From positions 186,001 through 250,000 of the forward strand of contig NZ_LIVV01000004.1 in the NCBI RefSeq assembly GCF_001905825.1: a stretch of DNA of 64,000 bases, written 5' to 3'. Made by a program: the position numbers and the translations under genes. Source of the stretch: Streptomyces sp. CB02009. GTDB lineage: Bacteria > Actinomycetota > Actinomycetes > Streptomycetales > Streptomycetaceae. Shown piece after piece: positions 1 to 64,000 of the stretch. The notes beneath the pieces are model-generated. The model had not been told where the DNA came from. It searched no databases and was given only the letters and a program-made list of their open reading frames with translations. Numbering within the stretch: position 1 is the first letter of the stretch; each line of letters starts with the position of its first letter.

Positions 1-1318
1 CGGCCAGCGCCCGTTCGTGCATGGCGACCGCTTCCGCGGGCAGTCCGCTGAGCGTCAGGTAGACGCCCGCCGCCACCAGCGTCACGATCAGCGACTGATC
101 GTCTTCCGCCCGGTGCGAGAACCGCAGGTACGCCTCGATGTGCGGCAGGAGACCGCGCCACGTCTCCCAGTGCGCCGGATCCATGCTGTCCGGCGGCAAG
201 GCCCGGACCAGCGCCGCCTCCGCCGCCAGCCGGGCCTCCGCGATCAGCCCCGGCTCCCGGTGCGGGTCCTCCGGGTCCGCCCTCCGGGCCACCGTCTGCA
301 CCAGCCGGTGCACGGACACCGACCCGTCCTCGTGGAGCGTGATCATGCTGTGCGCGGCCAGTTCCCCCAGCGCCTCCCGTGTGCCGGGCGCCGACGGCAG
401 GAGCGATGCCGGGATCCGGTCGGGTCCGAACCAGCCGAGCACCCGCAGGACCTCCCCCGCGTACGGGGCCGAGTCGGCGAGCCGGTCGAGCGTCACGCGC
501 AGGGTCCGGGCGACGGCCTCCTCCGCGTTGCCGGGTCCGCCGCTCCGGCCCAGTTCCGCCAGGTACGCGAGCGGGGCCGTGGCCGTACGACCGCAGTACG
601 CGGCGGCGATCTCGACGGCCAGCGGCAGCTGCCCGAGGGTCTCGCAGAGCCGCTCGGCGCCGGTGGTGTCGCGGGGCCCCGCGTGGGTGGCGACCCGGGT
701 GAACAGCTCGACGGCGTCGGCGGCCGGAAGCACGGGCAGCGTGAGGACCCGCCCGATCCCGTACCAGCCGTCCGTCGTCCGGCTCGTGGCGACGACCCGC
801 CCCCGGCCGCCGGCCCTGGCCAGCAGGCCCTCCACATCACGGGGCTCGGTGACGTTGTCGAGGACGAGCAGCCAGCCGTCGTGCGCCGACAGCCACTGCA
901 ACGCCCTTTCCCGCAGGGCCTCCTGCGGGAGTACGTCGATCAACTCCGGCTGCATCGCGGCGGCCAGGCGCGCGAGCCCCGCGTCGACGTCCGCCCGGCT
1001 CTCCGCGGTGATCCACCAGACGGGGTTGCGGTGCGCCGTCTGCCGCAGCGCCCAGCGGGCGGCCAGCGAGGACTTCCCCACCCCGCCGAGGCCGCAGATC
1101 ACCACGGTCTCCGGCTCCCCGTCGAGCAGGGCGCTCTCGGCGCCGCGCCCCACGAAGTGGGCAGCCCTGCGCGGCACGTCGACCAGTCCCGGCGGACACC
1201 GCACCGGCCCGAGGCCCGAGGGCGGCAGCACGGTCACCCGGTCCCCGGTGTGCACCCAGCCGATGTCCCGGCCCGCCGCGACGGACCGCTCCCCCGAGGC
1301 CTCGACGCCCCCGCTCAC
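1..1318 (-). CDS. NB-ARC/TPR STAND ATPase, partial (3' end beyond window)
   Basis: STAND-type NTPase; the 439 residues visible run off the left edge. Residues 7-25 carry a short SVAAGRDIG-type motif, the P-loop GLGGVGKS ends near residue 83, the Walker B-like WLLVLDN follows about 60 residues later, and the end of the visible part looks like TPR helices (SGLPAEAVAMHERALA). The start is a GTG that overlaps the stop of the upstream gene as GTGA, so the two are translationally coupled. Such proteins act as signal-triggered switches with an N- or C-terminal effector; here no N-terminal effector domain is present, only the shared repeat motif, so the partner membrane protein may supply localisation. 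The exact role is unknown; NB-ARC and TPR assignments are sure, function is inference. Confidence 0.85.
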   Translation of the reverse strand, partial: MSGGVEASGERSVAAGRDIGWVHTGDRVTVLPPSGLGPVRCPPGLVDVPRRAAHFVGRGAESALLDGEPETVVICGLGGVGKSSLAARWALRQTAHRNPVWWITAESRADVDAGLARLAAAMQPELIDVLPQEALRERALQWLSAHDGWLLVLDNVTEPRDVEGLLARAGGRGRVVATSRTTDGWYGIGRVLTLPVLPAADAVELFTRVATHAGPRDTTGAERLCETLGQLPLAVEIAAAYCGRTATAPLAYLAELGRSGGPGNAEEAVARTLRVTLDRLADSAPYAGEVLRVLGWFGPDRIPASLLPSAPGTREALGELAAHSMITLHEDGSVSVHRLVQTVARRADPEDPHREPGLIAEARLAAEAALVRALPPDSMDPAHWETWRGLLPHIEAYLRFSHRAEDDQSLIVTLVAAGVYLTLSGLPAEAVAMHERALA

Positions 1319-1575
1319 GCGTCGCCCGTGGAGGCGCTCCCGATGTCCCCGCCGGCGGCGACGGACCGCTCGCCGGAGGCGGTGACGGGCCCGGAGGCGG
1401 GGCCGGGGCCGCCGCCGGTCGGCGGGGCGGTCGGGGCCGGCTGAGCGGGCAAAGTCTGAGAGGCCGGCGGGGTCTGCGGGGTGGACGAGGTCGGCGGGGT
1501 CCGCACGCCGTCGCCGGTGACGACCGTCCCGATGCTTCCGCCGGCGGCGACGGAGCGGGTGCCGGACGCCTCGAC
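1241..1575 (-). repeat. Three dispersed copies of a ~65-bp coding repeat
   Basis: Segments at about 1241-1305, 1321-1385 and 1510-1575 are recognisably the same sequence and encode the (E/T)ASG(E/T)RSVAAG(G/R)(D/S)IG..TGD motif. Two copies are in the membrane protein gene and one at the very start of the NB-ARC gene, spanning the gene junction. Confidence 0.8.
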
Positions 1576-1779
1576 CGGGGCGGCCCGGCCGCCCTGCCCG
1601 AACTGCGCCCAGAGGGAGAGCCCGAGGCCCGCGACGGCGAGGACGACACCGGTGACGCTGGCGATCTGGTCGGCCGTGCCGAGGTCGACGAACGCGACGA
1701 CGAGGAGGGCGGCGACGCCGACCGCGGCTACGCCGACGCCGCTCCTGAGGAGGGTCTGTGACCGGGCCGTTGCTGCCAT
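1315..1779 (-). CDS. Small membrane protein with SVAAGG(D/S)IG motifs, coupled to NB-ARC gene
   Basis: About 154 residues. Two hydrophobic helices near residues 13-33 and 38-57 are followed by a Pro/Thr-rich linker flanked by two copies of a motif (SVAAGGSIG..VTGD and SVAAGGDIG..STGD). The same motif opens the NB-ARC protein encoded immediately downstream with a four-base GTGA overlap. I infer that the protein anchors or senses for the NB-ARC switch at the membrane; motifs like this recur beside predicted STAND NTPases in actinobacteria. The start is uncertain: ATG at 1779 is preferred, with GTG at 1785 as an alternative, and neither has a clear Shine-Dalgarno sequence. No known enzymatic domain. 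Confidence 0.7.
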   Translation of the reverse strand: MAATARSQTLLRSGVGVAAVGVAALLVVAFVDLGTADQIASVTGVVLAVAGLGLSLWAQFGQGGRAAPVEASGTRSVAAGGSIGTVVTGDGVRTPPTSSTPQTPPASQTLPAQPAPTAPPTGGGPGPASGPVTASGERSVAAGGDIGSASTGDA

Positions 1780-1829
1780 GACCACATCATGGGGCAAGCA
1801 GTCGTCGGACGGGAGCGGTTCGCCGTTCC

Positions 1830-2492
1830 TCAGCTCTTGAGCGTCCGGATGCCCAGCGGTGCGCCGATCTCCTCCGCCATCACGCGGCCCGCCTCCTCGG
1901 CGAGGTCGTCCTCGGTGAGGTCCTCGTCCGTGTCGAGGCCGTCGAGGGCCGCGAGCGGCTGGTCGAGGCGGACGTGGGCGACGAGGGACTGGAGGGCGCG
2001 GAGGGTGGCCGAGGCGGTGGGGCCCCAGTTGGAGAAGTACGAGAACTGCCACCACCAGAGGGCCTCGCTGGTGCGGCCGGCGCGGTAGTGGGCCAGGCCG
2101 TGGCGGAGGTCGGCGACGATGTCGGCGAGGTTGTCGGAGATACGGGCCGGGACCGGGGCCTTGCGGGGCTCGTACGGGTCGAAGACCTCGGAGAACACGT
2201 CGACCGGTTCGAGGAGCACGGCGAAGCGCTCGCGCAGGTCGTCCATGTCGGGCTCCGGGCCCGTGTCCGTCTCGTACCGCTCGTCCGGGACGATGTCCTC
2301 GTGCGCGCCGAGCCGTCCGCCCGCGAGGAGCAGCTGCGAGATCTCCAGGAGCAGGAAGGGGACCGCGCTGTCCGGCTCGTCGCCCTTGGCGACCTCGGTG
2401 GTCGCCACGATGAAGCTCTCGATGGAGTCGGCGATCTGGACCGCGAAGTCGTCGGGGTTCTGCGTGATCGCGTGCAGCGTGGGGTCAGACAT
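1830..2492 (-). CDS. DUF5063 family protein
   Basis: 220 residues, start ATG at 2492 with GGGAGG about nine bases upstream. Soluble, acidic, mostly helical protein without signal peptide or membrane segments. Typical family features visible are an early IADSIESFIVATTEV helix, a central YEPRKAPVPARISDNLADI segment and the aromatic WWWQFSYFSNWG stretch near residue 155. Function is unknown. It lies 35 bases after recR and 105 bases after that ebfC, in the same direction, an arrangement that suggests one operon ebfC-recR-DUF5063 devoted to nucleoid or recombination housekeeping, but that functional link is inference. Confidence 0.85.
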   Translation of the reverse strand: MSDPTLHAITQNPDDFAVQIADSIESFIVATTEVAKGDEPDSAVPFLLLEISQLLLAGGRLGAHEDIVPDERYETDTGPEPDMDDLRERFAVLLEPVDVFSEVFDPYEPRKAPVPARISDNLADIVADLRHGLAHYRAGRTSEALWWWQFSYFSNWGPTASATLRALQSLVAHVRLDQPLAALDGLDTDEDLTEDDLAEEAGRVMAEEIGAPLGIRTLKS

Positions 2493-2527
2493 CGAGGAGC
2501 CTCCCTGAGAGCGCACCGGCCCGGTCG

Positions 2528-3127
2528 TCATACATCTAGCAGCCTCCGTCCCTCGAAGGCACGGCCGAGGGTCACCTCGTCGGCGTACTCGAGGTCGCCG
2601 CCGACCGGGAGCCCGCTCGCGAGCCGGGTCACCTTGAGTCCCATGGGCTTGATCATCCGCGCCAGGTACGTCGCGGTGGCCTCGCCCTCCAGGTTCGGGT
2701 CGGTCGCGAGGATCAGCTCGGTGACCGTGCCGTCGGCGAGCCGCGCGAGCAGCTCGCGGATGCGGAGGTCGTCCGGGCCGACGCCCTCGATCGGGCTGAT
2801 CGCGCCGCCGAGGACGTGGTACCGCCCCCGGAACTCGCGGGTCCGCTCGATCGCGACGACGTCCTTCGGCTCCTCGACCACACAGATGACGGTCAGGTCG
2901 CGGCGCGGGTCCCGGCAGATGTTGCACTGCTCCTGCTGTGCCACGTTGCCGCAGACCGCGCAGAACCTGACCTTCTCCTTGACCTCCAGGAGCGCGTGCG
3001 CGAGACGCCGTACGTCGGTCGGCTCCGCCTGGAGGATGTGGAAGGCGATCCGCTGCGCGCTCTTGGGACCGACGCCGGGCAGCCTGCCCAGTTCGTCGAT
3101 GAGGTCCTGAACCACGCCTTCGTACAC
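2528..3127 (-). CDS. recR: Recombination protein RecR
   Basis: 199 residues, the usual actinobacterial length. RecR with RecO and RecF loads RecA onto gapped DNA. Visible are the N-terminal helix-hairpin-helix ([21 protein letters not shown]), the four-cysteine zinc finger (CAVCGN..CNICRD, residues 57-72) and the Toprim domain with VVEEPKDV and [13 protein letters not shown] choose GTG at 3127 (protein begins [10 protein letters not shown]) because AAAGGG lies six bases upstream; an ATG at 3142 would add five residues but sits on top of that ribosome binding site. Downstream of ebfC in the same direction. Confidence 0.97.
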
Positions 3128-3232
3128 GGAACGCCCTTTCAAGGGAGTGCTTGATTCTTACGGTAGTGGCTTAAAGCGAGGCTAAGAAGCCCACGGGAGG
3201 AGCGGCCCGGGAAGGCCGGCGCCCGGAAGGCC

Positions 3233-3568
3233 TCAGAAACCGAGGCCGGGCATGCCGCCCATGCCCTGGGCCAGCGGGCCGAGCTTGGCCTGCTGGAGCT
3301 GCTGCGCGTTGTCGTTGGCGGCCTGCACGGCGGCCACGATCAGGTCGGCGAGCGTCTCGGTGTCCTCCGGGTCGACCGCCTTGGGGTCGATGACCAGGCC
3401 GCGCAGCTCTCCGGAGCCGGTCACGGTCGCCTTGACCAGGCCGCCGCCCGCCTGTCCGTCGACCTCGGTCGCCGCCAGCTCCTGCTGGGCGCGGGCGAGG
3501 TCCTGCTGCATCTTCTGGGCCTGCTGGAGAAGCTGCTGCATGTTGGGCTGACCACCACCGGGAATCAC
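3233..3568 (-). CDS. YbaB/EbfC family nucleoid-associated protein
   Basis: 111 residues. Gln-rich amphipathic N-terminal helix ([15 protein letters not shown]), the conserved [18 protein letters not shown] strand region and a C-terminal helix, ending in a Gly/Met tail [10 protein letters not shown]. Family members are small dimeric DNA-binding proteins that often sit next to recR and dnaX, as here. Two GTG starts are possible; the one at 3568 has AGGAG five bases upstream, whereas that element overlaps the GTG at 3574. The gap to recR is 105 bases, so it is probably the first gene of the recR operon. Confidence 0.93.
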
Positions 3569-3817
3569 GGTCACTCCTGAGGTTCGGTACGTCCGTATGT
3601 CGGTACGCCGAGCCTACGTGGTCCCCGGCCCCCCTGCTCCACCACTCTTTCGGGTGAGAAACCGCGGGCTCCTCTACCTGATCAAGACCCCCTTGCGGGC
3701 GGAAATCCTGGGATTCCGGGCCCGCCGCCCACCATTCGGCGGTAGGAAGGGCAGGCACCACGTGCACCGCACGTCACAGAAGGACACGAGTACTGAGCTG
3801 AACAGAGGAGTCCCCCG

Positions 3818-4540
3818 GTGAGCCAGCAGCCGGATATGCAGCCACCGGGGCCCCCCGGGGGAGACGTCCACCGCGATCTGACCGGTACGGCGTTCCCCCT
3901 GGGCGACTGGGGCGAGCCCGCCGAGCGGCTCGACGAGCTGTACCGCTGGGTGGAGTCCCATGCCCTGCGCACCGCCGAGTGGTACCTCTCCGACCGCGTC
4001 GGGAAGCGCCGCAGCGCCCGGATCCTGCGGATCGGCACGGCCGCCGGGGTGATCGCGGGCGCCGCGCTCCCGCTGCTCGACCTGACCGGCGTGGCGGAGG
4101 GCACCGCCGGCTGGGGCTACCTCTCGCTGCTGCTCGGTGCCGCCTGTCTGGCCTGCGACCGGTACTTCGGTCTGACGTCCGGCTGGATGCGGGACGTGGC
4201 GACGGCGCAGGCCGTGCAGCGGCGTCTGCAGGCCCTGCAGTTCGACTGGGCCTCGGAGAGCGTCCGGGAGGTCCTGGGCCCCACGGAGGGCACCGCCAGC
4301 GAGGCCGCCGAGCGCTGTCTGGGCGTGCTGCGCCGCTTCTCGGAGGACGTGACCGAGCTGGTGCGGGCGGAGACCGCGGACTGGATGGTCGAGTTCCGCT
4401 CGGGCCCGGCGCCGCTGGCGCTGCAGTCGGTCGGCGTGATGCCCGCGCGGGCCGAGAGCCATCACCCCTCGGGGCGTTTCCCGCTGCCTCCGGGCACCCG
4501 GCCGAACATGCCGCGGCAGCGGCCCCCGGAGGCCCGCTGA
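3818..4540 (+). CDS. SLATT-domain two-TM membrane protein
   Basis: 240 residues, GTG start with AGAGGAG seven bases upstream. A Pro-rich N-terminus is followed by a helix (ERLDELYRWVESHALRTAEWYL), two membrane helices near residues 69-90 and 96-115, and a long helical cytoplasmic part including AVQRRLQALQFDW. This is the layout of SLATT domains, which in other bacteria are the predicted pore-forming effectors of nucleotide-second-messenger immunity operons. Here the gene stands alone between ebfC (divergent) and a convergent unknown gene, without a cyclase or sensor, so a housekeeping or orphan role is more likely. C-terminal Pro/His-rich tail. Confidence 0.75.
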   Translation: MSQQPDMQPPGPPGGDVHRDLTGTAFPLGDWGEPAERLDELYRWVESHALRTAEWYLSDRVGKRRSARILRIGTAAGVIAGAALPLLDLTGVAEGTAGWGYLSLLLGAACLACDRYFGLTSGWMRDVATAQAVQRRLQALQFDWASESVREVLGPTEGTASEAAERCLGVLRRFSEDVTELVRAETADWMVEFRSGPAPLALQSVGVMPARAESHHPSGRFPLPPGTRPNMPRQRPPEAR

Positions 4541-4557
4541 CGCAGGCCTCCGGGGCC
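4521..4557 (+). terminator. Hairpin overlapping the stop codon of the SLATT gene
   Basis: GGCCCCCGGAGGCC and GGCCTCCGGGGCC pair across the TGA at 4538-4540 (13 pairs with one bulged C). There is no U-run, as is common in high-GC terminators; it could serve both convergent genes. Confidence 0.5.
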
Positions 4558-4607
4558 CTTCGGGGCCGTGGGCGCGGTGCGGCCGGCTCGGGCCGGGCGC
4601 GCGGAGC

Positions 4608-5258
4608 TCAGCTCAGGATGATCATCGATCCCTGGGCCAGGCTCCGGGTCGCCGCCGCGTGCAGCCCCAGCCACACGTGGCGCTCCCGGGCGAAGGGGCC
4701 GCCGTCCAGCGGAATCGGTACGGCCGGTTCCTCCAGGGTGGTCGGCCGCTCCGGGGGTACGGGGGGCGCCGGCGGGTTCGACGGGTCGATGCCGATCGAG
4801 GGCGCGACGAACTCCAGCTCGCGCAGCAGCCCGTACGAGGAGCCGAGCGGCCCGCCGCCCTCCAGGAGCTCGTCGCTGGCGAGCGGGACCGGGAAGTCGA
4901 CCGGCACGTACGCGCCCGCGTGGTCGTAGTGCCACACCAGGTGCGACTGCTGGGCGGTCGCCTCGAACATCTCCAGGAGCTGTTCGTAGTCCCCGCCGAG
5001 CTCGCCGACCGGTTCGACCGGCAGTCCGCACATCTGGAGGAGGTAGGCGCGGCGCAGGAAGTGCAGGGCCTCGTAGTCGAAGCCGGCGATCGGGGCGACG
5101 TCGCCGGAGAGCCCCGGCATGTAGGCGTAGACGGGCACCGTCGGGAGACCGGCGGCGCTCAGTACGGCGTCGTACGCGGCGATCTCTTCGGCGAAGGGGT
5201 TGTCGGGGCTGTGGCACAGCACGTCGACGAGGGGGACCAGCCACAGGTCACAGGCCAA
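4608..5258 (-). CDS. Conserved hypothetical protein (Streptomyces-type)
   Basis: 216 residues, soluble. I do not recognise a domain. It begins LACDLWLVPLVDVLCHSPDN from a TTG at 5258 with GGAGAG about ten bases upstream; an in-frame ATG/GTG that would keep this N-terminus is not available. The middle contains PVYAYMPGLSGDVAPIAGFDYEALHFLRRAYLLQMCG and an aspartate-histidine pair (HYDHAGAYVPVDFP), and the C-terminus ends in HAAATRSLAQGSMIILS. It is convergent with the SLATT gene and shares a short GC-rich 3' region with it. Codon use matches its neighbours. Function unknown. Confidence 0.75.
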   Translation of the reverse strand: MACDLWLVPLVDVLCHSPDNPFAEEIAAYDAVLSAAGLPTVPVYAYMPGLSGDVAPIAGFDYEALHFLRRAYLLQMCGLPVEPVGELGGDYEQLLEMFEATAQQSHLVWHYDHAGAYVPVDFPVPLASDELLEGGGPLGSSYGLLRELEFVAPSIGIDPSNPPAPPVPPERPTTLEEPAVPIPLDGGPFARERHVWLGLHAAATRSLAQGSMIILS

Positions 5259-5455
5259 GGGAGGCTCGCTCTCCGTCAGTTGCGGGGGACGCTCGCAGGG
5301 CGTACGCCAGGCTTTTGCAGGGACGGCCAGGTTAGTCGGCGCCCCAGGACACCGCCCACCCGCTGAGGAACTGCCCGGGGAGGCCCGGCCTCAACCCGAA
5401 CTCCGGCCCCGGCCCGCCGCGCCCCGCGCCTGGTGCACGCCGGCCGGCCCCGGCC

Positions 5456-6163
5456 TCAGCGGGCCCGCCGCTCCAGCCGGTCCGCCCATTCCATCGAGTG
5501 CGCGTTGTACTCCCGTACGACCGCGACGGCCGCCTGGGCGTCGCCGCGGGTGATGGCGTCGACCAGGTCGACGTGCCCGCTCCACAGCCAGCCGAGGACG
5601 TCCCGCTCGGATCGCAGGTAGGGGACGGAGAACACCCAGGCCTGGACGCGGAGCCGGTGGAGGAAGTCGGCGATGTACTCGTTGGCGGCGACCAGCCGGG
5701 CGAGTTCGCGCCAGTACCGGATGTCGTACCCGATGAGGATGTCGAGGTCGCCGGCGCGGGCGGCGCGGGCCGCGGCCTCGCCCCTGCGCCGGATGGAGAC
5801 GAGGGCGACGCCGATCCCGAGGTCCGGTTCGGTGACGGCGGAGCGGGGCGGCACCATGGCGGCGTCGCGGCGGAAGATGCCGTCGACGACGAGCATCCGG
5901 GCCTCGACCATGCCCCGGTAGTCGTCGACCGAGTACTGGTGGACGCGGAAGCCGCGGTGCTGGTCGGAGTCGAGGAGGCCCTGCGCGCAGAGGTCGACGA
6001 GGGCTTCGCGGACCGGTGTCGCGGAGACGCCGTACTGGTCGGCGATCTGCTTGACGGTGAATTCCTCGCCGGGTTGGAGACGGCCCGCGAGCACCTCGTC
6101 ACGCAGCGCGTCCGCGATCTGCTGTCGCAAGGTGTTGCGGGTGACAGCTCCGCTCGCGGGCAT
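5456..6163 (-). CDS. GntR/FadR-family (FCD) transcription regulator
   Basis: 235 residues. N-terminal winged helix-turn-helix (residues 8-75; LQPGEEFTVKQIADQYGVSATPVREALVDLCAQGLL is typical of GntR) followed by an all-helical FCD ligand domain with the metal-binding type residues D..R (YDIRYWRELARLV) and two histidines (GHVDLVD, NAHSMEW). SD GGAGGGGG lies about nine bases before the ATG. It follows the aminotransferase gene by 67 bases on the same strand, so it probably regulates that gene in response to its amine or amino-acid substrate or product. Members of this subfamily usually act as repressors released by a small carboxylate. Confidence 0.92.
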   Translation of the reverse strand: MPASGAVTRNTLRQQIADALRDEVLAGRLQPGEEFTVKQIADQYGVSATPVREALVDLCAQGLLDSDQHRGFRVHQYSVDDYRGMVEARMLVVDGIFRRDAAMVPPRSAVTEPDLGIGVALVSIRRRGEAAARAARAGDLDILIGYDIRYWRELARLVAANEYIADFLHRLRVQAWVFSVPYLRSERDVLGWLWSGHVDLVDAITRGDAQAAVAVVREYNAHSMEWADRLERRAR

Positions 6164-6230
6164 GGGTCGGCCCCCTCCGTCCGGCTCCGGACACCCTAGT
6201 CCAGACGGAAGGGGACGCCCCGTTTCGCGG

Positions 6231-7595
6231 TTACGCGGTGTGCTCGTCGGCCACGGTGAGGGCCGCGTCGAGGGCGGCGAGGCCCTCCTTGGCCTCCGCC
6301 TCGGTGACGTTGCAGGCGGGGACGGCGTGGGTGCGGTTCATGTTGACGAAGGGCCACAGGCCGTTCTTCTTCGCCGCGGCGCCGAAGGCGGCCATCGGCG
6401 CGTTGGCCTCGCCGGCCGCGTTGTACGGGACGAGCGGCTCGCGCGTCTCGCGGTTCTTGACCAGGTCGAGGGCCCAGAAGACGCCGAGGCCGCGGACCTC
6501 GCCGACGGACGGGTGGCGCTCGGCGAGCTCGCGCAGGCCGGGGCCGAGGACGTTCTCGCCGATGTGGGCGGCGTTCTCGACGACCTTCTCGTCCTCCATC
6601 ACCTGGATGGTGGCGACGGCGGCGGCGCAGGCCAGCGGGTGACCGGAGTAGGTCAGTCCGCCCGGGTAGGGCCGCTTGTCGAAGGTGGCGGCGATCTTCT
6701 CGCTGATGGCGACGCCGCCGAGCGGCACGTAGCCGGAGTTCACGCCCTTGGCGAAGGTCATCAGGTCGGGCACGACGTCGAAGTGCTCGGCGGCGAACCA
6801 CTTGCCGGTGCGGCCGAAGCCCGCCATGACCTCGTCGAGGACGAAGACGATGCCGTACTTGTCGCAGATCTCGCGGACGCCGGCGAGGTAGCCGGGCGGC
6901 GGGGTCATGATGCCGGCGGTGCCGGGCACGGTCTCCAGGATGATCGCGGCGATCGTCGCCGGACCCTCGAAGGCGATCGTGTCCTCCAGGTGCTGGAGGG
7001 CCCGCGCGCTCTCCTCCGCCTCGGTGGTGGCGTAGAAGGGCGAGCGGTAGAGGAACGGCGCCCAGAAGCGCACGACGCCGGCGGAGCCGTTGTCGGAGGC
7101 CCAGCGGCGCGGGTCACCGGTCAGGTTGATCGCGGTGGAGGTGGCGCCGTGGTACGAGCGGTAGGCGGAGAGCACCTTCGTACGGCCGGTGTGCAGCCGG
7201 GCCATGCGGACGGCGTTCTCGACGGCCTCGGCGCCGCCGTTGGTGAAGAAGATCTTGTCCAGGTCGCCCGGGGTGCGCTCGGCGATGAGGCGTGCGGCCT
7301 CGGAGCGGACGTCGATGGCGAAGGCGGGCGCGAAGGTGGTGAGCTTCGCGGCCTGCTCCTGGATGGCGGCGACCACACGGGGGTGCTGGTAGCCGATGTT
7401 GGTGTAGACGAGGCCGCTGGTGAAGTCCAGGTAGCGGTTGCCGTCGTAGTCCCAGAAGTACGAACCCTCGGCGCCGGCGACGGCGAGCGGGTCGATCAGG
7501 CCCTGGGCGGACCAGGAGTGGAACACGTGCGCGCGGTCGGCGGCCTTGACGGCGGCCCCGGCCTGGGGATCGGGTTCGATGACATGAGGGGTCAT
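6231..7595 (-). CDS. Class III PLP-dependent aminotransferase
   Basis: 454 residues. Converts an omega-amino or amino acid and a keto acid such as pyruvate by transamination; the exact substrate cannot be read from the sequence. Visible class III features are FTNGGAEAVENAVRMAR (cofactor phosphate region), AYRSYHGAT (aromatic stacking), the DEVMAGFGRTGKW signature with the PLP-binding aspartate, and the Schiff-base lysine in MTFAKGVNSGYVPLGG. The frame is open further upstream, but ATG 7595 starts the conserved part (MTPHVIEPDP). A TACCCT box ends seven bases before this ATG and there is no Shine-Dalgarno sequence, suggesting a leaderless transcript. Followed by a GntR regulator gene in the same direction. 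Confidence 0.92.
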   Translation of the reverse strand: MTPHVIEPDPQAGAAVKAADRAHVFHSWSAQGLIDPLAVAGAEGSYFWDYDGNRYLDFTSGLVYTNIGYQHPRVVAAIQEQAAKLTTFAPAFAIDVRSEAARLIAERTPGDLDKIFFTNGGAEAVENAVRMARLHTGRTKVLSAYRSYHGATSTAINLTGDPRRWASDNGSAGVVRFWAPFLYRSPFYATTEAEESARALQHLEDTIAFEGPATIAAIILETVPGTAGIMTPPPGYLAGVREICDKYGIVFVLDEVMAGFGRTGKWFAAEHFDVVPDLMTFAKGVNSGYVPLGGVAISEKIAATFDKRPYPGGLTYSGHPLACAAAVATIQVMEDEKVVENAAHIGENVLGPGLRELAERHPSVGEVRGLGVFWALDLVKNRETREPLVPYNAAGEANAPMAAFGAAAKKNGLWPFVNMNRTHAVPACNVTEAEAKEGLAALDAALTVADEHTA

Positions 7596-7602
7596 GGGGT
7601 CG

Positions 7603-7608
7603 AGGGTA
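7603..7608 (-). promoter_or_regulatory. Candidate -10 box of leaderless aminotransferase transcript
   Basis: TACCCT, seven bases from the ATG at 7595; no ribosome binding site in between. Confidence 0.45.
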
Positions 7609-7751
7609 AGGAACCGCAGGTAGGGCGGGCCATGGCCATCTTGTCCACCGAGACCGGGGCGGACGCGACACCTTGTTCCGTCATGCGGAATGCGCCTCGG
7701 AATCCGCCTCGGAATCCGCCTTGGCATCCCCTCGGCATCACCCCCCACCAT

Positions 7752-7786
7752 TGACAGCGTGCTGTCGTCATGACAGTCTTCTGTCA
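7752..7786 (+). promoter_or_regulatory. Tandem MarR-type operator
   Basis: Two copies of the same 16-base dyad: TGACAG-CGTG-CTGTCG (7752-7767) and TGACAG-TCTT-CTGTCA (7771-7786), centres 19 bases apart, about two helical turns. The TTGACA at 7751-7756 may itself be a -35 box, so a bound regulator would block the promoter of the DJ-1/marR operon. The MarR protein encoded two genes downstream is the obvious ligand (inference). Confidence 0.75.
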
Positions 7787-7830
7787 TCAGGGGAACCAAG
7801 GGATCGCCCACACCGACCAAGGGGTCAGCC

Positions 7831-8454
7831 ATGGGAACGAACACCGCAGCGAAGACCGTCCACCTCGCCGTCTACGACACGCTCGCCGACTGGGAGACGG
7901 GCCACGCCACCGCCTGGCTCGCCCGCGCCGGCTACACGGTGAAGACGGTCGGCACGGTCGCCGGGGAACCCGTCACGACCCTCGGCGGCCTCCGGATCGT
8001 CCCGGACCTCGCGCTCGCCGACCTCCGCCCCGAGGACAGCGAGCTGCTGATCCTCCCGGGCGCCGAGACCTACGACGAGGGCGACGGGCTCGCCGCCTTC
8101 CCCGCCGCGGCCCGCGCCTTCCTCGACGCCGGGGTGCCGGTCGCCGCGATCTGCGGCGCCACCGCCGGGCTCGCCAAGGAGGGCCTGCTCGACGACCGCC
8201 CGCACACCAGCGCGGTCTCCTTCTACCTGGCCGCCACCGGCTACAAGGGCGGCGAGCACTACGTCGACGCGGACGCGGTGACCTCCGCGGGCGAGGCCGG
8301 GACCGGCGACCTGATCACGGCGGGCCCGACGGAGCCGGTCGCGTTCGCCCGCGAGATCTTCGCGGTCCTCGGGGCGTACGAGGGCAAGCGGGACGCCTGG
8401 TACCGCCTCTTCCACGACTCGGACCCGGCGGCGTTCGTCGAGCTGAACTCATGA
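7831..8454 (+). CDS. DJ-1/PfpI-family protein (class I glutamine amidotransferase-like)
   Basis: 207 residues, ATG with AAGGGG seven bases upstream. Rossmann-like alpha/beta fold with VHLAVYDTLADWETGHATAWL at the start, LLILPGAETYDEG in the middle and the nucleophile elbow AAICGATAGLA with the catalytic-type cysteine near residue 111, followed by the family's histidine in HTSAVSFYL. Related proteins handle reactive carbonyls or act as stress chaperones or hydrolases. The stop overlaps the start of a MarR gene as ATGA, and a tandem dyad operator lies in front, so expression is probably substrate-induced through that MarR protein. Precise substrate unknown. Confidence 0.9.
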   Translation: MGTNTAAKTVHLAVYDTLADWETGHATAWLARAGYTVKTVGTVAGEPVTTLGGLRIVPDLALADLRPEDSELLILPGAETYDEGDGLAAFPAAARAFLDAGVPVAAICGATAGLAKEGLLDDRPHTSAVSFYLAATGYKGGEHYVDADAVTSAGEAGTGDLITAGPTEPVAFAREIFAVLGAYEGKRDAWYRLFHDSDPAAFVELNS

Positions 8455-8906
8455 GCCGCCCGCAGCAGGACGCCCTCTCGCGCACGGCCCTGGGCGTCTT
8501 CCGCCTCAACGGCCAGTTCCTCGCCGTCTCGGAGAAGCTGGCCGAGCCGGCGGGTCTGACCGCCGCGTGGTGGCAGGTCCTCGGAGCGGTCCTCCCCGAA
8601 CCCCTCCCGGTCGCCGGGATCGCCCGGGCCATGGGCATCACCCGGCAGAGCGTCCAGCGGATCGCGGACCTGCTCGTCCGGGAGGGACTCGCGGCGTACG
8701 AGCCGAACCCGGCCCACCGCCGCGCCAAGCTCCTCACCCCGACCGGGGCGGGCCGGGCGGCCATCGCCCGCATCGACCCGGGCCACGCGGAGCTGGCGGC
8801 CGCGCTCGTCCGGGAGCTGGGCGGCCAGGAGGCGTTCGACGAGACGGTCCGGGTCCTGGACCGGCTGTCGGCGGCGCTGGAGGCGGTCGAGGCCGGTCAC
8901 CGGTAG
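8451..8906 (+). CDS. MarR-family transcription regulator
   Basis: 151 residues. Winged helix with PVAGIARAMGITRQSVQRIADLLVREGLAAYEPNPAHRRAKLLTPTG, where the recognition helix is around residues 65-75 and the wing is NPAHRRAK. The ATG overlaps the stop of the DJ-1 gene by four bases, so both proteins are made from one message. The two identical-architecture dyads at 7752-7786 have the length and symmetry expected for a MarR dimer and overlap the presumed promoter, implying autorepression. The inducing molecule is not evident. Confidence 0.93.
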   Translation: MSRPQQDALSRTALGVFRLNGQFLAVSEKLAEPAGLTAAWWQVLGAVLPEPLPVAGIARAMGITRQSVQRIADLLVREGLAAYEPNPAHRRAKLLTPTGAGRAAIARIDPGHAELAAALVRELGGQEAFDETVRVLDRLSAALEAVEAGHR

Positions 8907-8920
8907 GCAGCCGACAGCGC

Positions 8921-9364
8921 TCAGAGCGGAAGGTCGTCGGGCAGCATCCGGAACGCCTTGTGCCGCCCGAGAGGGCGGACGGCACGGAAGTCGCGACGGT
9001 CGAGCGTGAGGATCGCGTCCGTGTCGTACTCGGCGGCCAGAGCGACGTTGACGGCATCGGCCAGGTCGAGGTCGAGCGCCGCATAGCGCAGCCGGACCAT
9101 CTGGGCAGCGCCCAGATGGTCCTCGGTGATCTCCGGCATGGAGACGCGCCCCCGGCGCATCCAGTGCCGGATGTCGTCCACCGCGCTCAGCGCGGCTTCG
9201 CGGCCGATTTCACGCGTGGCCACATGGTCGAGCTCGGCCAGCAGCAGCGGGGACATCACGAGCAGCCCCGCCGCCTGGATCGCCTCGGTGGCGGCCGCGT
9301 TCTCGGGGTGGGTGGAATCGAGAGCGGCCAGCAGCCCGGAGGTGTCGGCCACGACGATGATCAC
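8921..9364 (-). CDS. PIN-domain ribonuclease toxin (VapC type)
   Basis: 147 residues. The PIN acidic residues are visible: D in VVADTSGLLAALD, E in LLLAELDHVATREIG, and the pair in LDLADAVNVALAAEYDTDAILTLDRRDF. Such proteins cleave tRNA or rRNA when free of antitoxin. The start is a GTG overlapping the antitoxin's stop as GTGA, the normal order antitoxin-toxin with translational coupling. The protein has all the catalytic acids and is not truncated, so the module looks functional. Chromosomal position among core genes suggests it is a stable resident, not a mobile element remnant. Confidence 0.9.
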   Translation of the reverse strand: MIIVVADTSGLLAALDSTHPENAAATEAIQAAGLLVMSPLLLAELDHVATREIGREAALSAVDDIRHWMRRGRVSMPEITEDHLGAAQMVRLRYAALDLDLADAVNVALAAEYDTDAILTLDRRDFRAVRPLGRHKAFRMLPDDLPL

Positions 9365-9627
9365 GCAGCCGTCCCCGATTCGGTGTCCGCCTCGCGCCGG
9401 GCCGCGTCGGCCACGACATCGCGGACCTCGGCCTTGGCCAAGGTCCGGCCGCGCCCCTCGAACGTGCGCGAGAACAGAGGCTCGTCCCAGACCCGGTTGG
9501 CCATGGCCGCGAGGTGGATCCCCTGCCGGATGATCTCGGCCTCGCTTATGCCGCGACGCTTGGCGGCCTCCTTGATGATCGCCAGGTCCTCGGGGTCGGC
9601 GTACACGTTCGTGCGCTTCATGGACAT
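9361..9627 (-). CDS. Ribbon-helix-helix antitoxin (VapB type)
   Basis: 88 residues from ATG 9627, or 86 from ATG 9621. The N-terminal strand MKRTNVYADPEDLAIIKEAA and the helix RGISEAEIIRQGI form a CopG/Arc-type DNA-binding fold; the C-terminal half (NRVWDEPLFSRTF..GRTLAKAEVRDVVADAA) is the extended part that would wrap the toxin's active site. TAAGGT ends six bases before ATG 9627, suggesting leaderless expression from that start. Three GTACAT boxes in the promoter region are a plausible autoregulatory operator. Confidence 0.88.
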   Translation of the reverse strand: MSMKRTNVYADPEDLAIIKEAAKRRGISEAEIIRQGIHLAAMANRVWDEPLFSRTFEGRGRTLAKAEVRDVVADAARREADTESGTAA

Positions 9628-9663
9628 GTACCAACCTTAACCCATGTACCAGAGTGATGTACG
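9626..9663 (-). promoter_or_regulatory. Triple GTACAT element, probable toxin-antitoxin operator
   Basis: GTACAT occurs three times on the minus strand (9626-9631, 9644-9649, 9658-9663) around the candidate promoter and start codon of the antitoxin gene. Spacings are 18 and 14 bases. Ribbon-helix-helix antitoxins typically bind such short repeated boxes; binding is inferred. Confidence 0.5.
9634..9639 (-). promoter_or_regulatory. Candidate -10 box of leaderless vapBC-type transcript
   Basis: TAAGGT on the minus strand, six bases before ATG 9627. Confidence 0.45.
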
Positions 9664-9668
9664 TGACC

Positions 9669-10085
9669 TCAGGACACGCCGTTGAACTGCTCGGTCACGG
9701 CGCTCCTCAGCAGCAGCGGGTGGACGAAGCGGTCCGGCGACGACGGCGGGAAGCGCCAGGACAGCGGCCAGGTCCTGCCCGTCAGCGCCGGCACCGGCAC
9801 GTAGCTCACGTGGGCGGGTCCGGAGTTGAACCGGGTCACCCCGCGCGGCCACGCCTTCCGCGCCGTCGACCCCGGCGGCACCAGGAAGTAGACCCCGCGC
9901 CGCCCGTTCGCCTCGATCACGACCGGCCCCGGGTCGCCCCCGGTGAGGGCCTCCATCCGGTCGGCGAGCAGCCGCCCCTCGTCCCCGTCCACCCGAACGG
10001 CGTCGAATTGCACCCCCGCCTTACGGAGTTGGAATCCGGAAGCAGGAATCCAATCCACGTTTACGTCCCGATTCTCTTCATTCAC
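9669..10085 (-). CDS. Conserved hypothetical protein, primase-polymerase N-domain-like
   Basis: 138 residues from GTG 10085 with GGGAG about nine bases upstream; the frame is open further but the upstream part does not look coding. Segments such as QLRKAGVQFDAVRV, GPVVIEANGRRGVYFLVPPGSTARKAW and HVSYVPVPALTGRTWPLSWRFPP resemble small actinobacterial proteins related to the N-terminal part of bifunctional primase-polymerases, which commonly neighbour XRE-DUF397 pairs. It is divergent from such a pair here, so co-regulation across the 157-base intergenic region is likely. Biochemical role unknown. Confidence 0.65.
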   Translation of the reverse strand: MNEENRDVNVDWIPASGFQLRKAGVQFDAVRVDGDEGRLLADRMEALTGGDPGPVVIEANGRRGVYFLVPPGSTARKAWPRGVTRFNSGPAHVSYVPVPALTGRTWPLSWRFPPSSPDRFVHPLLLRSAVTEQFNGVS

Positions 10086-10242
10086 GAGGACATGCTCCCG
10101 CGCCGACGCTAGCGTTTTCCACGACTGCGGCGGGCGCGTCGACAACCCCTTGACCTGCATCAACGCGCCTTGCGGGCAGTCGAATTCGGCGGGGAGCAGT
10201 TGAGACCGGTTGAGATCGGTTGAGTCCGAATGGGGAGCGGGA

Positions 10243-11079
10243 ATGGCGCGAGCGGAGAACAAGGAATCGGTCGGCCCTGCGGCCAGGATGGCAGCGGCGG
10301 TGGCCAGGAAAACGCGACTGAAGAAGGGACTGACACAGGAACAGCTGGGCTCGCAGATGGGCTTCACGGGTGCGGCGATCAGTGCGATGGAACGGCTCAT
10401 CCACCCGGTGAGCGACGAGATGCTCGTCCAGCTCGAACGCGTCCTGGGCGGCGGCACGGGCATCTTCGAGGAGATGCGGGAGCTCGTACGGCTGGAGAAG
10501 CTGCCGGAGCAGTTCCGCGGGTACGCGCCGATCGAGCAGAAGGCGGTGGCGCTGTGGCTGTACGCGAACCACGTCGTCCACGGGCTGTTCCAGACGGAGG
10601 CGTACGCGCGGGCGCTGATCGCGGGTGGCTACCCGGAGCCGACGCCGGAGCGCGTCGAGGAACTGGTGGTCGGCCGGATGGCACGGAAGGAGCTGTTCGA
10701 CCGGAAGCAGGTGTGCGAGATCGAGCTGGTCCTCGACGAGTCGGTACTGCGGAGGCCGATCGGCGACGAGGAGGTCATGCGGGAGCAGTTGGCGCACTTG
10801 GCGGAGTGCACGCGGAGGAGGAACGTGAACCTTCAGGTGCTGCCGCTGGATGCGGGACTGGAGGGTGAGTACGTGGCCGACCGCGGGAACCTGACAGTCA
10901 TCGAAACCACGGTCCACGACCACGTCACCTACCTGGAGATCCAGGGCGAGAGCCTGCTGATCACCGACCGGACGAAGGTCAGTACGCACCGGCAGCGGTA
11001 TGCGAAGATCCGGGCACAGGCCCTGGATCCGCGCAGGTCGCTGGGTCTCATCGAGGAGTTGGCGGGAGTACAGAGATGA
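10243..11079 (+). CDS. XRE-family regulator with DUF5753 domain
   Basis: 278 residues. N-terminal helix-turn-helix (residues 13-70; KKGLTQEQLGSQMGFTGAAISAMERLIHPVSDEML) followed by the DUF5753 ligand/sensor region starting near residue 95 (ALWLYANHVVHGLFQTEAYARALI) with the conserved RQ..LF..K and NLQVLPLDAGL segments. I choose ATG 10243, preceded by GGGGAG; an upstream GTG would give an uncharacteristic extension. The stop overlaps the DUF397 start as ATGA. These XRE-DUF397 pairs are abundant in streptomycetes and often influence development or antibiotic production (BldB/WhiJ-type systems), with the DUF397 protein antagonising or aiding the DNA-binding partner. Confidence 0.93.
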   Translation: MARAENKESVGPAARMAAAVARKTRLKKGLTQEQLGSQMGFTGAAISAMERLIHPVSDEMLVQLERVLGGGTGIFEEMRELVRLEKLPEQFRGYAPIEQKAVALWLYANHVVHGLFQTEAYARALIAGGYPEPTPERVEELVVGRMARKELFDRKQVCEIELVLDESVLRRPIGDEEVMREQLAHLAECTRRRNVNLQVLPLDAGLEGEYVADRGNLTVIETTVHDHVTYLEIQGESLLITDRTKVSTHRQRYAKIRAQALDPRRSLGLIEELAGVQR

Positions 11080-11252
11080 GCGACACCACCCTGCACTGGT
11101 TCAAGTCCAGCTACAGCGACAGCGGTGGCGGCGAGTGCGTCGAGGTCGCCACCTCCCCCCACGCCGTCCACCTCCGCGACTCCAAGCAGAGCGACGGGCC
11201 CACGTTCGCCGTGGAGCCCGTCGCCTGGAGCGTGTTCGTCGCGTGGCAGTAG
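11076..11252 (+). CDS. DUF397 small protein
   Basis: 58 residues, starting MSDTTLHWFKSSYSDSGG and containing the signature CVEVA, VHLRDSK and a C-terminal FAVEPVAWSVFVAWQ. It begins at an ATG overlapping the stop of the XRE gene by four bases. Its stop lies only four bases from the stop of the convergent chitinase gene. The family acts as partner of the upstream XRE protein; the pair probably works as a single regulatory unit. Confidence 0.95.
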   Translation: MSDTTLHWFKSSYSDSGGGECVEVATSPHAVHLRDSKQSDGPTFAVEPVAWSVFVAWQ

Positions 11253-11256
11253 CCGA

Positions 11257-12177
11257 CTAGCAGGACAGGTTCGACCCCGCGGGGACGCCCAGGATCTGCG
11301 TGAACTGCTGGTACTTGGTGACCCGGCTCTGGACCTGGGCCGGGTTGCGGCCGTTGCACTCCAGGCTGCCGTTGATCGCCCAGATCGTCTGGCCGAAGCC
11401 GGCGCCGTTGACCATGGCGTTGTGCGCGGTCATCGTGCCGGGGCCGCTCTGGGTGTTCCAGTACCAGAGGCCGGTCATCATGGCGACGGCCGGGTCCTGC
11501 TCGACGCGCCAGGGGTTGTTCAGCAGGTCGATGCCGAGGGCGTCACCGGCGGCCTTGTAGTTGAAGTTCCAGGAGAGCTGGATCGGGCCGCGACCGTAGT
11601 AGGCGGCCTGGCCGGCCGGGCAGCCGTAGGACTGGCTGGTGTCGCAGTAGTGCGGGTAGTTCGCCGTGTTCTGCTCGACGATGTGGACGAGGCCGCCCGT
11701 CTCGTGGGAGACGTTCGCGAGGAAGGCCGCGGCCTCCTGCTTCTTCACCGTGTCGCTGCCGGTGTTGGCGAAGCCGGGGTACGACTTGAGGGCGGCGGTG
11801 AGGCCCGCGTACGTGTAGAAGGAGTTCCGGTTCGGGAACATCTGGTTGAACTGGGCCTCGGAGACCACGAATCCGGAGGTCGGCGGCGTGGTCGGCGGGG
11901 TGGTGGGCGGCGTGGTGGGTCCGCCGCCGCAGACGCCCTGATCGGCCCAGACGCCCCACTCGCCGGTCGTGCCGGGGGTCTCGTTCTGGGTCCACCACTT
12001 GGCGGACCAGTTGTGGCCGTTGTGCGAGGCCGTCATCCCGCCCGTGTAGACGGCGGAGGAGTTCCACGCGGCGGCGCAGGCGGCGGCCGCGCCGGCGGAG
12101 GCGGTGGGGAGGAGGAGGACGGCGAGGCCGACGGCCGTACAGAGCGCGGCCAGCGAGGTGACCAACTTACGCAGCAT
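11257..12177 (-). CDS. Secreted GH19 chitinase with chitin-binding module
   Basis: 306 residues. A signal peptide (residues 1-29, RKLV..LLLPTASAGA) is followed by a carbohydrate-binding module of the CBM5/12 type (CAAAWNSSAVYTGGMTASHN..WWTQNETPG), a PTTPP linker, and the GH19 catalytic domain from about residue 103. The general acid lies in FLANVSHETGG and the second glutamate region in YYGRGPIQLSWNFNY; NPWRVEQDPAVAM and WAINGSLECNG are also conserved. It hydrolyses chitin with inversion in the medium. ATG 12177 has GGAAGG nine bases upstream. Two DasR-like sites with an embedded TTGACA lie 60-90 bases upstream, so induction by N-acetylglucosamine or chitobiose through DasR is expected. Confidence 0.96.
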   Translation of the reverse strand: MLRKLVTSLAALCTAVGLAVLLLPTASAGAAAACAAAWNSSAVYTGGMTASHNGHNWSAKWWTQNETPGTTGEWGVWADQGVCGGGPTTPPTTPPTTPPTSGFVVSEAQFNQMFPNRNSFYTYAGLTAALKSYPGFANTGSDTVKKQEAAAFLANVSHETGGLVHIVEQNTANYPHYCDTSQSYGCPAGQAAYYGRGPIQLSWNFNYKAAGDALGIDLLNNPWRVEQDPAVAMMTGLWYWNTQSGPGTMTAHNAMVNGAGFGQTIWAINGSLECNGRNPAQVQSRVTKYQQFTQILGVPAGSNLSC

Positions 12178-12238
12178 GCGTAACTTCCTTCCGGGTGGGG
12201 CCGGGTGGAGCCGGATGGGAAGCACAGCGAAGCGCGAT

Positions 12239-12266
12239 TGGTCTGGACCTGTCAAGGTCTAGACCA
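12239..12266 (-). promoter_or_regulatory. Pair of DasR-like operators (dre) / chitinase direct repeats
   Basis: TGGTCTGGACCT (12239-12250) and AGGTCTAGACCA (12255-12266) are near-copies of the TGGTCTAGACCA core bound by DasR and of the 12-base repeats known from Streptomyces chitinase promoters. On the minus strand a TTGACA (-35 type, 12250-12255) lies exactly between them, so binding would occlude the chitinase promoter. No convincing -10 box at standard spacing was identified. Confidence 0.85.
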
Positions 12267-12308
12267 GAAATCGTGACGGTCGGGATTCCGCTTACGCGGA
12301 GCGCAAAA

Positions 12309-12346
12309 GGCGGCCCCGGGCTCGGAGTTCCGAGCCCGGGGCCGCC
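12309..12346 (-). terminator. Intrinsic terminator of the VCBS gene
   Basis: Perfect 17-base stem (12309-12325 with 12330-12346), loop of four, followed on the minus strand by TTTT. It lies 35 bases beyond the stop of the gene at 12382. Confidence 0.9.
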
Positions 12347-12381
12347 GTCATACGGTCACCACGCAGGTGGGACGGGTACGA

Positions 12382-13230
12382 CTAGAACAGGTTGTACTTC
12401 TGGAAGCCGCTGCCGGCCTTGACCGGCGCCTTGAACGGAGCCGAGGCGTTGCCCGTACCCAGGTACTTGAACAGGTCGCCGTTCGCCTTGCGGGCGAGCA
12501 GGTCGGCCTTGCCGTCGAGGTTGATGTCACCCGTCGACAGCACCCGGTCGTAGGTGTTCCAGCCGGAGCCGACCTTGGTGCGGCCGGTGAAGGGGGCCTT
12601 GTAGTTGCCCGTGCCCTTGTAGAGCCACAGGACACCCGTCTTGTCGCGGGCGACGACGTCGGGCTTGCCGTCACCGGTCAGGTCGCCCTGGCCGGCGATC
12701 TGGGTGTACGCGTTCCAGCCGCCACCGACCCGCACGCGGGGGGTGAGGGTGCCGTTCGGGTACGAGAGGTAGCTCCACAGCACACCGGTCTTGTCGACAC
12801 CGAGCAGGTCGGCCTGCTTGGCACCGCCGACGTTGCCCGGCGAGAGGACCGTGGTGTAGATGTTCCAGCCGCGGCCGACGACGCTTCCGTCGATGTCGCC
12901 GCTGTCGGGCGAGTAGAAGTCCAGCCGCCCGTTCTTGTAGACGGTCCACTCGGCTTCGCCGTGGCCGTCGTTGTCGTTGTCCGCGACGATGATGTCGGCG
13001 ACGTCGGCGACCTTGTCCAGCGGACCGATGGTGTCGATGTCGTTGCCGATGGGGAACCAGACCTGCAGTTCCTGGGTCGTCTTGTTGGCCCCGTACATCT
13101 CGAAGGTGGGCTGCACCGGCAGCTCCGTGCCGGCGGCGGAGGCCGTACCGGCCACCGTCGCGGTCGCGACCGCGACGGCCGTGGCGACGAGCGCGCCCTT
13201 GAGCGCACGACGACGTCGAAGGATGGTCAT
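12382..13230 (-). CDS. Secreted FG-GAP/VCBS repeat protein (paralogue 1)
   Basis: 282 residues. Twin-arginine-like/basic start (MTILRRRRALKGAL) with a hydrophobic stretch and cleavage near ASA-A at residue 33. The mature part is a partial beta-propeller of FG-GAP repeats, each with a calcium-type loop such as DNDNDGHGE, GDLTGDGKPD and GDINLDGKAD, separated by LWSYLSYPNG and LWLYKGTG strands. Function unknown; such proteins are secreted in number by streptomycetes. SD GGGGGGA eight bases before the ATG. The next gene upstream on the same strand is a paralogue with the same architecture, and a strong terminator follows this gene. Confidence 0.88.
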   Translation of the reverse strand: MTILRRRRALKGALVATAVAVATATVAGTASAAGTELPVQPTFEMYGANKTTQELQVWFPIGNDIDTIGPLDKVADVADIIVADNDNDGHGEAEWTVYKNGRLDFYSPDSGDIDGSVVGRGWNIYTTVLSPGNVGGAKQADLLGVDKTGVLWSYLSYPNGTLTPRVRVGGGWNAYTQIAGQGDLTGDGKPDVVARDKTGVLWLYKGTGNYKAPFTGRTKVGSGWNTYDRVLSTGDINLDGKADLLARKANGDLFKYLGTGNASAPFKAPVKAGSGFQKYNLF

Positions 13231-13367
13231 CAGGATTCCCCCCTGGGACTCTACGGCGGCGCGCCGCGCGCGCCGCTGATCTTGAAATCTTGCCACAGCT
13301 GTTCGAAATTTGGCGAAATCTTGAAGAGCCTGTGGGCAGGGCGTGAAGGTGCTCAAGGAGCCTGCGC

Positions 13368-14342
13368 CTAGAGCAGGTTGTAGATCTGGAAGCCGTGGCC
13401 GATCTTGACCGGCTTCTGGAACACGGCCGGGGCGCTCCCCGCGCCCGAGTACCGGAACAGGTCGCCGTTCGGCTTGCGCGCGATCAGGTCCGTGCGGCCG
13501 TCGGCGTCGAGGTCGCCGACCGACAGCAGCCGGTCGTAGACGTTCCAGCCGGAGCCGATCTTCGTACGGCCCGCGAAGGGGGCCTTGTAGTCGCCGGTGC
13601 CCCGGTAGAGCCACAGCACACCGGCCTTGTCGCGGGCGACGATGTCCGGCCTGCCGTCACCGGAGAGATCGCCCTGGCCCGCGACCTGGTCGTACTGGCC
13701 CCAGCCGCCGCCGACCCGGGTGCGCGCGGTGAGCGAGCCGTCCGGGTAGGCGAGGTACGACCACAGGACGCCGGTCTTGTCGACGCCGAGGAGGTCGGCC
13801 TCCGCGGCACCGCCGATGCTGCCCGGCGAGAGGACCGTGCGGTACGTGTTCCAGCCCTTGCCGACCTGCTTGGAGTGCCGCTGCATGTCCTCCGGGGACA
13901 GCCAGGTGTGCCAGAGGCTCCCGTCCTTGTGGAGGAACCAGGTGTCGTCCGCCCACCCGTCCTTGTCGTCGTCGACGTCGATCACGTCGGCGAGGTGGTC
14001 GTAGGAGATCTCGAGGTGGTGGCGGGGGCCGAAGCCGCCTTGCCGGTCGGGGAAGTAGAGGTAACCCTCGGTCGTCTGCTTGTGGACACCCATCATCGAG
14101 AAGGTGGGCGTCTGCACCGGGGCGTCCGCGGCGCCGGACGCCCCGGCGCGACGGTCGTCCCCGGCCCGGCGCTCGGCCGGGTTCCCGGCCTGGCGCTCCG
14201 CCACGGCGCCGGCACGCGCCCGGTCGGCGGCGGCCGGGTCGCCGGAGGCGAAGGCGGTGCCCGCGGTGGCGGCGAGGGCGATCGTGGCGGCGGTGGCGGC
14301 GAGGGCGCCGCGCAGGGCGCGCCGACGACGGACGTCGGTCAT
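13368..14342 (-). CDS. Secreted FG-GAP/VCBS repeat protein (paralogue 2)
   Basis: 324 residues, clearly paralogous to the downstream gene: same MT..RRRRALRGAL signal peptide, same repeat order (GDLSGDGRPDIVARDKAGVLWLYRGTG, GDLDADGRTDLIARKPNGDLF) and the same C-terminal sequence FQIYNLL. It differs by a charged Ala/Arg/Gly insertion (residues 35-70) after the signal peptide and a different first blade (DVDDDKDGWADDTWFLHKDG). Leader sequences around the ribosome binding site are also alike, so the pair arose by tandem duplication. The spacing of 137 bases between the two leaves room for a separate promoter. Role unknown. Confidence 0.88.
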   Translation of the reverse strand: MTDVRRRRALRGALAATAATIALAATAGTAFASGDPAAADRARAGAVAERQAGNPAERRAGDDRRAGASGAADAPVQTPTFSMMGVHKQTTEGYLYFPDRQGGFGPRHHLEISYDHLADVIDVDDDKDGWADDTWFLHKDGSLWHTWLSPEDMQRHSKQVGKGWNTYRTVLSPGSIGGAAEADLLGVDKTGVLWSYLAYPDGSLTARTRVGGGWGQYDQVAGQGDLSGDGRPDIVARDKAGVLWLYRGTGDYKAPFAGRTKIGSGWNVYDRLLSVGDLDADGRTDLIARKPNGDLFRYSGAGSAPAVFQKPVKIGHGFQIYNLL

Positions 14343-14438
14343 GAAGGTTCCCCCCTGGGATCCACTGGGCTGAGCTACGGGCTCGACGGCGGGCGCATGG
14401 TCTGTGGCGCCGCCGGAGGCCAGAAGCGTCTCACGAGG

Positions 14439-14498
14439 GTGCGACAAGGCCCGGACCAGGGGGCCCGGGTGCGACGAGGCCCGGACCAGGGGTCCGGG
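14439..14498. repeat. Tandem duplication of a 30-bp unit
   Basis: Copies at 14439-14468 and 14469-14498 share GTGCGAC(A/G)AGGCCCGGACCAGGG; the second copy forms one arm of the hairpin described next. Confidence 0.75.
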
Positions 14499-14505
14499 CC
14501 TCGTC
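14473..14505 (-). terminator. Hairpin 3' of the oxidoreductase gene
   Basis: GACGAGGCCCGGACC pairs perfectly with GGTCCGGGCCTCGTC around a three-base loop, 43 bases beyond the stop of the gene at 14548. No U-run. Confidence 0.65.
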
Positions 14506-14547
14506 CCCGTGCAACCGGGGGGTGACGCGCGAGGGAAGGGCCGTCCC

Positions 14548-15489
14548 TCAGATCAGGAGCACGATCCGCCCCGGCCGGTGACCGGCCTCCGCGCGGCGGT
14601 GGGCCTCGGCGACCTCCTCCAGCGGCATGACGTCGGCCACCCGGGTGATCAGCTCGCGGTCCGCCACCTTCTGCAGCGCGTCCTTCAGCCGGTCGGCGTC
14701 CGGGCGGGCGCGGACGGCCTCGACGCGGATGTTCCGCTCGGCGGGCGGAACCCGGTCGGGAGCGATCGCGACGAAGACGCCGTCGTCCTTCAGGAGCGGG
14801 AGGAGCTCCGCCCCGACGAGCGCCCCGTCGAAGATGCCGTCCACCGGCTCCGGGACCACCTCGGCCACCCGGGCGCGCACCTCCTCGGGGGTGCCGCGCG
14901 GGACGGCGTGGTCCGCTCCGAGGATCCTCAGTTCGCTCTCGTCGCCCTCGTGGGCGACGGCCACGACCCGCAGCCCGGCCGCATGGGCGTACTGGACCGC
15001 GAAGCGGCCCACCACGGCGCTCCCGCCGGTCACGAGCAGCGTCGACCCCACCGGCAGCCCGAGCCGGTCAAGGCCCTGCTGGGCGGTGTCGGAGGCCAGC
15101 GGGACGGACGCGGCCACGGTGAACTCCACGTCGTCCGGGATCACGGCCAGCCACTGCGGGTCGACCCAGATGACCTCGGCGTACGTGCCCTCGCCGGTCA
15201 GCAGCTCGTACCAGGGGATGTGGCCGGCCACCCGGGCCCCGGGCTCCATGCCGGGCGCCGGGTCCAGCAGCTTTCCCGCGAAGTCCGTGCCCAGCACGAA
15301 CGGGGGCTTGAGATCGCCGACCGCGTCGGCGTACCGGCCGGCCCGGATCCGGATGTCCGCCTGGTTCACACCGGCGGCCTTGAGCCGCACCCGGACCATG
15401 CCCGGGACCGCTCCGGCCTCCGGCTCCGGCCGGCGGGCCATTCTGAGGACCTCGGGTCCGCCGTAGGCGGTCACTTCGACGACACGCAT
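14548..15489 (-). CDS. NADP-dependent MDR-family oxidoreductase (quinone reductase-like)
   Basis: 313 residues, the normal length for zinc-independent medium-chain reductases. GroES-like N-terminal half (MRVVEVTAYGGPEVLRM.., AAGVNQADIRIRAGRYA, PFVLGTDFAGKL) and a Rossmann half with the nucleotide-binding VGSTLLVTGGSAVVGRFAVQYAHAAG. Zinc-binding cysteines are absent, consistent with the quinone oxidoreductase branch, which reduces quinones or enones with NADPH. Monocistronic; divergent from the phosphate-binding-like gene, terminated by the hairpin at 14473-14505. Physiological substrate unknown. Confidence 0.9.
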   Translation of the reverse strand: MRVVEVTAYGGPEVLRMARRPEPEAGAVPGMVRVRLKAAGVNQADIRIRAGRYADAVGDLKPPFVLGTDFAGKLLDPAPGMEPGARVAGHIPWYELLTGEGTYAEVIWVDPQWLAVIPDDVEFTVAASVPLASDTAQQGLDRLGLPVGSTLLVTGGSAVVGRFAVQYAHAAGLRVVAVAHEGDESELRILGADHAVPRGTPEEVRARVAEVVPEPVDGIFDGALVGAELLPLLKDDGVFVAIAPDRVPPAERNIRVEAVRARPDADRLKDALQKVADRELITRVADVMPLEEVAEAHRRAEAGHRPGRIVLLI

Positions 15490-15648
15490 GGGGTTCTCCT
15501 CAGACTGAAGGCCCCCTCGTGGCCATTACACCCACGCTCCACAGCCCCGGCAACCTCTGTTGACCCGCCCGCGCAACGCCCGCCCGACGGAAGGACGAAC
15601 TCCAGGCGGCGGGACGCGACGTACCCACCGGCACCGCACACACGTCCG

Positions 15649-15654
15649 TACCGT
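15649..15654 (+). promoter_or_regulatory. Candidate -10 box, leaderless transcript
   Basis: TACCGT, seven bases before the GTG at 15662; no Shine-Dalgarno sequence in between. Confidence 0.45.
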
Positions 15655-15661
15655 CGCGCGG

Positions 15662-17224
15662 GTGGACTGGCTTACCGCTGAGAACATCATCGCCGTGGTC
15701 ACCGCACTGGCCGGTGTCCTCGTCTCGATCGCCGCCATCTGGGTCCAGTGGTGGGTCCCGCGCCGGCGCCGGATCGGCTACCGCGTCCAGCTCGACACCT
15801 CCATCGGCGCCGGCGCCGCCGCCAGCAGCGCCCTGACCGGCCCCGGCGCGACCGTGCGGCGCGGGTTCTTCGACACGACCCAGGAGCTGACCGACGCCAC
15901 CATCGTCCTGCTCCGGATCGAGAACGACGGCGGCCTCGCCATCGGCGGCGACGACTACACGGACGGCGGCGGCACCGGGCTCACCGTGCGGTTCTCCCAC
16001 CCGGACGGCACCGGCCCCGGCCGCCATCTGAAGGCCATCGTCGTGACCGCCCCCGGCCACCCCGGGCTCCTGACCCACTTCGACGCCGCCTGGCAGCCGA
16101 CCATGGGCGCCGGCTCCATCCGGCTGCCCAAGGTGCCGCTCAACCGGGGCGCCCACTACAAGCTGCTCGTCCTGCTCACCGGTGGTCCCACGGGCGGCCC
16201 CGTCACCGTCGAGGGCACCCTCGACGACGGCGTCGTCCACGTCAACCACAGCACGACCCCCGACGACAAGGCACCCCTCTTCAGCCGGGTCGCACGGACC
16301 GTCACCCTCACCCTCACGCTCTGCATGATCGCCCTCGCCGTGATCATCGTCCGGGAGCGGACCCCGCCGCCGATCGGCTGCGCCGAAGGCAGTCTCACCG
16401 TCACCGGGTCGACCGCCTTCGCACCCGTCGTACGGGATCTCGCGAAGCAGTACGAGAAGGACTGCGAGGGCGCGACCGTGAGCGTGGAGGCGCACGGGTC
16501 GACCTCCGGGATACGGCGGCTGGCCGACGAGGGCGCGAAGAAGGCCAAGGGCTCCCCCTCGGTCGTCGCCCTGTCCGACGGGCGCAAGCCGGGCGGCTTC
16601 CCCGAACTGCGGGAGAGCATGGTCGCCGTCTCCCTCTACACCCTCGTCCTCAACGACGACGTGCCCGTGGACGACCTGACCCTGGACCAGATCCGGCGGA
16701 TCTACCGGGGCGAGATCAGGAACTGGGGCGAGCTGGTGCCCGGCACCGACCTGCCGGTCCTGCTGGTCAGCCGGGACGCCAACTCCGGTACCAGGGAGGT
16801 GTTCCAGCGCCGGGTCCTCGGGCGCAACGAGCCCGCCAACTCCTCCCTGGACTGCCGGACCAGCAACGACCCCGAGTCGCGGGTCGTCCGCTGCGAACTC
16901 GACTCCACGGAACAGGTCCTGTCCACGGTGGCCAGACTGCCCGGCGCGATCGGCTACACCGAGGTGCGCGAGGGCACCGGCCTGAAGGGCCTGCACCGGG
17001 TGGCCATCGACGGCCGCCGACCGGTCCTGGCAGAACTGGGCGAGTCGAGCTACCCGTACCGGGAGATCGAGTACGCCTACACCTGGCGCGAGCCGGGGGC
17101 CGGTTCGCCGGCCGCCAGCTTCCTCGCCTATCTGCGCTGGGGCAGCGGCCAGGACATCATCCACGCCCACGGGCACCTGCCCTGCTCGACGCCGAAGGGG
17201 CTGAGGATCTGCGGGGAGGAGTGA
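15662..17224 (+). CDS. Membrane-anchored PstS-like substrate-binding protein
   Basis: 520 residues from GTG 15662 (VDWLTAENIIAVVTALAG). A membrane helix at residues 8-28 is followed by a cytosolic or external domain of about 170 residues, a second membrane helix near residues 215-235, and a C-terminal periplasmic-binding-protein domain starting CAEGSLTVTGSTAFAPVV. That domain keeps the phosphate-binding motifs GSTAF, GSTSG and the SGTREVF loop. It lacks a lipoprotein signal and no permease genes accompany it, so it looks like a sensor or scavenger, not a transporter component. The Ser/Thr kinase gene starts 84 bases downstream on the same strand, suggesting a shared signalling role (inference). 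Confidence 0.8.
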   Translation: MDWLTAENIIAVVTALAGVLVSIAAIWVQWWVPRRRRIGYRVQLDTSIGAGAAASSALTGPGATVRRGFFDTTQELTDATIVLLRIENDGGLAIGGDDYTDGGGTGLTVRFSHPDGTGPGRHLKAIVVTAPGHPGLLTHFDAAWQPTMGAGSIRLPKVPLNRGAHYKLLVLLTGGPTGGPVTVEGTLDDGVVHVNHSTTPDDKAPLFSRVARTVTLTLTLCMIALAVIIVRERTPPPIGCAEGSLTVTGSTAFAPVVRDLAKQYEKDCEGATVSVEAHGSTSGIRRLADEGAKKAKGSPSVVALSDGRKPGGFPELRESMVAVSLYTLVLNDDVPVDDLTLDQIRRIYRGEIRNWGELVPGTDLPVLLVSRDANSGTREVFQRRVLGRNEPANSSLDCRTSNDPESRVVRCELDSTEQVLSTVARLPGAIGYTEVREGTGLKGLHRVAIDGRRPVLAELGESSYPYREIEYAYTWREPGAGSPAASFLAYLRWGSGQDIIHAHGHLPCSTPKGLRICGEE

Positions 17225-17308
17225 CCCGCGCGGCGGAGACGGGCACCCCTCGGTCCGGCACGCGAACGGTGGGGACTGCCGACCCACGGTCTGGCATGCT
17301 CTGACGAC

Positions 17309-19240
17309 GTGGATCCTTTGAACGCGGAAGACCCGGTCAGCATCGGCCCGTTCCGCCTGCTCGGCCGCCTCGGGGTCGGAGGCATGGGCCGGGTGTTCCT
17401 CGCGCGTTCGGCCGGCGGGCGGACCGTCGCGGTGAAGGTCGTGCACGCCGAACTGGCCGCCCAGGAGGAGTTCCGGCGCCGGTTCGCCCGCGAGGTCGCC
17501 TCCCTGGAACGGGTCGGCGGCACGGGCACCGCACCCGTCCTCGGCTCGGACACCGCGGCCGACGCGCCCTGGGTGGCGATCGGCTACGTACCGGGGCCCT
17601 CGCTGCGGGCCGTGGTCGGCGACGAGTTCGGGCCGCTGCCGCCCGCGACCGTGAAGGCCCTGGCCTCCGGCCTCGCCCGCGCCCTCGTGCACATCCACGC
17701 CGCCGGGCTCGTGCACCGCGACCTCAAGCCCTCCAACGTCCTGCTCACCGTCGACGGGCCGCAGATCATCGACTTCGGCATCGCACGGGCCGTCGACACC
17801 GTCGCCGAAGGCGGCAACCTGACCACCACCGGCGCGGTCGTCGGCTCCCCCGGCTTCATGTCGCCCGAGCAGGTGCGGGGCGACCGGCTCACCCCCGCGT
17901 CGGACGTCTTCTGCCTCGGCTCGGTCCTCGCGTACGCGGCGACCGGGCGCTCCCCCTTCGGGACGGCGGACAGCGGCGTGCACGCGACCATGTTCCGGAT
18001 CGCCCACGACGAGCCCGACCTGACGGATCTGGCGCCCGAGCTGACCGGGGTGATCCGCGCCTGCCTCGCCAAGGACCCGGCCGCGCGGCCCTCCGCCGCC
18101 GAGATCGCGGAGACGCTGCCGATCCCCGACCCCTGGCTCCCGGCGGACGTCCTGGCCCGGCTCGGCCGGCACGCGGCGCGGCTCCTGGAGGCGGAGACGG
18201 AGAGCCCGACGGGAACGGGGAGCGGGGACGCCCGTCCCGGCGGCGGCGCCCGTGGCGGAGCCGGTGGCGTCGTCCGCGCCGACGGTGACCCGGCGACGCC
18301 CGCTCCCCTCCCGTCCACCGCCGCCACGGCTCCCCAGCCCCGGGCCGGGCGCCCGCGCCGGACGGCCCTGGTCGCCGGACTCGCGGCCCTCGCCGTGGCG
18401 GCGGCGGCCACCCTCACATACGTCTTCCGGCCCGACCCGAACACCGGCATGGACGACCAGAAGAACCGGGCCCCGAGCGGCACCGGCAACGTCGCTGCCC
18501 GGCCCGCCGGCATCGTCCCGGCGGCGTTCCTCGGCGCCTGGGAGGGCGTCGTCCAGGGCTCCCAGGACCACCCGCGGGAGACCGCCCGGTTCGAGATCAG
18601 CCAGGGGGCGGCGGGCTCGAAGAACGCCGTCTACGTCCAGGTCGCGGAGAACCGCCTGTGCATGGGCCGCTCCCGGCTCGTCTCCGCCGACGAGGACAAG
18701 GTCGTCCTCGGCGAGTCCGACGTGACGACCAGCGTGCCCGCCCAGCGCTGCGTCCCCGCCGCCCACCAGACCCTGACACTGCGCTCCCCCGACGTCCTGG
18801 AGTGGACCTCGGGCACGGCCAGGGCCACCTTCCGCAAGGCCCCCACCGGCACCGAGGTCGTCCCCGCCCGCTTCCTCGGCCGCTGGACGCGCATCCCCGC
18901 CCCGGAGATCTACGGCGAGAACGACGACCGCTACACCTCGCAGGTGACGATCACCCAGGGCCCGGTCGGGTCCCCCGTGCTCAGCGTCCTCGACGGCTTT
19001 CCGCGCACCGTCGACGGCGTGCTCCTGGACGAGGACTGGTCCTGCGGCACCACGGCCGTCCTCGCCGGCGTCGGCAACCTGCTGATCGTCGGCCCCGCCA
19101 CCCGGGACACCAACGCCTGGGACCGCGAATGCCAGGAGGGGCTCTCCCGCTACCTCCTCGTCGACAAGCTGAACGGCAAGGACCGGCTCCTCGTCTACCC
19201 GATGCTCGACGGCGAACCGAACGAGTACTACCGCTCCTAG
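17309..19240 (+). CDS. Transmembrane Ser/Thr protein kinase
   Basis: 643 residues. Kinase domain residues 10-270: glycine loop GRLGVGGMGRVFLA, lysine in VAVKVV, catalytic HRDLKPSNVLL, DFGIAR and the activation segment GSPGFMSPEQV. A Gly/Pro-rich juxtamembrane linker leads to one helix near residue 355 (TALVAGLAALAVAAAATLTYVF). The extracellular part (about 260 residues) holds two similar modules, each beginning with VPA.FLG.W, not PASTA repeats, so it probably binds a different ligand. GTG start at 17309. The kinase follows the PstS-like protein gene. Its last four bases overlap the convergent LysR gene, so the two transcripts collide. Confidence 0.95.
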   Translation: MDPLNAEDPVSIGPFRLLGRLGVGGMGRVFLARSAGGRTVAVKVVHAELAAQEEFRRRFAREVASLERVGGTGTAPVLGSDTAADAPWVAIGYVPGPSLRAVVGDEFGPLPPATVKALASGLARALVHIHAAGLVHRDLKPSNVLLTVDGPQIIDFGIARAVDTVAEGGNLTTTGAVVGSPGFMSPEQVRGDRLTPASDVFCLGSVLAYAATGRSPFGTADSGVHATMFRIAHDEPDLTDLAPELTGVIRACLAKDPAARPSAAEIAETLPIPDPWLPADVLARLGRHAARLLEAETESPTGTGSGDARPGGGARGGAGGVVRADGDPATPAPLPSTAATAPQPRAGRPRRTALVAGLAALAVAAAATLTYVFRPDPNTGMDDQKNRAPSGTGNVAARPAGIVPAAFLGAWEGVVQGSQDHPRETARFEISQGAAGSKNAVYVQVAENRLCMGRSRLVSADEDKVVLGESDVTTSVPAQRCVPAAHQTLTLRSPDVLEWTSGTARATFRKAPTGTEVVPARFLGRWTRIPAPEIYGENDDRYTSQVTITQGPVGSPVLSVLDGFPRTVDGVLLDEDWSCGTTAVLAGVGNLLIVGPATRDTNAWDRECQEGLSRYLLVDKLNGKDRLLVYPMLDGEPNEYYRS

Positions 19241-20190
19241 GCGCCCGGCCGCCCGGTCCGCTCCGGCCGCCCTGCCCCCGCCTGCCCCGGCCGCCCGGTC
19301 CGCTCCGACGGCCCCGCCGCCGCCTCGGCGTACGCGCGGACCAGGGGGCGGGTGTCGTCCGCGCGGTGCGCGAGGACGAGGTGGCTGGGGCCGACGCCGT
19401 CGACGGGCCGGGTGACGACGCCGTCGCGGGCCAGGAGCGGGGCGTTGCCGGCCGCGACCAGGCAGATGCCGAGGCCGCCGACGAGAGCCTCGTACGTCTC
19501 GTCGGCGCTGGCGATCTCCGCGCCGATGACCGGCGGACGGCCGCCCCGTGAGTCCAGCGCCAGCCAGTGGTCCCGCAGTTCGGGTCCGGTGGCCGGCAGG
19601 GCGAGGAACGGTTCGTCGAGGAGGTCCGCGAAGTCGACGCGCTCGCGGGCGGCCAGCGGATGGCTCTCCGGGAGGGCGACGAGCCGGGGCTCGGCGGCCA
19701 CGACGACCCAGCGGAAGCGCTCCGCCGCGGGCAGCGGCAGCCAGACGAACGCCACGTCGCTCGCGCCGTCGGCGAGTCCGGCCGTCGGGTCCTCCCACCC
19801 CACCTGGCGCAGCCTGAGCACGGCCTCCGGGTGGGCCTCGGTGAACCGGGAGCGGATCGCGGGCAGCAGCCCGCCGCGCCCGGGGCTGGTGGACATGCCG
19901 ACGACGAGCGTGGACCGCTCGGCCGCGCGGGCCCGCCGCACGGCCCCGTCCGCCTCCGCCCAGGCGGCGAGCACGGCGCGGGCGTGCGGCAGCAGGGCCG
20001 TACCGACGGGGGTCAGGCGGACGCCGTGCCGGTCGCGGTCGAAGAGGGGGGCGCCGAGCTGCCGCTCCAGGGCCCGGATCTGCTTGCTGAGCGCGGGCTG
20101 GGAGACGTACAGCCGCTCGGCGGCACGGGTGAAGTGCAGTTCCTCGGCGACGGCGACGAAGTACCTCAGGTCCCGCCCGTGCACGTCCAT
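19237..20190 (-). CDS. LysR-family transcription regulator
   Basis: 317 residues from ATG 20190 (MDVHGRDLRYFVAVAEELHF); two more in-frame ATGs at 20196 and 20202 are possible. The helix-turn-helix is RAAERLYVSQPALSKQIRALERQLGAPLFDR, and the effector domain follows (TLVVGMSTSPGRGGLLPAIRSRF to the end). It is divergent from an SDR gene with a gap of about 100 bases, the classic arrangement in which the regulator controls itself and the neighbouring enzyme. The C-terminus has repeated ERTGRPG segments (low complexity). The stop overlaps that of the convergent kinase gene by four bases. Confidence 0.92.
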   Translation of the reverse strand: MDVHGRDLRYFVAVAEELHFTRAAERLYVSQPALSKQIRALERQLGAPLFDRDRHGVRLTPVGTALLPHARAVLAAWAEADGAVRRARAAERSTLVVGMSTSPGRGGLLPAIRSRFTEAHPEAVLRLRQVGWEDPTAGLADGASDVAFVWLPLPAAERFRWVVVAAEPRLVALPESHPLAARERVDFADLLDEPFLALPATGPELRDHWLALDSRGGRPPVIGAEIASADETYEALVGGLGICLVAAGNAPLLARDGVVTRPVDGVGPSHLVLAHRADDTRPLVRAYAEAAAGPSERTGRPGQAGAGRPERTGRPGA

Positions 20191-20289
20191 GGTCATCACC
20201 ATGGGCTATCACAGCAGGTCTTGGACCGGCAACGGCCCGGTGGCACAGGCTGGTCGGGACGGGAACGGGCACGAGGAAGAGGGATCCCC

Positions 20290-21120
20290 ATGAACAAGGT
20301 CTGGCTGATCACGGGCGCCAACAGCGGATTCGGCCGCGCCTTCGCCGAGGCGGCGATCGCGGCCGGCGACGTCGTGGTCGCCGCGGCCCGCCGCACCGAG
20401 ACCCTGGAGGACCTGGTCGCGGCCCACCCCGACCAGGTCGACCCGGTCGCCCTCGACGTCACCGACACGGCGGCCGTCGACCGGGTCGTCGCCGAGGTCG
20501 CCGGGCGCCACGGCCGCATCGACGTCCTCGTCAACAACGCGGGCCGCACGCACGTCGGTTCGGTCGAGGAGACCTCCGACGCCGAGCTGCGCTCCCTCTT
20601 CGACGTGCACGTCTTCGGCCCCGCGGCGCTGGCCCGCGCCGTCCTGCCCCACATGCGGGCCCGCCGCTCGGGCGCGATCGTGCAGCTCAGCAGTGTCGGC
20701 GGACAGATGTCGATGGCCGGCTTCGGTGCGTACAGCGCGACGAAGTTCGCCCTGGAGGGCCTCTCGGAGGCGCTCGCGGCGGAGGTACGGCCGCTGGGCA
20801 TCGACGTCCTGATCGTCGAACCGGGCGCCTTCCGCACGAGCCTCTTCGGCAATCACAGCCTGAGCGGCGACGGCATCGCGGACTACACGGAGACGGTGGG
20901 CGCGACCCGCGCGTTCGTGGAGACGGGCGGGGGCCTGCAGGAGGGCGACCCGGCGAAGGCCGCGGCGGCGGTGCTGGCCGCGCTGGACGCGGACGAGACG
21001 CCGCTGCGGCTGGCCCTGGGGGACGACTCGATCGACACGATCCTGGGGCACCTGGACCAGGTCCGGGACGACCTCAGGACCTGGGAGAAGGTCGGCCGGG
21101 ACACGAAGCTGACCGGCTGA
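20290..21120 (+). CDS. Short-chain dehydrogenase/reductase
   Basis: 276 residues. Classical SDR: NAD(P)-binding TGANSGFGRAFAEAA (residues 8-22), NNAG near residue 85, catalytic Ser in IVQLSSVGGQMS and YSATK (Tyr and Lys about residues 153-157). The arginine pair in AARRTETL suggests NADP preference. Substrate unknown. ATG 20290 is preceded by GAGG about ten bases upstream. Divergent from the LysR gene, which probably regulates it; a strong 18-base-stem terminator lies 90 bases after its stop. Confidence 0.93.
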   Translation: MNKVWLITGANSGFGRAFAEAAIAAGDVVVAAARRTETLEDLVAAHPDQVDPVALDVTDTAAVDRVVAEVAGRHGRIDVLVNNAGRTHVGSVEETSDAELRSLFDVHVFGPAALARAVLPHMRARRSGAIVQLSSVGGQMSMAGFGAYSATKFALEGLSEALAAEVRPLGIDVLIVEPGAFRTSLFGNHSLSGDGIADYTETVGATRAFVETGGGLQEGDPAKAAAAVLAALDADETPLRLALGDDSIDTILGHLDQVRDDLRTWEKVGRDTKLTG

Positions 21121-21200
21121 GGGGCGTCGGGGCGTCGGGCTGTCGGGGCTCCGGGCCGTCGGGCCGTCGGGCCGTCGGGGCGTCGGGGCGTCGGGACGCC
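21121..21200. repeat. Degenerate GGGCCGTCG tandem repeats
   Basis: About eight copies of a 9-base unit GGG(C/G)(C/T)GTCG directly after the SDR stop codon. Probably slippage-generated spacer; no coding potential supported. Confidence 0.75.
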
Positions 21201-21210
21201 GGGGAAGAGC

Positions 21211-21250
21211 TCGGGGGCAGGCGTTCCGCGCACGGAACGCCTGCCCCCGA
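21211..21250. terminator. Bidirectional terminator between SDR gene and purA
   Basis: Perfect 18-base inverted repeat (21211-21228 with 21233-21250) and a CGCA loop, placed between convergent genes. Confidence 0.9.
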
Positions 21251-21259
21251 CCCGTCCGC

Positions 21260-22543
21260 CTACAGGAACGAGTTGATCTCGATGGTCTCGGTGCGGCCGG
21301 GGCCGACGCCGATCGCGGAGATCGGTGCGCCCGACATCTCCTCCAGCGCCTTCACGTACGCCTGCGCGTTCTTCGGCAGGTCCGCGAAGGTCTTCGCCTT
21401 GGTGATGTCCTCGGACCAGCCCGGCAGCATCTCGTAGATCGGCTTCGCGTGGTGGAAGTCGGTCTGCGAGTACGGCAGCTCCTCGACGCGCTTGCCGTCG
21501 ATCTCGTACGCGACGCAGACCGGGATCTGCTCCCAGCCCGTCAGCACGTCGAGCTTGGTGAGGAAGAAGTCCGTCAGGCCGTTGACCCGGGTCGCGTAGC
21601 GCGCGATGACCGCGTCGAACCAGCCGCAGCGGCGGTCACGGCCGGTGGTGACACCGCGCTCGCCGCCGATGCGGCGCAGCGCCTCGCCGTCCGCGTCGAA
21701 GAGCTCCGTCGGGAACGGGCCGGCGCCGACACGGGTCGTGTACGCCTTGAGGATGCCGATGACCCGGCTGATCTTCGTCGGGCCCACGCCGGCGCCGGTG
21801 CAGGCGCCGCCCGCGGTCGGGTTCGAGGAGGTGACGAAGGGGTACGTGCCGTGGTCGACGTCGAGCAGCGTGCCCTGGCCGCCCTCGAACAGGACGACCT
21901 TGTCCTCGTCGAGCGCGTTGTTCAGGATCAGCGTGGTGTCCGCGACGAACGGCTTGATCTGCTCCGCGTACTGGAGCATCTCCTCGACGATCTGCTCCGC
22001 GTCGATGGCCCGGCGGTTGTAGAGCTTGGCGAGCAGCTGGTTCTTGCCCTCCAGCGCCGCCTCGACCTTCTGGGTGAGGATCGACTCGTCGTACAGGTCC
22101 TGGACCCGGATGCCGACGCGGTTGATCTTGTCGGCGTAGGTCGGACCGATGCCGCGACCCGTGGTGCCGATCTTGCGCTTGCCGAGGAACCGTTCCGTCA
22201 CCTTGTCGAGGGTGACGTTGTACGGGGTGATCAGGTGGGCGTTGCCGCTGATCAGGAGCTTCGACGTGTCGACGCCGCGCTCGTTCAGCCCACTCAGCTC
22301 GGAGAGCAGGACCGCCGGGTCGACGACGACACCGTTTCCGATCACCGGGGTACACCCCGGCGAGAGGATTCCGGAAGGGAGAAGATGCAGCGCGTACTTC
22401 TGGTCGCCGACGACGACGGTGTGGCCGGCGTTGTTGCCGCCCTGGTAGCGCACTACATAATCAACGGATCCACCGAGGAGGTCGGTGGCCTTTCCCTTGC
22501 CCTCGTCACCCCACTGAGCACCGAGCAGCACAAGTGCGGGCAC
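21260..22543 (-). CDS. purA: Adenylosuccinate synthetase
   Basis: 427 residues, standard length. First step from IMP to AMP: GTP-dependent joining of IMP and aspartate. Visible are [16 protein letters not shown] (GTP-binding and catalytic Asp), [10 protein letters not shown] with catalytic His, [17 protein letters not shown] and the C-terminal [11 protein letters not shown]. The start is GTG 22543 with AAGGGG nine bases upstream. Single gene, ends at a strong terminator shared with the convergent SDR gene; divergent from the diacylglycerol-kinase-like gene. An imperfect hairpin lies about 80 bases upstream in the probable leader. Confidence 0.98.
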
Positions 22544-22624
22544 AGGCGTACACCCCTTCCGGGTGGGGCATGTCCAAGGTCAGGGGGCGTACGCCGCCTC
22601 ACCGGTGTGCCCCGGAATAGACGA

Positions 22625-22652
22625 AGCCCCTGGCGCAATAGCGCAAGGGGCT
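22625..22652. other. Hairpin in the purA/DGK-like divergent region
   Basis: AGCCCCTGGCGC and GCGCAAGGGGCT form a stem of eleven pairs with one mismatch and an AATA loop. On the plus strand CTCTT follows. It could be a leader structure for purA or a boundary hairpin; there is no known riboswitch of this shape that I can assign. Confidence 0.5.
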
Positions 22653-22686
22653 CTTGCACAAAGATGCTACCCGAGGAAGGACCGAG

Positions 22687-23484
22687 GTGTCGGATCACGA
22701 CCAGCTGCTGGTCATCGTCGACCCGGTCGCCCGCCGAAGTGACGGCGAGTCCGTACGGATCGCGAAGGATGTCCTGTCCGCAGGCGCGACAGCGAAGATC
22801 TGCCTGCCGGACAGTCCGGAGGAATTCAACCGCGCCCTGGCCAGGCGCGGCTCCCGCCGCCCCGTGGTGCTCGGCGACGACCGCGCGCTGCTCCGCACGG
22901 TGGCCCTCCTCCACCGGGAACGGGAGCTCGCCGCCGGCGCCGTCTCCCTCGTCCCGATCGGCGCCCCGGGCGCCCTGGAACTCGCCCACGCACTCGGCGT
23001 GCCGCGCTCCACCCCGGCGGCCGCCCGCGCCGTCCTCGACGGGACCGTGCGCCGCCTCGACCTGCTGGTCGACGACAGCGACGGCGTCGTCCTGGGCGAC
23101 CTCGAGGTGCCGGCCTCACCGGCCCTCGCCCCGGCGTCGGCGACCGTCTGGGGCACCTGCCGCTCCCTCGTCCGCACCCTGGTCCGCCCGGCCCCGACGG
23201 CCCTCGCGGTCCGCGCCCACCGGCTGCGGGTGGAGGCGGACGGGGTGCTGCTCACCGATGTCGACACCCCGCTGGAGAGCCTGACGGTCCGCTCGGTCGC
23301 CGGTGCCGCCGAGGTGGTCGTCCACCCCGCGGCCGCCCCGCCCCGGCACACGACCGCCCGCGTCCTGACCGTCTCGGGCCCGGACTTCCGGTACCGCGCG
23401 GACGGCCGCGTCTCGGGCCCGGTCCGCCGCCGGACCTGGACGGTCCTGGGGGAGGCGTGGGGGCTGACGCTGCCGCGGGGCTGA
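22687..23484 (+). CDS. Diacylglycerol kinase-like protein, degenerate catalytic loop
   Basis: 265 residues, GTG start (VSDHDQLLVIVDPVARR) with AAGGA six bases upstream. Overall layout matches the DAGK catalytic fold: an N-terminal LLVIVDPVARRSDG strand, a second half of strand-rich lipid-binding type (LAVRAHRLRVEADGVLLTDVD, EVVVHPAA). However the ATP/lipid loop, normally GGDGT, reads LGDDRALL, so phosphotransfer activity is doubtful. It is divergent from purA. The 3' end runs into three 17-base direct repeats that include the stop codon. More likely a binding or regulatory protein than an enzyme, or possibly the loop is misassigned by me. Confidence 0.7.
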   Translation: MSDHDQLLVIVDPVARRSDGESVRIAKDVLSAGATAKICLPDSPEEFNRALARRGSRRPVVLGDDRALLRTVALLHRERELAAGAVSLVPIGAPGALELAHALGVPRSTPAAARAVLDGTVRRLDLLVDDSDGVVLGDLEVPASPALAPASATVWGTCRSLVRTLVRPAPTALAVRAHRLRVEADGVLLTDVDTPLESLTVRSVAGAAEVVVHPAAAPPRHTTARVLTVSGPDFRYRADGRVSGPVRRRTWTVLGEAWGLTLPRG

Positions 23485-23512
23485 CGCTGCCCCGGGGCTG
23501 ACGCTGCCGAGG
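23462..23512. repeat. Three tandem 17-bp repeats across a stop codon
   Basis: GGCTGACGCTGCC plus four bases, at 23462, 23479 and 23496. The stop of the DGK-like gene is the TGA of the second copy. Confidence 0.85.
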
Positions 23513-23579
23513 GTGCCGCCCTCTAGAGTGCCCGGATGGGTCGGGTGCCGTCCGGCGCCCCTGGGGGAGGGGGCTCTTC

Positions 23580-25469
23580 ATGGCGCACGCGGCGGATCTT
23601 CCGGAGACGGTCCGGGCGCTGGACCGGTACCGGCGAAGAGCGGTCGAGCTGACGGTCTCGGGCATCGTGGTGATCGCCCTGGCCGTGGGGGTCGGGGCGA
23701 TGTTCCCGGGGAACCGGACGGGCGACGTGGCTGCCCCGCTCGGCGGGCTCGGAGCGGTGGCCCTGATCGGCGGGCTCGGAGCGTGGCGGATCGAGCGGCG
23801 GATGCGGTACGTCCTGCGTGCCGGGTCCTGGTCGGCCCATGCCGCGGTCGCGGTGGAGCGGACCTGGTCGTCGGCGACCGTGGTCCTGAGCGCTCCGCGG
23901 CACGAGGAGGTCTGGCCGCTGACCGTGGTGGCGCTCCGGCACCGGTACGACGCCGTGCGGCCCGGCCCGCACGGCGTGCTCTGGTGGTGCGGCGATCCCC
24001 ACGCGGGCGGGGTGCTGACCCCGCCCGGCGGCGGCGAGCTGATCTGGGCGAAGCCGGTGCGGGGAAGCGGCAGCCGGCTGAGGGTCGTCCGACGGGCGGA
24101 GGAGGCCGGTCTTCGGGGGCGCCCTGAGCCCTTGCAGCCCCGGCCGTCGGGCGAGCCCCGGCCGTCCGGCGAGCCCCGGCCGTCCGGACGGTCGCAGGGG
24201 GCCGGTCAGCCGCAGGGGGCCGGTCAGCCGCGGCCGACCCTGCGGCGGCGGGGGCGGCGGGGGCTGTGGCGCTGGGTCGCGGTCCTGGCAGCCGTCGCCC
24301 TCGGCCTCGGCATCTACGGCACGGAGGCCTCGGACAGCGACCCGCAGGTCGACCTCATCGTCCTGGACAAGCAGAGGAACGGCAGCTGCACGGTCGCCTG
24401 GCATGACCCCTTCGACGGCACCCGGCGGACCGGCCCGTACCGCTGCACCCAGGATCTGGACCCGTCCCTCGATGGCTGGGACACCGGGTTCGTCGTCTCG
24501 TACGGCCCCTGGAAGGGCGACCTGTACAACGCCGAATGGGAGGGCACCCCGGCGGGCACGGTGAACGAGGTCCTCGGCCTCGGCGGTGTCCTGGGGCTGC
24601 TCGTGGGCCTCGTCGGTGGCGGGGTCGCCTGGTGGCGGCGCCGGCCCGCGGCCCCGATCCCCCACGCGCACGCCGGCACCTCGGACTCGGCCGGCACCTC
24701 AGACTCCGCCGGCACCTCGGCCGTGAGCCTCTCCAAGTCGCCCCCGGCAAAGCCCGCGGCCTCCGCGCTGAGGTACGCACGGCTCGCCGCCATGGCCGAG
24801 CGGGACCCCCTCGTGCAGACCCGAACCGCTCGCCCGGAGCCGGACATACGCCGGGTGCCGTGGTGGCGGGTGCGGGCGCTGCGCCGGGCGTCCGGGCTGC
24901 CGGAGGTGCTGCTCGGCGCGGGCGCCTGCGCGGGCATGGCCGCGGTGATCCTGGCCGGACCCGACGGTTTCGCCGAGATCCAGTCGAGTGTGATGGGGGT
25001 GCTGGTGCTCGGCGGCACGCTCGCCTCCGGCTACCGCTTCCTGACCGGCGGGCGCCCCGCGGCCGTGGTGCTCGCCCGGGCCGCGCGGGCGCCCGTGCCC
25101 GTCCCCCGGCGGTACGTCCTGCTGCACGACCCGTACGGCGGCGCCCCGGTCCTGGCCGTCTTCCCGGTGGGGGACGGCGCGGACGACGTGCCCGAGGCCC
25201 TGCTCGTCCTCGCCTCCCCGGGGACGGGCAGGCACCCGTGGATCGGGCTCCCCTCCGCACCCACCGGCCAGGTGGAGCTGCGGGGCTGGCTGGACCGCGC
25301 GGCGAACGGGGCGCCGGTCGTGGTGGCCCGGATCGAGGACCGGGCGCTGTGGCCGCAGGAGCCGTACCTGGAGGCGGGCACGCCGGAGTTCGCCGATCTC
25401 GCCGACCGCCTCGCGGCGGCGGCGGGCCCGGAGCCCGTCCCTCAGGACCCGGCGCGCGACTCCTTGTAG
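23580..25469 (+). CDS. Multi-pass membrane protein of unknown function
   Basis: 629 residues, ATG with GGGGGAGGGGG upstream. Predicted helices near residues 22-44, 50-68, 228-246, 322-346 and several around 440-490. Cytoplasmic or external linkers are low complexity: three RPSGEP and two QGAG repeats around residue 190, and three GTSDSA repeats around 365. A cysteine pair occurs in the loop with SCTVAWHDPFDGTRRTGPYRC, suggesting an extracytoplasmic disulfide-bonded module. C-terminal soluble domain rich in VLLHDPYGGAPVLAVF. No known domain recognised. The 3' end overlaps the convergent GbsR-like gene by 28 bases, so the transcripts are antisense to each other there. Confidence 0.8.
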   Translation: MAHAADLPETVRALDRYRRRAVELTVSGIVVIALAVGVGAMFPGNRTGDVAAPLGGLGAVALIGGLGAWRIERRMRYVLRAGSWSAHAAVAVERTWSSATVVLSAPRHEEVWPLTVVALRHRYDAVRPGPHGVLWWCGDPHAGGVLTPPGGGELIWAKPVRGSGSRLRVVRRAEEAGLRGRPEPLQPRPSGEPRPSGEPRPSGRSQGAGQPQGAGQPRPTLRRRGRRGLWRWVAVLAAVALGLGIYGTEASDSDPQVDLIVLDKQRNGSCTVAWHDPFDGTRRTGPYRCTQDLDPSLDGWDTGFVVSYGPWKGDLYNAEWEGTPAGTVNEVLGLGGVLGLLVGLVGGGVAWWRRRPAAPIPHAHAGTSDSAGTSDSAGTSAVSLSKSPPAKPAASALRYARLAAMAERDPLVQTRTARPEPDIRRVPWWRVRALRRASGLPEVLLGAGACAGMAAVILAGPDGFAEIQSSVMGVLVLGGTLASGYRFLTGGRPAAVVLARAARAPVPVPRRYVLLHDPYGGAPVLAVFPVGDGADDVPEALLVLASPGTGRHPWIGLPSAPTGQVELRGWLDRAANGAPVVVARIEDRALWPQEPYLEAGTPEFADLADRLAAAAGPEPVPQDPARDSL

Positions 25470-25948
25470 GCCGCCCAGCGGTCCATGATCGCGAGCATCT
25501 CCCGCTGGAGGAACGCGAAGAACTCGGCCGTCTCGGCCGTCCGCGCGCCCGCCGCCGTCTCCGGGCCGAGCAGTTCGGAGCCCTCGCGGAGGACCTTCTC
25601 CCAGCGGACGAGGATCTGGTCGCGGCGGGTGAAGGTCTCGTACCAGAGCTCGTTGTGCAGGACGTACCGCTCGCGCCGGGTGCCGGGGTCGCGCTCGCGG
25701 CTGACCATGCCGACCTGGCTGAGGTAGCGGATCGCGCCGGAGACCGCCGCCGGGCTGATCTTCAGCTGCTCGGCGAGCTCGGCGGAGGTCATCGAGGCGC
25801 CCTCGGAGGCGAGGAGCGCCGCGAAGACGCGGGCGGCCATGCGCTGCATGCCGGCTTCCGTGAGTTCGGCGGCGAAGCGCTCCACGAAGCGGGACACGCC
25901 CTCCTCGTTGCCGTCCCTGCTCGCCTCGGTGGTCGTCATGCCGGTCAT
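25442..25948 (-). CDS. GbsR/MarR-type transcription regulator
   Basis: 168 residues from ATG 25948 (GGAG five bases upstream; ATG 25939 is an alternative). Winged helix with MTSAELAEQLKISPAAVSGAIRYLSQVGMVSRERDPGTRRERYVLH and long N- and C-terminal helices for dimerisation (FFAFLQREMLAIMDRWA). Divergent from an ABC exporter operon; the intergenic region holds a near-perfect 16-base dyad (25997-26012). The simplest reading is a repressor of the exporter that is relieved by the exported compound. It overlaps the 3' end of the convergent membrane protein gene by 28 bases. Confidence 0.92.
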   Translation of the reverse strand: MTGMTTTEASRDGNEEGVSRFVERFAAELTEAGMQRMAARVFAALLASEGASMTSAELAEQLKISPAAVSGAIRYLSQVGMVSRERDPGTRRERYVLHNELWYETFTRRDQILVRWEKVLREGSELLGPETAAGARTAETAEFFAFLQREMLAIMDRWAAYKESRAGS

Positions 25949-25996
25949 CGTCTCCCTCGTCCGCTCCGCCACCCCGACTTTATACGGTTCCTTAAC

Positions 25997-26012
25997 TTCA
26001 CAACTTTGTGAA
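25997..26012. promoter_or_regulatory. Operator dyad of the GbsR regulator
   Basis: TTCACAA-CT-TTGTGAA, seven-base arms around a two-base centre, midway between the divergent regulator and ABC operon starts and only 21 bases before the ABC ATG. Confidence 0.85.
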
Positions 26013-26032
26013 ATGAGCGTACGTTCTGAATC

Positions 26033-26944
26033 ATGACGAAGGCAATCAGCATCGCCGGACTGCACAAGTCCTTCGGGCGGACCCACGCGCTCGACGGCCT
26101 CGACCTCGCCGTCGAGACCGGCGAGGGCCACGGCTTCCTCGGCCCCAACGGCGCCGGCAAGTCCACCACCATCCGGGTCCTCCTCGGCCTGCTCCGCGCC
26201 GACTCCGGCGGCGTCGCGCTGCTCGGCGGGGACCCCTGGCGGGACGCCGTCGCCCTGCACCGCCGGATCGCGTACGTCCCCGGCGACGTGACCCTGTGGC
26301 GCAACCTCTCCGGCGGCGAGGTCATCGACCTGTACGGAAGGCTCCGCGGGGGCCTGGACCGGGCGAAGCGCGCCGAGCTGATCGAGCGCTTCGAGCTCGA
26401 CCCCACCAAGAAGGGCCGCACCTACTCCAAGGGCAACCGGCAGAAGGTCGCCCTGGTCGCGGCCTTCGCCTCCGACGTCGACCTGTACGTCCTCGACGAG
26501 CCGACCAGCGGCCTCGACCCGCTGATGGAGGAGGTCTTCCAGAGCTGCGTCCAGGAGGCCCGCGACCGCGGCCGGACCGTGCTCCTCTCCAGCCACATCC
26601 TCAGCGAGGTCGAGACCCTCTGCGACCGGGTCAGCATCGTCCGCAGGGGCCGGACCGTGGAGTCCGGTTCGCTCACCGAGCTGCGGCACCTGACCCGTAC
26701 CAGCGTCACCGCCGAACTCGCCGCCGCGCCGAACGGCCTCGCCCACCTCCCCGGCGTCCACGACCTCGACGTCCAGGGCCTGCGGGTGAGGCTCCAGGTC
26801 GACACCGACAAGCTCGACGCCGTCCTGCGCTCCCTGACCGCCTCGGGCGTACGGAGCCTGACCAGCACCCCGCCCACCCTGGAGGAGCTGTTCCTCCGGC
26901 ACTACGAGGACGAGCACCCCGCGAGCGGGGTGACCGCGCGATGA
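26033..26944 (+). CDS. ABC transporter ATP-binding protein
   Basis: 303 residues. Walker [14 protein letters not shown] near residue 39-47, Q-loop replaced by [11 protein letters not shown], signature [11 protein letters not shown], Walker [14 protein letters not shown] and switch His in [11 protein letters not shown]. The C-terminal extension of about 80 residues is typical of drug/polyketide exporters of the DrrA type. The ATG lies just behind the operator dyad, and the stop overlaps the permease start as ATGA. Together with the 539-residue permease it should export a hydrophobic compound; regulated by the divergent GbsR protein. Confidence 0.95.
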
Positions 26945-28560
26945 GCACCCCCGCCCGCACCCGCACCGGCACCACGGCCGGCCCCGTCACCGGCACCCCG
27001 GCCGGCCCCCTCACCGGCACCGGCGCCCTCACCCGGCTCGCCCTGCGCCGCGACCGGCTGACGATCCCGCTCTGGGCGCTCGTCACCGGCGGCCTCGTCG
27101 CCAGCGGCGCCGGCTCGCTCGAAGGCGTCTACGGCACGGCCGCCGCACGCGCCGAGGCCGCCGCCGCCATGACCGCCAACAGCTCGATGCGCGCGCTCTA
27201 CGGACCGGTCTTCGACGACTCCCTCGGCGGGCTCGTCGCCTGGCGGTTCGGCACCTTCGCCGCCGTCCTCGCCGCCGTCGCGAGCCTGATCGTGGTCGTC
27301 CGGCACACCCGCGAGGAGGAGGAGACGGGCCGCCAGGAGATGCTCTCCGCCGGCGCGGTCGGCCGCCGGGCCCCGCTCACCGCCGCCCTCCTCGCCGCGC
27401 TCGTCGTCAACACCGCCGTCGCGCTGATCGTCACGGCGGGACTCGCCGGACAGGGCGCGGCCGGGGCGCTCGCCCTCGGCCTCGCCCTCGGCGGCACCGG
27501 CATGGTCTTCGCGGCCACGGCCGCGCTCGCCGCCCAGCTGACGGAGAGCGCCCGGCTCGCGAAGGGCCTGACGGGAGCCGCCGTCGGCCTCGCGTTCGTC
27601 CTGCGGGCGGCCGGCGACTCCGGCCGCTCCCCCGTGCTGACCTGGCTGTCGCCGATCGGCTGGGCGGAGAACGTCCGCGCCTTCGCCGGCGAACGCTGGT
27701 GGGTGCTCCTCCTGATCGCCGCGGCGGCCCTGGCCCAGACGGCGGCGGCGTACGCGCTGGCCGGCCGTCGCGACATCGGCGCGAGCTTCCTCGCGACCCG
27801 GCCGGGCCCCGCGGAGGGCGGTCTCGCGACGGCGGGCGCGCTCGCCTGGCGGCTCCAGCGGGGCACGCTGCTCGGCTGGTCGCTGGGGTTCCTGCTGGGC
27901 GGGCTCGTCTTCGGCGGGATGGTCGAGGGCGCGGCCGACATCGTCGGCGACAACGCGCAGGCCCGGCAGATCATCGAGCGGATGGGCGGCCGGAGCGCCC
28001 TCACCGACGCCTTCCTCGCCACGATGGTGTCCCTCTTCGGGATGGTCGCGGCCCTGTTCGCGGTCGGCTCGGTGCTGCGTCCGCACGGCGAGGAGACCTC
28101 GGGCCGCGCCGAACCGCTCCTCGCGAACGCCCTCGGCCGGATCCGCTGGGCGGCCGGCCACCTGCTGATCGCCTTCGGCGGCTCGGCCCTGATCCTGGCC
28201 CTCAGCGGCATCGGCCTCGCCCTCTCGTACGGCCGGGACGCGGGCCCGGTCCTGGGCGCGTCGCTCGCCCAGCTGCCGGCGGTGTGGACGCTGGCCGGGC
28301 TCGCGGTCCTCCTCTGGGGCGCGGCCCCGAGGGCGGCGACCGCCGCGTGGGGCGCGGCCGGCCTGTGCCTGGCCCTCGGCTGGATCGGCCCGGCGCTCGA
28401 CCTGCCGCAGGCGGCCCTGAACCTCTCCCCGTTCGGCCACCTGCCGAAGCTCCCGGGCCCGGACACGGCCTGGACCCCGGTCCTGGCCCTGACCGCCTTG
28501 GCGGCGGCCCTGGTGGCGGCGGGGCTGGCGGGGCTGCGGCGGCGGGACGTGATCGGCTGA
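26941..28560 (+). CDS. ABC-2 type exporter permease (polyketide-exporter-like)
   Basis: 539 residues, start ATG overlapping the ATPase stop by four bases. A Gly/Thr/Pro-rich N-terminal stretch with [19 protein letters not shown] repeats precedes about twelve membrane helices arranged as two similar halves (first helix near residue 40; second half starting about residue 285 with [21 protein letters not shown]). The conserved [12 protein letters not shown] and [16 protein letters not shown] segments after the second helix of each half mark the exporter-of-polyketide-antibiotics family. Operon partner of the upstream ATPase. Substrate unknown. Confidence 0.92.
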
Positions 28561-28572
28561 GGCGGACACGGA

Positions 28573-28683
28573 CCGAGAGCACTGCTGCCGTGCCGGAGCG
28601 GTGCTCTCGGCCATGCCGGAGCGGTGCTCTCGGCCATGCCGGAGCGGTGCTCTCGGCCGTGCCGGAGCGGTGCTCGGCGCGGG
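28573..28683 (+). terminator. Repeat-built terminator region after the ABC operon
   Basis: CCGAGAGCAC (28573-28582) pairs with GTGCTCTCGG (28601-28610), and the latter is repeated in each 23-base unit downstream, so several alternative hairpins are possible between the convergent permease and P450 genes. Confidence 0.5.
28592..28683. repeat. Four tandem copies of a 23-bp repeat
   Basis: Unit GCCGGAGCGGTGCTCTCGGC plus three bases, starting at 28592, 28615, 28638 and 28661, the last one truncated. No spacers, so not a CRISPR array. Confidence 0.9.
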
Positions 28684-28690
28684 TGCGGGC

Positions 28691-29887
28691 TCACACCTCC
28701 ACGAGCAGTTCCTCGACGCCCCGGATCACGTACCCCGGCTTCCGCACGGGCTCCGCCGCGAGCCGCAGGTCCGGCGCCTGGCGGAGCAGCTCGCCGAAGA
28801 CCGCGGTCAGTTCGAGGCGGGCGAGCGGGGCGCCGAGGCAGTAGTGGATGCCCGCCCCGAAGGTGACGTGCGGGTTGTCGGCCCGGGTGAGGTCGAGTGC
28901 GTCGGCCGTCGGGCCGAAGCGGGCCGGGTCGCGGTTGGCGGAGCCGAAGAGGAGGGCGACCTCGGAGCCGCGCGGGATGACCTGGCCGCCGATCTCGATG
29001 TCGTCGAGGACCCAGCGCTCGAACATCTGGAGCGGGGTGTCGTAGCGCAGAATTTCTTCCACAGCTGTGGACAACTTCCCGGGGTCCGGACGGACGCCGT
29101 GCTTCAGGAGGGTCCACCAGCCGGTGACCGTGGTGTTCACGGTGGCCTCGTGGCCCGCGTTCAGGAGCAGGACGCAGGTGGAGACCATCTCCTGCTCCGT
29201 CAGCTCCTCCACCCCGATCAGCGCCGAGATCAGATCGTCCCCCGGGCTCTTCCGCCGCCGCGCGATCAGCTCGCGCAGATAGTCCGAGAACTCGACGGAG
29301 GCCTCGACCGCCCGCCGGGCCGTCTCCTCCGAGGGGTTCAGCTCGAACATCCCGCAGATCGCCGCCGACCAGGGCCGCAGCCGCCCCCGCTCCTCGTCGT
29401 CCTCGGGAACGCCCAGCATCCGGGCGATCACCGCGACCGGCAGCGGCTCGGCGACCGCCGCCTGGAGGTCGCCGCCGCCCGCCGCCACCAGATCCCCCAC
29501 CAGATCCGCGGCGAGCCGCCGTACCGTCGGCGCCAGGTTCTCGACGGTCCTCGGCGTGAACGCCTTCGACACCAGCCGCCGGATGCGGGCGTGGTCGGCC
29601 GCCTCCAGATCGAGCAGTCCGTGGTCGTTGAGCGTGTGGAACGGCTCGTACGCCGCGTCCGGAGCCTCCCGCCCGAACTCCTCGTGGCTGAAGCGGTGGG
29701 TGTACGTCCGGCCGAGCCGCCGGTCCCTGAGGAGCGCGGACACGTCCTCGTGGTGCGGGATCAGCCACTGGCGGGTCGGGCCGTGCCAGTGGGCGCGGCC
29801 CGCCGCCCGCAGCGCGGCGTAGGCGGGGTAAGGATCGGCGACGAACTCCGGGGAGAAGGGGTCGTAAACAGCCTCGGCAGCGTCCAT
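28691..29887 (-). CDS. Cytochrome P450
   Basis: 398 residues, a soluble bacterial class I P450. Heme-binding loop FGAGIHYCLGAPLAR (cysteine near residue 347), ExxR in EEILR, and I-helix LNAGHEATVN, where the threonine that normally follows the glutamate is alanine. Substrate recognition regions do not match a family I can name with confidence. It stands alone, without ferredoxin or reductase genes nearby, convergent with the ABC exporter operon and upstream of a tandem repeat and the response regulator. A TAGCGT box ends six bases before the ATG without SD, so a leaderless transcript is probable. Confidence 0.95.
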   Translation of the reverse strand: MDAAEAVYDPFSPEFVADPYPAYAALRAAGRAHWHGPTRQWLIPHHEDVSALLRDRRLGRTYTHRFSHEEFGREAPDAAYEPFHTLNDHGLLDLEAADHARIRRLVSKAFTPRTVENLAPTVRRLAADLVGDLVAAGGGDLQAAVAEPLPVAVIARMLGVPEDDEERGRLRPWSAAICGMFELNPSEETARRAVEASVEFSDYLRELIARRRKSPGDDLISALIGVEELTEQEMVSTCVLLLNAGHEATVNTTVTGWWTLLKHGVRPDPGKLSTAVEEILRYDTPLQMFERWVLDDIEIGGQVIPRGSEVALLFGSANRDPARFGPTADALDLTRADNPHVTFGAGIHYCLGAPLARLELTAVFGELLRQAPDLRLAAEPVRKPGYVIRGVEELLVEV

Positions 29888-29893
29888 GCCCGG

Positions 29894-29899
29894 ACGCTA
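29894..29899 (-). promoter_or_regulatory. Candidate -10 box of leaderless P450 transcript
   Basis: TAGCGT, six bases before ATG 29887. Confidence 0.45.
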
Positions 29900-29911
29900 C
29901 CCGCGCGCCCG

Positions 29912-29998
29912 GGCCATGATCCGCCGGACGGGCCCGCGCCCGGCCCATGATCCGCCGCACAGGCCCCGCGCGCCCCGGCCATGATCGGCAGGACAGGC
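29912..29998. repeat. Three imperfect ~31-34 bp repeats
   Basis: Each contains GGCC(C)ATGATC(C/G)GC(C/A)G(C/G)AC(A/G)GG, at about 29912, 29943 and 29977, between the response regulator stop and the P450 start; they overlap the upstream part of the P450 promoter region. Confidence 0.7.
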
Positions 29999-29999
29999 T

Positions 30000-30662
30000 C
30001 TAGCCGCCGACGCGCACCAGGCCCGCCTCGTACGCGAACACCGCCGCCTGCGTCCGGTCCCGCAGCCCCAGCTTCACCAGGATGCGGCTCACATGGGTCT
30101 TGATGGTCGACTCGGCGACGACGAGGTGCTCGGCGATCTCGGAGTTCGACAGGCCCTGCGCGATCAGCACCAGGACCTCCGTCTCGCGCTCCGTCAGCTC
30201 CCCGATCTGCGCCATCGCCGGCGGGCGCGGAGAGCTCCCCGGCGCCTTCGCGAACTCGGTGATCAGCCGCCTGGTGACGGTCGGCGCGAGCAGCGCCTCG
30301 CCGGCCGCGACGACCCGCACCCCGTCGGCGAGCTGCCGGGCGGAGGCGTCCTTGAGGAGGAAGCCGGAGGCGCCGGCGCGCAGCGCCTGGTAGACGTACT
30401 CGTCGAGGTCGAAGGTGGTCAGGACGAGGACCTTCGCGTCCGCGTCGGCGGCGACGATCTCCCGGGTGGCGTCGATGCCGTTCAGCTCGGGCATCCGGAT
30501 GTCCATGAGGACCACGTCGGGGTGGAGGGCGGCGACCTGGGAGACGGCCTCCCGGCCGTTGACGGCCTCGCCGACGACCTCGATGTCCGGCATCGCGCCG
30601 AGCAGCACCGAGAAGCCCTCGCGGACCATCATCTGGTCGTCGACGATCAGCACGCGGATCAC
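30000..30662 (-). CDS. NarL/LuxR-family response regulator
   Basis: 220 residues. Receiver domain with the acidic pocket in LIVDDQ, phosphoacceptor in VVLMDIRMPELNG (Asp near residue 54), Thr in LVLTTFDLDEYVY and Lys in GFLLKDAS; C-terminal LuxR helix-turn-helix LTERETEVLVLIAQGLSNSEIAEHLVVAESTIKTHVSRIL. GTG start overlaps the histidine kinase stop as GTGA, so kinase and regulator are made together. No dedicated target gene is obvious nearby apart from the P450 gene downstream. Confidence 0.95.
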   Translation of the reverse strand: MIRVLIVDDQMMVREGFSVLLGAMPDIEVVGEAVNGREAVSQVAALHPDVVLMDIRMPELNGIDATREIVAADADAKVLVLTTFDLDEYVYQALRAGASGFLLKDASARQLADGVRVVAAGEALLAPTVTRRLITEFAKAPGSSPRPPAMAQIGELTERETEVLVLIAQGLSNSEIAEHLVVAESTIKTHVSRILVKLGLRDRTQAAVFAYEAGLVRVGG

Positions 30663-31972
30663 TGGTCACTCTCCTCACGGCTCACGGGGACGAAGGCCGT
30701 CACCTCGTACCCACCGTCCTCGGTGGCCTCGGCCGTCATCTCCCCTCCGAGCATCGTCACACGCTCCCGCATGCCGGTGATGCCGTGGCCCGCGCCCGGC
30801 GAGGGCTTCACGAGGCCGCGGGCCGGACCGTTCGCGATGCGCAGGCCCAGACCGCCGAGGACATAGCTGACCTCGACCTTCGCGGCGGCGCCCGGCGCGT
30901 GCCGCAGCACGTTCGACAGGGCCTCCTGGACGATGCGGTACGCGGAGAGCTCGACGCCCTGCGGCAGCTCGCGCACGGCGCCGGTCACGGTCTTGTCGAC
31001 GACGAGCCCGGCGTCCTGGACGTTGCGGACCAGCGAGTCGAGGTCGGCGAGGGTCGGCTGCGGGGCGTCGGGGGCCTCGTAGTCCTCGGCGCGGACGACA
31101 CCGAGGATGCGGCGCAGCTCGGTGAGCGCGGCGACCGCGTTCTCGCGGATGGTGAGGAAGGCCTGCTCCAGCTCCGGCGGCGGGTTCTCGACCCGGTACG
31201 GGGCGGCCTCGGCCTGGATGGCGACGACCGACATGTGGTGGGCGACGACGTCGTGGAGCTCGCGGGCGATGGTGGTGCGCTCCTCCAGGAGGGTCCGCTT
31301 CGAGCGCTCCTGGGCGGTGACGGTCTGCTGGGCGGTGACCTCGCGGTCGGCCTGGCGGCGGACCTGGAGGACGGTCACGGCGAGGAGGACCAGGGCGGCG
31401 ACGAAGAGCAGCGGGACGCTGTCGGAGCTGCGGCCCATCCCGAGGAACATCTCCGTGAAGAGGGAGAAGCCGGCCGTCACGAGCCACATCCACACCGAGG
31501 TGCGGGGCCGGGAGCGGGCCGCGACCACGCCGAGGACCACGAGGTGGGAGAAGAACGTGATGTGCGACCAGGGCCACCCGGCGACGTAGCCGCTGAGGTA
31601 GCCGATGACGGGCGCGGTGGCGAGCGAGGCCCAGAAGGCGAGGACCGGCCGCACCAGGGTGAGCAGCACGACCGCGGGCGGCGTGCAGACGACCATGAGC
31701 GTCAGCGGGGCGAAGCGGGTGTCGAACTCCTCGTAGCCCAGCGCGAAGGCGATCAGGGCGAAGAACGCGACGACGGCGTGCGGGAACAGCCCGAGGTGCG
31801 GCCGTATCGCCTTCGGCAGGAAGCGCGCCACCTTGGGGTTCACCTCGGCGGGCTGGAGCGGCCGGTAGGCCGACGCGTCGCGGAAGAGGTCCTGCCGCAG
31901 TCCGCCGAGGACGACCTGGACCAGGTGGAACTCGGGGGCGCGGCTCGTCTCGGGGGTCTGTGTCTGGGTCAC
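30659..31972 (-). CDS. Membrane sensor histidine kinase (HisKA_3 type)
   Basis: 437 residues from GTG 31972 (VTQTQTPETS); a GTG at 31981 would add three residues. Six or so membrane helices between residues about 60 and 205, then the HisKA_3 dimerisation region with the phosphorylated histidine in ARELHDVVAHHMSVVAIQAEAAPYR and an HATPase domain (LRIANGPA, GAGHGITGMRERVTMLGG). TACCGT ends seven bases before the GTG at 31972, with no ribosome binding site, so a leaderless message is likely. Coupled to the response regulator by GTGA. The stimulus is unknown; little extracytoplasmic sequence means it may sense inside the membrane. Confidence 0.93.
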   Translation of the reverse strand: MTQTQTPETSRAPEFHLVQVVLGGLRQDLFRDASAYRPLQPAEVNPKVARFLPKAIRPHLGLFPHAVVAFFALIAFALGYEEFDTRFAPLTLMVVCTPPAVVLLTLVRPVLAFWASLATAPVIGYLSGYVAGWPWSHITFFSHLVVLGVVAARSRPRTSVWMWLVTAGFSLFTEMFLGMGRSSDSVPLLFVAALVLLAVTVLQVRRQADREVTAQQTVTAQERSKRTLLEERTTIARELHDVVAHHMSVVAIQAEAAPYRVENPPPELEQAFLTIRENAVAALTELRRILGVVRAEDYEAPDAPQPTLADLDSLVRNVQDAGLVVDKTVTGAVRELPQGVELSAYRIVQEALSNVLRHAPGAAAKVEVSYVLGGLGLRIANGPARGLVKPSPGAGHGITGMRERVTMLGGEMTAEATEDGGYEVTAFVPVSREESDQ

Positions 31973-31979
31973 GTCGACC

Positions 31980-31985
31980 ACGGTA
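31980..31985 (-). promoter_or_regulatory. Candidate -10 box of leaderless sensor kinase transcript
   Basis: TACCGT, seven bases before GTG 31972. Confidence 0.45.
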
Positions 31986-32069
31986 CGGGCGGCGGGGAAC
32001 CCGGTCGTCCCGCTCGATGCGGATCCTTCCGGGTCCCCCTTGAGGACTATGGCGTGTCCGGGGCGGGCC

Positions 32070-32640
32070 TCAGGACACGCTGCTGTACGCGCTGCCCTGG
32101 TACTTGAACAGGTCCGTCGTGCGCCGGTTGAACGGTACGGTGACGACTCCCGTGGAGCGGTTGTCGTTGAAGTCGTACGGATTGAAGGCGCGGCCGATGC
32201 TCATCGGCGAGCTCTTGGAGACGGGCGCGCCGGCACCGTCGTCCAGCGTCGCCTTCACCGCGACGGTGTACGCGCCGTTCGGCGCGTCCACCTCCCACAG
32301 GCTGCCCTCGTCCTGTTCCTCGAAGATCGGCTCCCAGGTGAAGGAGCTGCCGTTGGTCTTGTCGATCTCCGCCACGGCGGGGACGCCGACCCGGTCGATC
32401 GTGAGCGGGAAGACCGCCGTGCCCGTCTCCGCGACCTTGGTGAGCTTCGGGGTGCCGTCCGCCGCCGCCTCGACGCGGAACAGGCCGTCACCCTCGTCCC
32501 GCCCGCTGCCGGACAGCACCGCGCCGCCGTCGGGCAGGGGCACCGAGCCCGACGCTGTGATGCCGAGCTCGCGAGTCTCGCCGCTGGTCAGGGGGACGGC
32601 CTGGGCGGGCGTCCGGGGGGCGCCGTACGGAAGACCTCCC
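32070..32640 (-). pseudogene. Truncated secreted VCBS/FlgD-like protein fragment
   Basis: The open frame carries clearly protein-like sequence (PLPDGGAVLSGSGRDEG, LTIDRVGVPAVAEIDKTNG, NPYDFNDNRSTGVVTVPFN, ending in DLFKYQGSAYSSVS) resembling the middle and end of secreted FG-GAP proteins such as the two at 12.4-14.3 kb. Coding-like sequence continues upstream of the first GTG (32543) through YGAPRTPAQAVPLTSGETRE and then abuts the end of the hydrolase gene without any start codon, ribosome binding site or signal peptide. Most FG-GAP blades are also missing. I read it as a gene that lost its 5' end and an internal part by deletion. If it is expressed, GTG 32543 would give 157 residues. Confidence 0.6.
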
Positions 32641-32661
32641 CTTCGCGGCAGCGGCCTCGAC

Positions 32662-33531
32662 TCACCAGGCGAGTTGGGCGATCTCCTCCGCCACCACCGC
32701 GCACGCGTCCGCCGCCGGGTCGATCAGGGGGAAGTGGCCGACCTCCTCCAGGAGCGTCACGCCGACCGTCTCGCCCGCCTTCGAGGCCGCCTCGGCGTAG
32801 GCGTCGGCGACGGCGTACGGCACGTCGATGTCCGTGCGGCCCTGGACGACGGTGGTCGCGATGCCGGTCGGCAGCAGCAGAGCGGGGTCGGTGTGGGCCG
32901 CCCGCTCCTCGTACGCGGACGGGTCGCCGAGCAGTTCGGTGACCGCGCCGCCGCACACTCCCAGCTCGACCGCCCGTCCGAAGTGGGCGATGGGGGCGAG
33001 GGCGACGACCCCGCGCAGCTCGGGCGGGGCGGGCAGGCGCCAGGGGGAGCCGGCGGGCAGGACGTGCCGGGCGGCGGCCCAGAGGGCGAGCTGGCCGCCC
33101 GCCGAGTGGCCGGTGAGCACGATCCGGCCGGTGTCGGCCTGCGGCAGGTGGGCGGCGGCGAGTCCGGGCAGGGCGTCGAGCGCGGCCGCGACGTCGTCGA
33201 AGGTCTCGGGCCAGCGTCCGGCGACCGGGGCGGCACCACCCTGCCGGGGGATGTCGCTGCCGCGCCGGTACTCGACGTTCGCCACGGCGAAGCCGCGCCG
33301 GGCCAGGAAGTCCACGAACGGGGTCAGGTGCCGCCGGTCGTACGGCGCCCGCCACGCCCCGCCGTGCAGCGCGACGACGAGCGGCACCCGGTCGCCTCCG
33401 CCGCGCGGGGCGTAGAAGTCGACGACCTGGTCCGGGTGGTCGCCGTACGCGGCGGAGGCGTCCGGGGGGACGGCCGGGTGCGAGAGGGCCGACGCCTCTT
33501 CGGCGGCATCGCGCGCGGCGGGGTCCGGCAT
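32662..33531 (-). CDS. Kynurenine formamidase-like alpha/beta hydrolase
   Basis: 289 residues from ATG 33531 (MPDPAARDAAEEAS). Oxyanion motif HGGAWR, nucleophile elbow TGHSAGGQLALW (Ser near residue 142) and catalytic His in EEVGHFPLIDP; the Asp is in VVQGRTDIDVPY. Last gene of the kynA-kynU direction and in the expected place for the step that hydrolyses N-formylkynurenine to kynurenine; the esterase-type formamidase of this family replaces the cyclase-fold KynB. GAGAGG lies about nine bases upstream. The 136-base gap to kynU contains a perfect 14-base inverted repeat, so its expression may be uncoupled from the first two genes. Confidence 0.85.
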   Translation of the reverse strand: MPDPAARDAAEEASALSHPAVPPDASAAYGDHPDQVVDFYAPRGGGDRVPLVVALHGGAWRAPYDRRHLTPFVDFLARRGFAVANVEYRRGSDIPRQGGAAPVAGRWPETFDDVAAALDALPGLAAAHLPQADTGRIVLTGHSAGGQLALWAAARHVLPAGSPWRLPAPPELRGVVALAPIAHFGRAVELGVCGGAVTELLGDPSAYEERAAHTDPALLLPTGIATTVVQGRTDIDVPYAVADAYAEAASKAGETVGVTLLEEVGHFPLIDPAADACAVVAEEIAQLAW

Positions 33532-33566
33532 GCTGTTCCAACCTCTCGGATACGGGGCCGAATTGG

Positions 33567-33613
33567 CCTGACCTGCGGGGACGGTACCAGGAGCGGAGCC
33601 CCCGCAGGTCAGG
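33567..33613. other. Perfect 14-bp inverted repeat between kynU and the formamidase gene
   Basis: CCTGACCTGCGGGG (33567-33580) and CCCCGCAGGTCAGG (33600-33613), 19 bases apart, with GGTACC inside the loop. It could be a large operator, a partial terminator or an mRNA processing hairpin inside the operon. Confidence 0.7.
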
Positions 33614-33667
33614 CGATCATCGGACCGTACGAGACCGCGCGCGGCCGCGCGGAACCCGGTCGGGGCC

Positions 33668-34945
33668 TCAGCCGGGCAGGTCCGCCAGGACCTCCGCGAG
33701 CACCCGCGCCGCCCGCTCCGCGTCCGCGAAGCCGACGTACAGCGGGGTGAAGCCGAACCGCAGGATGTCGGGGCGGCGCAGATCGCCGACGACACCGCGC
33801 TTGATCAGCTCGGCCATGACGGCGGGCGCGTTCTCGCAGGCCAGCGCGGTCTGGCTGCCGCGCTCGTCGTGCGCGTCCGGCGTCACGGAGGTGACGCGGC
33901 CCTCCGGCACGTACGCCCGCACGCACTCCAGGAAGAAGTCCGTGAGCGCCAGGGACTTGGCCCGTACCTCCTCGATGGCGACGCCGTCCCAGACGTCGAG
34001 CGCCGCTTCGAGGGCCAGCATCGAGAGGATGTCGGGCGTCCCGACCCGGCCGCGTACGGCGCCTGCGGCCGCCTCGTACCCGGGGGTCATGGCGAACGGG
34101 TCGGTGTGCGAGTTCCAGCCGGGCAGCGGCGAGTCGAAGGCGGCCTGGTGGCGCTCGGCGACGTACAGGTAGGCCGGCGAACCGGGCCCGCCGTTCAGGT
34201 ACTTGTACGTGCAGCCGACGGCCAGGTCGACCCCGTGCGCGTCCAGGCCGACCGGCAGGGCGCCCGCGCTGTGGCACAGGTCCCAGACGGCGAGCGCGCC
34301 CGCCGCGTGCAGCGCGGCGGTGATGCCGGGCAGGTCGTGGCGGCGGCCGCTGCGGTAGTCGACGTGGTTGACGAGCGCGGCGGCCGTCCGCGGGCCGGCC
34401 GCGGCGGCCATGGCGGCCGGGTCGACGGGCACGATCCGGTGACCCGTCATCCGCGCCGCGGACTCCGCGATGTACCCGTCCGTGGGAAAGGTCGTCGCGT
34501 CGACGAGGATCTCGTCGCGGTCGTCGGCGCTCAGCCGGGCCGCCGCGACGACCGCCTTGAAGACGTTCACGCTGGTCGAGTCGCCGACCACGATCTGTCC
34601 GGGAGCGGCGCCGACGATCGGGGCGATCCGGTCGCCGATCCGCTCGGGCGCGGTCCACCAGCCGGACTCGTCCCAGGAGCGGATGCGGAGCTCGCCCCAC
34701 TCGCGGGTGATGACGTCGGCCATCCGGGCGGGGACGTGGGCGGGCAACGCGCCGAGGGAGTTGCCGTCGAGGTAGACGGTCCCGGCGTCGAGGGCGAACT
34801 TCTCGCGGTGCTTGCCGAGTTCGTCCGCGGTGTCCAGTTCCTGGGCCCGCTTCCGGAGGTCCGCCCGGTGGGCGTCCGCCTGCTGGAGTTCCGCCCGCCG
34901 GGCGTCTGCCTGCTCGAGGTCTGCCATGGCTTCAGTGTCAGACAT
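33668..34945 (-). CDS. kynU: Kynureninase
   Basis: 425 residues. PLP enzyme that cleaves kynurenine to anthranilate and alanine. Visible: DGNSLGALP near residue 62, the cofactor-binding GDSTSVNVFKA, ALVNHVDYRSG, and Schiff-base lysine in CTYKYLNGGPGSPAYLYV. An N-terminal 35-residue extension contains two near-copies of an 11-residue unit (EQADARRAELQ, QQADAHRADLR) before the usual start region. The ATG overlaps the end of kynA by eight bases, indicating translational coupling. No kynurenine 3-monooxygenase gene is nearby, so the route ends at anthranilate. Confidence 0.97.
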   Translation of the reverse strand: MSDTEAMADLEQADARRAELQQADAHRADLRKRAQELDTADELGKHREKFALDAGTVYLDGNSLGALPAHVPARMADVITREWGELRIRSWDESGWWTAPERIGDRIAPIVGAAPGQIVVGDSTSVNVFKAVVAAARLSADDRDEILVDATTFPTDGYIAESAARMTGHRIVPVDPAAMAAAAGPRTAAALVNHVDYRSGRRHDLPGITAALHAAGALAVWDLCHSAGALPVGLDAHGVDLAVGCTYKYLNGGPGSPAYLYVAERHQAAFDSPLPGWNSHTDPFAMTPGYEAAAGAVRGRVGTPDILSMLALEAALDVWDGVAIEEVRAKSLALTDFFLECVRAYVPEGRVTSVTPDAHDERGSQTALACENAPAVMAELIKRGVVGDLRRPDILRFGFTPLYVGFADAERAARVLAEVLADLPG

Positions 34946-35795
34946 GGCTGCGCGCCGTCCAGAGCTCCGGGAAGACGTTCTTCTGCGCCCGCTTCTCCAG
35001 CCAGGCCACGCCCGCCGAACCGCCGGTGCCGGTCTTCGAGCCCATCGCGCGGCGGGTCGCCACCAGGTGGTCGTTGCGCCATCGCCAGACCAGTTCGGCG
35101 ACGTCGCTGAGCGCCTCGCCGAGCCGCACGAGTTCGCCGTTCTGGTCGGCGTCCGCGTAGATCCCGGCCCAGACCGCCTCGACCTCGGCCGAGGGCTCGT
35201 ACCGCTGTCCGAGGTCGCGGCCGAGGACGGCGGCCGGGACGGGCAGGCCGCGGCGGGCGAGCAGCCCGAGGACCTCGTCGTACAGGCTCGGCTCGGTCAG
35301 CGCCTTCTCCAGCTCCGCGTGGACGCGGGGCGCGCCCCGGTGCGGGACGAGCATGGACGCGGACTTCTCGCCGAGCAGGAACTCCATCCGCCGGTACATC
35401 GCGGACTGGAAGCCGGAGCCCTCGCCGAGCGCGGCGCGGTAGGCGTTGAACTGGGCGGGGGTGAGCTGGGCGAGCGGCCGCCAGGAGTGGTTGAGGGCCT
35501 CCAGCTCGCGCACGGAGCGCTTGAGCGCGTCCATGGCGACGGGGACGCGGTCCTCGCGCAGGGCGCGGCTCGCGGTCTCCCACTCGTGGACGATCACCGT
35601 GAACCACAGCTCCATGACCTGGGTGGTGACCAGGAAGACCATCTCGCCGGGGTCGTCCGAGCGGAGGTGCTGGAGGTGGGTCAGGACGTCCGCCTGGACG
35701 TAGTCCTCGTACGGCGTCGTGCCGGCGAAGTCGAGGTTCGGGTCGTTGGCGACCGAACCGGCTCCGGAATCGGGAGAACCCGGGGAGAGTGACAT
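34938..35795 (-). CDS. kynA: Tryptophan 2,3-dioxygenase
   Basis: 285 residues. Heme dioxygenase opening the indole ring of tryptophan to N-formylkynurenine, first step of the pathway completed by the next two genes. Hallmarks: LDFAGTTPYEDYVQADVL, the proximal region FLVTTQVMELWFTVIVHEWE, SGFQSAMYRRMEFLLG, heme-ligand histidine region LVWRWRNDHLVATRRAMG and GTGGSAGVAWLEKRA. GAGGAG is well placed before the ATG. Head of the operon kynA-kynU-(formamidase). In streptomycetes this pathway supplies anthranilate/kynurenine for catabolism and can feed antibiotic pathways. Confidence 0.97.
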   Translation of the reverse strand: MSLSPGSPDSGAGSVANDPNLDFAGTTPYEDYVQADVLTHLQHLRSDDPGEMVFLVTTQVMELWFTVIVHEWETASRALREDRVPVAMDALKRSVRELEALNHSWRPLAQLTPAQFNAYRAALGEGSGFQSAMYRRMEFLLGEKSASMLVPHRGAPRVHAELEKALTEPSLYDEVLGLLARRGLPVPAAVLGRDLGQRYEPSAEVEAVWAGIYADADQNGELVRLGEALSDVAELVWRWRNDHLVATRRAMGSKTGTGGSAGVAWLEKRAQKNVFPELWTARSHV

Positions 35796-35919
35796 TGCTG
35801 TCTCCTCGATACGAACTACCGGGTAGCGGTCTGCTCCACCGTGCGCACGGTCGTCCGTACGTCACGGGAGCCCCGGTCCCCTCGGGAGGCGGGCTTCGTC
35901 GCGCGCCGTCCCAAGCGCA

Positions 35920-36864
35920 TCATGACACGATCGGCCCGGTGATGTAGCTCCCGTCTTCGTCATACGGAAATGCGTTCGACCGGCATCCGTCGAGGCCCTT
36001 GATCTGCTGCATCATCGCGGGCGCGGGCCTGCCCGGACCCGGGCAGCCCATGTGCTGCCGGATGCCGATCTCGTGCCCGACCTCGTGGTTGATGATCAGG
36101 TGCCGGTACTCGGCGGCCTCCCCCGCGAAGGTCGGCGAGCCCAGCATCCACCGTCTGAGGTTCACCACGACCCCGTCGGTGGTCTCGCAGTTCAGCTCGC
36201 CGCGGGTGTCCAGGCCCTGCTGCAGGCAGAGCGCGTCGGCCGTGTCGGGGGTGGCGATCCGGATGACGAAGTCGGCGTCCTCCGAGACCAGCTGGAAGCG
36301 GCCCCGGCCGTGCGCGGCCCAGCCGCGCGGATGCGCCAGGATCCGCTGGATCTCGGCGGCCGTGTCACGCGCCGACAGCGCGATGCCCTCCTCGACCTGG
36401 ACCTGGTAGCGGCGCAGTTCGCCGCCCTCGCCGACGGGTGCGCCGGAGGCCTGCGCGGTGACGAACGTCCCGGCGCCGGACTTCGGCACGGTGGGCGGCT
36501 TCACCGGGACCGACGTCGGTTTCGGCGTGGGTGTCGGTGTCGGTTTCGGCGTCGCCTTCGGCGACGGGGGCGGGGTCGGTCGCACGGCCGGCGGCTTCGG
36601 TTTCGCCCGTGGGGGCCGGGGAGCGGGGGTGGTCGTCCTCGCTGCCGGGTTCTCGGTGGTCGCCGTCGGTACGGGGGCGGTGGCCGGGGCCGCCGTGACC
36701 TCGGCGGGCGGGCCCTCGAAGTGGGCGAGGGCGACTCCGGCGCCGAGCGCCGCCGTCATCAGGACCAGCGTCGGGAGGACGAGCCGCCGCCCGGACCCGC
36801 GCCCGGACCCGCGCCTCCTGGAGCCTGTTCGGCGCCGTCCTGCGGTCGTACCACGCTTGCCCAC
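35920..36864 (-). CDS. Secreted DUF3152 zincin-like protein
   Basis: 314 residues from GTG 36864 (VVGKRGTTAG.. region) with GGGGGAG six bases upstream; upstream codons in frame lack a ribosome binding site. Very basic start, one membrane helix near residues 27-48 (VLPTLVLMTAALGAGVALAH), a long Pro/Thr/Lys linker (PKATPKPTPTPTPKPT), then the DUF3152 domain. The zinc motif HEVGHEIGIRQHMGCPGPG (HExxHxxGxxxH type) is intact, so it is probably a metallopeptidase anchored outside the membrane. Two cysteine pairs are present. Substrate unknown. Single gene. Confidence 0.9.
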   Translation of the reverse strand: MGKRGTTAGRRRTGSRRRGSGRGSGRRLVLPTLVLMTAALGAGVALAHFEGPPAEVTAAPATAPVPTATTENPAARTTTPAPRPPRAKPKPPAVRPTPPPSPKATPKPTPTPTPKPTSVPVKPPTVPKSGAGTFVTAQASGAPVGEGGELRRYQVQVEEGIALSARDTAAEIQRILAHPRGWAAHGRGRFQLVSEDADFVIRIATPDTADALCLQQGLDTRGELNCETTDGVVVNLRRWMLGSPTFAGEAAEYRHLIINHEVGHEIGIRQHMGCPGPGRPAPAMMQQIKGLDGCRSNAFPYDEDGSYITGPIVS

Positions 36865-36972
36865 GACAGACTCCCCCCTCGGGTCCTGCGGTCCCGGGGA
36901 TCGTACCGGGCGTTTCGAACGCCCTTTCCCCACGCGGGAGGAAAGGGCGTTCGGCAGGTACGGGGGGAGACG

Positions 36973-37380
36973 TCAGCCGAGCGTCTCCGCCGCGGTCTCC
37001 GAGGAGTCCCGCAGGAAGGTCGTGCAGCGCTCGAACTCGTCCTTCTCGCCGATCTCGCCGGCCGCGCGGGCGAGCGAGTGCAGGGCGCGCAGGAAGCCGC
37101 GGTTCGGCTCGTGCTCCCACGGCACCGGGCCGTGGCCCTTCCAGCCGTTGCGGCGCAGCGCGTCGAGGCCGCGGTGGTAGCCGGTACGGGCGTAGGCGTA
37201 CGACTCGACGACCGAACCGCGCTCGTACGCGTCGTCCGCGAGCTGGGCCCAGGCGAGCGAGGAGGTCGGGTACTTGGCGGCGACTTCCGCCGGCGCCGTC
37301 CCGTTCGCGAGCAGCTCGCGCGGACCCGGGTCGTCGGGCAGGTGGGTGGGGGCCGGTCCCCCCAGGAGGTTCTCATGCAT
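36973..37380 (-). CDS. DUF3151 family protein
   Basis: 135 residues from ATG 37380 (MHENLLGGPAPTHL); ATG 37386 would add two residues. Small soluble protein conserved in actinobacteria with the segments PELLANG-like RELLANGTAP, SLAWAQLAD, AYARTGYHRGLDALRRNGWKGHGPVPWEHEPNRGFLRAL and C..FLRDSS. Function unknown. In many actinobacteria it sits near fbaA; here an MFS exporter and a MalY-type gene separate the two. CAGACT about six bases before the upstream ATG may be a weak -10 element. Confidence 0.9.
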   Translation of the reverse strand: MHENLLGGPAPTHLPDDPGPRELLANGTAPAEVAAKYPTSSLAWAQLADDAYERGSVVESYAYARTGYHRGLDALRRNGWKGHGPVPWEHEPNRGFLRALHSLARAAGEIGEKDEFERCTTFLRDSSETAAETLG

Positions 37381-37580
37381 GGCCATGGGGCCAGTCTGCC
37401 TCAGTCCCGCCCCCGGAAGGCCCCGTGGCGGGGAAGGACCGGCCCGGGGCGGGGGCCCCGGACGCCCTGCGGCCGGCCCCGCGGCGGGGAAGCACCGGTC
37501 CCAGGGCAGCGGCGAGGCAGGGGAGCACCGGCCGCGGGCACGCGGACGCCCCGCACGCCCCGCGGCGGCACCGGCTCCGC

Positions 37581-39044
37581 TCAGGCCGACGCGTCCCGCC
37601 GGCCCGGGTCGAGCGGCGGGGACGTCACCCCGCAGTGCACCTTGCACTCCGGGTGGCAGCCCGCCCGCGCGGGGGTCCGCATCGTCGTCCACGCCACCAC
37701 CGCGCCCACCACCAGGATCCCCGCGCACATCGGCATCGCCCGCCGGAACGTCGACCCGAACTCCTCCGCCGAGCGGTACGCCTCCGGGCCCATCCCGGCG
37801 AGCATCGGCAGCGCGGCCACCGCGAGCAGCCCGGCCGCCCGCGCCGCCGCGTTGTTGATGCCGCTGGCCAGACCCGCCCGGGACACGTCCACCGACGCGA
37901 GCACCGTCGCGGTCAGCGGCGCGACCAGGGCCGTCATCCCGAGCCCGAGCACCAGCAGCGCCGGCAGCACGTCCCGTACGTACGAGGCGTCCTCGCCGAC
38001 CCGCAGCATCAGGAGCATGCCCGCGGCGCACAGCAGCGGCCCCACCGTCAGCGGGATCCGGGGCCCGATCCGCTCCCCCAGCTCCCCGGACTTCGCCGAG
38101 AGCAGCAGCATCAGGACGGTCGTGGGCAGCAGGGCCGTACCGGCACCGAGCGCCGAGTAGCCGGCCACCACCTGGAGCTGGAGGGCGGCGAGGAAGAAGA
38201 AGCCGCCGAACGCGGCGTACACGCACAGCGTGACCAGGTTGACCGCGGTGAACATCCGGGACGCGAAGATCGACGGCGGCACCATCGCGCGTTCGCCGCG
38301 CCGCCGCTCCACGACCACGAACCAGGCCCCGACGAGGACCCCGGCCGCCCCGGCCCACCAGGCCTCGCCGATCAGCGCGTACGTCACGAGCGCGAGCGCC
38401 GCCGCCCCCAGGACCGCGCCGAGCACGTCGAAGCGACCGTGCGCGGTCTCGTCCCTCGATTCGGGGACGTGCCGCAGCGCGACGGGGACGCAGAGCGCGG
38501 CGAGCGGCACGTTCAGCAGGAACACCCACCGCCAGCCCGGCCCGTCCACCAGCCAGCCGCCCACGAACGGCCCGATCGCCGCCCCCACCCCGCCGAAACC
38601 GGACCACAGCCCGACCGCCCTGGCCCGGTCGTCCTCGTGGAAACTCGCCTGGATCAGCGCCAGGGACCCGGGGGTGAGCAGCGCCCCGCCCACGCCCTGG
38701 AGGGCGCGGGCGGCGATGAGCACCCCGGCGTTCGGGGCGAGGCCGCACAGGAGCGAGGCGAGCGCGAACCACACCACGCCGATCACGAAGACCCGGCGCC
38801 GTCCGAACCGGTCGCCGAGCGAGCCGCCGAGCAGGATCAGCCCGGCCAGGGTGAGCATGTAGGCGTTGACCGTCCACTGCAGAACGGCCAGGTCGGCGCC
38901 CAGGTCCTCGCCGATGTGCGGCAGCGCCACATTGACGACGGTGGAGTCGAGCAGCGCCATGCCGGAGCCGAGGACGGTCGTGAACACGATCCATCGCCCG
39001 GTCCTGGAGCCCATCCGCACGTCACGCTCGCCCATGCCAGCCAT
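37581..39044 (-). CDS. MFS drug exporter (DHA2, 14-TM)
   Basis: About 487 residues; the ATG at 39044 is preferred, 39035 possible. Fourteen predicted helices, with motif A in GGSLGDRFGRRRVFVIG, motif C-like GVGAAIGPFVGGWLVDGPGWRWVFLLNVP and acidic residue in helix 1 (LLDSTVVNVALPHIGEDLGA), typical of proton-driven multidrug exporters of the EmrB/QacA group. The C-terminal cytoplasmic tail is unusual: it contains CHPECKVHC, four potential metal ligands within nine residues. No dedicated regulator is adjacent. Confidence 0.9.
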   Translation of the reverse strand: MAGMGERDVRMGSRTGRWIVFTTVLGSGMALLDSTVVNVALPHIGEDLGADLAVLQWTVNAYMLTLAGLILLGGSLGDRFGRRRVFVIGVVWFALASLLCGLAPNAGVLIAARALQGVGGALLTPGSLALIQASFHEDDRARAVGLWSGFGGVGAAIGPFVGGWLVDGPGWRWVFLLNVPLAALCVPVALRHVPESRDETAHGRFDVLGAVLGAAALALVTYALIGEAWWAGAAGVLVGAWFVVVERRRGERAMVPPSIFASRMFTAVNLVTLCVYAAFGGFFFLAALQLQVVAGYSALGAGTALLPTTVLMLLLSAKSGELGERIGPRIPLTVGPLLCAAGMLLMLRVGEDASYVRDVLPALLVLGLGMTALVAPLTATVLASVDVSRAGLASGINNAAARAAGLLAVAALPMLAGMGPEAYRSAEEFGSTFRRAMPMCAGILVVGAVVAWTTMRTPARAGCHPECKVHCGVTSPPLDPGRRDASA

Positions 39045-39108
39045 GGTCCTCGCGGAGGCCACCCTGTGCACCCCGGTGCGGGCGTCCGCCGCCCCCGGGA
39101 CGTCCGTG

Positions 39109-40299
39109 TCAGGCGGTCCGCAGCCGTGCCGCCGCCCGGACCAGGGCGGCCGCGCCCCGCTGGGCCTTCTCCCGCCGGCAGCCCACGTTCAGCCGGACGA
39201 AGCCGGGCGTGCCGTACACCCCGCCCGGCATGATCGCGACCTTCTCGACGGTGATCAGCTCCTCCTGCAGCCGGGTCTCCTCGATGCCGAGGGGCCGCAG
39301 GTCGATCCAGGCGAGGTAACCCGCCTGCGGGGGTGACCAGCGAAGATCGGGAAGGCCCGCCGCGAGCTCCTCCCGGACCATGTCCATCGTGCCCGCCACA
39401 TAGGCGCGCAGCTCGTCCAGCCAGGCCGCGCCGTGCCGGTACGCGGCGATGTGGGCGGTCAGCGAGAGCACGGCGGGCGAGGCGAGCCCCTCCCCGGTCT
39501 CCATCCGCCGGACGAAGGCCGCGCGCTCGTCGGGGTCGCCGATGATCCCGTACGAGCCGGAGAGCGCGGGGAAGTTGAACGCCTTGGTGGCCGAGGTGAT
39601 CAGCGCCCAGCGCCGGCCCCGGCCCCGCTCGGCGATCCGGGTCCACGGGATGTGGCGGTGGCCCTCGGTGGTCAGGTCGGCGTGGATCTCGTCGCTGACG
39701 ACGGCGGCGCCGTGGCGCTCGGCGAGCGCGGCGAACTCCCGGAGCTCGTCCTCCGTCCACACCCGGCCGGTCGGATTGTGCGGGGAGCAGAGCAGCAGGA
39801 CCGTGCTGTCCGGCCGGGCCAGCTCCCGTTCGAGGGCTTCGGTGTCGTCGAGGGGGACGCCGCGCAGCTCGCGCCCGAGCCCCGTGACGGCCTTGCGGAA
39901 GCCGTCGTACGTGGGGGTGTGGACGACGACGCCGTCGCCGGGCTCGGTCCACATCCGCAGGAGCTGGGAGAGCTGGTTGAGCACGGAGGGCGCGTACACC
40001 AGGGAGTCCGGGTCGATCTCGGCCCCGTACCGGGTGGCGTACCAGTGGCGTATCGCCTCGCGGAACTCGCCGAGCCGCCAGTCGGTGTAGCCGAAGACCC
40101 CGTGCTCGACGCGGTCGCGCAGGGCCGCGAGGACCTCCGGCGGGGAGGCGAAGTCCATGTCGGAGATGGTGAAGGGGAGCAGGTCGGGGACGCCGAAGCG
40201 GTCCGCGATCCCGTCCCACTGGACCGACCAGGTCCCGCGGCGGTCGATCTCCCGGTCGAAGTCGTACGTCGTGGTCACCGCGGTCTCTCCTCCGGACAT
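39109..40299 (-). CDS. MalY/PatB-type PLP-dependent C-S lyase (aminotransferase fold)
   Basis: 396 residues from ATG 40299 with AGGAGGAG upstream. Fold type I PLP enzyme: YDFDREIDRRGTWSVQWD start typical of the MalY group, CSPHNPTGRVW, DEIHADL, and PLP lysine in SATKAFNFPALSGSYGII. The family performs cystathionine or cysteine-conjugate beta-lyase reactions. It lies 86 bases after fbaA, separated by a good hairpin, so is probably expressed separately. Substrate not determinable. Confidence 0.92.
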   Translation of the reverse strand: MSGGETAVTTTYDFDREIDRRGTWSVQWDGIADRFGVPDLLPFTISDMDFASPPEVLAALRDRVEHGVFGYTDWRLGEFREAIRHWYATRYGAEIDPDSLVYAPSVLNQLSQLLRMWTEPGDGVVVHTPTYDGFRKAVTGLGRELRGVPLDDTEALERELARPDSTVLLLCSPHNPTGRVWTEDELREFAALAERHGAAVVSDEIHADLTTEGHRHIPWTRIAERGRGRRWALITSATKAFNFPALSGSYGIIGDPDERAAFVRRMETGEGLASPAVLSLTAHIAAYRHGAAWLDELRAYVAGTMDMVREELAAGLPDLRWSPPQAGYLAWIDLRPLGIEETRLQEELITVEKVAIMPGGVYGTPGFVRLNVGCRREKAQRGAAALVRAAARLRTA

Positions 40300-40322
40300 C
40301 GCTCTCCTCCTGACATGCCGAG

Positions 40323-40360
40323 GGCCCGGCACCCCCACGCCGGGGCGGGGGTGCCGGGCC
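40323..40360 (-). terminator. Terminator of fbaA
   Basis: GGCCCGGCACCCCC pairs with GGGGGTGCCGGGCC around a ten-base loop, 26 bases beyond the fbaA stop. Confidence 0.85.
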
Positions 40361-40385
40361 GCTCGTCCAACGCCTGCCTCGGCGC

Positions 40386-41408
40386 TTACTTCAGCTTGGT
40401 GCCGGTCGAGCGCAGCGCCGCGCACGCCTCGGTCACGCGGACGGCCATGCCGGCCTCGGCCAGCTTGCCCCAGGTGCGGGGGTCGTAGGTGGACTTGACG
40501 CCGACCTCGCCGTCGACCTTCAGCACACCGTCGTAGTTCTTGAACATGTGGTTCGCCACCGGACGCGTGAAGGCGTACTGGGTGTCGGTGTCGAGGTTCA
40601 TCTTCACGACGCCGTTCTCCAGGGCGGTCGCGATCTCCTCGGCCGTGGAGCCCGAGCCGCCGTGGAAGACGAAGTCGAACGGGGACGGCTTGCCGTACTT
40701 CTCGGCGACACCGGCCTGGAGGTCCTTGAGGAGCTCCGGGCGGAGGACGACGTTGCCCGGCTTGTAGACGCCGTGCACGTTGCCGAAGGAGGCGGCGAGC
40801 AGGTAGCGGCCCTTCTCGCCCAGGCCGAGGGCCTCGGCGGTGCGGAGCGCGTCGTCGACGGTGGTGTACAGCTCGTCGTTGATCTCGTGGCTGACGCCGT
40901 CCTCCTCGCCACCGGTCGGGGTGATCTCGACCTCAAGGATGATCTTGGCGGCGGCGGCCTTCGCGAGCAGCTCCTGGCCGATGGCCAGGTTGTCGGCGAG
41001 GGTCTCGGCGGAGCCGTCCCACATGTGCGACTGGAACAGCGGGTTCTCGCCCCGGGCGACGCGCTCGGCGGAGATGTCGAGCAGCGGACGGACATAGCCG
41101 TCCAGCTTGTCCTTCGGGCAGTGGTCGGTGTGCAGCGCGACCGTGATGTCGTACTTCGCGGCGACGATGTGCGCGAACTCGGCCAGGGCAACGGCGCCCG
41201 TGACCATGTCCTTGTTGTACTGGCCGCCCAGGAACTCGGCTCCGCCGGTCGAGATCTGGATGATGCCGTCGCTCTCGGCCTCCGCGAAGCCGCGCAGGGC
41301 GGCGTGCAGGGTCTGGGACGAAGTCACGTTGATGGCCGGGTAGGCGAACTTGCCTGCCTTCGCCCGGTCGAGCATCTCGTTGTAGACCTCGGGGGTTGCG
41401 ATGGGCAT
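40386..41408 (-). CDS. fbaA: Class II fructose-bisphosphate aldolase
   Basis: 340 residues, standard length. Glycolysis/gluconeogenesis; cleaves fructose 1,6-bisphosphate to GAP and DHAP with zinc. Zinc and catalytic residues are in ALHTDHCPKDKLD (His), ILEVEITPTGGEEDGV, SFGNVHGVYKPGN (His) and FHGGSGS (His), with NLDTDTQYAF for phosphate binding. ATG 41408 with AAGGAG closely upstream. Single gene with its own terminator. Its 222-base upstream region contains a parS palindrome. Confidence 0.98.
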   Translation of the reverse strand: MPIATPEVYNEMLDRAKAGKFAYPAINVTSSQTLHAALRGFAEAESDGIIQISTGGAEFLGGQYNKDMVTGAVALAEFAHIVAAKYDITVALHTDHCPKDKLDGYVRPLLDISAERVARGENPLFQSHMWDGSAETLADNLAIGQELLAKAAAAKIILEVEITPTGGEEDGVSHEINDELYTTVDDALRTAEALGLGEKGRYLLAASFGNVHGVYKPGNVVLRPELLKDLQAGVAEKYGKPSPFDFVFHGGSGSTAEEIATALENGVVKMNLDTDTQYAFTRPVANHMFKNYDGVLKVDGEVGVKSTYDPRTWGKLAEAGMAVRVTEACAALRSTGTKLK

Positions 41409-41529
41409 TCGTCCGCTCCTTGTGATGTGCGGGGTGTGTGCGTTGCTGTCCCTGACCTGGGGGCGACGTCATCGTCGACGCCCATCCTTCCAGACTCTTC
41501 TCCGGGCTCCCACGGGCCCGGCACACCGA

Positions 41530-41563
41530 GGGGCGGGGTGTTTCACGTGAAACACCCCGCCCC
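41530..41563. other. parS site within a 34-bp perfect palindrome
   Basis: The central 14 bases (41540-41553) read GTTTCACGTGAAAC, the actinobacterial ParB-binding consensus. The symmetry extends to 17 bases on each side (GGGGCGGGGTGTTTCAC and its complement), so transcribed it would fold as a hairpin after pyrE. It lies in the intergenic region between fbaA and pyrE. ParB binding is inferred from the exact match. Confidence 0.9.
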
Positions 41564-41630
41564 TGGGTAAAAACGCAGGTCAGGACAGCAATCACCGATG
41601 TCCGGGACCTAAGTCACGACTTCGCGGCGG

Positions 41631-42170
41631 TTACGCCAGGTCGAGATCGGCCAGCTGGTAGCCCGTGAGGTACGCCAGACCCGCCCCGGCGATGGCCTCG
41701 GCGGCGCCCCGGTCGACGATCGTGGCCACGGCGACGACCTCGCCGCCGGCCTCGCGGACGGCCTCCACGGCGGTCAGCGGCGAGCCGCCGGTGGTCGAGG
41801 TGTCCTCGACCACCAGGCAGCGACGGCCCTTGACGTCCGTGCCCTCGATACGGCGCTGCATGCCGTGCGCCTTCTGCGCCTTCCGTACGACGAAGGCGTC
41901 GAGGCGCTGCCCGCGCGCGGCCGAGGCGTGCAGCATCGAGGTCGCGACCGGGTCGGCGCCCAGGGTCAGACCGCCGACGCAGTCGAAGTCCAGGTCGGCC
42001 GTCAGGTCGAGCATGACCTGACCCACCAGCGGCGCGGCCTCGCCGTCCAGCGTGATCCGGCGCAGGTCGATGTAGTAGTCGGCTTCCAGACCCGAGGAGA
42101 GGGTCACCTTGCCGTGCACCACGGCCTTGTCCTTGATCTGCTGGAGCAGCTCAGCGCGTACGTCAGTCAT
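41631..42170 (-). CDS. pyrE: Orotate phosphoribosyltransferase
   Basis: 179 residues. Converts orotate and PRPP to OMP in pyrimidine synthesis. PRPP motif CLVVEDTSTTGGSPL, start VRAELLQQIKDKAVVHGKVTLSSG and the dimer-interface lysine region VVRKAQKAHG. It begins 23 bases after the stop of the aldose epimerase gene, so both are probably read from the epimerase promoter. The parS palindrome lies about 70 bases beyond its stop and could also act as its transcription end. Confidence 0.97.
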   Translation of the reverse strand: MTDVRAELLQQIKDKAVVHGKVTLSSGLEADYYIDLRRITLDGEAAPLVGQVMLDLTADLDFDCVGGLTLGADPVATSMLHASAARGQRLDAFVVRKAQKAHGMQRRIEGTDVKGRRCLVVEDTSTTGGSPLTAVEAVREAGGEVVAVATIVDRGAAEAIAGAGLAYLTGYQLADLDLA

Positions 42171-42193
42171 GCCCCGAGCTTAAAGGGCACTGC

Positions 42194-42985
42194 TCAGAGG
42201 CGGCGCCAGCGCCAGGTGCTCTCGACCTCCAGCGGATCGATCGGGGTGACCAGGCGGGGGTGGGTGTTGAGGCCGTTCGGCGGGCCGGACTGCGGCTCGA
42301 CGCAGACGGCCTCCTCCTGCTCGTCGTAGATCACGACCCACTCGGCGCGGCTGGTGACCTTCAGCTCCAGCTCCTCCGGCCAGGTGAGGGTGACGTCGAC
42401 GCCCTCGGGCATGCCGAAGCAGTCGTCCCAGGGGCCGGGGGTGCGGTCGATCCGGCGTCCGGTCGGGAGGTGGTCGTCACCGCGCTCCTCCTGCCAGGCC
42501 GGGGTGAAGTCGAGGCGCGCGTCCTGGCCGCCCCGGCCGAGGTTCCGCAGGAACCAGGGGTGCCAGCCGGCCTGGGCCGGGAAGGAGTCGTCGTAGGTCT
42601 CGACGCCGAAGCGGAGGGTGAGGGCGTCCTCGGCCAGCTCGAAGACCTGCGTGACCCGGCCCTGGTACGGCCACGGGTCACCCAGCTCACAGGTGAAGAC
42701 CGCCTCGGTCGCGGAGGTCCTCGCGGTCTTCCACGCGAGGTCGCGGACGGTCCCGTGGATGGCGTGCGGGGGCGCGTTGACCGGCAGCTGATGGGTGGTG
42801 GCCCCGTTGCGGAAACGGCCGTTCCCGGTCCGTCCGCACCAGGGCACCATCGGGAAGGTGCCGAACCGCTCGCCCTGGCGCAGCAGCTCGGTGCCGCCGA
42901 TGCGCAGGCTCTCGATCCGGCAGCCGTTCTCGGGGCTGATGGTCAACTCGGCGTCGCCCGCCGTCAGGTGCGTCTGCATGCTCAC
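42194..42985 (-). CDS. Aldose 1-epimerase/galactose mutarotase family protein
   Basis: 263 residues. Beta-sandwich sugar epimerase with the conserved HAIHGTVRDLAW (catalytic His region), PAQAGWHPWFLRNL and E in EAVCVEPQSGPPNG. Family members interconvert sugar anomers; substrate unknown. Two starts: GTG 42985, with TAGGGT six bases upstream (leaderless), or ATG 42979 with GGAG seven bases upstream. First gene of a likely unit with pyrE. Confidence 0.9.
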   Translation of the reverse strand: MSMQTHLTAGDAELTISPENGCRIESLRIGGTELLRQGERFGTFPMVPWCGRTGNGRFRNGATTHQLPVNAPPHAIHGTVRDLAWKTARTSATEAVFTCELGDPWPYQGRVTQVFELAEDALTLRFGVETYDDSFPAQAGWHPWFLRNLGRGGQDARLDFTPAWQEERGDDHLPTGRRIDRTPGPWDDCFGMPEGVDVTLTWPEELELKVTSRAEWVVIYDEQEEAVCVEPQSGPPNGLNTHPRLVTPIDPLEVESTWRWRRL

Positions 42986-42991
42986 GCTCCG

Positions 42992-42997
42992 ACCCTA
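42992..42997 (-). promoter_or_regulatory. Candidate -10 box, leaderless epimerase/pyrE transcript
   Basis: TAGGGT, six bases before GTG 42985. Confidence 0.45.
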
Positions 42998-43036
42998 ATC
43001 GTGCCGACGGCGTCGGCGCAGTGCGCGGGAGCCGTG

Positions 43037-43175
43037 TCAGCGGCGGCGGCCCTGGCAGTAGCGCCGGCGCACGGCGCGGTGCTCCGGTCAGACGCGGCGA
43101 CGCGCGCGGGCGGTGGTCCTGTCAGCGGCGGCGGCGCGCGGTGCCCGGTCAGCGGCGGCGGCGCAGTGCGCGGCT
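43037..43175. repeat. TCAGCGGCGGCGGC repeats at the 3' end of the SRPBCC gene
   Basis: Copies start at 43037, 43122 and 43149; the last two are 27 bases apart. The third encodes the Arg-rich end and stop of the SRPBCC gene, so the others look like decayed duplications of the gene's end. Confidence 0.7.
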
Positions 43176-44057
43176 GACGACCACGGCGGAGGCGAGCGCG
43201 AGGGCCGCGGCCGGGGCGATCCAGCGCAGGGTGGCACCGGCGCTCGACGCCTCGGGCGCGGGCACCGGGGCGTACCGGCCGCGCGGCGGCGCGTGGTCGA
43301 CCTCCTCGGCGCTGCGGCCGATCATGGTCCGGCGGGCGTGGGCGGCCTCGGCGGCCGGCTGCGGGGCGGGGAAGTCGATGGGCGTGGCGCCGAAGTCCTC
43401 GTCCAGGCGGGGGTCGAGGGAGGACGGCGGCACCGGCGCGTCGAAGACGGGGCTCCGGCGCGGCTCCTCGACACCGTCGTCGACGCCGTCGTCGTCGGAG
43501 TCGCCGACGGCGTCGGAGCGGTCGGAGCCCTCGGGGCCGTCGGAGGCGGGCTCGACGACGTCATCGGCAGCGGCGGCCGCCGCTCCCCCGGGAGCCGTTT
43601 CCGCGTCCGGCGCTTCCGGCACCCCCGGCTTCTCCGCCAGCGCCGCCAGTCCCTCCACGAACTTGTCGAGCAGCTTCGCGCCCGCCGTGGACCGGGCCTC
43701 GTCCGTCACCTCGGCGAGCCGGCCGGCCGCCGTCAGACCGCCGGTGAAGCTCAGGCTGGTGCCCTCGGCCACCGGAGTGAGGACGACGGTGAGCGACAGC
43801 TCCGCCGTGCCCTTGCCCCGGGCCTCGGTCCCGTGGCCCTCGTAGGTGATGGCACCGTCCCGCTCGACGACCTTCAGGGCGCCCCGGTAGGTGATGGTGT
43901 TGCCGCCGACCCGCACCTTGAGCCGGCCCGTCAGCGGACCGGCCTCCGCGTCGGCGTCGCGCTGGAGGCCGGGGACGCAGCGCACCACCCGGGCCGGGTC
44001 CGTGAGCGTCGCACGCAGAACCGCGGCCGGGACCGGGACGAACACCTCATGCTCCAT
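43149..44057 (-). CDS. SRPBCC/CoxG-like protein with C-terminal membrane anchor
   Basis: 302 residues. N-terminal domain (residues 1-145) is a SRPBCC/CoxG fold: MEHEVFVPVPAAVLRATLTDPARVVRCVPGL, then SFTGGLTAAGRLAEV and the conserved GAKLLDKFVEGL helix. Residues 145-260 are acidic, Ala/Asp/Pro-rich and disordered, then a single helix near residue 280 (LRWIAPAAALALASAVVVS) and an Arg-rich end (tail anchor). CoxG proteins recruit carbon monoxide dehydrogenase to the membrane; no cox genes are here, so a different client is likely. TAGGCT lies eight bases before the ATG. Confidence 0.82.
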   Translation of the reverse strand: MEHEVFVPVPAAVLRATLTDPARVVRCVPGLQRDADAEAGPLTGRLKVRVGGNTITYRGALKVVERDGAITYEGHGTEARGKGTAELSLTVVLTPVAEGTSLSFTGGLTAAGRLAEVTDEARSTAGAKLLDKFVEGLAALAEKPGVPEAPDAETAPGGAAAAAADDVVEPASDGPEGSDRSDAVGDSDDDGVDDGVEEPRRSPVFDAPVPPSSLDPRLDEDFGATPIDFPAPQPAAEAAHARRTMIGRSAEEVDHAPPRGRYAPVPAPEASSAGATLRWIAPAAALALASAVVVSRALRRRR

Positions 44058-44119
44058 GGAAGCCGAGCCTACTCAGACGGGGGCGCGGCGTCGCCCGTTC
44101 GGCACGGAACCCGGTTCCT

Positions 44120-45793
44120 TCACCCTCCGTACCGCGGGTGCACCAGCGTCGACGGGGGCGGTTCGGCGCCCCGGCCGCGCTCGGCGCGGCGCGCCGCGGC
44201 CTCCAGGGTGTGCTCGCCGAGCGAGCGCAGCCGGGGCACGTCGGGGGCGAGGCCGAGGGCGGGCGGGCGGCTGCCCCGTGCGGCCAGCAGGAAGCCCCAG
44301 TCACCGGGGCCCCGCCCCGTGCCGTCGGCGCGGTCGGCGCGGTCGGGTCCCGCGGTGAAGCCGGGAGTGCGGCCGCTCGCGCTGTAGGGGCGGGTCGCGA
44401 AGCCGGCCGCGCGCAGGGTGGCGTCCACGGTCCAGTAGACCCGGGGCCGGTCGTCGACGGACCCGGCGTGCACGGCGAACCGTCCGGAGGGGGTCAGGAC
44501 CCGGGCCACCAGCCCGTAGAACTCCTGGGCGTACAGCTTGGTGCTGGGGGTGATTCCGGGGTCGGGCAGATCGGAGATCACCACGTCGTACCGTTCCTGC
44601 AGACGAGCGGTGGCGCCCCGGAGCCAGTGGAAGGCGTCCGCGTGGACCACCCGGACGCGCGGGTCGCGGAACGCCTGCCCGTTGAGCTTGGCGAGGGCCG
44701 GGTCCGTCCGGGCGAGGCGGACGACGCCCGGGTCGAGTTCGACGACGGTGACGGAGCGGACCCCGGGGTAGCGCAGGGCTTCGCGGGCGGCCATGCCGTC
44801 ACCGCCGCCCACGATCAGCACGCGGGCGTGCGGGCCGTTCATCGCGGGGTGGACGAGGGCCTCGTGGTAGCGGTACTCGTCCCGTCCTGCGACCCGGAGG
44901 CGGCCGTCGAGGAACAGGTCGGGCGGGCCTTCGCGGCTCCCGGTCACGACGATCTCCTGGAGTTCGGTGTGGACGGCGACCCGCACCCGCTCCCCGTACA
45001 CCGCCCGGCGAGCGGCCTGTTCGAAGTCGTCGACGAGCACGGTCGCCGTGGCGAGGACGGCGAGGACCGCCACGTTCACCGCGACGAGCAGGGCACGCGA
45101 GCGGGTGGTCAGGTCGCGGCGGAACACCCAGAGGACGAGGCCGCCGCCCGCCACGGCGTTGACCGCGCCGGTGACGAGGGCGCCGGTGAGCTGGCCGAGC
45201 CAGGGCAGCAGCAGGAAGGGGAAGGCGAGGCCGCCGACCAGGGCACCGACGTAGTCGGCGGCGAAGAGGTCGGCGACGGTGCCGGCGGCGTCGTCCTGCT
45301 CCCCGAGCGAGGCCTTCCGCCCGGACCGGCCCGACCGGTCACCCCGCTGTATGAGCGACATCAGCAGGGGGATCTCGGCGCCGATGAGCACCCCGATGGC
45401 GAGCGAGAACGCCACGAGGACGTACCGCGACTCGCCGAACCAGGCGAAGGCCGCGTACAGCACCATCGCCGAGGTGCCGCCGACGAGCGCGAGTCCGGCC
45501 TCGACCAGGCCGAAGCCGACGGCGGCGCGGCAGCGCAGCGCCTTGGCGAGGAGCGAGCCCACTCCCATGGCGAAGACCATGACGGAGAGCACCACGGAGG
45601 CCTGGGTGACCGAGTCGCCGATCAAGTAGGAGGCGAGCGCGACCAGTTCGAGCTCGTAGACCAGGCCGCAGGCGGCGCAGACGAAGACCACCGCGAGGAC
45701 CGGGAACCGCACCGTCTCGCGCGACGGCTCGGGCCGCCGCACGGGCGCCCGCCGCACCCTCTTGGGTGGCATGGTCACGGTCGGCTCGATCAT
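44120..45793 (-). CDS. Membrane-fused polyamine aminopropyltransferase (spermidine synthase-like)
   Basis: 557 residues. Residues about 30-235 form seven or eight membrane helices, residues 245-500 the SpeE methyltransferase-fold domain with [28 protein letters not shown], and [19 protein letters not shown] replacing the usual DxxDP catalytic sequence. Decarboxylated SAM is the normal aminopropyl donor, but membrane-fused members need not make spermidine. Pro-rich C-terminal tail. TAGCGT ends seven bases before the ATG without SD. The DUF2617 gene lies immediately upstream (75 bases), the usual neighbour of this family in streptomycetes. Confidence 0.9.
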
Positions 45794-45800
45794 GGCCGTA

Positions 45801-45806
45801 ACGCTA
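45801..45806 (-). promoter_or_regulatory. Candidate -10 box, leaderless spermidine synthase-like transcript
   Basis: TAGCGT, seven bases before ATG 45793. Confidence 0.45.
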
Positions 45807-45868
45807 CGTCACGACCAGGGCGCCCCCTGTCACCCACACGAGTGGACCTGGAGCGCCAGGAGGGCGTA

Positions 45869-46387
45869 TCAGAGCGTGGCGGGCATACGCACGCCGATAC
45901 GGGTCCTGGTGACCACCAACTGCCCCTCCTGCGGGTAGGCGTGCCAGGTGCGCCACCGCACCTGGCCCTCGTGGCGCTGCGCCAGCATCGCCGTGAAGGC
46001 GTGCGGGGAGCCGGGAAAGGTCCCCGCGAGCCCGTTGGGATGGTCGGCGACGAGCGCCAGCAGTTCCTGCGCCCGGCCCGCGAAGGAGCCGTGCGAGAGC
46101 GTCTCGACGCGGGCGGCGAATTCGTACTCCCATTCGCCGACACGCTTGGAGACGCCGAGCGGCAGCGGGGTGCTGCTGCCCGGCATGCAGGCGACGGTCT
46201 CCGAACAGCTGCGGCCCTCCTCTTCCAGGAGCACCTGGTGGGAAGCGCCGAGCAGCCTCAACTGCAGCTTGGCGCCGGAGAGTTCGAGGTCGAGCACGGC
46301 CAGGGCGGGCAGCGGCTCGCGCCCGAGGGCCCAGGCCAGATCGGCCGCGCGGGTATCGGTGTAGGAGGTCTTCAGGGTGGTGAGCAT
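45869..46387 (-). CDS. DUF2617 family protein
   Basis: 172 residues from ATG 46387 (MLTTLKTSYTDTRAADLAWALG) with GGAG eight bases upstream. Soluble, strand-rich small protein with conserved LDLELSGAKLQLRLLGASHQV, YEFAARVETL and FPGSPHAFTAM segments. Function unknown; family members regularly neighbour membrane-fused spermidine synthases as here, suggesting a shared pathway. Upstream (46388-46683) 296 bases contain no gene I can support. Confidence 0.88.
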   Translation of the reverse strand: MLTTLKTSYTDTRAADLAWALGREPLPALAVLDLELSGAKLQLRLLGASHQVLLEEEGRSCSETVACMPGSSTPLPLGVSKRVGEWEYEFAARVETLSHGSFAGRAQELLALVADHPNGLAGTFPGSPHAFTAMLAQRHEGQVRWRTWHAYPQEGQLVVTRTRIGVRMPATL

Positions 46388-46683
46388 GGGTCGGCTCCGC
46401 AAACACGGTTTGACGGGTGGGCCGGGGGCGCCCCGGAGAAGGGTTCAACGGGAGTGGGGAATCGCCGACTCGGGTCCACACATGGTCCGAGGGCTGTCTC
46501 TGTCAGGAGCGAGAGAACCACGGACGCCGGACGACTCGCAGCGTTTTTACCCAACTTGCCGTGTTTTCCAACCCCTTCGGGGAACCCACAGTTCACTTGT
46601 TCAATCAGAACTGATCGACACGTCTGCTCTGATTGCCCACGTCACGTGCCACGCGCCTGCGGAGCCGTCAGCCACTCCGGTGC

Positions 46684-46923
46684 TCAGCTGGAGCCACCGC
46701 CGCAGCCGCCACCCCCGCCACCGCAGCTGGAGGACCCTCCGCAGGAGGAGCTGGAGCCGCCACCGCAGCCGCCGCCCCCACCGCCGTCGGCCCACGTGGT
46801 GCTGCCGCCGCTCGACCCCGAGCGCCGCCGCCGCCGCGGCGGCGCGCTGCGGAACGCACCGCGGAACATGCTGGCGAGCCACAGGAACACCGCGATGCCC
46901 AGAATGATGAAGACGATTTCCAT
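46684..46923 (-). CDS. Small single-TM protein with Gly/Cys/Ser-rich tail
   Basis: 79 residues. One membrane helix right at the start (MEIVFIILGIAVFLWLAS), an Arg-rich cytoplasmic segment and a low-complexity tail in which single cysteines are set in glycine/serine runs (CGGG, SSCGGSSSCGG, CGGGSS, five Cys). This resembles small TIGR04222/GGXXC-type membrane proteins whose role is unknown. It is the first supported gene on this strand above DUF2617, separated from it by about 300 bases. Confidence 0.65.
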   Translation of the reverse strand: MEIVFIILGIAVFLWLASMFRGAFRSAPPRRRRRSGSSGGSTTWADGGGGGGCGGGSSSSCGGSSSCGGGGGGCGGGSS

Positions 46924-47023
46924 CAGTACTACCCCCGTTCTCTTGTGCGAGGGAGATTCCCTCACGCGCGCGTCGTCAAAGCGCACTTGAGGAAGTCCAG
47001 AGCTTCGCCGCAGGATGGCCGTC

Positions 47024-48193
47024 ATGACACGACCGCCGCTCAACCGCCACCTTGCCGAGTTCGGGACGACGATCTTCGCCGAGATGTCCCAGCTCGCCGC
47101 CAGGACCGGGGCCATCAACCTCGGCCAGGGCTTCCCCGACACCGACGGCCCCGAGGAGATCCGGGAGGCCGCGGTCCGCGCGCTGCGGGACGGACGCGGC
47201 AACCAGTACCCGCCCGGCACCGGCGTCCCCGAGCTGCGCGCGGCCATCGCCGACCACCAGCGGGACCGGTACGGCATCGACCTCGACCCCGACACGGAGG
47301 TGCTCGTCACCGCGGGCGCCACCGAGGCGATCGCGGCCTCGCTGCTCGCCCTCGTCGCACCGGGCGACGAGGTCATCGCCCTGGAGCCGTACTACGACTC
47401 GTACGCCGCCTGCATCGCGATGGCCGGCGGGACCCGGGTCCCCGTGACCCTCCGCCCGCACGACGGGGCCTACGGCCTCGACCTCGACGAACTGCGGGCC
47501 GCCGTCACCGACCGGACCCGGCTGATCCTCCTCAACACCCCGCACAACCCCACCGGCACCGTCCTCACCCGGGCCGAGCTGACCGCCGTCGCCGAGCTCG
47601 CGATCGAGCGGGACCTGCTCGTCGTCACGGACGAGGTGTACGAGCACCTGGTCTTCGACGACGCCGAGCACCTGCCGATCGCGAGCCTGCCGGGGATGCG
47701 GGAGCGCACGGTCACCATCGGCTCGGCCGGCAAGACGTTCTCGTTCACCGGCTGGAAGGTCGGCTGGATCACCGCGAGCCCCGAGCTGACCTCCGCGGTC
47801 CGCTCGGCCAAGCAGTTCCTCACGTACGTGTCCTCCGGCCCGTTCCAGTACGCGATCGCCGAGGCCCTGCGCCTCCCGGCCGCGTACTACGACACCCTCC
47901 GCGCGGAGCACGCCGCCAAGCGGGACCTGCTGAGCGAGGGCCTCGCCCAGGCGGGCTTCGCGGTCTACAAGCCCGCCGGCACCTACTTCGTCACCACCGA
48001 CATCCGCCCCCTCGGCGCCGAGGACGGCTTCGCCTTCTGCCGCTCGCTGCCCGAGCGCGCCGGGGTCGTCGCCATCCCCAACGCCGTCTTCTACGACCAC
48101 CGCGAGGCCGGCGCCCCCTTCGTCCGCTTCGCCTTCTGCAAGAAGACCGAGGTCCTGGAGGAGGCCGTCTCCCGCCTCAAGCACCTGTCCTGA
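47024..48193 (+). CDS. Class I PLP aminotransferase (DapC/kynurenine aminotransferase-like)
   Basis: 389 residues from ATG 47024 with AGGATGG nine bases upstream (ATG 47015 possible). Fold type I class I/II: GAINLGQGFPDTDGP, YPPGTGVPELRAAIA, NTPHNPTGTVL, DEVYEHLVF, and Schiff-base lysine in GSAGKTFSFTGWKVGW. This subfamily includes N-succinyldiaminopimelate, methionine and kynurenine aminotransferases; the presence of a kynurenine operon in the window makes kynurenine a tempting but unproven substrate. Ends in a bidirectional terminator. Confidence 0.92.
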   Translation: MTRPPLNRHLAEFGTTIFAEMSQLAARTGAINLGQGFPDTDGPEEIREAAVRALRDGRGNQYPPGTGVPELRAAIADHQRDRYGIDLDPDTEVLVTAGATEAIAASLLALVAPGDEVIALEPYYDSYAACIAMAGGTRVPVTLRPHDGAYGLDLDELRAAVTDRTRLILLNTPHNPTGTVLTRAELTAVAELAIERDLLVVTDEVYEHLVFDDAEHLPIASLPGMRERTVTIGSAGKTFSFTGWKVGWITASPELTSAVRSAKQFLTYVSSGPFQYAIAEALRLPAAYYDTLRAEHAAKRDLLSEGLAQAGFAVYKPAGTYFVTTDIRPLGAEDGFAFCRSLPERAGVVAIPNAVFYDHREAGAPFVRFAFCKKTEVLEEAVSRLKHLS

Positions 48194-48220
48194 CACACCC
48201 GGCCGCGGCGGCGCGGACGC

Positions 48221-48258
48221 CCGAGAGCCCGGCCCCTCGGAAGGGGCCGGGCTCTCGG
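48221..48258. terminator. Bidirectional terminator (aminotransferase / YbjN)
   Basis: CCGAGAGCCCGGCCCC pairs perfectly with GGGGCCGGGCTCTCGG, loop TCGGAA, between convergent genes. Confidence 0.9.
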
Positions 48259-48274
48259 TGCGGTGCGGGGAGGC

Positions 48275-48811
48275 TCAGGCCTCTTCGTCGCCGGCGGCCT
48301 TGTCCTCGGGGGACTCCAGGCCGAACTGCTCGACGACCCACTTGTCGAACTCGATGGAGGCGCGGACCCAGCTGACCGTGGAGGACACGAAGTGCTCCAG
48401 GGCGACGCCGGTGCCGATCAGCATCTGGGCCTCACCGATGAGGCGGAGGGTGGCGGAGCCGTCCTCCTCCTCGTGCAGGTGGGTGTAGACCTTCGGCCAC
48501 AGGGTGCGGCGGTTCCAGTCGTCGATCGCGTCGAGGATCTTGGCGCGGTCGTCGGCCGAGTGCGGGCGGTCGTAGAACGTCCGCACCGAGAAGACCTGCT
48601 GCTCGTCCTCTCCGCGGAACATGAAGTACGTGCGGAATTCCTCCCACGGCGCCGCGAGGTCACCCTCGTCGTCGATGACGTACTTCAGCTCCATCTGCTC
48701 GAGGAGCTGCTTGACGAGGTCCTGGTCGGGGACGACGGGGCCCGCCGGTCCTGCGGCCTGAGGCTGGGGCTGGCCCCCGAAATTCGGAATCGAGGACGGG
48801 TCGATGCTCAC
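48275..48811 (-). CDS. YbjN-domain protein
   Basis: 178 residues from GTG 48811 with AAGGGA nine bases upstream. N-terminal Pro/Gln-rich 30 residues, then a YbjN/T3SS-chaperone-like fold (VKQLLEQMELKYVIDDEGDLAAPW, FRTYFMFRGEDEQQVFSVRTFYD, LHEEEDGSATLRLIGEAQMLIGTGVALEHFVSSTVSW). Cytoplasmic. Family members modulate stress and motility phenotypes in other bacteria. Convergent with the aminotransferase gene. Function here unknown. Confidence 0.88.
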   Translation of the reverse strand: MSIDPSSIPNFGGQPQPQAAGPAGPVVPDQDLVKQLLEQMELKYVIDDEGDLAAPWEEFRTYFMFRGEDEQQVFSVRTFYDRPHSADDRAKILDAIDDWNRRTLWPKVYTHLHEEEDGSATLRLIGEAQMLIGTGVALEHFVSSTVSWVRASIEFDKWVVEQFGLESPEDKAAGDEEA

Positions 48812-48936
48812 CGTGTATTTCCCTTCGTACGGATGTCGCCATCCTCCCCCATGCCGGGCGGTCTGTGGCAAGCCCTGCCTCCCGCGATCCGCTGCGGGCT
48901 GACAAGAACCGGTGCGCCCGGGGGAAGGCACCGCCG

Positions 48937-48991
48937 GGAAATGCGGGGAAACACGGGAAACAAGGGAAACGCGGAAAACGGAGAAACGAGG
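48937..48991. repeat. Purine-rich GGGAAAC tandem repeats
   Basis: Six degenerate 9-10 base units (CGGGAAATG, CGGGGAAACA, CGGGAAACA, AGGGAAACG, CGGAAAACG, GAGAAACGA). On the minus strand this is a U/C-rich run downstream of clpB. Confidence 0.8.
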
Positions 48992-49015
48992 GGCGCCCGC
49001 GCCTCCGTGCGGGTC

Positions 49016-49046
49016 ACGTACGGGGACGGTCACCGTCCTCGTACGT
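49016..49046 (-). terminator. Probable clpB terminator
   Basis: ACGTACGGGGACGG and CCGTCCTCGTACGT pair (one G-U) around TCA, 60 bases beyond the clpB stop; a U-rich repeat region follows on the minus strand. Confidence 0.7.
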
Positions 49047-49106
49047 GCCGGAGCCCCCTCCGCCGCCCCGAGCGGCCGTGACGCCGCCCGGGGCGCTGAG
49101 GGCCGC

Positions 49107-51701
49107 CTAGCGGCCCGCCGGCCCCACGATCAGGCCGTCCTCGAAGCGGTCCACCCGGACCGTGTCACCGTCCTGGACCTCGCCCGCGAGGATCTCCTTG
49201 GCGAGCCGGTCGCCGATCGCCGTCTGGATGAGGCGGCGCAGCGGCCTGGCGCCGTACGCCGGGTCGTTGCCCTCCTCGGCGAGCCACTCCAGGGCCTCCG
49301 GGGTGACGTCCAGGGTGAGCCGCCGCTCGGCGAGCCGCCGGCCGAGCCGGTCGATCTGGAGCCGGGCGATCCGGCCCAGCTCGGCCCGGTCGAGGGCGGA
49401 GAAGACCACCAGGTCGTCGAGCCGGTTGAGGAACTCCGGCTTGAAACTGGCCCTGACGACATCGAGGACCTGCTGCCTCTTCACGTCCGCGGGGGTCAGC
49501 GGGTCGACCAGGTACTGGCTGCCCAGGTTCGACGTGAGGATCAGGATGGTGTTGCGGAAGTCCACCGTCCGGCCCTGCCCGTCGGTGAGCCGCCCGTCGT
49601 CCAGGACCTGGAGCAGGACGTCGAAGACCTCCGGGTGCGCCTTCTCCACCTCGTCGAGCAGGACCACGCTGTACGGGCGGCGGCGGACCGCCTCCGTGAG
49701 CTGGCCGCCCTCCTCGTACCCGACGTAGCCGGGAGGCGCGCCGACCAGCCGGGCGACGCTGTGCTTCTCGCCGTACTCCGACATGTCGATGCGGATCATG
49801 GCCCGCTCGTCGTCGAAGAGGAAGTCCGCGAGCGCCTTCGCCAGCTCCGTCTTGCCGACACCCGTGGGGCCGAGGAAGAGGAAGGAGCCGGTGGGGCGGT
49901 CGGGGTCGGCGATGCCCGCGCGGGTGCGGCGCACGGCGTCGGAGACGGCCTGGACGGCCTCGGACTGGCCGATCAGCCGCCGGCCGAGCTCGTCCTCCAT
50001 GCGCAGCAGCTTCTGCGTCTCGCCCTCCAGGAGGCGGCCGGCGGGGATGCCGGTCCAGGCGCCGACGACGTCCGCGATGTCGTCGGGGCCGACCTCCTCC
50101 TTGACCATGGTGTCCTTGGCGGACTCCTGCTGGGCCTCGGCCTCGCTCGCCTCCTCCAGCTCCCGCTCCAGGGCCGGGATCTCCCCGTAGAGCAGCTTGG
50201 AGGCGGTGTCGAAGTCGCCGTCGCGCTGGGCGCGCTCGGCGCGGCCCCGGGTCTCGTCGAGGCGCTCCTTCAGCTCGCCGACCCGGTTGAGGGACTGCTT
50301 CTCGCGCTCCCAGCGGGCGGTCAGGCCGCGCAGCTCCTCCTCGCGGTCGGCGAGGTCGCGCCGCAGCTTCTCCAGGCGCTGCCTGCTGCCCGCGTCGGTC
50401 TCGTTCTTGAGGGCCAGCTCCTCCATGCGGAGCCGGTCGACCGAGCGCTGGAGCTCGTCGATCTCGACCGGCGAGGAGTCGATCTCCATGCGGAGCCGGC
50501 TCGCGGCCTCGTCGACGAGGTCGATCGCCTTGTCGGGGAGGAAGCGGGAGGTGATGTACCGGTCGGAGAGGGTCGCGGCGGCCACCAGCGCGGAGTCGTT
50601 GATCTGCACCTTGTGGTGGGCCTCGTACCGGCCCTTGAGGCCGCGGAGGATCGCGATGGTGTCCTCGACCGTGGGCTCGGCGACGAGGACCTGCTGGAAG
50701 CGGCGCTCCAGGGCGGGGTCCTTCTCGATCCGCTCGCGGTACTCGTCGAGGGTCGTCGCGCCGACCATGCGGAGCTCGCCGCGGGCCAGCATGGGCTTGA
50801 GCATGTTGCCCGCGTCCATGGCGGAGTCGCCGCCCGCGCCCGCGCCGACGACCGTGTGCAGCTCGTCGATGAAGGTGATGATCTGGCCGTCGCTCGCCTT
50901 GATCTCGGAGAGCACGGTCTTCAGGCGCTCCTCGAACTCGCCGCGGTACTTGGCGCCGGCGACCATCGCGCCGAGGTCGAGCGAGACCAGCCGCTTGTTC
51001 TTCAGCGACTCGGGTACGTCGCCCTTCACGATCCGCTGGGCGAGGCCCTCGACGACGGCGGTCTTGCCGACGCCGGGCTCACCGATGAGGACCGGGTTGT
51101 TCTTGGTGCGGCGGGACAGCACCTGCACGACGCGGCGGATCTCGTGGTCGCGGCCGATGACCGGGTCCAGCTTGCCCTCGCGCGCGGCGGCGGTGAAGTC
51201 CGTGCCGAACTTCTCCAGCGCCTTGTACTGCCCCTCCGGGTCGGGTGTGGTCACCCGGCGTCCTCCCCTGCTCTTCTCGAACGCGTCGAGCAGCTTCGAA
51301 GCGCTCGCGCCCTGCGCGTCGAGGATCTCACCGGCCTGGCCGCCCTTGGCCGCGATCGCGACGAGGAAGTGCTCGGTGGACAGGTAGTCGTCGCCGAGCT
51401 CCTTGGCCTGCCGGTCGGCGTCGGCGATCACGGCGAGGAACTCGCGGCTGGGCTGCGGGGGCGCGACCGTGGACCCGGTGACGCTCGGCAGGGCGGCGAG
51501 CAGCCGCTCCGCGCCGGAGCGCACGACGGCCTGGTCGGCGTCGACGGCGACGAGCAGGTCGGTGATGTTCTCGTTCTCCTGACCGGTGAGCAGCGCGAGC
51601 AGCAGGTGCGCGGGGGTCAGGTCGGCGTGCCCCTCGGACACGGCGCGGCTGCTGGCCGCGTTGATCGCGTCCCGGCTCCGGTTGGTCAGTTCGGCGTCCA
51701 C
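49107..51701 (-). CDS. clpB: ClpB disaggregase
   Basis: 864 residues. AAA+ unfoldase that with DnaK/DnaJ/GrpE resolubilises aggregates. N domain residues 1-145, first nucleotide domain with GEPGVGKT (207-214) and [11 protein letters not shown], coiled-coil M domain (about residues 395-520), second nucleotide domain with [10 protein letters not shown], Walker [16 protein letters not shown] and the sensor loop [12 protein letters not shown]-terminal oligomerisation domain. There is no ClpP-binding loop, so it is not a protease partner. A HAIR operator about 65 bases upstream places it in the HspR regulon. Large open frames on the opposite strand are shadows. Confidence 0.98.
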
Positions 51702-51765
51702 GTGCGGTGCTCCTCCTGGGTTGCTTCGGGTCCTCTCCCTTTATGACTCCTCCAGGGTACACAAA

Positions 51766-51786
51766 GTTGAGTCGATCGCGCTCAAG
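51766..51786. promoter_or_regulatory. HAIR element (HspR operator) upstream of clpB
   Basis: GTTGAGT-N7-GCTCAAG, two mismatches to CTTGAGT-N7-ACTCAAG, between clpB and the divergent oxidoreductase gene. Confidence 0.85.
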
Positions 51787-51811
51787 GTGTCGAACGGAGC
51801 TCCGCCCCGGG

Positions 51812-51817
51812 TAGTTT
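51812..51817 (+). promoter_or_regulatory. Candidate -10 box, leaderless transcript
   Basis: TAGTTT, six bases before ATG 51824; the HAIR element lies about 25 bases further upstream, in reach of this promoter too. Confidence 0.45.
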
Positions 51818-51823
51818 CCGTGC

Positions 51824-52228
51824 ATGGCGACCGATCCGAGGAACCCCTCCGACTCGTACCTCAGCTTCTGGCGCGAGTACCACATGTGCACCCTGACCAC
51901 CCCGCGCCCGGACGGCACTCCGCACGTCGTGGCGGTGGGCGTCACCTACGACCCCGAGGGCGGATACGCCCGGGTCATCACCAACAAGCACAGCCGCAAG
52001 GTCGCCAACGTCCTGGCGGCGGGCGCGGACGGCGCGCGGGTGGCGGTCTGCCAGGTCGACAAGGGCCGCTGGGCCACCCTGGAGGGCGTCGCGCACATCC
52101 GTACCGAGCCGGAGGTCGTCGCGGACGCGGTGGGGCGCTACGCGGAGCGCTACGGGCGCACGCCGGCCGAGAACCCGGACCGGGTGGTCATCGAGATCGC
52201 CCTGACGCGGGCGATGGGACGCGCCTGA
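51824..52228 (+). CDS. PPOX-type F420/flavin-dependent oxidoreductase
   Basis: 134 residues. Split-barrel fold with the start YLSFWREYHMCTLTTPRPDGTPHVVAVGVTYD, GGYARVITNKHSRKVANV and a C-terminal VVIEIALTRAMGRA. Members of this actinobacterial family bind F420 or heme/FMN and include biliverdin reductases; cofactor cannot be decided from sequence alone. Divergent from clpB with the shared HAIR element between them, so weak heat-shock control is possible. Terminated by the 18-base stem at 52258-52302, shared with the convergent Rieske-like gene. Confidence 0.88.
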   Translation: MATDPRNPSDSYLSFWREYHMCTLTTPRPDGTPHVVAVGVTYDPEGGYARVITNKHSRKVANVLAAGADGARVAVCQVDKGRWATLEGVAHIRTEPEVVADAVGRYAERYGRTPAENPDRVVIEIALTRAMGRA

Positions 52229-52257
52229 GGGAAGGGCCCCCGGCCGTACGGGGGCAG

Positions 52258-52302
52258 CACAGCGGCGCCATCGCGTTTCAGGTCCGCGATGGCGCCGCTG
52301 TG
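52258..52302. terminator. Bidirectional terminator
   Basis: CACAGCGGCGCCATCGCG pairs perfectly with CGCGATGGCGCCGCTGTG, loop of nine, between the convergent oxidoreductase and Rieske-like genes. Confidence 0.85.
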
Positions 52303-52344
52303 TGGGGGAAGTGCCGGAGCGATCTACAACGACGGGGGAATCGC

Positions 52345-52665
52345 TCAGGCACTGCGGGGGGTGGCGGTGATGGTCTCGGGCTCGATCAGCTGGTGGTCCC
52401 GCTGGTCGAGGTTGACGAAGATCATGCCGTACCGGATGGCACAGCGGATGGGCTGCGGGGCGCCGCGGGGACGGCGGAGGCAGCGGTAGGCGCGGACGTC
52501 CTCGTCCTGCTCCCGTGCCACCACGATCGGCTCTCCGAAGAGGGTGATCTTCAGCGCGTCGCCACGGTGGGGGATTGCCGTGGCGAGGTCGACGAAGTGC
52601 CACCCGGACCGGTAGGCCGAAGCCATCTCCCGGCGGAACCTGGGGTCGTCCGGCGGCACGGTCAC
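52345..52665 (-). CDS. Rieske-like protein lacking cluster ligands
   Basis: 106 residues from GTG 52665, which overlaps the stop of the EPSWES-peptide gene as GTGA. The sequence follows the Rieske [2Fe-2S] fold of ring-hydroxylating dioxygenase alpha subunits (SGWHFVDLATAI, GDALKITLFGEPIVVAREQ, DVRAYRCLRRPRGAPQPIRC, GMIFVNLD), but CxH has become CLR and the second CxxH is missing, so it cannot hold a classical cluster. It is too small to be an oxygenase. I infer a binding, carrier or redox-thiol role acting on or with the peptide encoded just upstream. Length matches no named family that I know. Confidence 0.65.
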   Translation of the reverse strand: MTVPPDDPRFRREMASAYRSGWHFVDLATAIPHRGDALKITLFGEPIVVAREQDEDVRAYRCLRRPRGAPQPIRCAIRYGMIFVNLDQRDHQLIEPETITATPRSA

Positions 52666-52925
52666 GCCCCCGCACCCCTGGACGTGATCTCCCACGACGG
52701 TTCGTAGGGAGCGGCGCGTACGACGTCCCTGGGCGAGCTCTCCCACGAGGGTTCGCCGGGCCCGGCCACCACGTCGTGTGCCGGGGTGCTCTCCCACGAG
52801 GGCTCGTCCGGCCCTGCCACGGAATGCGCCGGGGTGCTCTCCCACGAGGGCTCGCCGACGGCGAGTGCGCCGAGAGCAGCCGCCGCAACGGCTATGGCGC
52901 TAAGTGCACGAACCATCCTGGTCAT
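52662..52925 (-). CDS. Secreted EPSWES-repeat peptide (possible precursor)
   Basis: 87 residues from ATG 52925, which has AGGTGGAG seven bases upstream. A signal peptide (residues 1-22, hydrophobic Ala/Leu/Val run, likely cut after ALA) is followed by four copies of EPSWE(S/I)(T/S), spaced 16-17 residues: EPSWESTPAH, EPSWESTPAH, EPSWESSPRD, EPSWEITSRG, separated by short Val/Gly/Asp/Pro linkers. No cysteine, one Trp per repeat. The pattern is that of a multi-core secreted peptide. Coupled by GTGA to the Rieske-like gene; divergent from a LuxR/TrmB-type regulator. Not assignable to a known family by me; could also be a simple secreted structural peptide. Confidence 0.7.
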   Translation of the reverse strand: MTRMVRALSAIAVAAAALGALAVGEPSWESTPAHSVAGPDEPSWESTPAHDVVAGPGEPSWESSPRDVVRAAPYEPSWEITSRGAGA

Positions 52926-53053
52926 GGCCGATCTCCACCTCTTTTGATCACTACCTCCCCCCCGCGAGTAAGACGATGGCTCACTCCCGCCCCTTTCCAC
53001 CAGCCAACCCGGGCATCATGTTCCTGTAATTCATGACCCTGAGGGGGGTGCAA

Positions 53054-54037
53054 ATGAGGCGAGAATGCGACGAGTCCGGTCATAAGCACAGTCACGGTGA
53101 ACTATGCGACGTGGGCAAGGAGCTCTATGCGAGTGCGCTCCGCACCGGCCGCATAGCCCGCGCGGACGCCGAAGCCGCCCCCTGCCTGAGGGAACTCTCC
53201 CTCCTGCACCCGGACCCGGACGACAGCCAGTGCCTGCGTCCCGTTCCGCCGTCGATCGCGCTCAACCAGCTCGTGCACCCCATCGAGCAGGAGATACAGG
53301 TCCGACGCCAGCACGCGATAGCCCTCGCGGACGCTTTCGAGCCGTTCATGGCGATCCACACCCAGGACCCCTCCGGCGCCCAGGCCATCACGGTCCTCGA
53401 AGGCCTCAGCGTCATCAACGCCGCCCTCGACCGCGCCATCAACGAGTGCACCGAGGAACTCCTCACCATCCAGCCCGGCAGCGGCCGCCGCCCCGAGACC
53501 CTCGAAGCCGCCCTGCGCCGCATGGAGCCGCTGCTCGACCGCGGCGTCCGGATGCGCACGCTCTACCAGCACACGGCACGCCACCATCCCGCCACGCTGG
53601 CCTACGTCGAACGCGTCGCGCCGTACGGGCTCGAACTGCGCACCCTCGAGGAGATCGTCGACCGGCTGATCATCGTCGACCGCAAGGTCGCCTTCGTTCC
53701 CGCGCGCAGCGACCGCCAGGTCGCCCTCGAACTCCGCCACGAGGGCCTCGTCCAGTACCTCGTCGGCGTCTTCGACCAGTTCTGGCTGCACGGCGTGCCG
53801 TGGGAGGACGAGATCCCGTACAGCCCCTCCGTGGACGGCATCGGCGGCGTCCAGCGCTCCATCGCCAAACTCCTCGTCGAGGGCCATGTCGACGAGGCCA
53901 TCGCCCGCCGCCTCGGCATGAACGTGCGCACCTGCCGCGCCCACATCGCCAAGCTCGCCGCCGCCCTCGGCAGCGGCAGCCGGGCCCAGCTCGGCTACCT
54001 GATCGCGCAGTCGGGCATCCTCGAGGGAGACAACTGA
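53054..54037 (+). CDS. LuxR/TrmB-like transcription regulator
   Basis: 327 residues from ATG 53054 with GAGGGGGG upstream. A His-rich start (GHKHSHGELCDVGKELYASALRTGRI) reads like a winged-helix N-domain, residues 60-240 are all-helical (LNQLVHPIEQEIQVRRQHAIALADAFEPFMAI), and the C-terminus carries a LuxR-type helix-turn-helix GHVDEAIARRLGMNVRTCRAHIAKL. Similar orphan regulators sit near small secreted-peptide operons in streptomycetes. It is divergent from the EPSWES-peptide operon, with an intergenic region of 128 bases, so is the best candidate regulator. Target DNA not recognised. Confidence 0.8.
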   Translation: MRRECDESGHKHSHGELCDVGKELYASALRTGRIARADAEAAPCLRELSLLHPDPDDSQCLRPVPPSIALNQLVHPIEQEIQVRRQHAIALADAFEPFMAIHTQDPSGAQAITVLEGLSVINAALDRAINECTEELLTIQPGSGRRPETLEAALRRMEPLLDRGVRMRTLYQHTARHHPATLAYVERVAPYGLELRTLEEIVDRLIIVDRKVAFVPARSDRQVALELRHEGLVQYLVGVFDQFWLHGVPWEDEIPYSPSVDGIGGVQRSIAKLLVEGHVDEAIARRLGMNVRTCRAHIAKLAAALGSGSRAQLGYLIAQSGILEGDN

Positions 54038-54081
54038 CCACCCAGACACCTGACCAGCGTCGAACGGGACAACTCACCGCC

Positions 54082-54555
54082 GTGTACGTACAGATCGACC
54101 TCGACGGGCCCGCCGGGACCCTTCGCGTCTCCGGGCACGACCTACCCACCGTGGAGCTCGTACGGGCCCCCGGGGCCCGCCCCGACACCCATACGCCGAT
54201 CGGCACCCGCAAGCCCGCCCTGCTCGCCCTGACGGTGGCCGGGGAACCCGCCGTCATCAAGCCGGCCCGCGCCCGGCTGCTGCGCCGCTCCTACCGGGTG
54301 GACGTCCGCGTCGACGGCGTCCGCTACCGGCTCGTCCCCAGCTCGCACGTGGACAGCCAGCTGACCCGGAACGGGAAGGCGCTCGGCACCCTGGAGTCCC
54401 AGGGGGACGGCAAGGTGTACGCCGACTGGGACCCGGCCGCCTCCCCCACCCCGCTCGACCACGCCGTCGGCACCGCCCTCGCCGCCGCGTTCGGCACCGG
54501 GGCCGCGCCGTGGTGGGAGACGCTCGGCGACATCGTGGCGGAGCTCATCCCGTAG
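54082..54555 (+). CDS. Hypothetical protein
   Basis: 157 residues from GTG 54082 (VYVQIDLDGPAGTLRVSGHD); no better start codon lies between it and the preceding stop 45 bases upstream, and the ribosome binding site is weak, so translation may depend on the upstream regulator gene. Mostly beta-sheet-like sequence (TPIGTRKPALLALTVAGEPAVIKPARARLLRRSYRVDVRVDG) and an amphipathic C-terminus (APWWETLGDIVAELIP). Cytoplasmic. No domain recognised. The good terminator at 54578 ends this unit. Confidence 0.7.
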   Translation: MYVQIDLDGPAGTLRVSGHDLPTVELVRAPGARPDTHTPIGTRKPALLALTVAGEPAVIKPARARLLRRSYRVDVRVDGVRYRLVPSSHVDSQLTRNGKALGTLESQGDGKVYADWDPAASPTPLDHAVGTALAAAFGTGAAPWWETLGDIVAELIP

Positions 54556-54577
54556 CCCGGCGGTCCCGTACACGCGG

Positions 54578-54609
54578 GAAGCCCCCTCCACGACCGTGGA
54601 AGGGGCTTC
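54578..54609. terminator. Bidirectional terminator before hspR
   Basis: GAAGCCCCCTCCACG pairs with CGTGGAAGGGGCTTC (one mismatch), located between the convergent gene at 54555 and hspR. Confidence 0.85.
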
Positions 54610-54657
54610 ACGCGTCCAGGGGACGCCCGGCGCGGGGCCGGGCCGCCGGACGGGGGC

Positions 54658-55101
54658 CTACTCGCCGCGCTTCGGACGCCAGACCACCAGCGCGCTCGCC
54701 TGCTGCACATCCGTGTACGGCACCAGATCGCGCCGGTACGAGGCGTGCACCTGGGCCTCGCGCTGCCGCATCGCCGCCGCCGCGCCGTCGACGGCCGCCG
54801 ACAGCTCCGCGATCCGGCTCTGCAGCGCCGCGACCTGGTTCTCCAGCTCGATGATGCGCTTGATCCCGGCCAGGTTGATGCCCTCGTCCTGCGACAGCTG
54901 CTGCACCTGGCGGAGCAGCTCGATGTCACGGGCCGAGTAGCGCCGGCCACGGCCCGCCGTGCGGTCCGGGGAGACCAGACCGAGGCGGTCGTACTGACGG
55001 AGGGTCTGCGGGTGCAGACCGGAGAGCTGGGCCGCCACCGAGATGACGTACACCGGCGACTCGTCGGTCAGTTCGTACGGATTGCGTCGGCGCCCGTCCA
55101 C
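54658..55101 (-). CDS. hspR: HspR, MerR-family heat-shock repressor
   Basis: 147 residues from GTG 55101 with GGGAG about nine bases upstream. MerR helix-turn-helix and wing: VYVISVAAQLSGLHPQTLRQYDRLGLVSPDRTAGRGRRYSARDIELL, a coiled-coil helix (INLAGIKRIIELENQVAALQSRIAEL) and a C-terminal tail. It binds HAIR elements together with DnaK as co-repressor and shuts off its own operon and clpB. Last gene of dnaK-grpE-dnaJ-hspR, four bases after dnaJ. Both HAIR sites in the window are its expected targets. Confidence 0.97.
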   Translation of the reverse strand: MDGRRRNPYELTDESPVYVISVAAQLSGLHPQTLRQYDRLGLVSPDRTAGRGRRYSARDIELLRQVQQLSQDEGINLAGIKRIIELENQVAALQSRIAELSAAVDGAAAAMRQREAQVHASYRRDLVPYTDVQQASALVVWRPKRGE

Positions 55102-55105
55102 CGGG

Positions 55106-56287
55106 TCACGCTCCCTTCGCGGCCTGGAACAGCTCCGCCCGGGGGTCCTCGGAGGCGGTCGCCTCGCGATAGGTCTCCAGGGCGTCACGTGCCTTGTCGT
55201 CCAGCTCCTTCGGCACCGCGACCTCGACCGTCACGAGCAGGTCGCCGCGCGTGCCGTCCTTGCGGACCGCGCCCTTGCCCCGGGCGCGCATGGTCCGGCC
55301 GTTCGGAGTGCCCGCGGGCAGCTTGAGGGTGACCGCGGGGCCGCCGAGGGTCGGCACCTTGATCTCGCCGCCGAGCGCCGCCTCCGCGAAGGAGACCGGC
55401 ACGGTGACGGTGAGGTTGTCGTCCTTGCGGCCGAAGACCGGGTGGGTGTCGACGTGCACCACGACGTACAGGTCGCCGTTCTGCCCGCCGCGCTCCCCCG
55501 GCGCTCCCTTGCCGCGCAACCGGATCTTCTGGTTGTCGGAGACACCGGCCGGGATGCGGACCTGCATGGTGCGGGAGGACTTGGCCCGGCCGCTGCCCTT
55601 GCAGACCTCGCAGGGGTTCTCGGCGATGAGGCCGCGGCCCTTGCAGTCCACACAGGGGTCGGTGAGCGAGAAGCCGCCGCCGCTGCCGCGCGAGACCTGT
55701 CCGGTGCCGACGCAGGTCGGGCACACCCGGGGCGTGCCGTTCTTGTCGCCGGTGCCCGAACACGCCGTGCACGGCTGCTGGCTGGACATCCGCAGCGGTA
55801 CGGTCGCGCCCTCGATGGCCTCGGTGAAGCTGAGCGTCACCTCGGACTCGATGTCCTGGCCGCGCCGCGGCTGGGTGCGGGGGCCCGCACCGGCGCCGCG
55901 GTTGAACAGACCGCCGAAGACGTCCCCGATGCCGCCGCCACCGCCGCCGAAGCCGCCGCCCGCGCCGCCCTGGGTGCCTCCGAAGAGGTCACCCAGGTCG
56001 AAGTTGAACGAGCCGCCCGCCCCGGGGCCGCCGGCCCGGAAGCCGCCGTTCCCGAAGAGGGCGCGGGCCTCGTCGTACTCCTTGCGCTTCTTGGCGTCGC
56101 CGAGGATGTCGTTCGCCTCGGAGATCTCCTTGAAGCGCTCCTCGGCCTTGGCGTCGTTCTTGTTGGCGTCCGGGTGGTTCTCGCGGGCGAGCTTCCGGTA
56201 CGCCTTCTTGATCTCGGCCTCGGTGGCGTCCTTGGGGACGCCGAGAACCTTGTAGTAGTCCTTCTCGACGAAGTCCTTCGTGCTCAT
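55106..56287 (-). CDS. dnaJ: DnaJ co-chaperone
   Basis: 393 residues. J domain with [29 protein letters not shown], Gly/Phe-rich region from residue 80, four zinc-finger repeats ([32 protein letters not shown]) and two C-terminal substrate domains. It delivers clients to DnaK and stimulates its ATPase. The J-domain HPD triad is intact. It starts 57 bases after grpE in the same operon and ends four bases before hspR. Confidence 0.98.
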
Positions 56288-56344
56288 CGACGTCCCTCCT
56301 TCCGGACTGCTCCGGGGTCTGTCACCGCTGTGCGGTCGGTCGCG

Positions 56345-56998
56345 CTACCCCTCCTCGGGGGCACCGCTCTCCTCGTCCGTGGACGACTTCGCGTCGTCCT
56401 TGGCCGGTGCCGCGCCCGGCTGGGGCTCGGCGACGGCCACGCGGGCGGGCCGGATGGTCCGCTCGCCGATCCGGTACCCCGGCTGCAGGATCGCCACGCA
56501 CGTCGTCTCGGTGACGTCCGGCGCGTACGAGTGCATCAGGGCCTCGTGGATCGTCGGGTCGAAGGGCTCGCCCTCCTTGCCGAACTGCTGCAGACCCATC
56601 TTGGCGACGACGGTCTCCAGCGATTCGGCCACCGACTTGAACCCGCCCACGAGCTCGCCGTGGTCCCGGGCCCGGCCGACGTCGTCGAGCACCGGGAGCA
56701 GGTCGCTCAGGAGGCCCGCGACGGCGATCTCCTTGACCGTGACCCGGTCCCGCTCCACGCGGCGGCGGTAGTTCTGGTACTCGGCCTGGAGCCGCTGGAG
56801 GTCCGCGGTGCGCTCCTCGAGCGCCTTGCGGGCCTGGTCCAGCTGCGCCAGCAGAGCCACGTCAGTAGCGTCCCCGGCCGGGGCCGCCCCCTCCGCCTTG
56901 TCGGCGGAGGCGGCGGCAGCGGCGGTCTCGGGCTCCTCGGGCGTGCCGTCGGCGGGGACTTCGGGCTTCTCCTCGAAGCCCGGGGTCTCCTCAGACAT
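56345..56998 (-). CDS. grpE: GrpE nucleotide exchange factor
   Basis: 217 residues. Acidic, Ala/Glu/Pro-rich disordered N-terminus (residues 1-45), long coiled-coil helix (LLAQLDQARKALEERTADLQRLQAEYQNYRRRVERDRV), then the beta domain (PFDPTIHEALMHSYAPDVTETTCVAILQPGYRIGERTIRPA). Releases ADP from DnaK. The ATG overlaps the dnaK stop by one base (TGATG). Acidic C-terminal tail. Confidence 0.97.
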   Translation of the reverse strand: MSEETPGFEEKPEVPADGTPEEPETAAAAASADKAEGAAPAGDATDVALLAQLDQARKALEERTADLQRLQAEYQNYRRRVERDRVTVKEIAVAGLLSDLLPVLDDVGRARDHGELVGGFKSVAESLETVVAKMGLQQFGKEGEPFDPTIHEALMHSYAPDVTETTCVAILQPGYRIGERTIRPARVAVAEPQPGAAPAKDDAKSSTDEESGAPEEG

Positions 56999-58845
56999 CA
57001 GGCAGCGCCGCCCTTCGGCTTGTCCTCGTCCACGATCTCGGCGTCGACGACGTCGTCGTCGGCCTGAGCCTGCTGGCCGGCGCCGGCGTCGCCGCCCGCG
57101 GCCTGCGCGCCCTGGGCGTCGGCGTAGAGCGCCTGGCCGAGCTTCTGGGAGACGGCCGCGACCTTCTCGGTGGCGGTGCGGATCTCGGCGGTGTCCTCGC
57201 CCTTGAGCTTGTCCTTCAGCTCGACGAGCGCGGCCTCGACCTCGGCCTTGACGTCACCGGGGACCTTGTCCTCGTTGTCCTTGAGGAACTTCTCGGTCTG
57301 GTAGACGAGCTGCTCGCCCTGGTTGCGGGACTCGGCGGCCTCGCGGCGGCGGTGGTCCTCGTCCGCGTACTGCTCGGCCTCCTGGCGCATGCGGTCGACC
57401 TCGTCCTTCGGCAGCGAGGAGCCGCCGGTGACGGTCATCTTCTGCTCCTTGCCCGTGCCCAGGTCCTTCGCGGTCACGTGCATGATGCCGTTGGCGTCGA
57501 TGTCGAAGGCGACCTCGATCTGCGGGACGCCACGCGGGGCCGGCGGCAGACCGGTCAGCTCGAACATGCCGAGCTTCTTGTTGTACGCCGCGATCTCGCG
57601 CTCGCCCTGGTAGACCTGGATCTGCACGGACGGCTGGTTGTCCTCGGCCGTCGTGAAGATCTCGGACCGCTTGGTCGGGATCGTGGTGTTGCGCTCGATG
57701 AGCTTGGTCATGATGCCGCCCTTGGTCTCGATGCCGAGGGACAGCGGGGTCACGTCGAGGAGCAGGACGTCCTTGACCTCACCCTTGAGGACACCGGCCT
57801 GGAGCGCGGCGCCGATGGCGACGACCTCGTCCGGGTTGACGCCCTTGTTGGCGTCCTGACCGCCGGTCAGCTCCTTGACGAGCTCGGCGACGGCCGGCAT
57901 ACGGGTCGAACCACCGACGAGAACGACGTGGTCGATCTCGGAGAGGTTGATGCCCGCGTCCTTGATGACGTTGTGGAACGGCACCTTGCAGCGGTCGAGC
58001 AGGTCCGAGGTCAGCTGCTGGAACTGGGCCCGGGTGAGCTTCTCGTCCAGGTGCAGCGGGCCCTCGGCGGAGGCCGTGATGTACGGCAGGTTGATGGAGG
58101 TCTCGGTCGAGGACGAGAGCTCGATCTTCGCCTTCTCCGCGGCCTCGCGGAGACGCTGGAGAGCCATCTTGTCCTTGGCCAGGTCCACGCCGTGGCCGTT
58201 CTGGAACTGCGTCACCAGGTAGTCGACGACGCGCTGGTCCCAGTCGTCGCCACCGAGGTGGTTGTCACCGTTGGTGGCCTTCACCTCGACGACGCCGTCG
58301 CCGATCTCCAGGAGGGACACGTCGAAGGTGCCGCCACCGAGGTCGAAGACGAGGATCGTCTGGTCGTCCTTGTCGAGGCCGTACGCGAGGGCGGCCGCGG
58401 TCGGCTCGTTGACGATGCGCAGGACGTTGAGGCCCGCGATCTCACCGGCCTCCTTGGTGGCCTGGCGCTCCGAGTCGTTGAAGTAGGCCGGAACGGTGAT
58501 GACCGCGTCAACGACCTTCTCGCCCAGGTAGGCCTCGGCGTCGCGCTTCAGCTTCTGCAGGATGAAGGCGCTCATCTGCTGCGGGTTGAAGTTCTTGCCG
58601 TCGATCTCGATCTTCCAGTCGGTGCCCATGTGGCGCTTGACCGACCGGATGGTCCTGTCGACGTTGGTGACGGCCTGACGCTTGGCCACCTCGCCGACGA
58701 GCACCTCGCCGTTCTTCGCGAAGGCGACGACGGACGGCGTGGTCCTGGCGCCCTCGGCGTTGGTGATGACGGTGGGCTCGCCGCCTTCCAGAACGCTGAC
58801 GACGGAGTTAGTCGTGCCCAGGTCGATGCCGACCGCACGTGCCAT
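56998..58845 (-). CDS. dnaK: DnaK (Hsp70)
   Basis: 615 residues from ATG 58845 with GGAGGA nine bases upstream (an upstream GTG frame is not translated naturally). Nucleotide-binding domain with [46 protein letters not shown] and [13 protein letters not shown]; substrate domain with [14 protein letters not shown]; Gln/Ala-rich lid and the conserved [11 protein letters not shown] tail. Central chaperone and co-repressor for HspR. A perfect HAIR operator sits 22 bases upstream of the ATG, overlapping the promoter or leader. First gene of dnaK-grpE-dnaJ-hspR. Confidence 0.99.
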
Positions 58846-58867
58846 TTCGATTCCTCCAGCTGACGTA

Positions 58868-58888
58868 CTTGAGTGGATCTGACTCAAG
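58868..58888. promoter_or_regulatory. Perfect HAIR element (HspR operator) upstream of dnaK
   Basis: CTTGAGT-N7-ACTCAAG, an exact match of the HspR-associated inverted repeat, between dnaK and the divergent sugar transferase-like gene. HspR controls its own operon through this element in streptomycetes. Confidence 0.95.
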
Positions 58889-59119
58889 GATGCACGACGG
58901 GACGGACTGCGTCAACAGACCTGAGCGGAGGGGGCTCAACTCTTCGTCCTTTATCTCACTCATACGGATGCGGGCGCGCGTCGATCCCCGATCCGGCGCG
59001 GTGGCGCATGAGAGAGTTCGCTGGCCCCATGTCGGGCAAACCAGCCATATCCCACGAATATCCCATGATTCTCGTTCGTCGCTCGGAAGGGTGTGGGGAA
59101 TGCTCGGAAGGTGCGGGGA

Positions 59120-59608
59120 ATGACGGCCAAGCGCACGTTCGACATCGTGGGCGGGCTCGCCCTCCTGGTCGCCCTGTCCCCCCTGCTCGCCGCCGTCGCC
59201 CTCTCGGTCGCCCTCGGCTCGGCCACCCCCGGCCGGGGCGTGCTGCGCCGCCGCACGGTGGCGGGCCTGGAGGGGGAGCCCTTCACGATGCTGACCTTCC
59301 GCACGAAGAGCCCCCTGGCCGCGCTGCCGCTCCTCGTGCACGTCGTCGGCGGCCGGATGTCGCTGGTCGGACCGTGTCCGCTGACCCCGGGCCACCGCGA
59401 GTGCGCGGGCGAGGGACGCCGCCGGCTCTCCGTACGCCCCGGGCTGACCGGCCCGTGGCAGATCAGCGGACGGTCGGACCTGCCGTGGGAGGAGCGCGAG
59501 CTGCTCGACCTCCATTACGTGGACCACCACTGGCTGGGGATGGATCTCACGATCCTGGCGCGTACGCTTCCAGCAGTCCGCAGGCGTCGCGCGGCAAGGT
59601 TTGCCTGA
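59120..59608 (+). CDS. Bacterial sugar transferase homologue, catalytically degenerate
   Basis: 162 residues from ATG 59120. N-terminal membrane helix (TFDIVGGLALLVALSPLLAAVALSV) and the sugar-transferase core segments PFTMLTFRTKSPLAALPLLVHVVGGRMSLVGPCPLTPGH and RPGLTGPWQISGRSDLPWEERELLDLHYV. Against the family consensus the segment between the FRTM-like and LDELP motifs is deleted, and the catalytic Asp-Glu pair is replaced by Ala-Ala (PLAALP). It therefore probably does not transfer sugar phosphates to undecaprenyl phosphate. Divergent from dnaK with the HAIR element between, so a heat-shock link is possible. Confidence 0.75.
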   Translation: MTAKRTFDIVGGLALLVALSPLLAAVALSVALGSATPGRGVLRRRTVAGLEGEPFTMLTFRTKSPLAALPLLVHVVGGRMSLVGPCPLTPGHRECAGEGRRRLSVRPGLTGPWQISGRSDLPWEERELLDLHYVDHHWLGMDLTILARTLPAVRRRRAARFA

Positions 59609-59715
59609 GCGACACAGATCACCGCGAGCGCCGCTACAGCCCGGGGCCCCGAACGGGTAATCTCGGCACGGACTCCATAAGTTACCGCTTAGTAGGCCCG
59701 CCCGAGGAGCCCCTC

Positions 59716-61977
59716 ATGCAACTCGCCGCGATCATCGTGTCGATCGCCATCACGGTGGTGGCCGTCGCGCTGTTCGGTCGTGCCACCGTGCAGATCTACC
59801 GGTTCGTGCGCCTCGGGCAGCCCGTGCCCGCCGGCACCCGCACCGGCGACCCCACCCAGCGCACCGTGACCCTGGTCAAGGAATTCCTCGGCCACACCCG
59901 GATGAACCGCTGGGGCATCGTCGGCTTCGCGCACTGGTTCGTGGCGGTGGGCTTCTTCTCGCTGCTCCTGACGATCGTCAACGCCTTCGGCCAGCTCTTC
60001 CAGGCCGACTGGCTGATCCCGATCATCGGCGACTGGCTGCCGTACGAGATCTTCACCGAGTTCCTCGGCCTGATGACGGTCCTGGGCATCGTGACCCTCA
60101 TCGTGATCCGGCAGCTCAGCAAGCCCACCAAGGCGGGCCGCAAGTCCCGCTTCGCGGGCTCCAAGACCGGCCAGGCGTACTTCGTCGAGGCCGTCATCCT
60201 GATCGTCGGCCTCTGCATCATGACGCTGCGCGCCCTCGAAGGCGTCCAGCACCACGTGACCAGCTGGGAGCCCGGCTTCTTCGCCTCGTACCCGCTGATC
60301 GCGCTGCTCGACAACCTGGACCTGAGCACGATCCAGCACCTCACCTACTTCGTCGCGGCGCTCAAGATCGTCACGTCCTTCACCTGGATGATCACGGTCT
60401 CGCTCAACACGAACATGGGCGTCGCCTGGCACCGCTTCCTCGGCTTCCCGAACATCTGGTTCAAGCGGAACGCCGACGGCTCCACCGCGCTCGGCGCGCT
60501 CCAGCCGATGACGACGGCCGGCAAGGAGATCGACTGGGAGGACCCGGCCGAGGACGCCGTCTTCGGCGTCTCCCAGGTCGAGCAGTTCTCCTGGAAGGGC
60601 ATCCTCGACTTCTCCACCTGCACCGAGTGCGGCCGCTGCCAGTCGCAGTGCCCCGCCTGGAACACCGGCAAGCCCCTCTCCCCCAAGCTCCTCATCATGT
60701 CGCTGCGCGACCACGCGCACGCCAAGGCGCCGTACCTGCTCGCCGGCGGCGGCAAGGACATGGAGGGCAACGAGAAGGCCACCGAGGAGCAGCTCAAGGA
60801 CGTCCCCGCGTCGGCGATCGCCGAGGCCGAGCGCCCCCTCATCGGCACCGCCGAGGAGAACGGCGTCATCGACCCCGACGTCCTGTGGTCCTGCACCACC
60901 TGCGGCGCCTGCGTCGAGCAGTGCCCGGTCGACATCGAGCACATCGACCACATCGTCGACATGCGCCGCTACCAGGTGATGATCGAGTCCGCGTTCCCGT
61001 CCGAGGCGGGCACGATGCTCAAGAACCTGGAGAAGAAGGGCAACCCCTGGGGCCTGGCGAAGAAGCAGCGCGTCGAGTGGACCAAGGAGGTCGACTTCGA
61101 GGTCCCGATCGTCGGCAAGGACGTCGAGGACCTCTCGGAGTTCGACTACCTCTACTGGGTCGGCTGCGCCGGCGCCCTGGAGGACCGGGCCAAGAAGACC
61201 ACCAAGGCCTTCGCGGAGCTGCTGCACATGGCGGGCGTCAAGTTCGCGATCATGGGCGGCGACGAGAAGTGCACCGGTGACTCCCCCCGCCGCCTGGGCA
61301 ACGAGCCGCTGTTCCAGCAGCTCGCGCAGGAGAACGTCGCGATGCTGAACATGGCGTTCGGCGAGGATGACGAGGACGAGTCGACGAAGAAGCCGAAGTC
61401 GGCCAAGCGGATCGTCTCCACCTGCCCGCACTGCTTCAACACCATCGCCAACGAGTACCCGCAGCTCGGCGGCGAGTACGAGGTCATCCACCACACCCAG
61501 CTGCTCCAGCACCTCATCGACGAGGGCAAGCTGGTCCCGGTGACCCCGGTCGACGGCCTCATCACCTACCACGACCCGTGCTACCTGGGCCGTCACAACA
61601 AGGTCTACACGCCGCCGCGCGAGATCATGTCCGCCGTCCCCGGCCTGCGCCAGCAGGAGATGCACCGCCACAAGGAGCGCGGCTTCTGCTGCGGCGCCGG
61701 CGGTGCCCGGATGTGGATGGAGGAGCGGATCGGCAAGCGCATCAACAACGAGCGCGTCGAGGAGGCCCTGTCCCTCAACCCGGACATCGTCTCCACCGCC
61801 TGCCCGTTCTGCCTCGTCATGCTGACCGACTCGGTCAACGGCAAGAAGAACGAGGGCAAGGCCAAGGAGTCCGTCACGGTCGTGGACGTGGCCCAGCTGC
61901 TGCTCGAATCGGTGAAGACCCCGGTGGACCCGGAGCCGGAACCGGCCGAGGAGCCGGAGCCGGAACCGGCGAAGTAG
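59716..61977 (+). CDS. EtfD-like membrane Fe-S oxidoreductase
   Basis: 753 residues, ATG with GAGGAG six bases upstream. Six membrane helices in residues 1-250 (heme b/quinone type), then two 4Fe-4S clusters (CTECGRCQSQCPAWN and CTTCGACVEQCPVD) and two CCG domains carrying a non-cubane-type cysteine pattern (CPHCFN, ERGFCCGAGGARMWME, STACPFCLVML). It matches the mycobacterial Rv0338c/EtfD group, which passes electrons from electron-transfer flavoprotein during fatty acid oxidation to menaquinone. Acidic PEPEPAEEPE tail. No etfAB gene is adjacent. Ends in a good hairpin. Confidence 0.9.
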   Translation: MQLAAIIVSIAITVVAVALFGRATVQIYRFVRLGQPVPAGTRTGDPTQRTVTLVKEFLGHTRMNRWGIVGFAHWFVAVGFFSLLLTIVNAFGQLFQADWLIPIIGDWLPYEIFTEFLGLMTVLGIVTLIVIRQLSKPTKAGRKSRFAGSKTGQAYFVEAVILIVGLCIMTLRALEGVQHHVTSWEPGFFASYPLIALLDNLDLSTIQHLTYFVAALKIVTSFTWMITVSLNTNMGVAWHRFLGFPNIWFKRNADGSTALGALQPMTTAGKEIDWEDPAEDAVFGVSQVEQFSWKGILDFSTCTECGRCQSQCPAWNTGKPLSPKLLIMSLRDHAHAKAPYLLAGGGKDMEGNEKATEEQLKDVPASAIAEAERPLIGTAEENGVIDPDVLWSCTTCGACVEQCPVDIEHIDHIVDMRRYQVMIESAFPSEAGTMLKNLEKKGNPWGLAKKQRVEWTKEVDFEVPIVGKDVEDLSEFDYLYWVGCAGALEDRAKKTTKAFAELLHMAGVKFAIMGGDEKCTGDSPRRLGNEPLFQQLAQENVAMLNMAFGEDDEDESTKKPKSAKRIVSTCPHCFNTIANEYPQLGGEYEVIHHTQLLQHLIDEGKLVPVTPVDGLITYHDPCYLGRHNKVYTPPREIMSAVPGLRQQEMHRHKERGFCCGAGGARMWMEERIGKRINNERVEEALSLNPDIVSTACPFCLVMLTDSVNGKKNEGKAKESVTVVDVAQLLLESVKTPVDPEPEPAEEPEPEPAK

Positions 61978-61993
61978 CACCCGGTACACGAGA

Positions 61994-62030
61994 GAGGGCC
62001 GCCCCGCGCGTGAAGCGCGGGGCGGCCCTC
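61994..62030. terminator. Bidirectional terminator
   Basis: GAGGGCCGCCCCGCGC and GCGCGGGGCGGCCCTC around GTGAA, between the EtfD-like gene and the convergent secreted protein gene; TTCGTCGT follows on the plus strand. Confidence 0.9.
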
Positions 62031-62049
62031 TTCGTCGTGCGGGCCCCGG

Positions 62050-62778
62050 TCAGGCCTTCTGGGCGACGTACGTGCCGACGAGCCTGCCCTGGAAGTCGTA
62101 GACCCGGCTGCCGGCCCCCTGCCGCGGGGTGTCGACGGCGGTGAGCTCGTACCGGTGCTTCCCGGCGTCGACGAGCGTGTACGTCCAGCCGTGGTGGGCG
62201 GCGGCCGGATGCCTGAGGTCGAGGGAGCCGAGGGAGCGGCCGTTCTTCTGGGTGAGCTCGACGCGGGGGTGGCTGGTGCTCGTGAAGAACCGGGCCACGT
62301 TCCCGTCGGGCAGGGTGACCTTGGCGTCGGGGAGCCGCACGGTGTTCTTCTTCGCCTGGTGAGCGGGCTTGGGGACGGGCTTCGGGTCCGGCTTGGGCGT
62401 GGGCTTCGGGTCCGGCTTCGGCGCGGTCTCGACCCAGGAGCGCACGGTGCCGTCGGGCCTGAGGACGACGTGAAGGCCACCGTACGGACCGTCGTACTGG
62501 CCGGACGCGGGCCGGCCGCCGGTGCTGACGAGGGTGTCGATCAGGGAGCCGCCGGCGTAGATCTCGGCGGAGAAGCGGCCCGGCCCGTCCTGGTAGACCC
62601 GCGCGAGCGAGCCGCCGGCGAGGTCGACGTTCCGCCAGAAGACCGACTGGTCGCCACCAGCGGGGGCGGGGGCGGGGTCGGGGTCCGCGGCGAACGCTCC
62701 GGCGGCCGGCAGCAGGAGCGCGGCGACGGCCCCGGTGGCGACGGCGGCGGTACGGGCGGAACGACGGGTGACACGCAT
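62050..62778 (-). CDS. Secreted protein with PKP linker
   Basis: 242 residues. Signal peptide (MRVTRRSARTAAVATGAVAAL.., cleavage near AFA-A at residue 30), a first domain up to residue 115 (VFWRNVDLAGGSLARVYQD..SLIDTLVSTGG), a KPDPKPTPKPDPKPVPKP linker, and a second domain with the similar TLPDGNVARFF..SHPRVEL..NGRSLGSLD pattern. The two domains look like distantly related beta modules. No enzyme motif recognised. Convergent with the EtfD-like gene. Confidence 0.8.
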   Translation of the reverse strand: MRVTRRSARTAAVATGAVAALLLPAAGAFAADPDPAPAPAGGDQSVFWRNVDLAGGSLARVYQDGPGRFSAEIYAGGSLIDTLVSTGGRPASGQYDGPYGGLHVVLRPDGTVRSWVETAPKPDPKPTPKPDPKPVPKPAHQAKKNTVRLPDAKVTLPDGNVARFFTSTSHPRVELTQKNGRSLGSLDLRHPAAAHHGWTYTLVDAGKHRYELTAVDTPRQGAGSRVYDFQGRLVGTYVAQKA

Positions 62779-62940
62779 CGGAAGGACTCCTTGCTCGACT
62801 CGCTGACAGCTCCGAAGCTACGAGTACGACATTGAGGTGATACGTCGGTTTTGTAACGAGAGCCCGGCATATCCCCCTAGGGGATGTCACAGCTCAGTGG
62901 CAAGCGGCGGCCCGAGGAGCGCCCGTACGGCGGAAGCGGG

Positions 62941-62946
62941 TACGTT
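62941..62946 (+). promoter_or_regulatory. Candidate -10 box, leaderless Yip1 transcript
   Basis: TACGTT, seven bases before GTG 62954; no SD between. Confidence 0.45.
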
Positions 62947-62953
62947 CAAGGAC

Positions 62954-63853
62954 GTGGCTGGATTCAGGAACGGACGCGGCCGGGACAACCGCCCCCCGCA
63001 CAATCAACCGCAGCAGGCGCCGTACGGGTACAACGCGGCCCCGCCGCCGCACCCGCAGCAGCAGCAGTGGCAACAGCAGCCACCGCAGGGGCAGCAGGGG
63101 CGCCAGGGCTCCCACGGGCAGCAGGGGCAGCACGGGCACCAGGGGCAGCAGCCCTACGGCGAGCCCGAGTACTTCGGCGACCCGTACGGCCAGCAGCAGC
63201 ACCCGCACGCGGCGACGGCGAACAACCCGGGCCACACCCAGATGTTCAGCGTCGACGACCCCTACGGCGACGCCGCGACCCACCACGCCGGCGCCGCGCC
63301 CGTCCCGACGGGCCCCCGGCTCCCGTGGAAGGCGCTCCTGAGCGGCATCGTGCTGCGCCCCGCGGACACGTTCCTGCGGATGCGGGACCACGCCGTGTGG
63401 GGCCCCGCGCTGATCGTGACCTTCCTCTACGGGCTGCTCGCGATCTTCGGCTTCGACAAGGCGCGCGACGAGGCGATCAACGCGACCCTGTCGACGGCGA
63501 TCCCGTACGTCCTGATGACCGCCCTCGGCTTCGTCGTCGGCGGACTGATCCTGGGCTCGGTGACGCACACGCTGGCGCGCCAGCTGGGCGGCGACGGGGC
63601 GTGGCAGCCGACGGTGGGCCTGTCCATGCTGATCATGTCGATCACGGACGCGCCGCGGCTCGTCTTCGCGCTCTTCCTGGGCGGCGAGAACGGCCTGGTC
63701 CAGGTGATCGGCTGGCTGACCTGGCTGGCGGCCGGAGCGCTCTTCACCATGATGGTGAGCCGCTCGCACGACCTGCCGTGGCCGAAGGCGCTGGGCGCGT
63801 CGGCGATCCAGCTGGTGGCGCTGCTGAGCCTGATCAAGCTGGGCACGCTGTAA
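62954..63853 (+). CDS. Yip1-domain membrane protein with Gln/His-rich N-terminus
   Basis: 299 residues from GTG 62954 (VAGFRNGRGRDNRPPHN). Residues 1-130 are disordered, with QQQQWQQQPPQ and GQQGRQGSHGQQG repeats; residues 135-299 carry about five helices of the Yip1 family (FLRMRDHAVWGPALIVTFLYGLLAIFGFDKARDEAIN, LGFVVGGLILGSV, GWLTWLAAGALFTMMVSRSHDLPWPKAL). TACGTT ends seven bases before the GTG and no SD is present. Function unknown, presumably in the membrane. Ends in a strong hairpin. Confidence 0.85.
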   Translation: MAGFRNGRGRDNRPPHNQPQQAPYGYNAAPPPHPQQQQWQQQPPQGQQGRQGSHGQQGQHGHQGQQPYGEPEYFGDPYGQQQHPHAATANNPGHTQMFSVDDPYGDAATHHAGAAPVPTGPRLPWKALLSGIVLRPADTFLRMRDHAVWGPALIVTFLYGLLAIFGFDKARDEAINATLSTAIPYVLMTALGFVVGGLILGSVTHTLARQLGGDGAWQPTVGLSMLIMSITDAPRLVFALFLGGENGLVQVIGWLTWLAAGALFTMMVSRSHDLPWPKALGASAIQLVALLSLIKLGTL

Positions 63854-63864
63854 GCGACGAGAAC

Positions 63865-63902
63865 GAGGAAGGCCCCCGCCGTGAACGGCGGGGGCCTTCC
63901 TC
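63865..63902. terminator. Bidirectional terminator
   Basis: 17-base perfect stem (63865-63881 with 63886-63902) with TGAA loop, between the convergent Yip1 gene and the gene entering at the right edge. Confidence 0.9.
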
Positions 63903-63919
63903 AGGTTCGGACCGGAGGG

Positions 63920-64000
63920 TCAGGCGTCGAGGACCTGGCCCTCGCGCTTGACGACGGGCGGCTCGACCGACCAGGGGAAGTTGATCCACTCGTCGGTCTT
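63920..64000 (-). CDS. 3' end of an unrecognised gene (partial)
   Basis: Only the last 26 codons are inside the window, giving KTDEWINFPWSVEPP.. and ending in GQVLDA. I cannot assign a family from this. Convergent with the Yip1 gene behind its terminator. Confidence 0.7.
   Translation of the reverse strand, partial: KTDEWINFPWSVEPPVVKREGQVLDA

Follow-up and report, generated by a model that had tools for sequence, protein, structure and literature searches.

The window, a stretch of 64,000 nucleotides from Streptomyces sp. CB02009, contains a gene group between clpB and the dnaK operon, in which a small precursor gene and a Rieske-like gene lie on the minus strand and a regulator gene diverges from them on the plus strand. 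This is the location and gene order given by a preceding sequence-only reading of the same DNA. The group comprises the following features:

52257..52303, unstranded: hairpin that separates the convergent PPOX gene from the Rieske-like gene (-41 kcal/mol, z -7.6 and -9.2)
52345..52665, minus strand: cluster-less Rieske-like protein, 106 aa (profile, fold and homologue comparison)
52662..52665, minus strand: GTGA stop/start overlap of the precursor TGA with the Rieske-like GTG
52662..52925, minus strand: predicted precursor of EPSWE peptides, 87 aa, with a Sec-type signal peptide at about residues 1-24 (hydropathy rule)
52839..52853, minus strand: core 1, EPSWE
52791..52805, minus strand: core 2, EPSWE
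52740..52754, minus strand: core 3, EPSWE
52689..52703, minus strand: core 4, EPSWE
53013..53026, minus strand: CAGGAACATGATGC, putative operator within the promoter region that the divergent genes share (10-mers conserved, 14-mer single in the genome)
53033..54037, plus strand: regulator of 334 aa and proposed receptor, with an N-terminal part, a PLD-like TrmB sensor domain and a LuxR-type C-terminal HTH (an ATG at 53057 is a possible alternative start)
54082..54555, plus strand: hypothetical gene, 157 aa, no Pfam/NCBIfam family
54563..54624, plus strand: hairpin 3' of the hypothetical gene (-44.7 kcal/mol, z -5.4)

The signal peptide and four EPSWES-type repeats proposed in the sequence-only reading are confirmed as four EPSWE units at precursor residues 25-29, 41-45, 58-62 and 75-79 (spacing 16, 17 and 17), and the GTGA overlap bears out the coupling to the 106-residue gene. 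The terminators that it had placed on both sides are recovered as strong hairpins at both ends of the group, but a search for U-tract terminators at either end found none. The hypothetical gene, which had been thought to complete the island, is present in only 25 of the 80 named loci, which makes it a probable accessory rather than a constant member of the locus. The PPOX gene, which faces the Rieske-like gene with the hairpin in between, occurs in 79 of these 80. The locus also adjoins clpB and hspR.

The N-terminus of the precursor is hydrophobic and signal-peptide-like; precursors and signal peptides were detected with purpose-made hydropathy rules and are to be read as predictions. While the precursor belongs to no Pfam/NCBIfam family, precursors with copies of a [D/E/N]-x-x-W-(x) core were found in 160 of the 161 orthologous loci read (the remaining one, L168, is a mis-cut duplicate), for instance with DLAWD in L140. 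The number of copies per precursor varies, and 26 of 154 precursors, single-copy ones among them, end exactly one residue after the tryptophan. Core positions 1-3 are identical in 809 of 840 pairs within precursors (96%) versus 10.4% between precursors. Likewise, core residues 1-4 are identical in 97-100% of pairs and flanking residues in 18-51%, and the codons of residues 1-3, those with alternative codons, show synonymous differences in 22-38%. Under the same rule, 310 kb of downstream flanks yield 291 signal-peptide-like ORFs, none of them with cores, and the remainder of the window yields 53, of which one has cores, so the repeated cores are not a product of chance. In 41 loci from a paralogue search, 19 of 195 such ORFs carry cores; seven of these represent window-type loci, those of L041 and L206 are one and the same gene, and that of L223 looks like chance. 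A search for homologous loci without repeat conservation returned the opposite, a motif that is kept with residues that are species-specific. The motif is thereby conserved in place and pattern, in line with the earlier prediction that the repeats are functional cores.

The precursor might instead be a secreted structural or stress protein, with repeats that have no signalling role and a regulator that controls nothing but the precursor. Its position beside clpB and hspR and the variable copy number would suit such a protein, but single-copy precursors that end exactly at Trp+1, synonymous divergence within identical cores and the covariation with the sensor described below would all be unexpected, which makes this reading very unlikely.

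The Rieske-like protein matches PF00355 with E=0.0076, below the family cut-off and over the N-terminal half only, and the GbcA model with E=8e-7, far below that model's cut-off; its profile matches to Rieske oxygenases start at E 1.3e-5. A Foldseek search with its predicted model (pLDDT 69) has Rieske oxygenases on top (probability 1.00, E 2e-3), as partial matches of which none falls below 0.001. The position of the CxH motif reads CLRRPRG, and the stretch that holds CPYHSW is deleted, as judged by eye against L182 and L183, so that both the CxH and the CxxH ligands are missing, as had been claimed before. It is conceivable that the ligands are displaced and the protein is a working redox protein, since C62 and C75 are kept in most of 39 aligned sequences. 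However, the first of these cysteines is absent from the divergent orthologues L178-181 and the second from L176 and L177, the protein has no His pair and the cluster-binding segment is lost; we regard this possibility as extremely unlikely. The protein, found so far only in Streptomyces, is probably what is left of a Rieske oxygenase that has lost its cluster-binding loop and its catalytic domain; most likely it serves as a non-catalytic output or accessory protein.

The LuxR/TrmB-type assignment of the divergent regulator is borne out by both profiles and structure. It matches TrmBL2 (profile E 1.8e-8) as well as DevR/GerE HTH domains, and its predicted model matches TrmBL2 and PLD-like TrmB proteins and LuxR-HTH structures, which together place a PLD-like sensor and a LuxR-type HTH in one protein. 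The Pfam GerE score is below the cut-off for the window regulator and above it for 6 of 10 relatives scanned. No TPR family was found in 11 regulators at E values up to 1; hence, they are not AimR-type TPR receptors. In the promoter region, the 10-mers GAACATGATG and AACATGATGC (or their complements) each occur in 153 of 154 upstream regions. The 14-mer CAGGAACATGATGC has one exact copy in the genome and, with up to 2 mismatches, 94 matches versus 53 for its reversed control, from which we claim no wider regulon; its core is absent from 20 phage and paralogue loci scanned.

Of 392 Streptomyces genomes, about 325 contain the locus. The precursor-regulator pair also occurs without the Rieske-like gene, in prophages, in IMG/VR contigs and in phage Chymera, where the precursor ends in DPGWG and the pair adjoins genes annotated as integrase, immunity repressor and excise. 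Among 50,697 isolated phages, one (two records) carries the pair. A precursor diverges from each of the 10 viral regulators, a rate that is biased because these loci were fetched via regulators already known to have one; the viral precursors read contain 2-4 copies of a DxxW(x) unit. An integrase match lies near the pair in 8 of the 10 viral loci, the exceptions being L269 and L272, and in 3 of 10 wider prophage or paralogue loci; an integrase is likewise identified by Pfam. None of these 20 loci has a Rieske-like profile match. By the same rule, a precursor is lacking beside 11 of 12 TrmB/LuxR paralogues in the genome itself, 26 of 30 sister-family regulators, 14 of 27 regulators from the clpB-dnaK set, the majority being array copies, and 22 of 38 in the Streptomyces paralogue search, where 7 of the 16 with a precursor are the window-type locus.

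Between very close species, the precursor and the regulator N-terminus and sensor differ as a block, while the HTH and the Rieske-like gene are kept. In the pair L060/L066, for example, DNA identity reaches 95-98% in almost the whole of clpB and in the Rieske-like gene, drops to 43-48% in the precursor and climbs along the regulator to 91-97% at the HTH end; the block is less sharp in L117/L119 and L064/L101. Of the 80 named loci, 71 entered a permutation test, the others having identical precursors or a regulator or clpB missed by the rule, and none of 500 label permutations reached the observed sensor-core value with control for clpB alone. In a repeat with 70 loci, which leaves out L083 on account of its paralogous regulator, core difference has partial correlations of 0.55 with the sensor (controlled for clpB, N-terminus, HTH and Rieske-like distance), 0.14 with the N-terminus, -0.03 with the HTH and 0.01 with the Rieske-like protein. 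At clpB distances below 0.04, sensor distance is 0.021 in 51 same-core pairs versus 0.320 in 48 different-core pairs; the corresponding values are 0.063 and 0.331 for the regulator N-terminus, 0.044 and 0.060 for the HTH, and 0.020 and 0.030 for the Rieske-like protein. Since the N-terminus also differs by block, part of the covariation reflects linkage. Likewise, the Rieske-like protein is not wholly independent of the core, because its partial correlations within the proline-core and non-proline subsets are 0.20 and 0.21. The covarying sensor residues of the window regulator are L143, M174, I208, D210, V215, G245, F250 and W257, and several covarying columns merely split the proline from the non-proline clade. 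Block divergence combined with sensor tracking is what characterizes a pheromone-receptor (pherotype) locus at the level of sequence.

Toxin-immunity loci, too, diversify strongly between close species and diverge by block, and the peptides could in principle be secreted toxins that inhibit relatives, with the Rieske-like protein or the regulator as protection. Yet the Rieske-like protein, which would be the immunity factor, diversifies little with the core, as the correlations above indicate, and the units are only 4-5 residues long. Moreover, most viral copies lie near an integrase, and PADLOC assigns neither the precursor nor the Rieske-like protein to a family and gives the regulator only a weak CARF-type match (E 0.008) over its HTH part. 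We therefore consider this quite improbable.

The sequence-only reading had suggested a natural-product system whose small partner enzyme may represent a new type of protein acting on peptides. Such a system, in which the Rieske-like or PPOX protein would modify the tryptophan of ribosomally made cores and an antibiotic would be released, draws on the repeated cores with one Trp each, the small gene coupled to the precursor and the near-constant PPOX gene. However, PPOX is convergent and lies behind a hairpin, the ligands and catalytic domain of the Rieske-like protein are lost, and a maturase of known class, which that reading had already noted as absent, appeared neither in Pfam/NCBIfam scans of five proteins nor in the neighborhood comparison. 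The enzyme idea is left unsupported because the viral and wider loci have no Rieske-like match and the cores track the sensor more than the Rieske-like protein. A natural product is therefore improbable, and we rejected the RiPP reading for want of a maturase and in view of the phage copies without the Rieske-like gene.

From gene order, conservation, the homogeneity of cores within precursors, divergence by block, covariation, phage carriage and the promoter element, all of them computational evidence, we consider it likely that a short peptide secreted as a signal is encoded here together with its receptor, the regulator, with an arbitrium-like version in phages. Secretion, processing, import, binding and regulation, as well as any function of the Rieske-like protein, are what we infer from it. 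The precursor would be exported, and secreted proteases would cut out multiple copies of a peptide of the form [D/E/N]-x-x-W-x, which in the window would be EPSWE or possibly the tetrapeptide EPSW. The peptide would be re-imported, probably via an oligopeptide permease, and bind the PLD-like sensor domain of the regulator, which would act at the conserved 14-base promoter element to control the precursor/Rieske-like operon and itself. Temperate phages, which carry the core pair mostly near an integrase, would use it to tune lysogeny as arbitrium does. A published report gives 655 Da as the mass of a signal imported by BldK (PMC9640686). We rejected the core peptide as this signal, as 0 of 90 pentapeptides have a mass of 653-657, although the two may still coincide in S. 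coelicolor.

If the proposal is correct, a peptide signal with dialects that differ by species is nearly universal in Streptomyces, a major source of antibiotics, its phages use the same signalling chemistry, and there is a peptide receptor family outside RRNPP. An insertion in S. coelicolor SCO3664, which we take from locus order to be the regulator of this locus, reportedly raised actinorhodin over 50-fold; this regulator would then restrain actinorhodin production. Short synthetic peptides such as DPGWG, EPSWE and DSTWV could be offered in assays of antibiotic production, development and lysogeny. In the open-access literature (subscription journals and bioRxiv being outside the scope), we found no published description of this system, and core strings gave only noise matches in paper text. 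Peptide quorum sensing is scarcely known in Streptomycetales, and on balance we favor the view that this order has a new class of communication by peptides, with [D/E/N]-x-x-W-(x) pheromones and PLD-like TrmB/LuxR receptors in chromosomal pherotype cassettes and an arbitrium-like phage version.

The individual components have known relatives. The Rieske-like protein aligns over its first 70 residues, and by eye over one later strand, with the alpha subunits of Rieske oxygenases (GbcA, carnitine and naphthalene oxygenases), and its predicted model matches part of their fold, but it has neither [2Fe-2S] ligands nor a catalytic domain. The regulator shares the PLD-like sensor fold and the N-terminal DNA-binding part with TrmB and TrmBL2, but has an additional C-terminal LuxR-type HTH and a proposed ligand that is a peptide rather than a sugar. 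In arbitrium (AimR-AimP) of Bacillus phages, a peptide precursor and its receptor lie near lysogeny genes, as do the relatives of our locus in temperate phages, Chymera included. By contrast, the receptor here is not of the AimR-type TPR family, the unit is DxxW(x), present 2-4 times in each viral precursor read, and the window locus is chromosomal, the role in lysogeny being proposed by analogy. In RRNPP systems (Rap-Phr, PlcR-PapR and NprR-NprX of Firmicutes), the short peptide lies near the precursor C-terminus and pairs are strain-specific. One source lists AimR among RRNPP and defines these by a small exported propeptide and an adjacent cytosolic receptor of 250-500 aa (PMC10075063); another describes tandemly duplicated propeptides in some of them (PMC11343458). 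Our locus resembles them in its predicted exported propeptide of 87 aa and its adjacent divergent receptor candidate, which at 334 aa falls within this range. It differs in that its regulator combines a PLD-like TrmB sensor with a LuxR HTH instead of TPR repeats, and in that it is found in Streptomycetales, where signals are, according to the former source, typically enzyme-made small molecules (PMC10075063).

The gene group is best read as a predicted peptide signal with its receptor, the latter a regulator with a PLD-like TrmB domain (hereafter the sensor) and a LuxR-type C-terminal domain (HTH). Re-read as ORFs in the window, its genes lie where the sequence-only reading had placed them and fit its description:

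52662-52925, minus strand: precursor ORF, 87 residues, N-terminus basic-hydrophobic, EPSWE present four times at intervals of 16-17 residues
52345-52665, minus strand: Rieske-like gene, 106 residues, whose GTG start overlaps the precursor stop
53033-54037, opposite direction to this pair: regulator ORF, 334 residues

Regulator and precursor have a common divergent promoter of about 110-130 bases. The flanking ORFs we take to be clpB on one side and hspR/dnaJ/grpE/dnaK on the other. Terminators had been claimed on both sides; strong hairpins indeed stand at each end, although scanning the gene group for the consensus revealed no terminator with a U-tract. The proposed kinship to natural-product systems is not supported: the locus is real and widespread, but it is no natural-product cluster. 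We found no prior description of this signal/receptor system in searches of one open-access library.

In a first draw, 32 of 61 genomes (the own genome counted) had the 106-residue gene, every one of the same genus. Within the genus, 332 of 392 genomes gave a match at E<=0.001; since seven of 11 weak matches inspected were full-length oxygenases (the other four were divergent short orthologues), about 325/392 is a fair count. In a class-wide draw of 197 genomes, with scores calculated for the 24 top first-look candidates of each, the only genomes with full-length matches were 15 from Streptomyces; the remaining matches covered residues 2-75 at most, in frames of 241-748 aa. One record named Microtetraspora glauca NRRL B-3735 (L101) carries a Streptomyces-type locus and is possibly a misnamed strain. 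Among the best 80 of 466 relatives retained in a scan of named genomes, and within the bounds of locus length, clpB and a PPOX gene are present at 79 loci, hspR at 66 and the hypothetical gene at 25.

For Streptomyces coelicolor, published work gives clpB as SCO3661 and hspR as SCO3668 (PMC2631018), and SCO3665 (327 aa) and SCO3666 (394 aa) as LuxR-family proteins (PMC3282765). The latter is consistent with the arrays of two to six regulators in 16 Streptomyces loci (L236-L251, picked for several regulator matches each), where one to five paralogous TrmB/LuxR regulators follow the first. Judging from gene order, SCO3664 would be the window-type regulator; PMC6585502 calls it a regulator and reports that a transposon insertion in it increased actinorhodin more than 50-fold.

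A signal-peptide-like ORF is in place at 160 of the 161 loci read; the exception is a duplicate that was mis-cut. Up to nine copies of [D/E/N]-x-x-W-x occur in each of 154 distinct precursors (one with 12, at L220, lies outside this count), with 34 dominant core tetrads and 532 Trp residues within cores versus 10 outside. Inside one precursor, 809 of 840 core pairs are identical at positions 1-3, where 127 of the 139 precursors with several copies show no variation; across precursors, 10.4% of pairs are identical at these positions. Paired cores share each of residues 1-4 in 97-100% of comparisons, position 5 in 72% and the flanking residues in 18-51%, while codons at positions 1-3 differ synonymously in 22-38%. 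This agreement of residues despite synonymous codon differences argues that the unit is maintained by selection on the peptide, not by fresh duplication alone. Furthermore, 26 precursors, among them those of the most divergent orthologues with their single core (QQDPAWD, QQDPTWG), have just one residue between their last Trp and the stop (they end at Trp+1), which makes a penta- or tetrapeptide the most likely active unit.

Upstream, GAACATGATG and AACATGATGC (or their complements) each occur in 153 of 154 regions, and CAGGAACATGATGC has a single exact copy in the 9.2-Mb genome, at window positions 53013-53026. Together with the strongly conserved HTH, this element suggests a putative dedicated autoregulatory operator; alternatively, it may be a promoter element rather than an operator. 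If it is the operator, the 20 phage and paralogue loci scanned, none of which contains its core, would need operators of their own.

The structural model of the regulator (pLDDT 79) matches TrmBL2, TrmB and PLD-like proteins, and a wider-family profile matches TrmBL2 (E 1.8e-8) and LuxR-type HTH domains. In 71 of the 80 named loci, we compared core differences with distances of the regulator N-terminus, sensor, HTH, Rieske-like protein and clpB, the last serving as species clock. Sensor distance showed the highest rank correlation (0.67; N-terminus 0.46, Rieske-like 0.29, clpB 0.28, HTH 0.25), and its value given clpB, 0.64, was reached by 0 of 500 label permutations. A repeat left out one mis-assigned locus; given all other distances, the partial r is 0.55 for the sensor, 0.14 for the N-terminus, -0.03 for the HTH and 0.01 for the Rieske-like protein. 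By subset, the sensor reaches 0.61 for proline-type cores (54 loci) and 0.46 for others (16 loci), and the Rieske-like protein 0.20 and 0.21, respectively. Some of the regulator columns most strongly tied to the core merely split two large clades.

In close species pairs (clpB distance under 0.04; 51 same-core, 48 different-core), sensor distance averages 0.021 with the same core versus 0.320 with different cores; the N-terminus runs parallel (0.063 versus 0.331), and HTH (0.044 versus 0.060) and Rieske-like protein (0.020 versus 0.030) are nearly flat. Between L060 and L066, two loci with EPSW and DPGW cores, DNA identity per 150 columns is 0.95-0.98 over almost the whole of clpB, 0.95-0.96 in the Rieske-like gene and 0.43-0.48 in the precursor, and rises along the regulator, reaching 0.91-0.97 at the end that holds the HTH. 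Two more different-core pairs dip to 0.41-0.53 at the precursor amid more scattered surroundings, whereas identity in two same-core pairs is 0.95-1.00 across precursor and regulator, single alignment windows excepted. Signal and sensor diverge as a block between conserved flanks, as they do in known pherotype loci.

The Rieske-like protein aligns to Rieske oxygenases over their first 70 residues and, by eye, to one later strand of L182/L183; it lacks the cluster-binding loop and the catalytic domain, and each of its two Cys is missing from some orthologues. Its association with core changes is weak or nil. We infer a non-catalytic output or accessory role; the protein ends in T-P-x-x-A, which shows no exception among 39 aligned sequences and may serve as a binding tail. 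Two genomes have a second copy (L189 and L190), 65-66% identical and distant from the locus, with no recognisable precursor upstream; in L094 (4001-4339), seven residues of the protein, LDQRDHQ, are duplicated in tandem.

Related pairs occur elsewhere. P0001, a second regulator of the own genome, is 24% identical to the window regulator over the alignment, and both it and regulators that it retrieves at 30-40% identity (L207, 86%) have a divergent precursor, in each listed case ending at Trp or Trp+1. Two-copy precursors carry DPGWG (L041/L206, L207, L208), DSDWG (L209), DTTW (L210), DSSWN (L211) or DPNW (L216). An integrase lies near the pair in L252, L253 and L255, and other neighbours in these loci and in L256 and L257 resemble, by reading, terminase, head, tail and lysis genes. 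In the own genome, a prophage-like region (L041/L252 in C35, and L263) has an integrase close to such a pair, whose precursor carries DPGWG x2.

Chymera, an isolated Streptomyces phage, was (in two records) the sole match of four queries among 50,697 phage records. Its regulator is gene 29 and its precursor gene 30, which has one DPGWG immediately behind an Ala-Gln-Ala site and another at its end; next come genes whose annotations read integrase, immunity repressor and excise. Nine IMG/VR contigs, from four of six queries, all have the precursor, giving 10 of 10 viral loci with Chymera, a rate biased because the queries were already precursor-linked. Eight of the ten have an integrase in the retrieved stretch (not L269 and L272), none matches the Rieske-like gene, and the regulators of L263 and L272 are 100% identical to copies in the own genome and genome G031. 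In the DPGWG/DLGWG phages, a small membrane-type protein (RSLRGQVDDLRAEVA-like), possibly a phage output gene replacing the Rieske-like protein, follows the precursor:

L266, 7076-7342: small membrane-type protein
L263, 1361-1756: the same
L267, 1258-1458: the same
L268, 1849-2007: the same

Under the same filter, 22/38, 11/12 and 26/30 paralogues in three sets lack a precursor, so the association is not universal in the regulator family. A sister family within the same order has single-core precursors at four of 30 regulator loci, each ending at Trp+1 (DQGWN, DLSWG, DLTWG, NISWD). In a FastTree tree, read for topology alone among the members listed, precursor-bearing phage-type regulators group together next to the clpB-dnaK clade. 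Their group includes a single regulator that lacks a precursor (L212), and some further precursor-bearing regulators are dispersed. The own genome also has two signal-peptide-like small proteins convergent to TrmB/LuxR regulators, with DDFVWP x2 (L039, 1170-1430, plus strand) and one DNGWP (L042, 2429-2710, minus strand). The family of G038 (14 genomes) has 26 to 91 regulator-profile matches per genome, weak HTH-only ones counted.

For comparison with known systems, we applied the RRNPP criteria from PMC10075063, which describes signals in Actinomycetota as typically enzyme-made. The predicted peptide signal and receptor of the window would work similarly to RRNPP and arbitrium systems; however, the receptor there is a TPR protein, which the window regulator is not, and the system therefore stands outside RRNPP/arbitrium.
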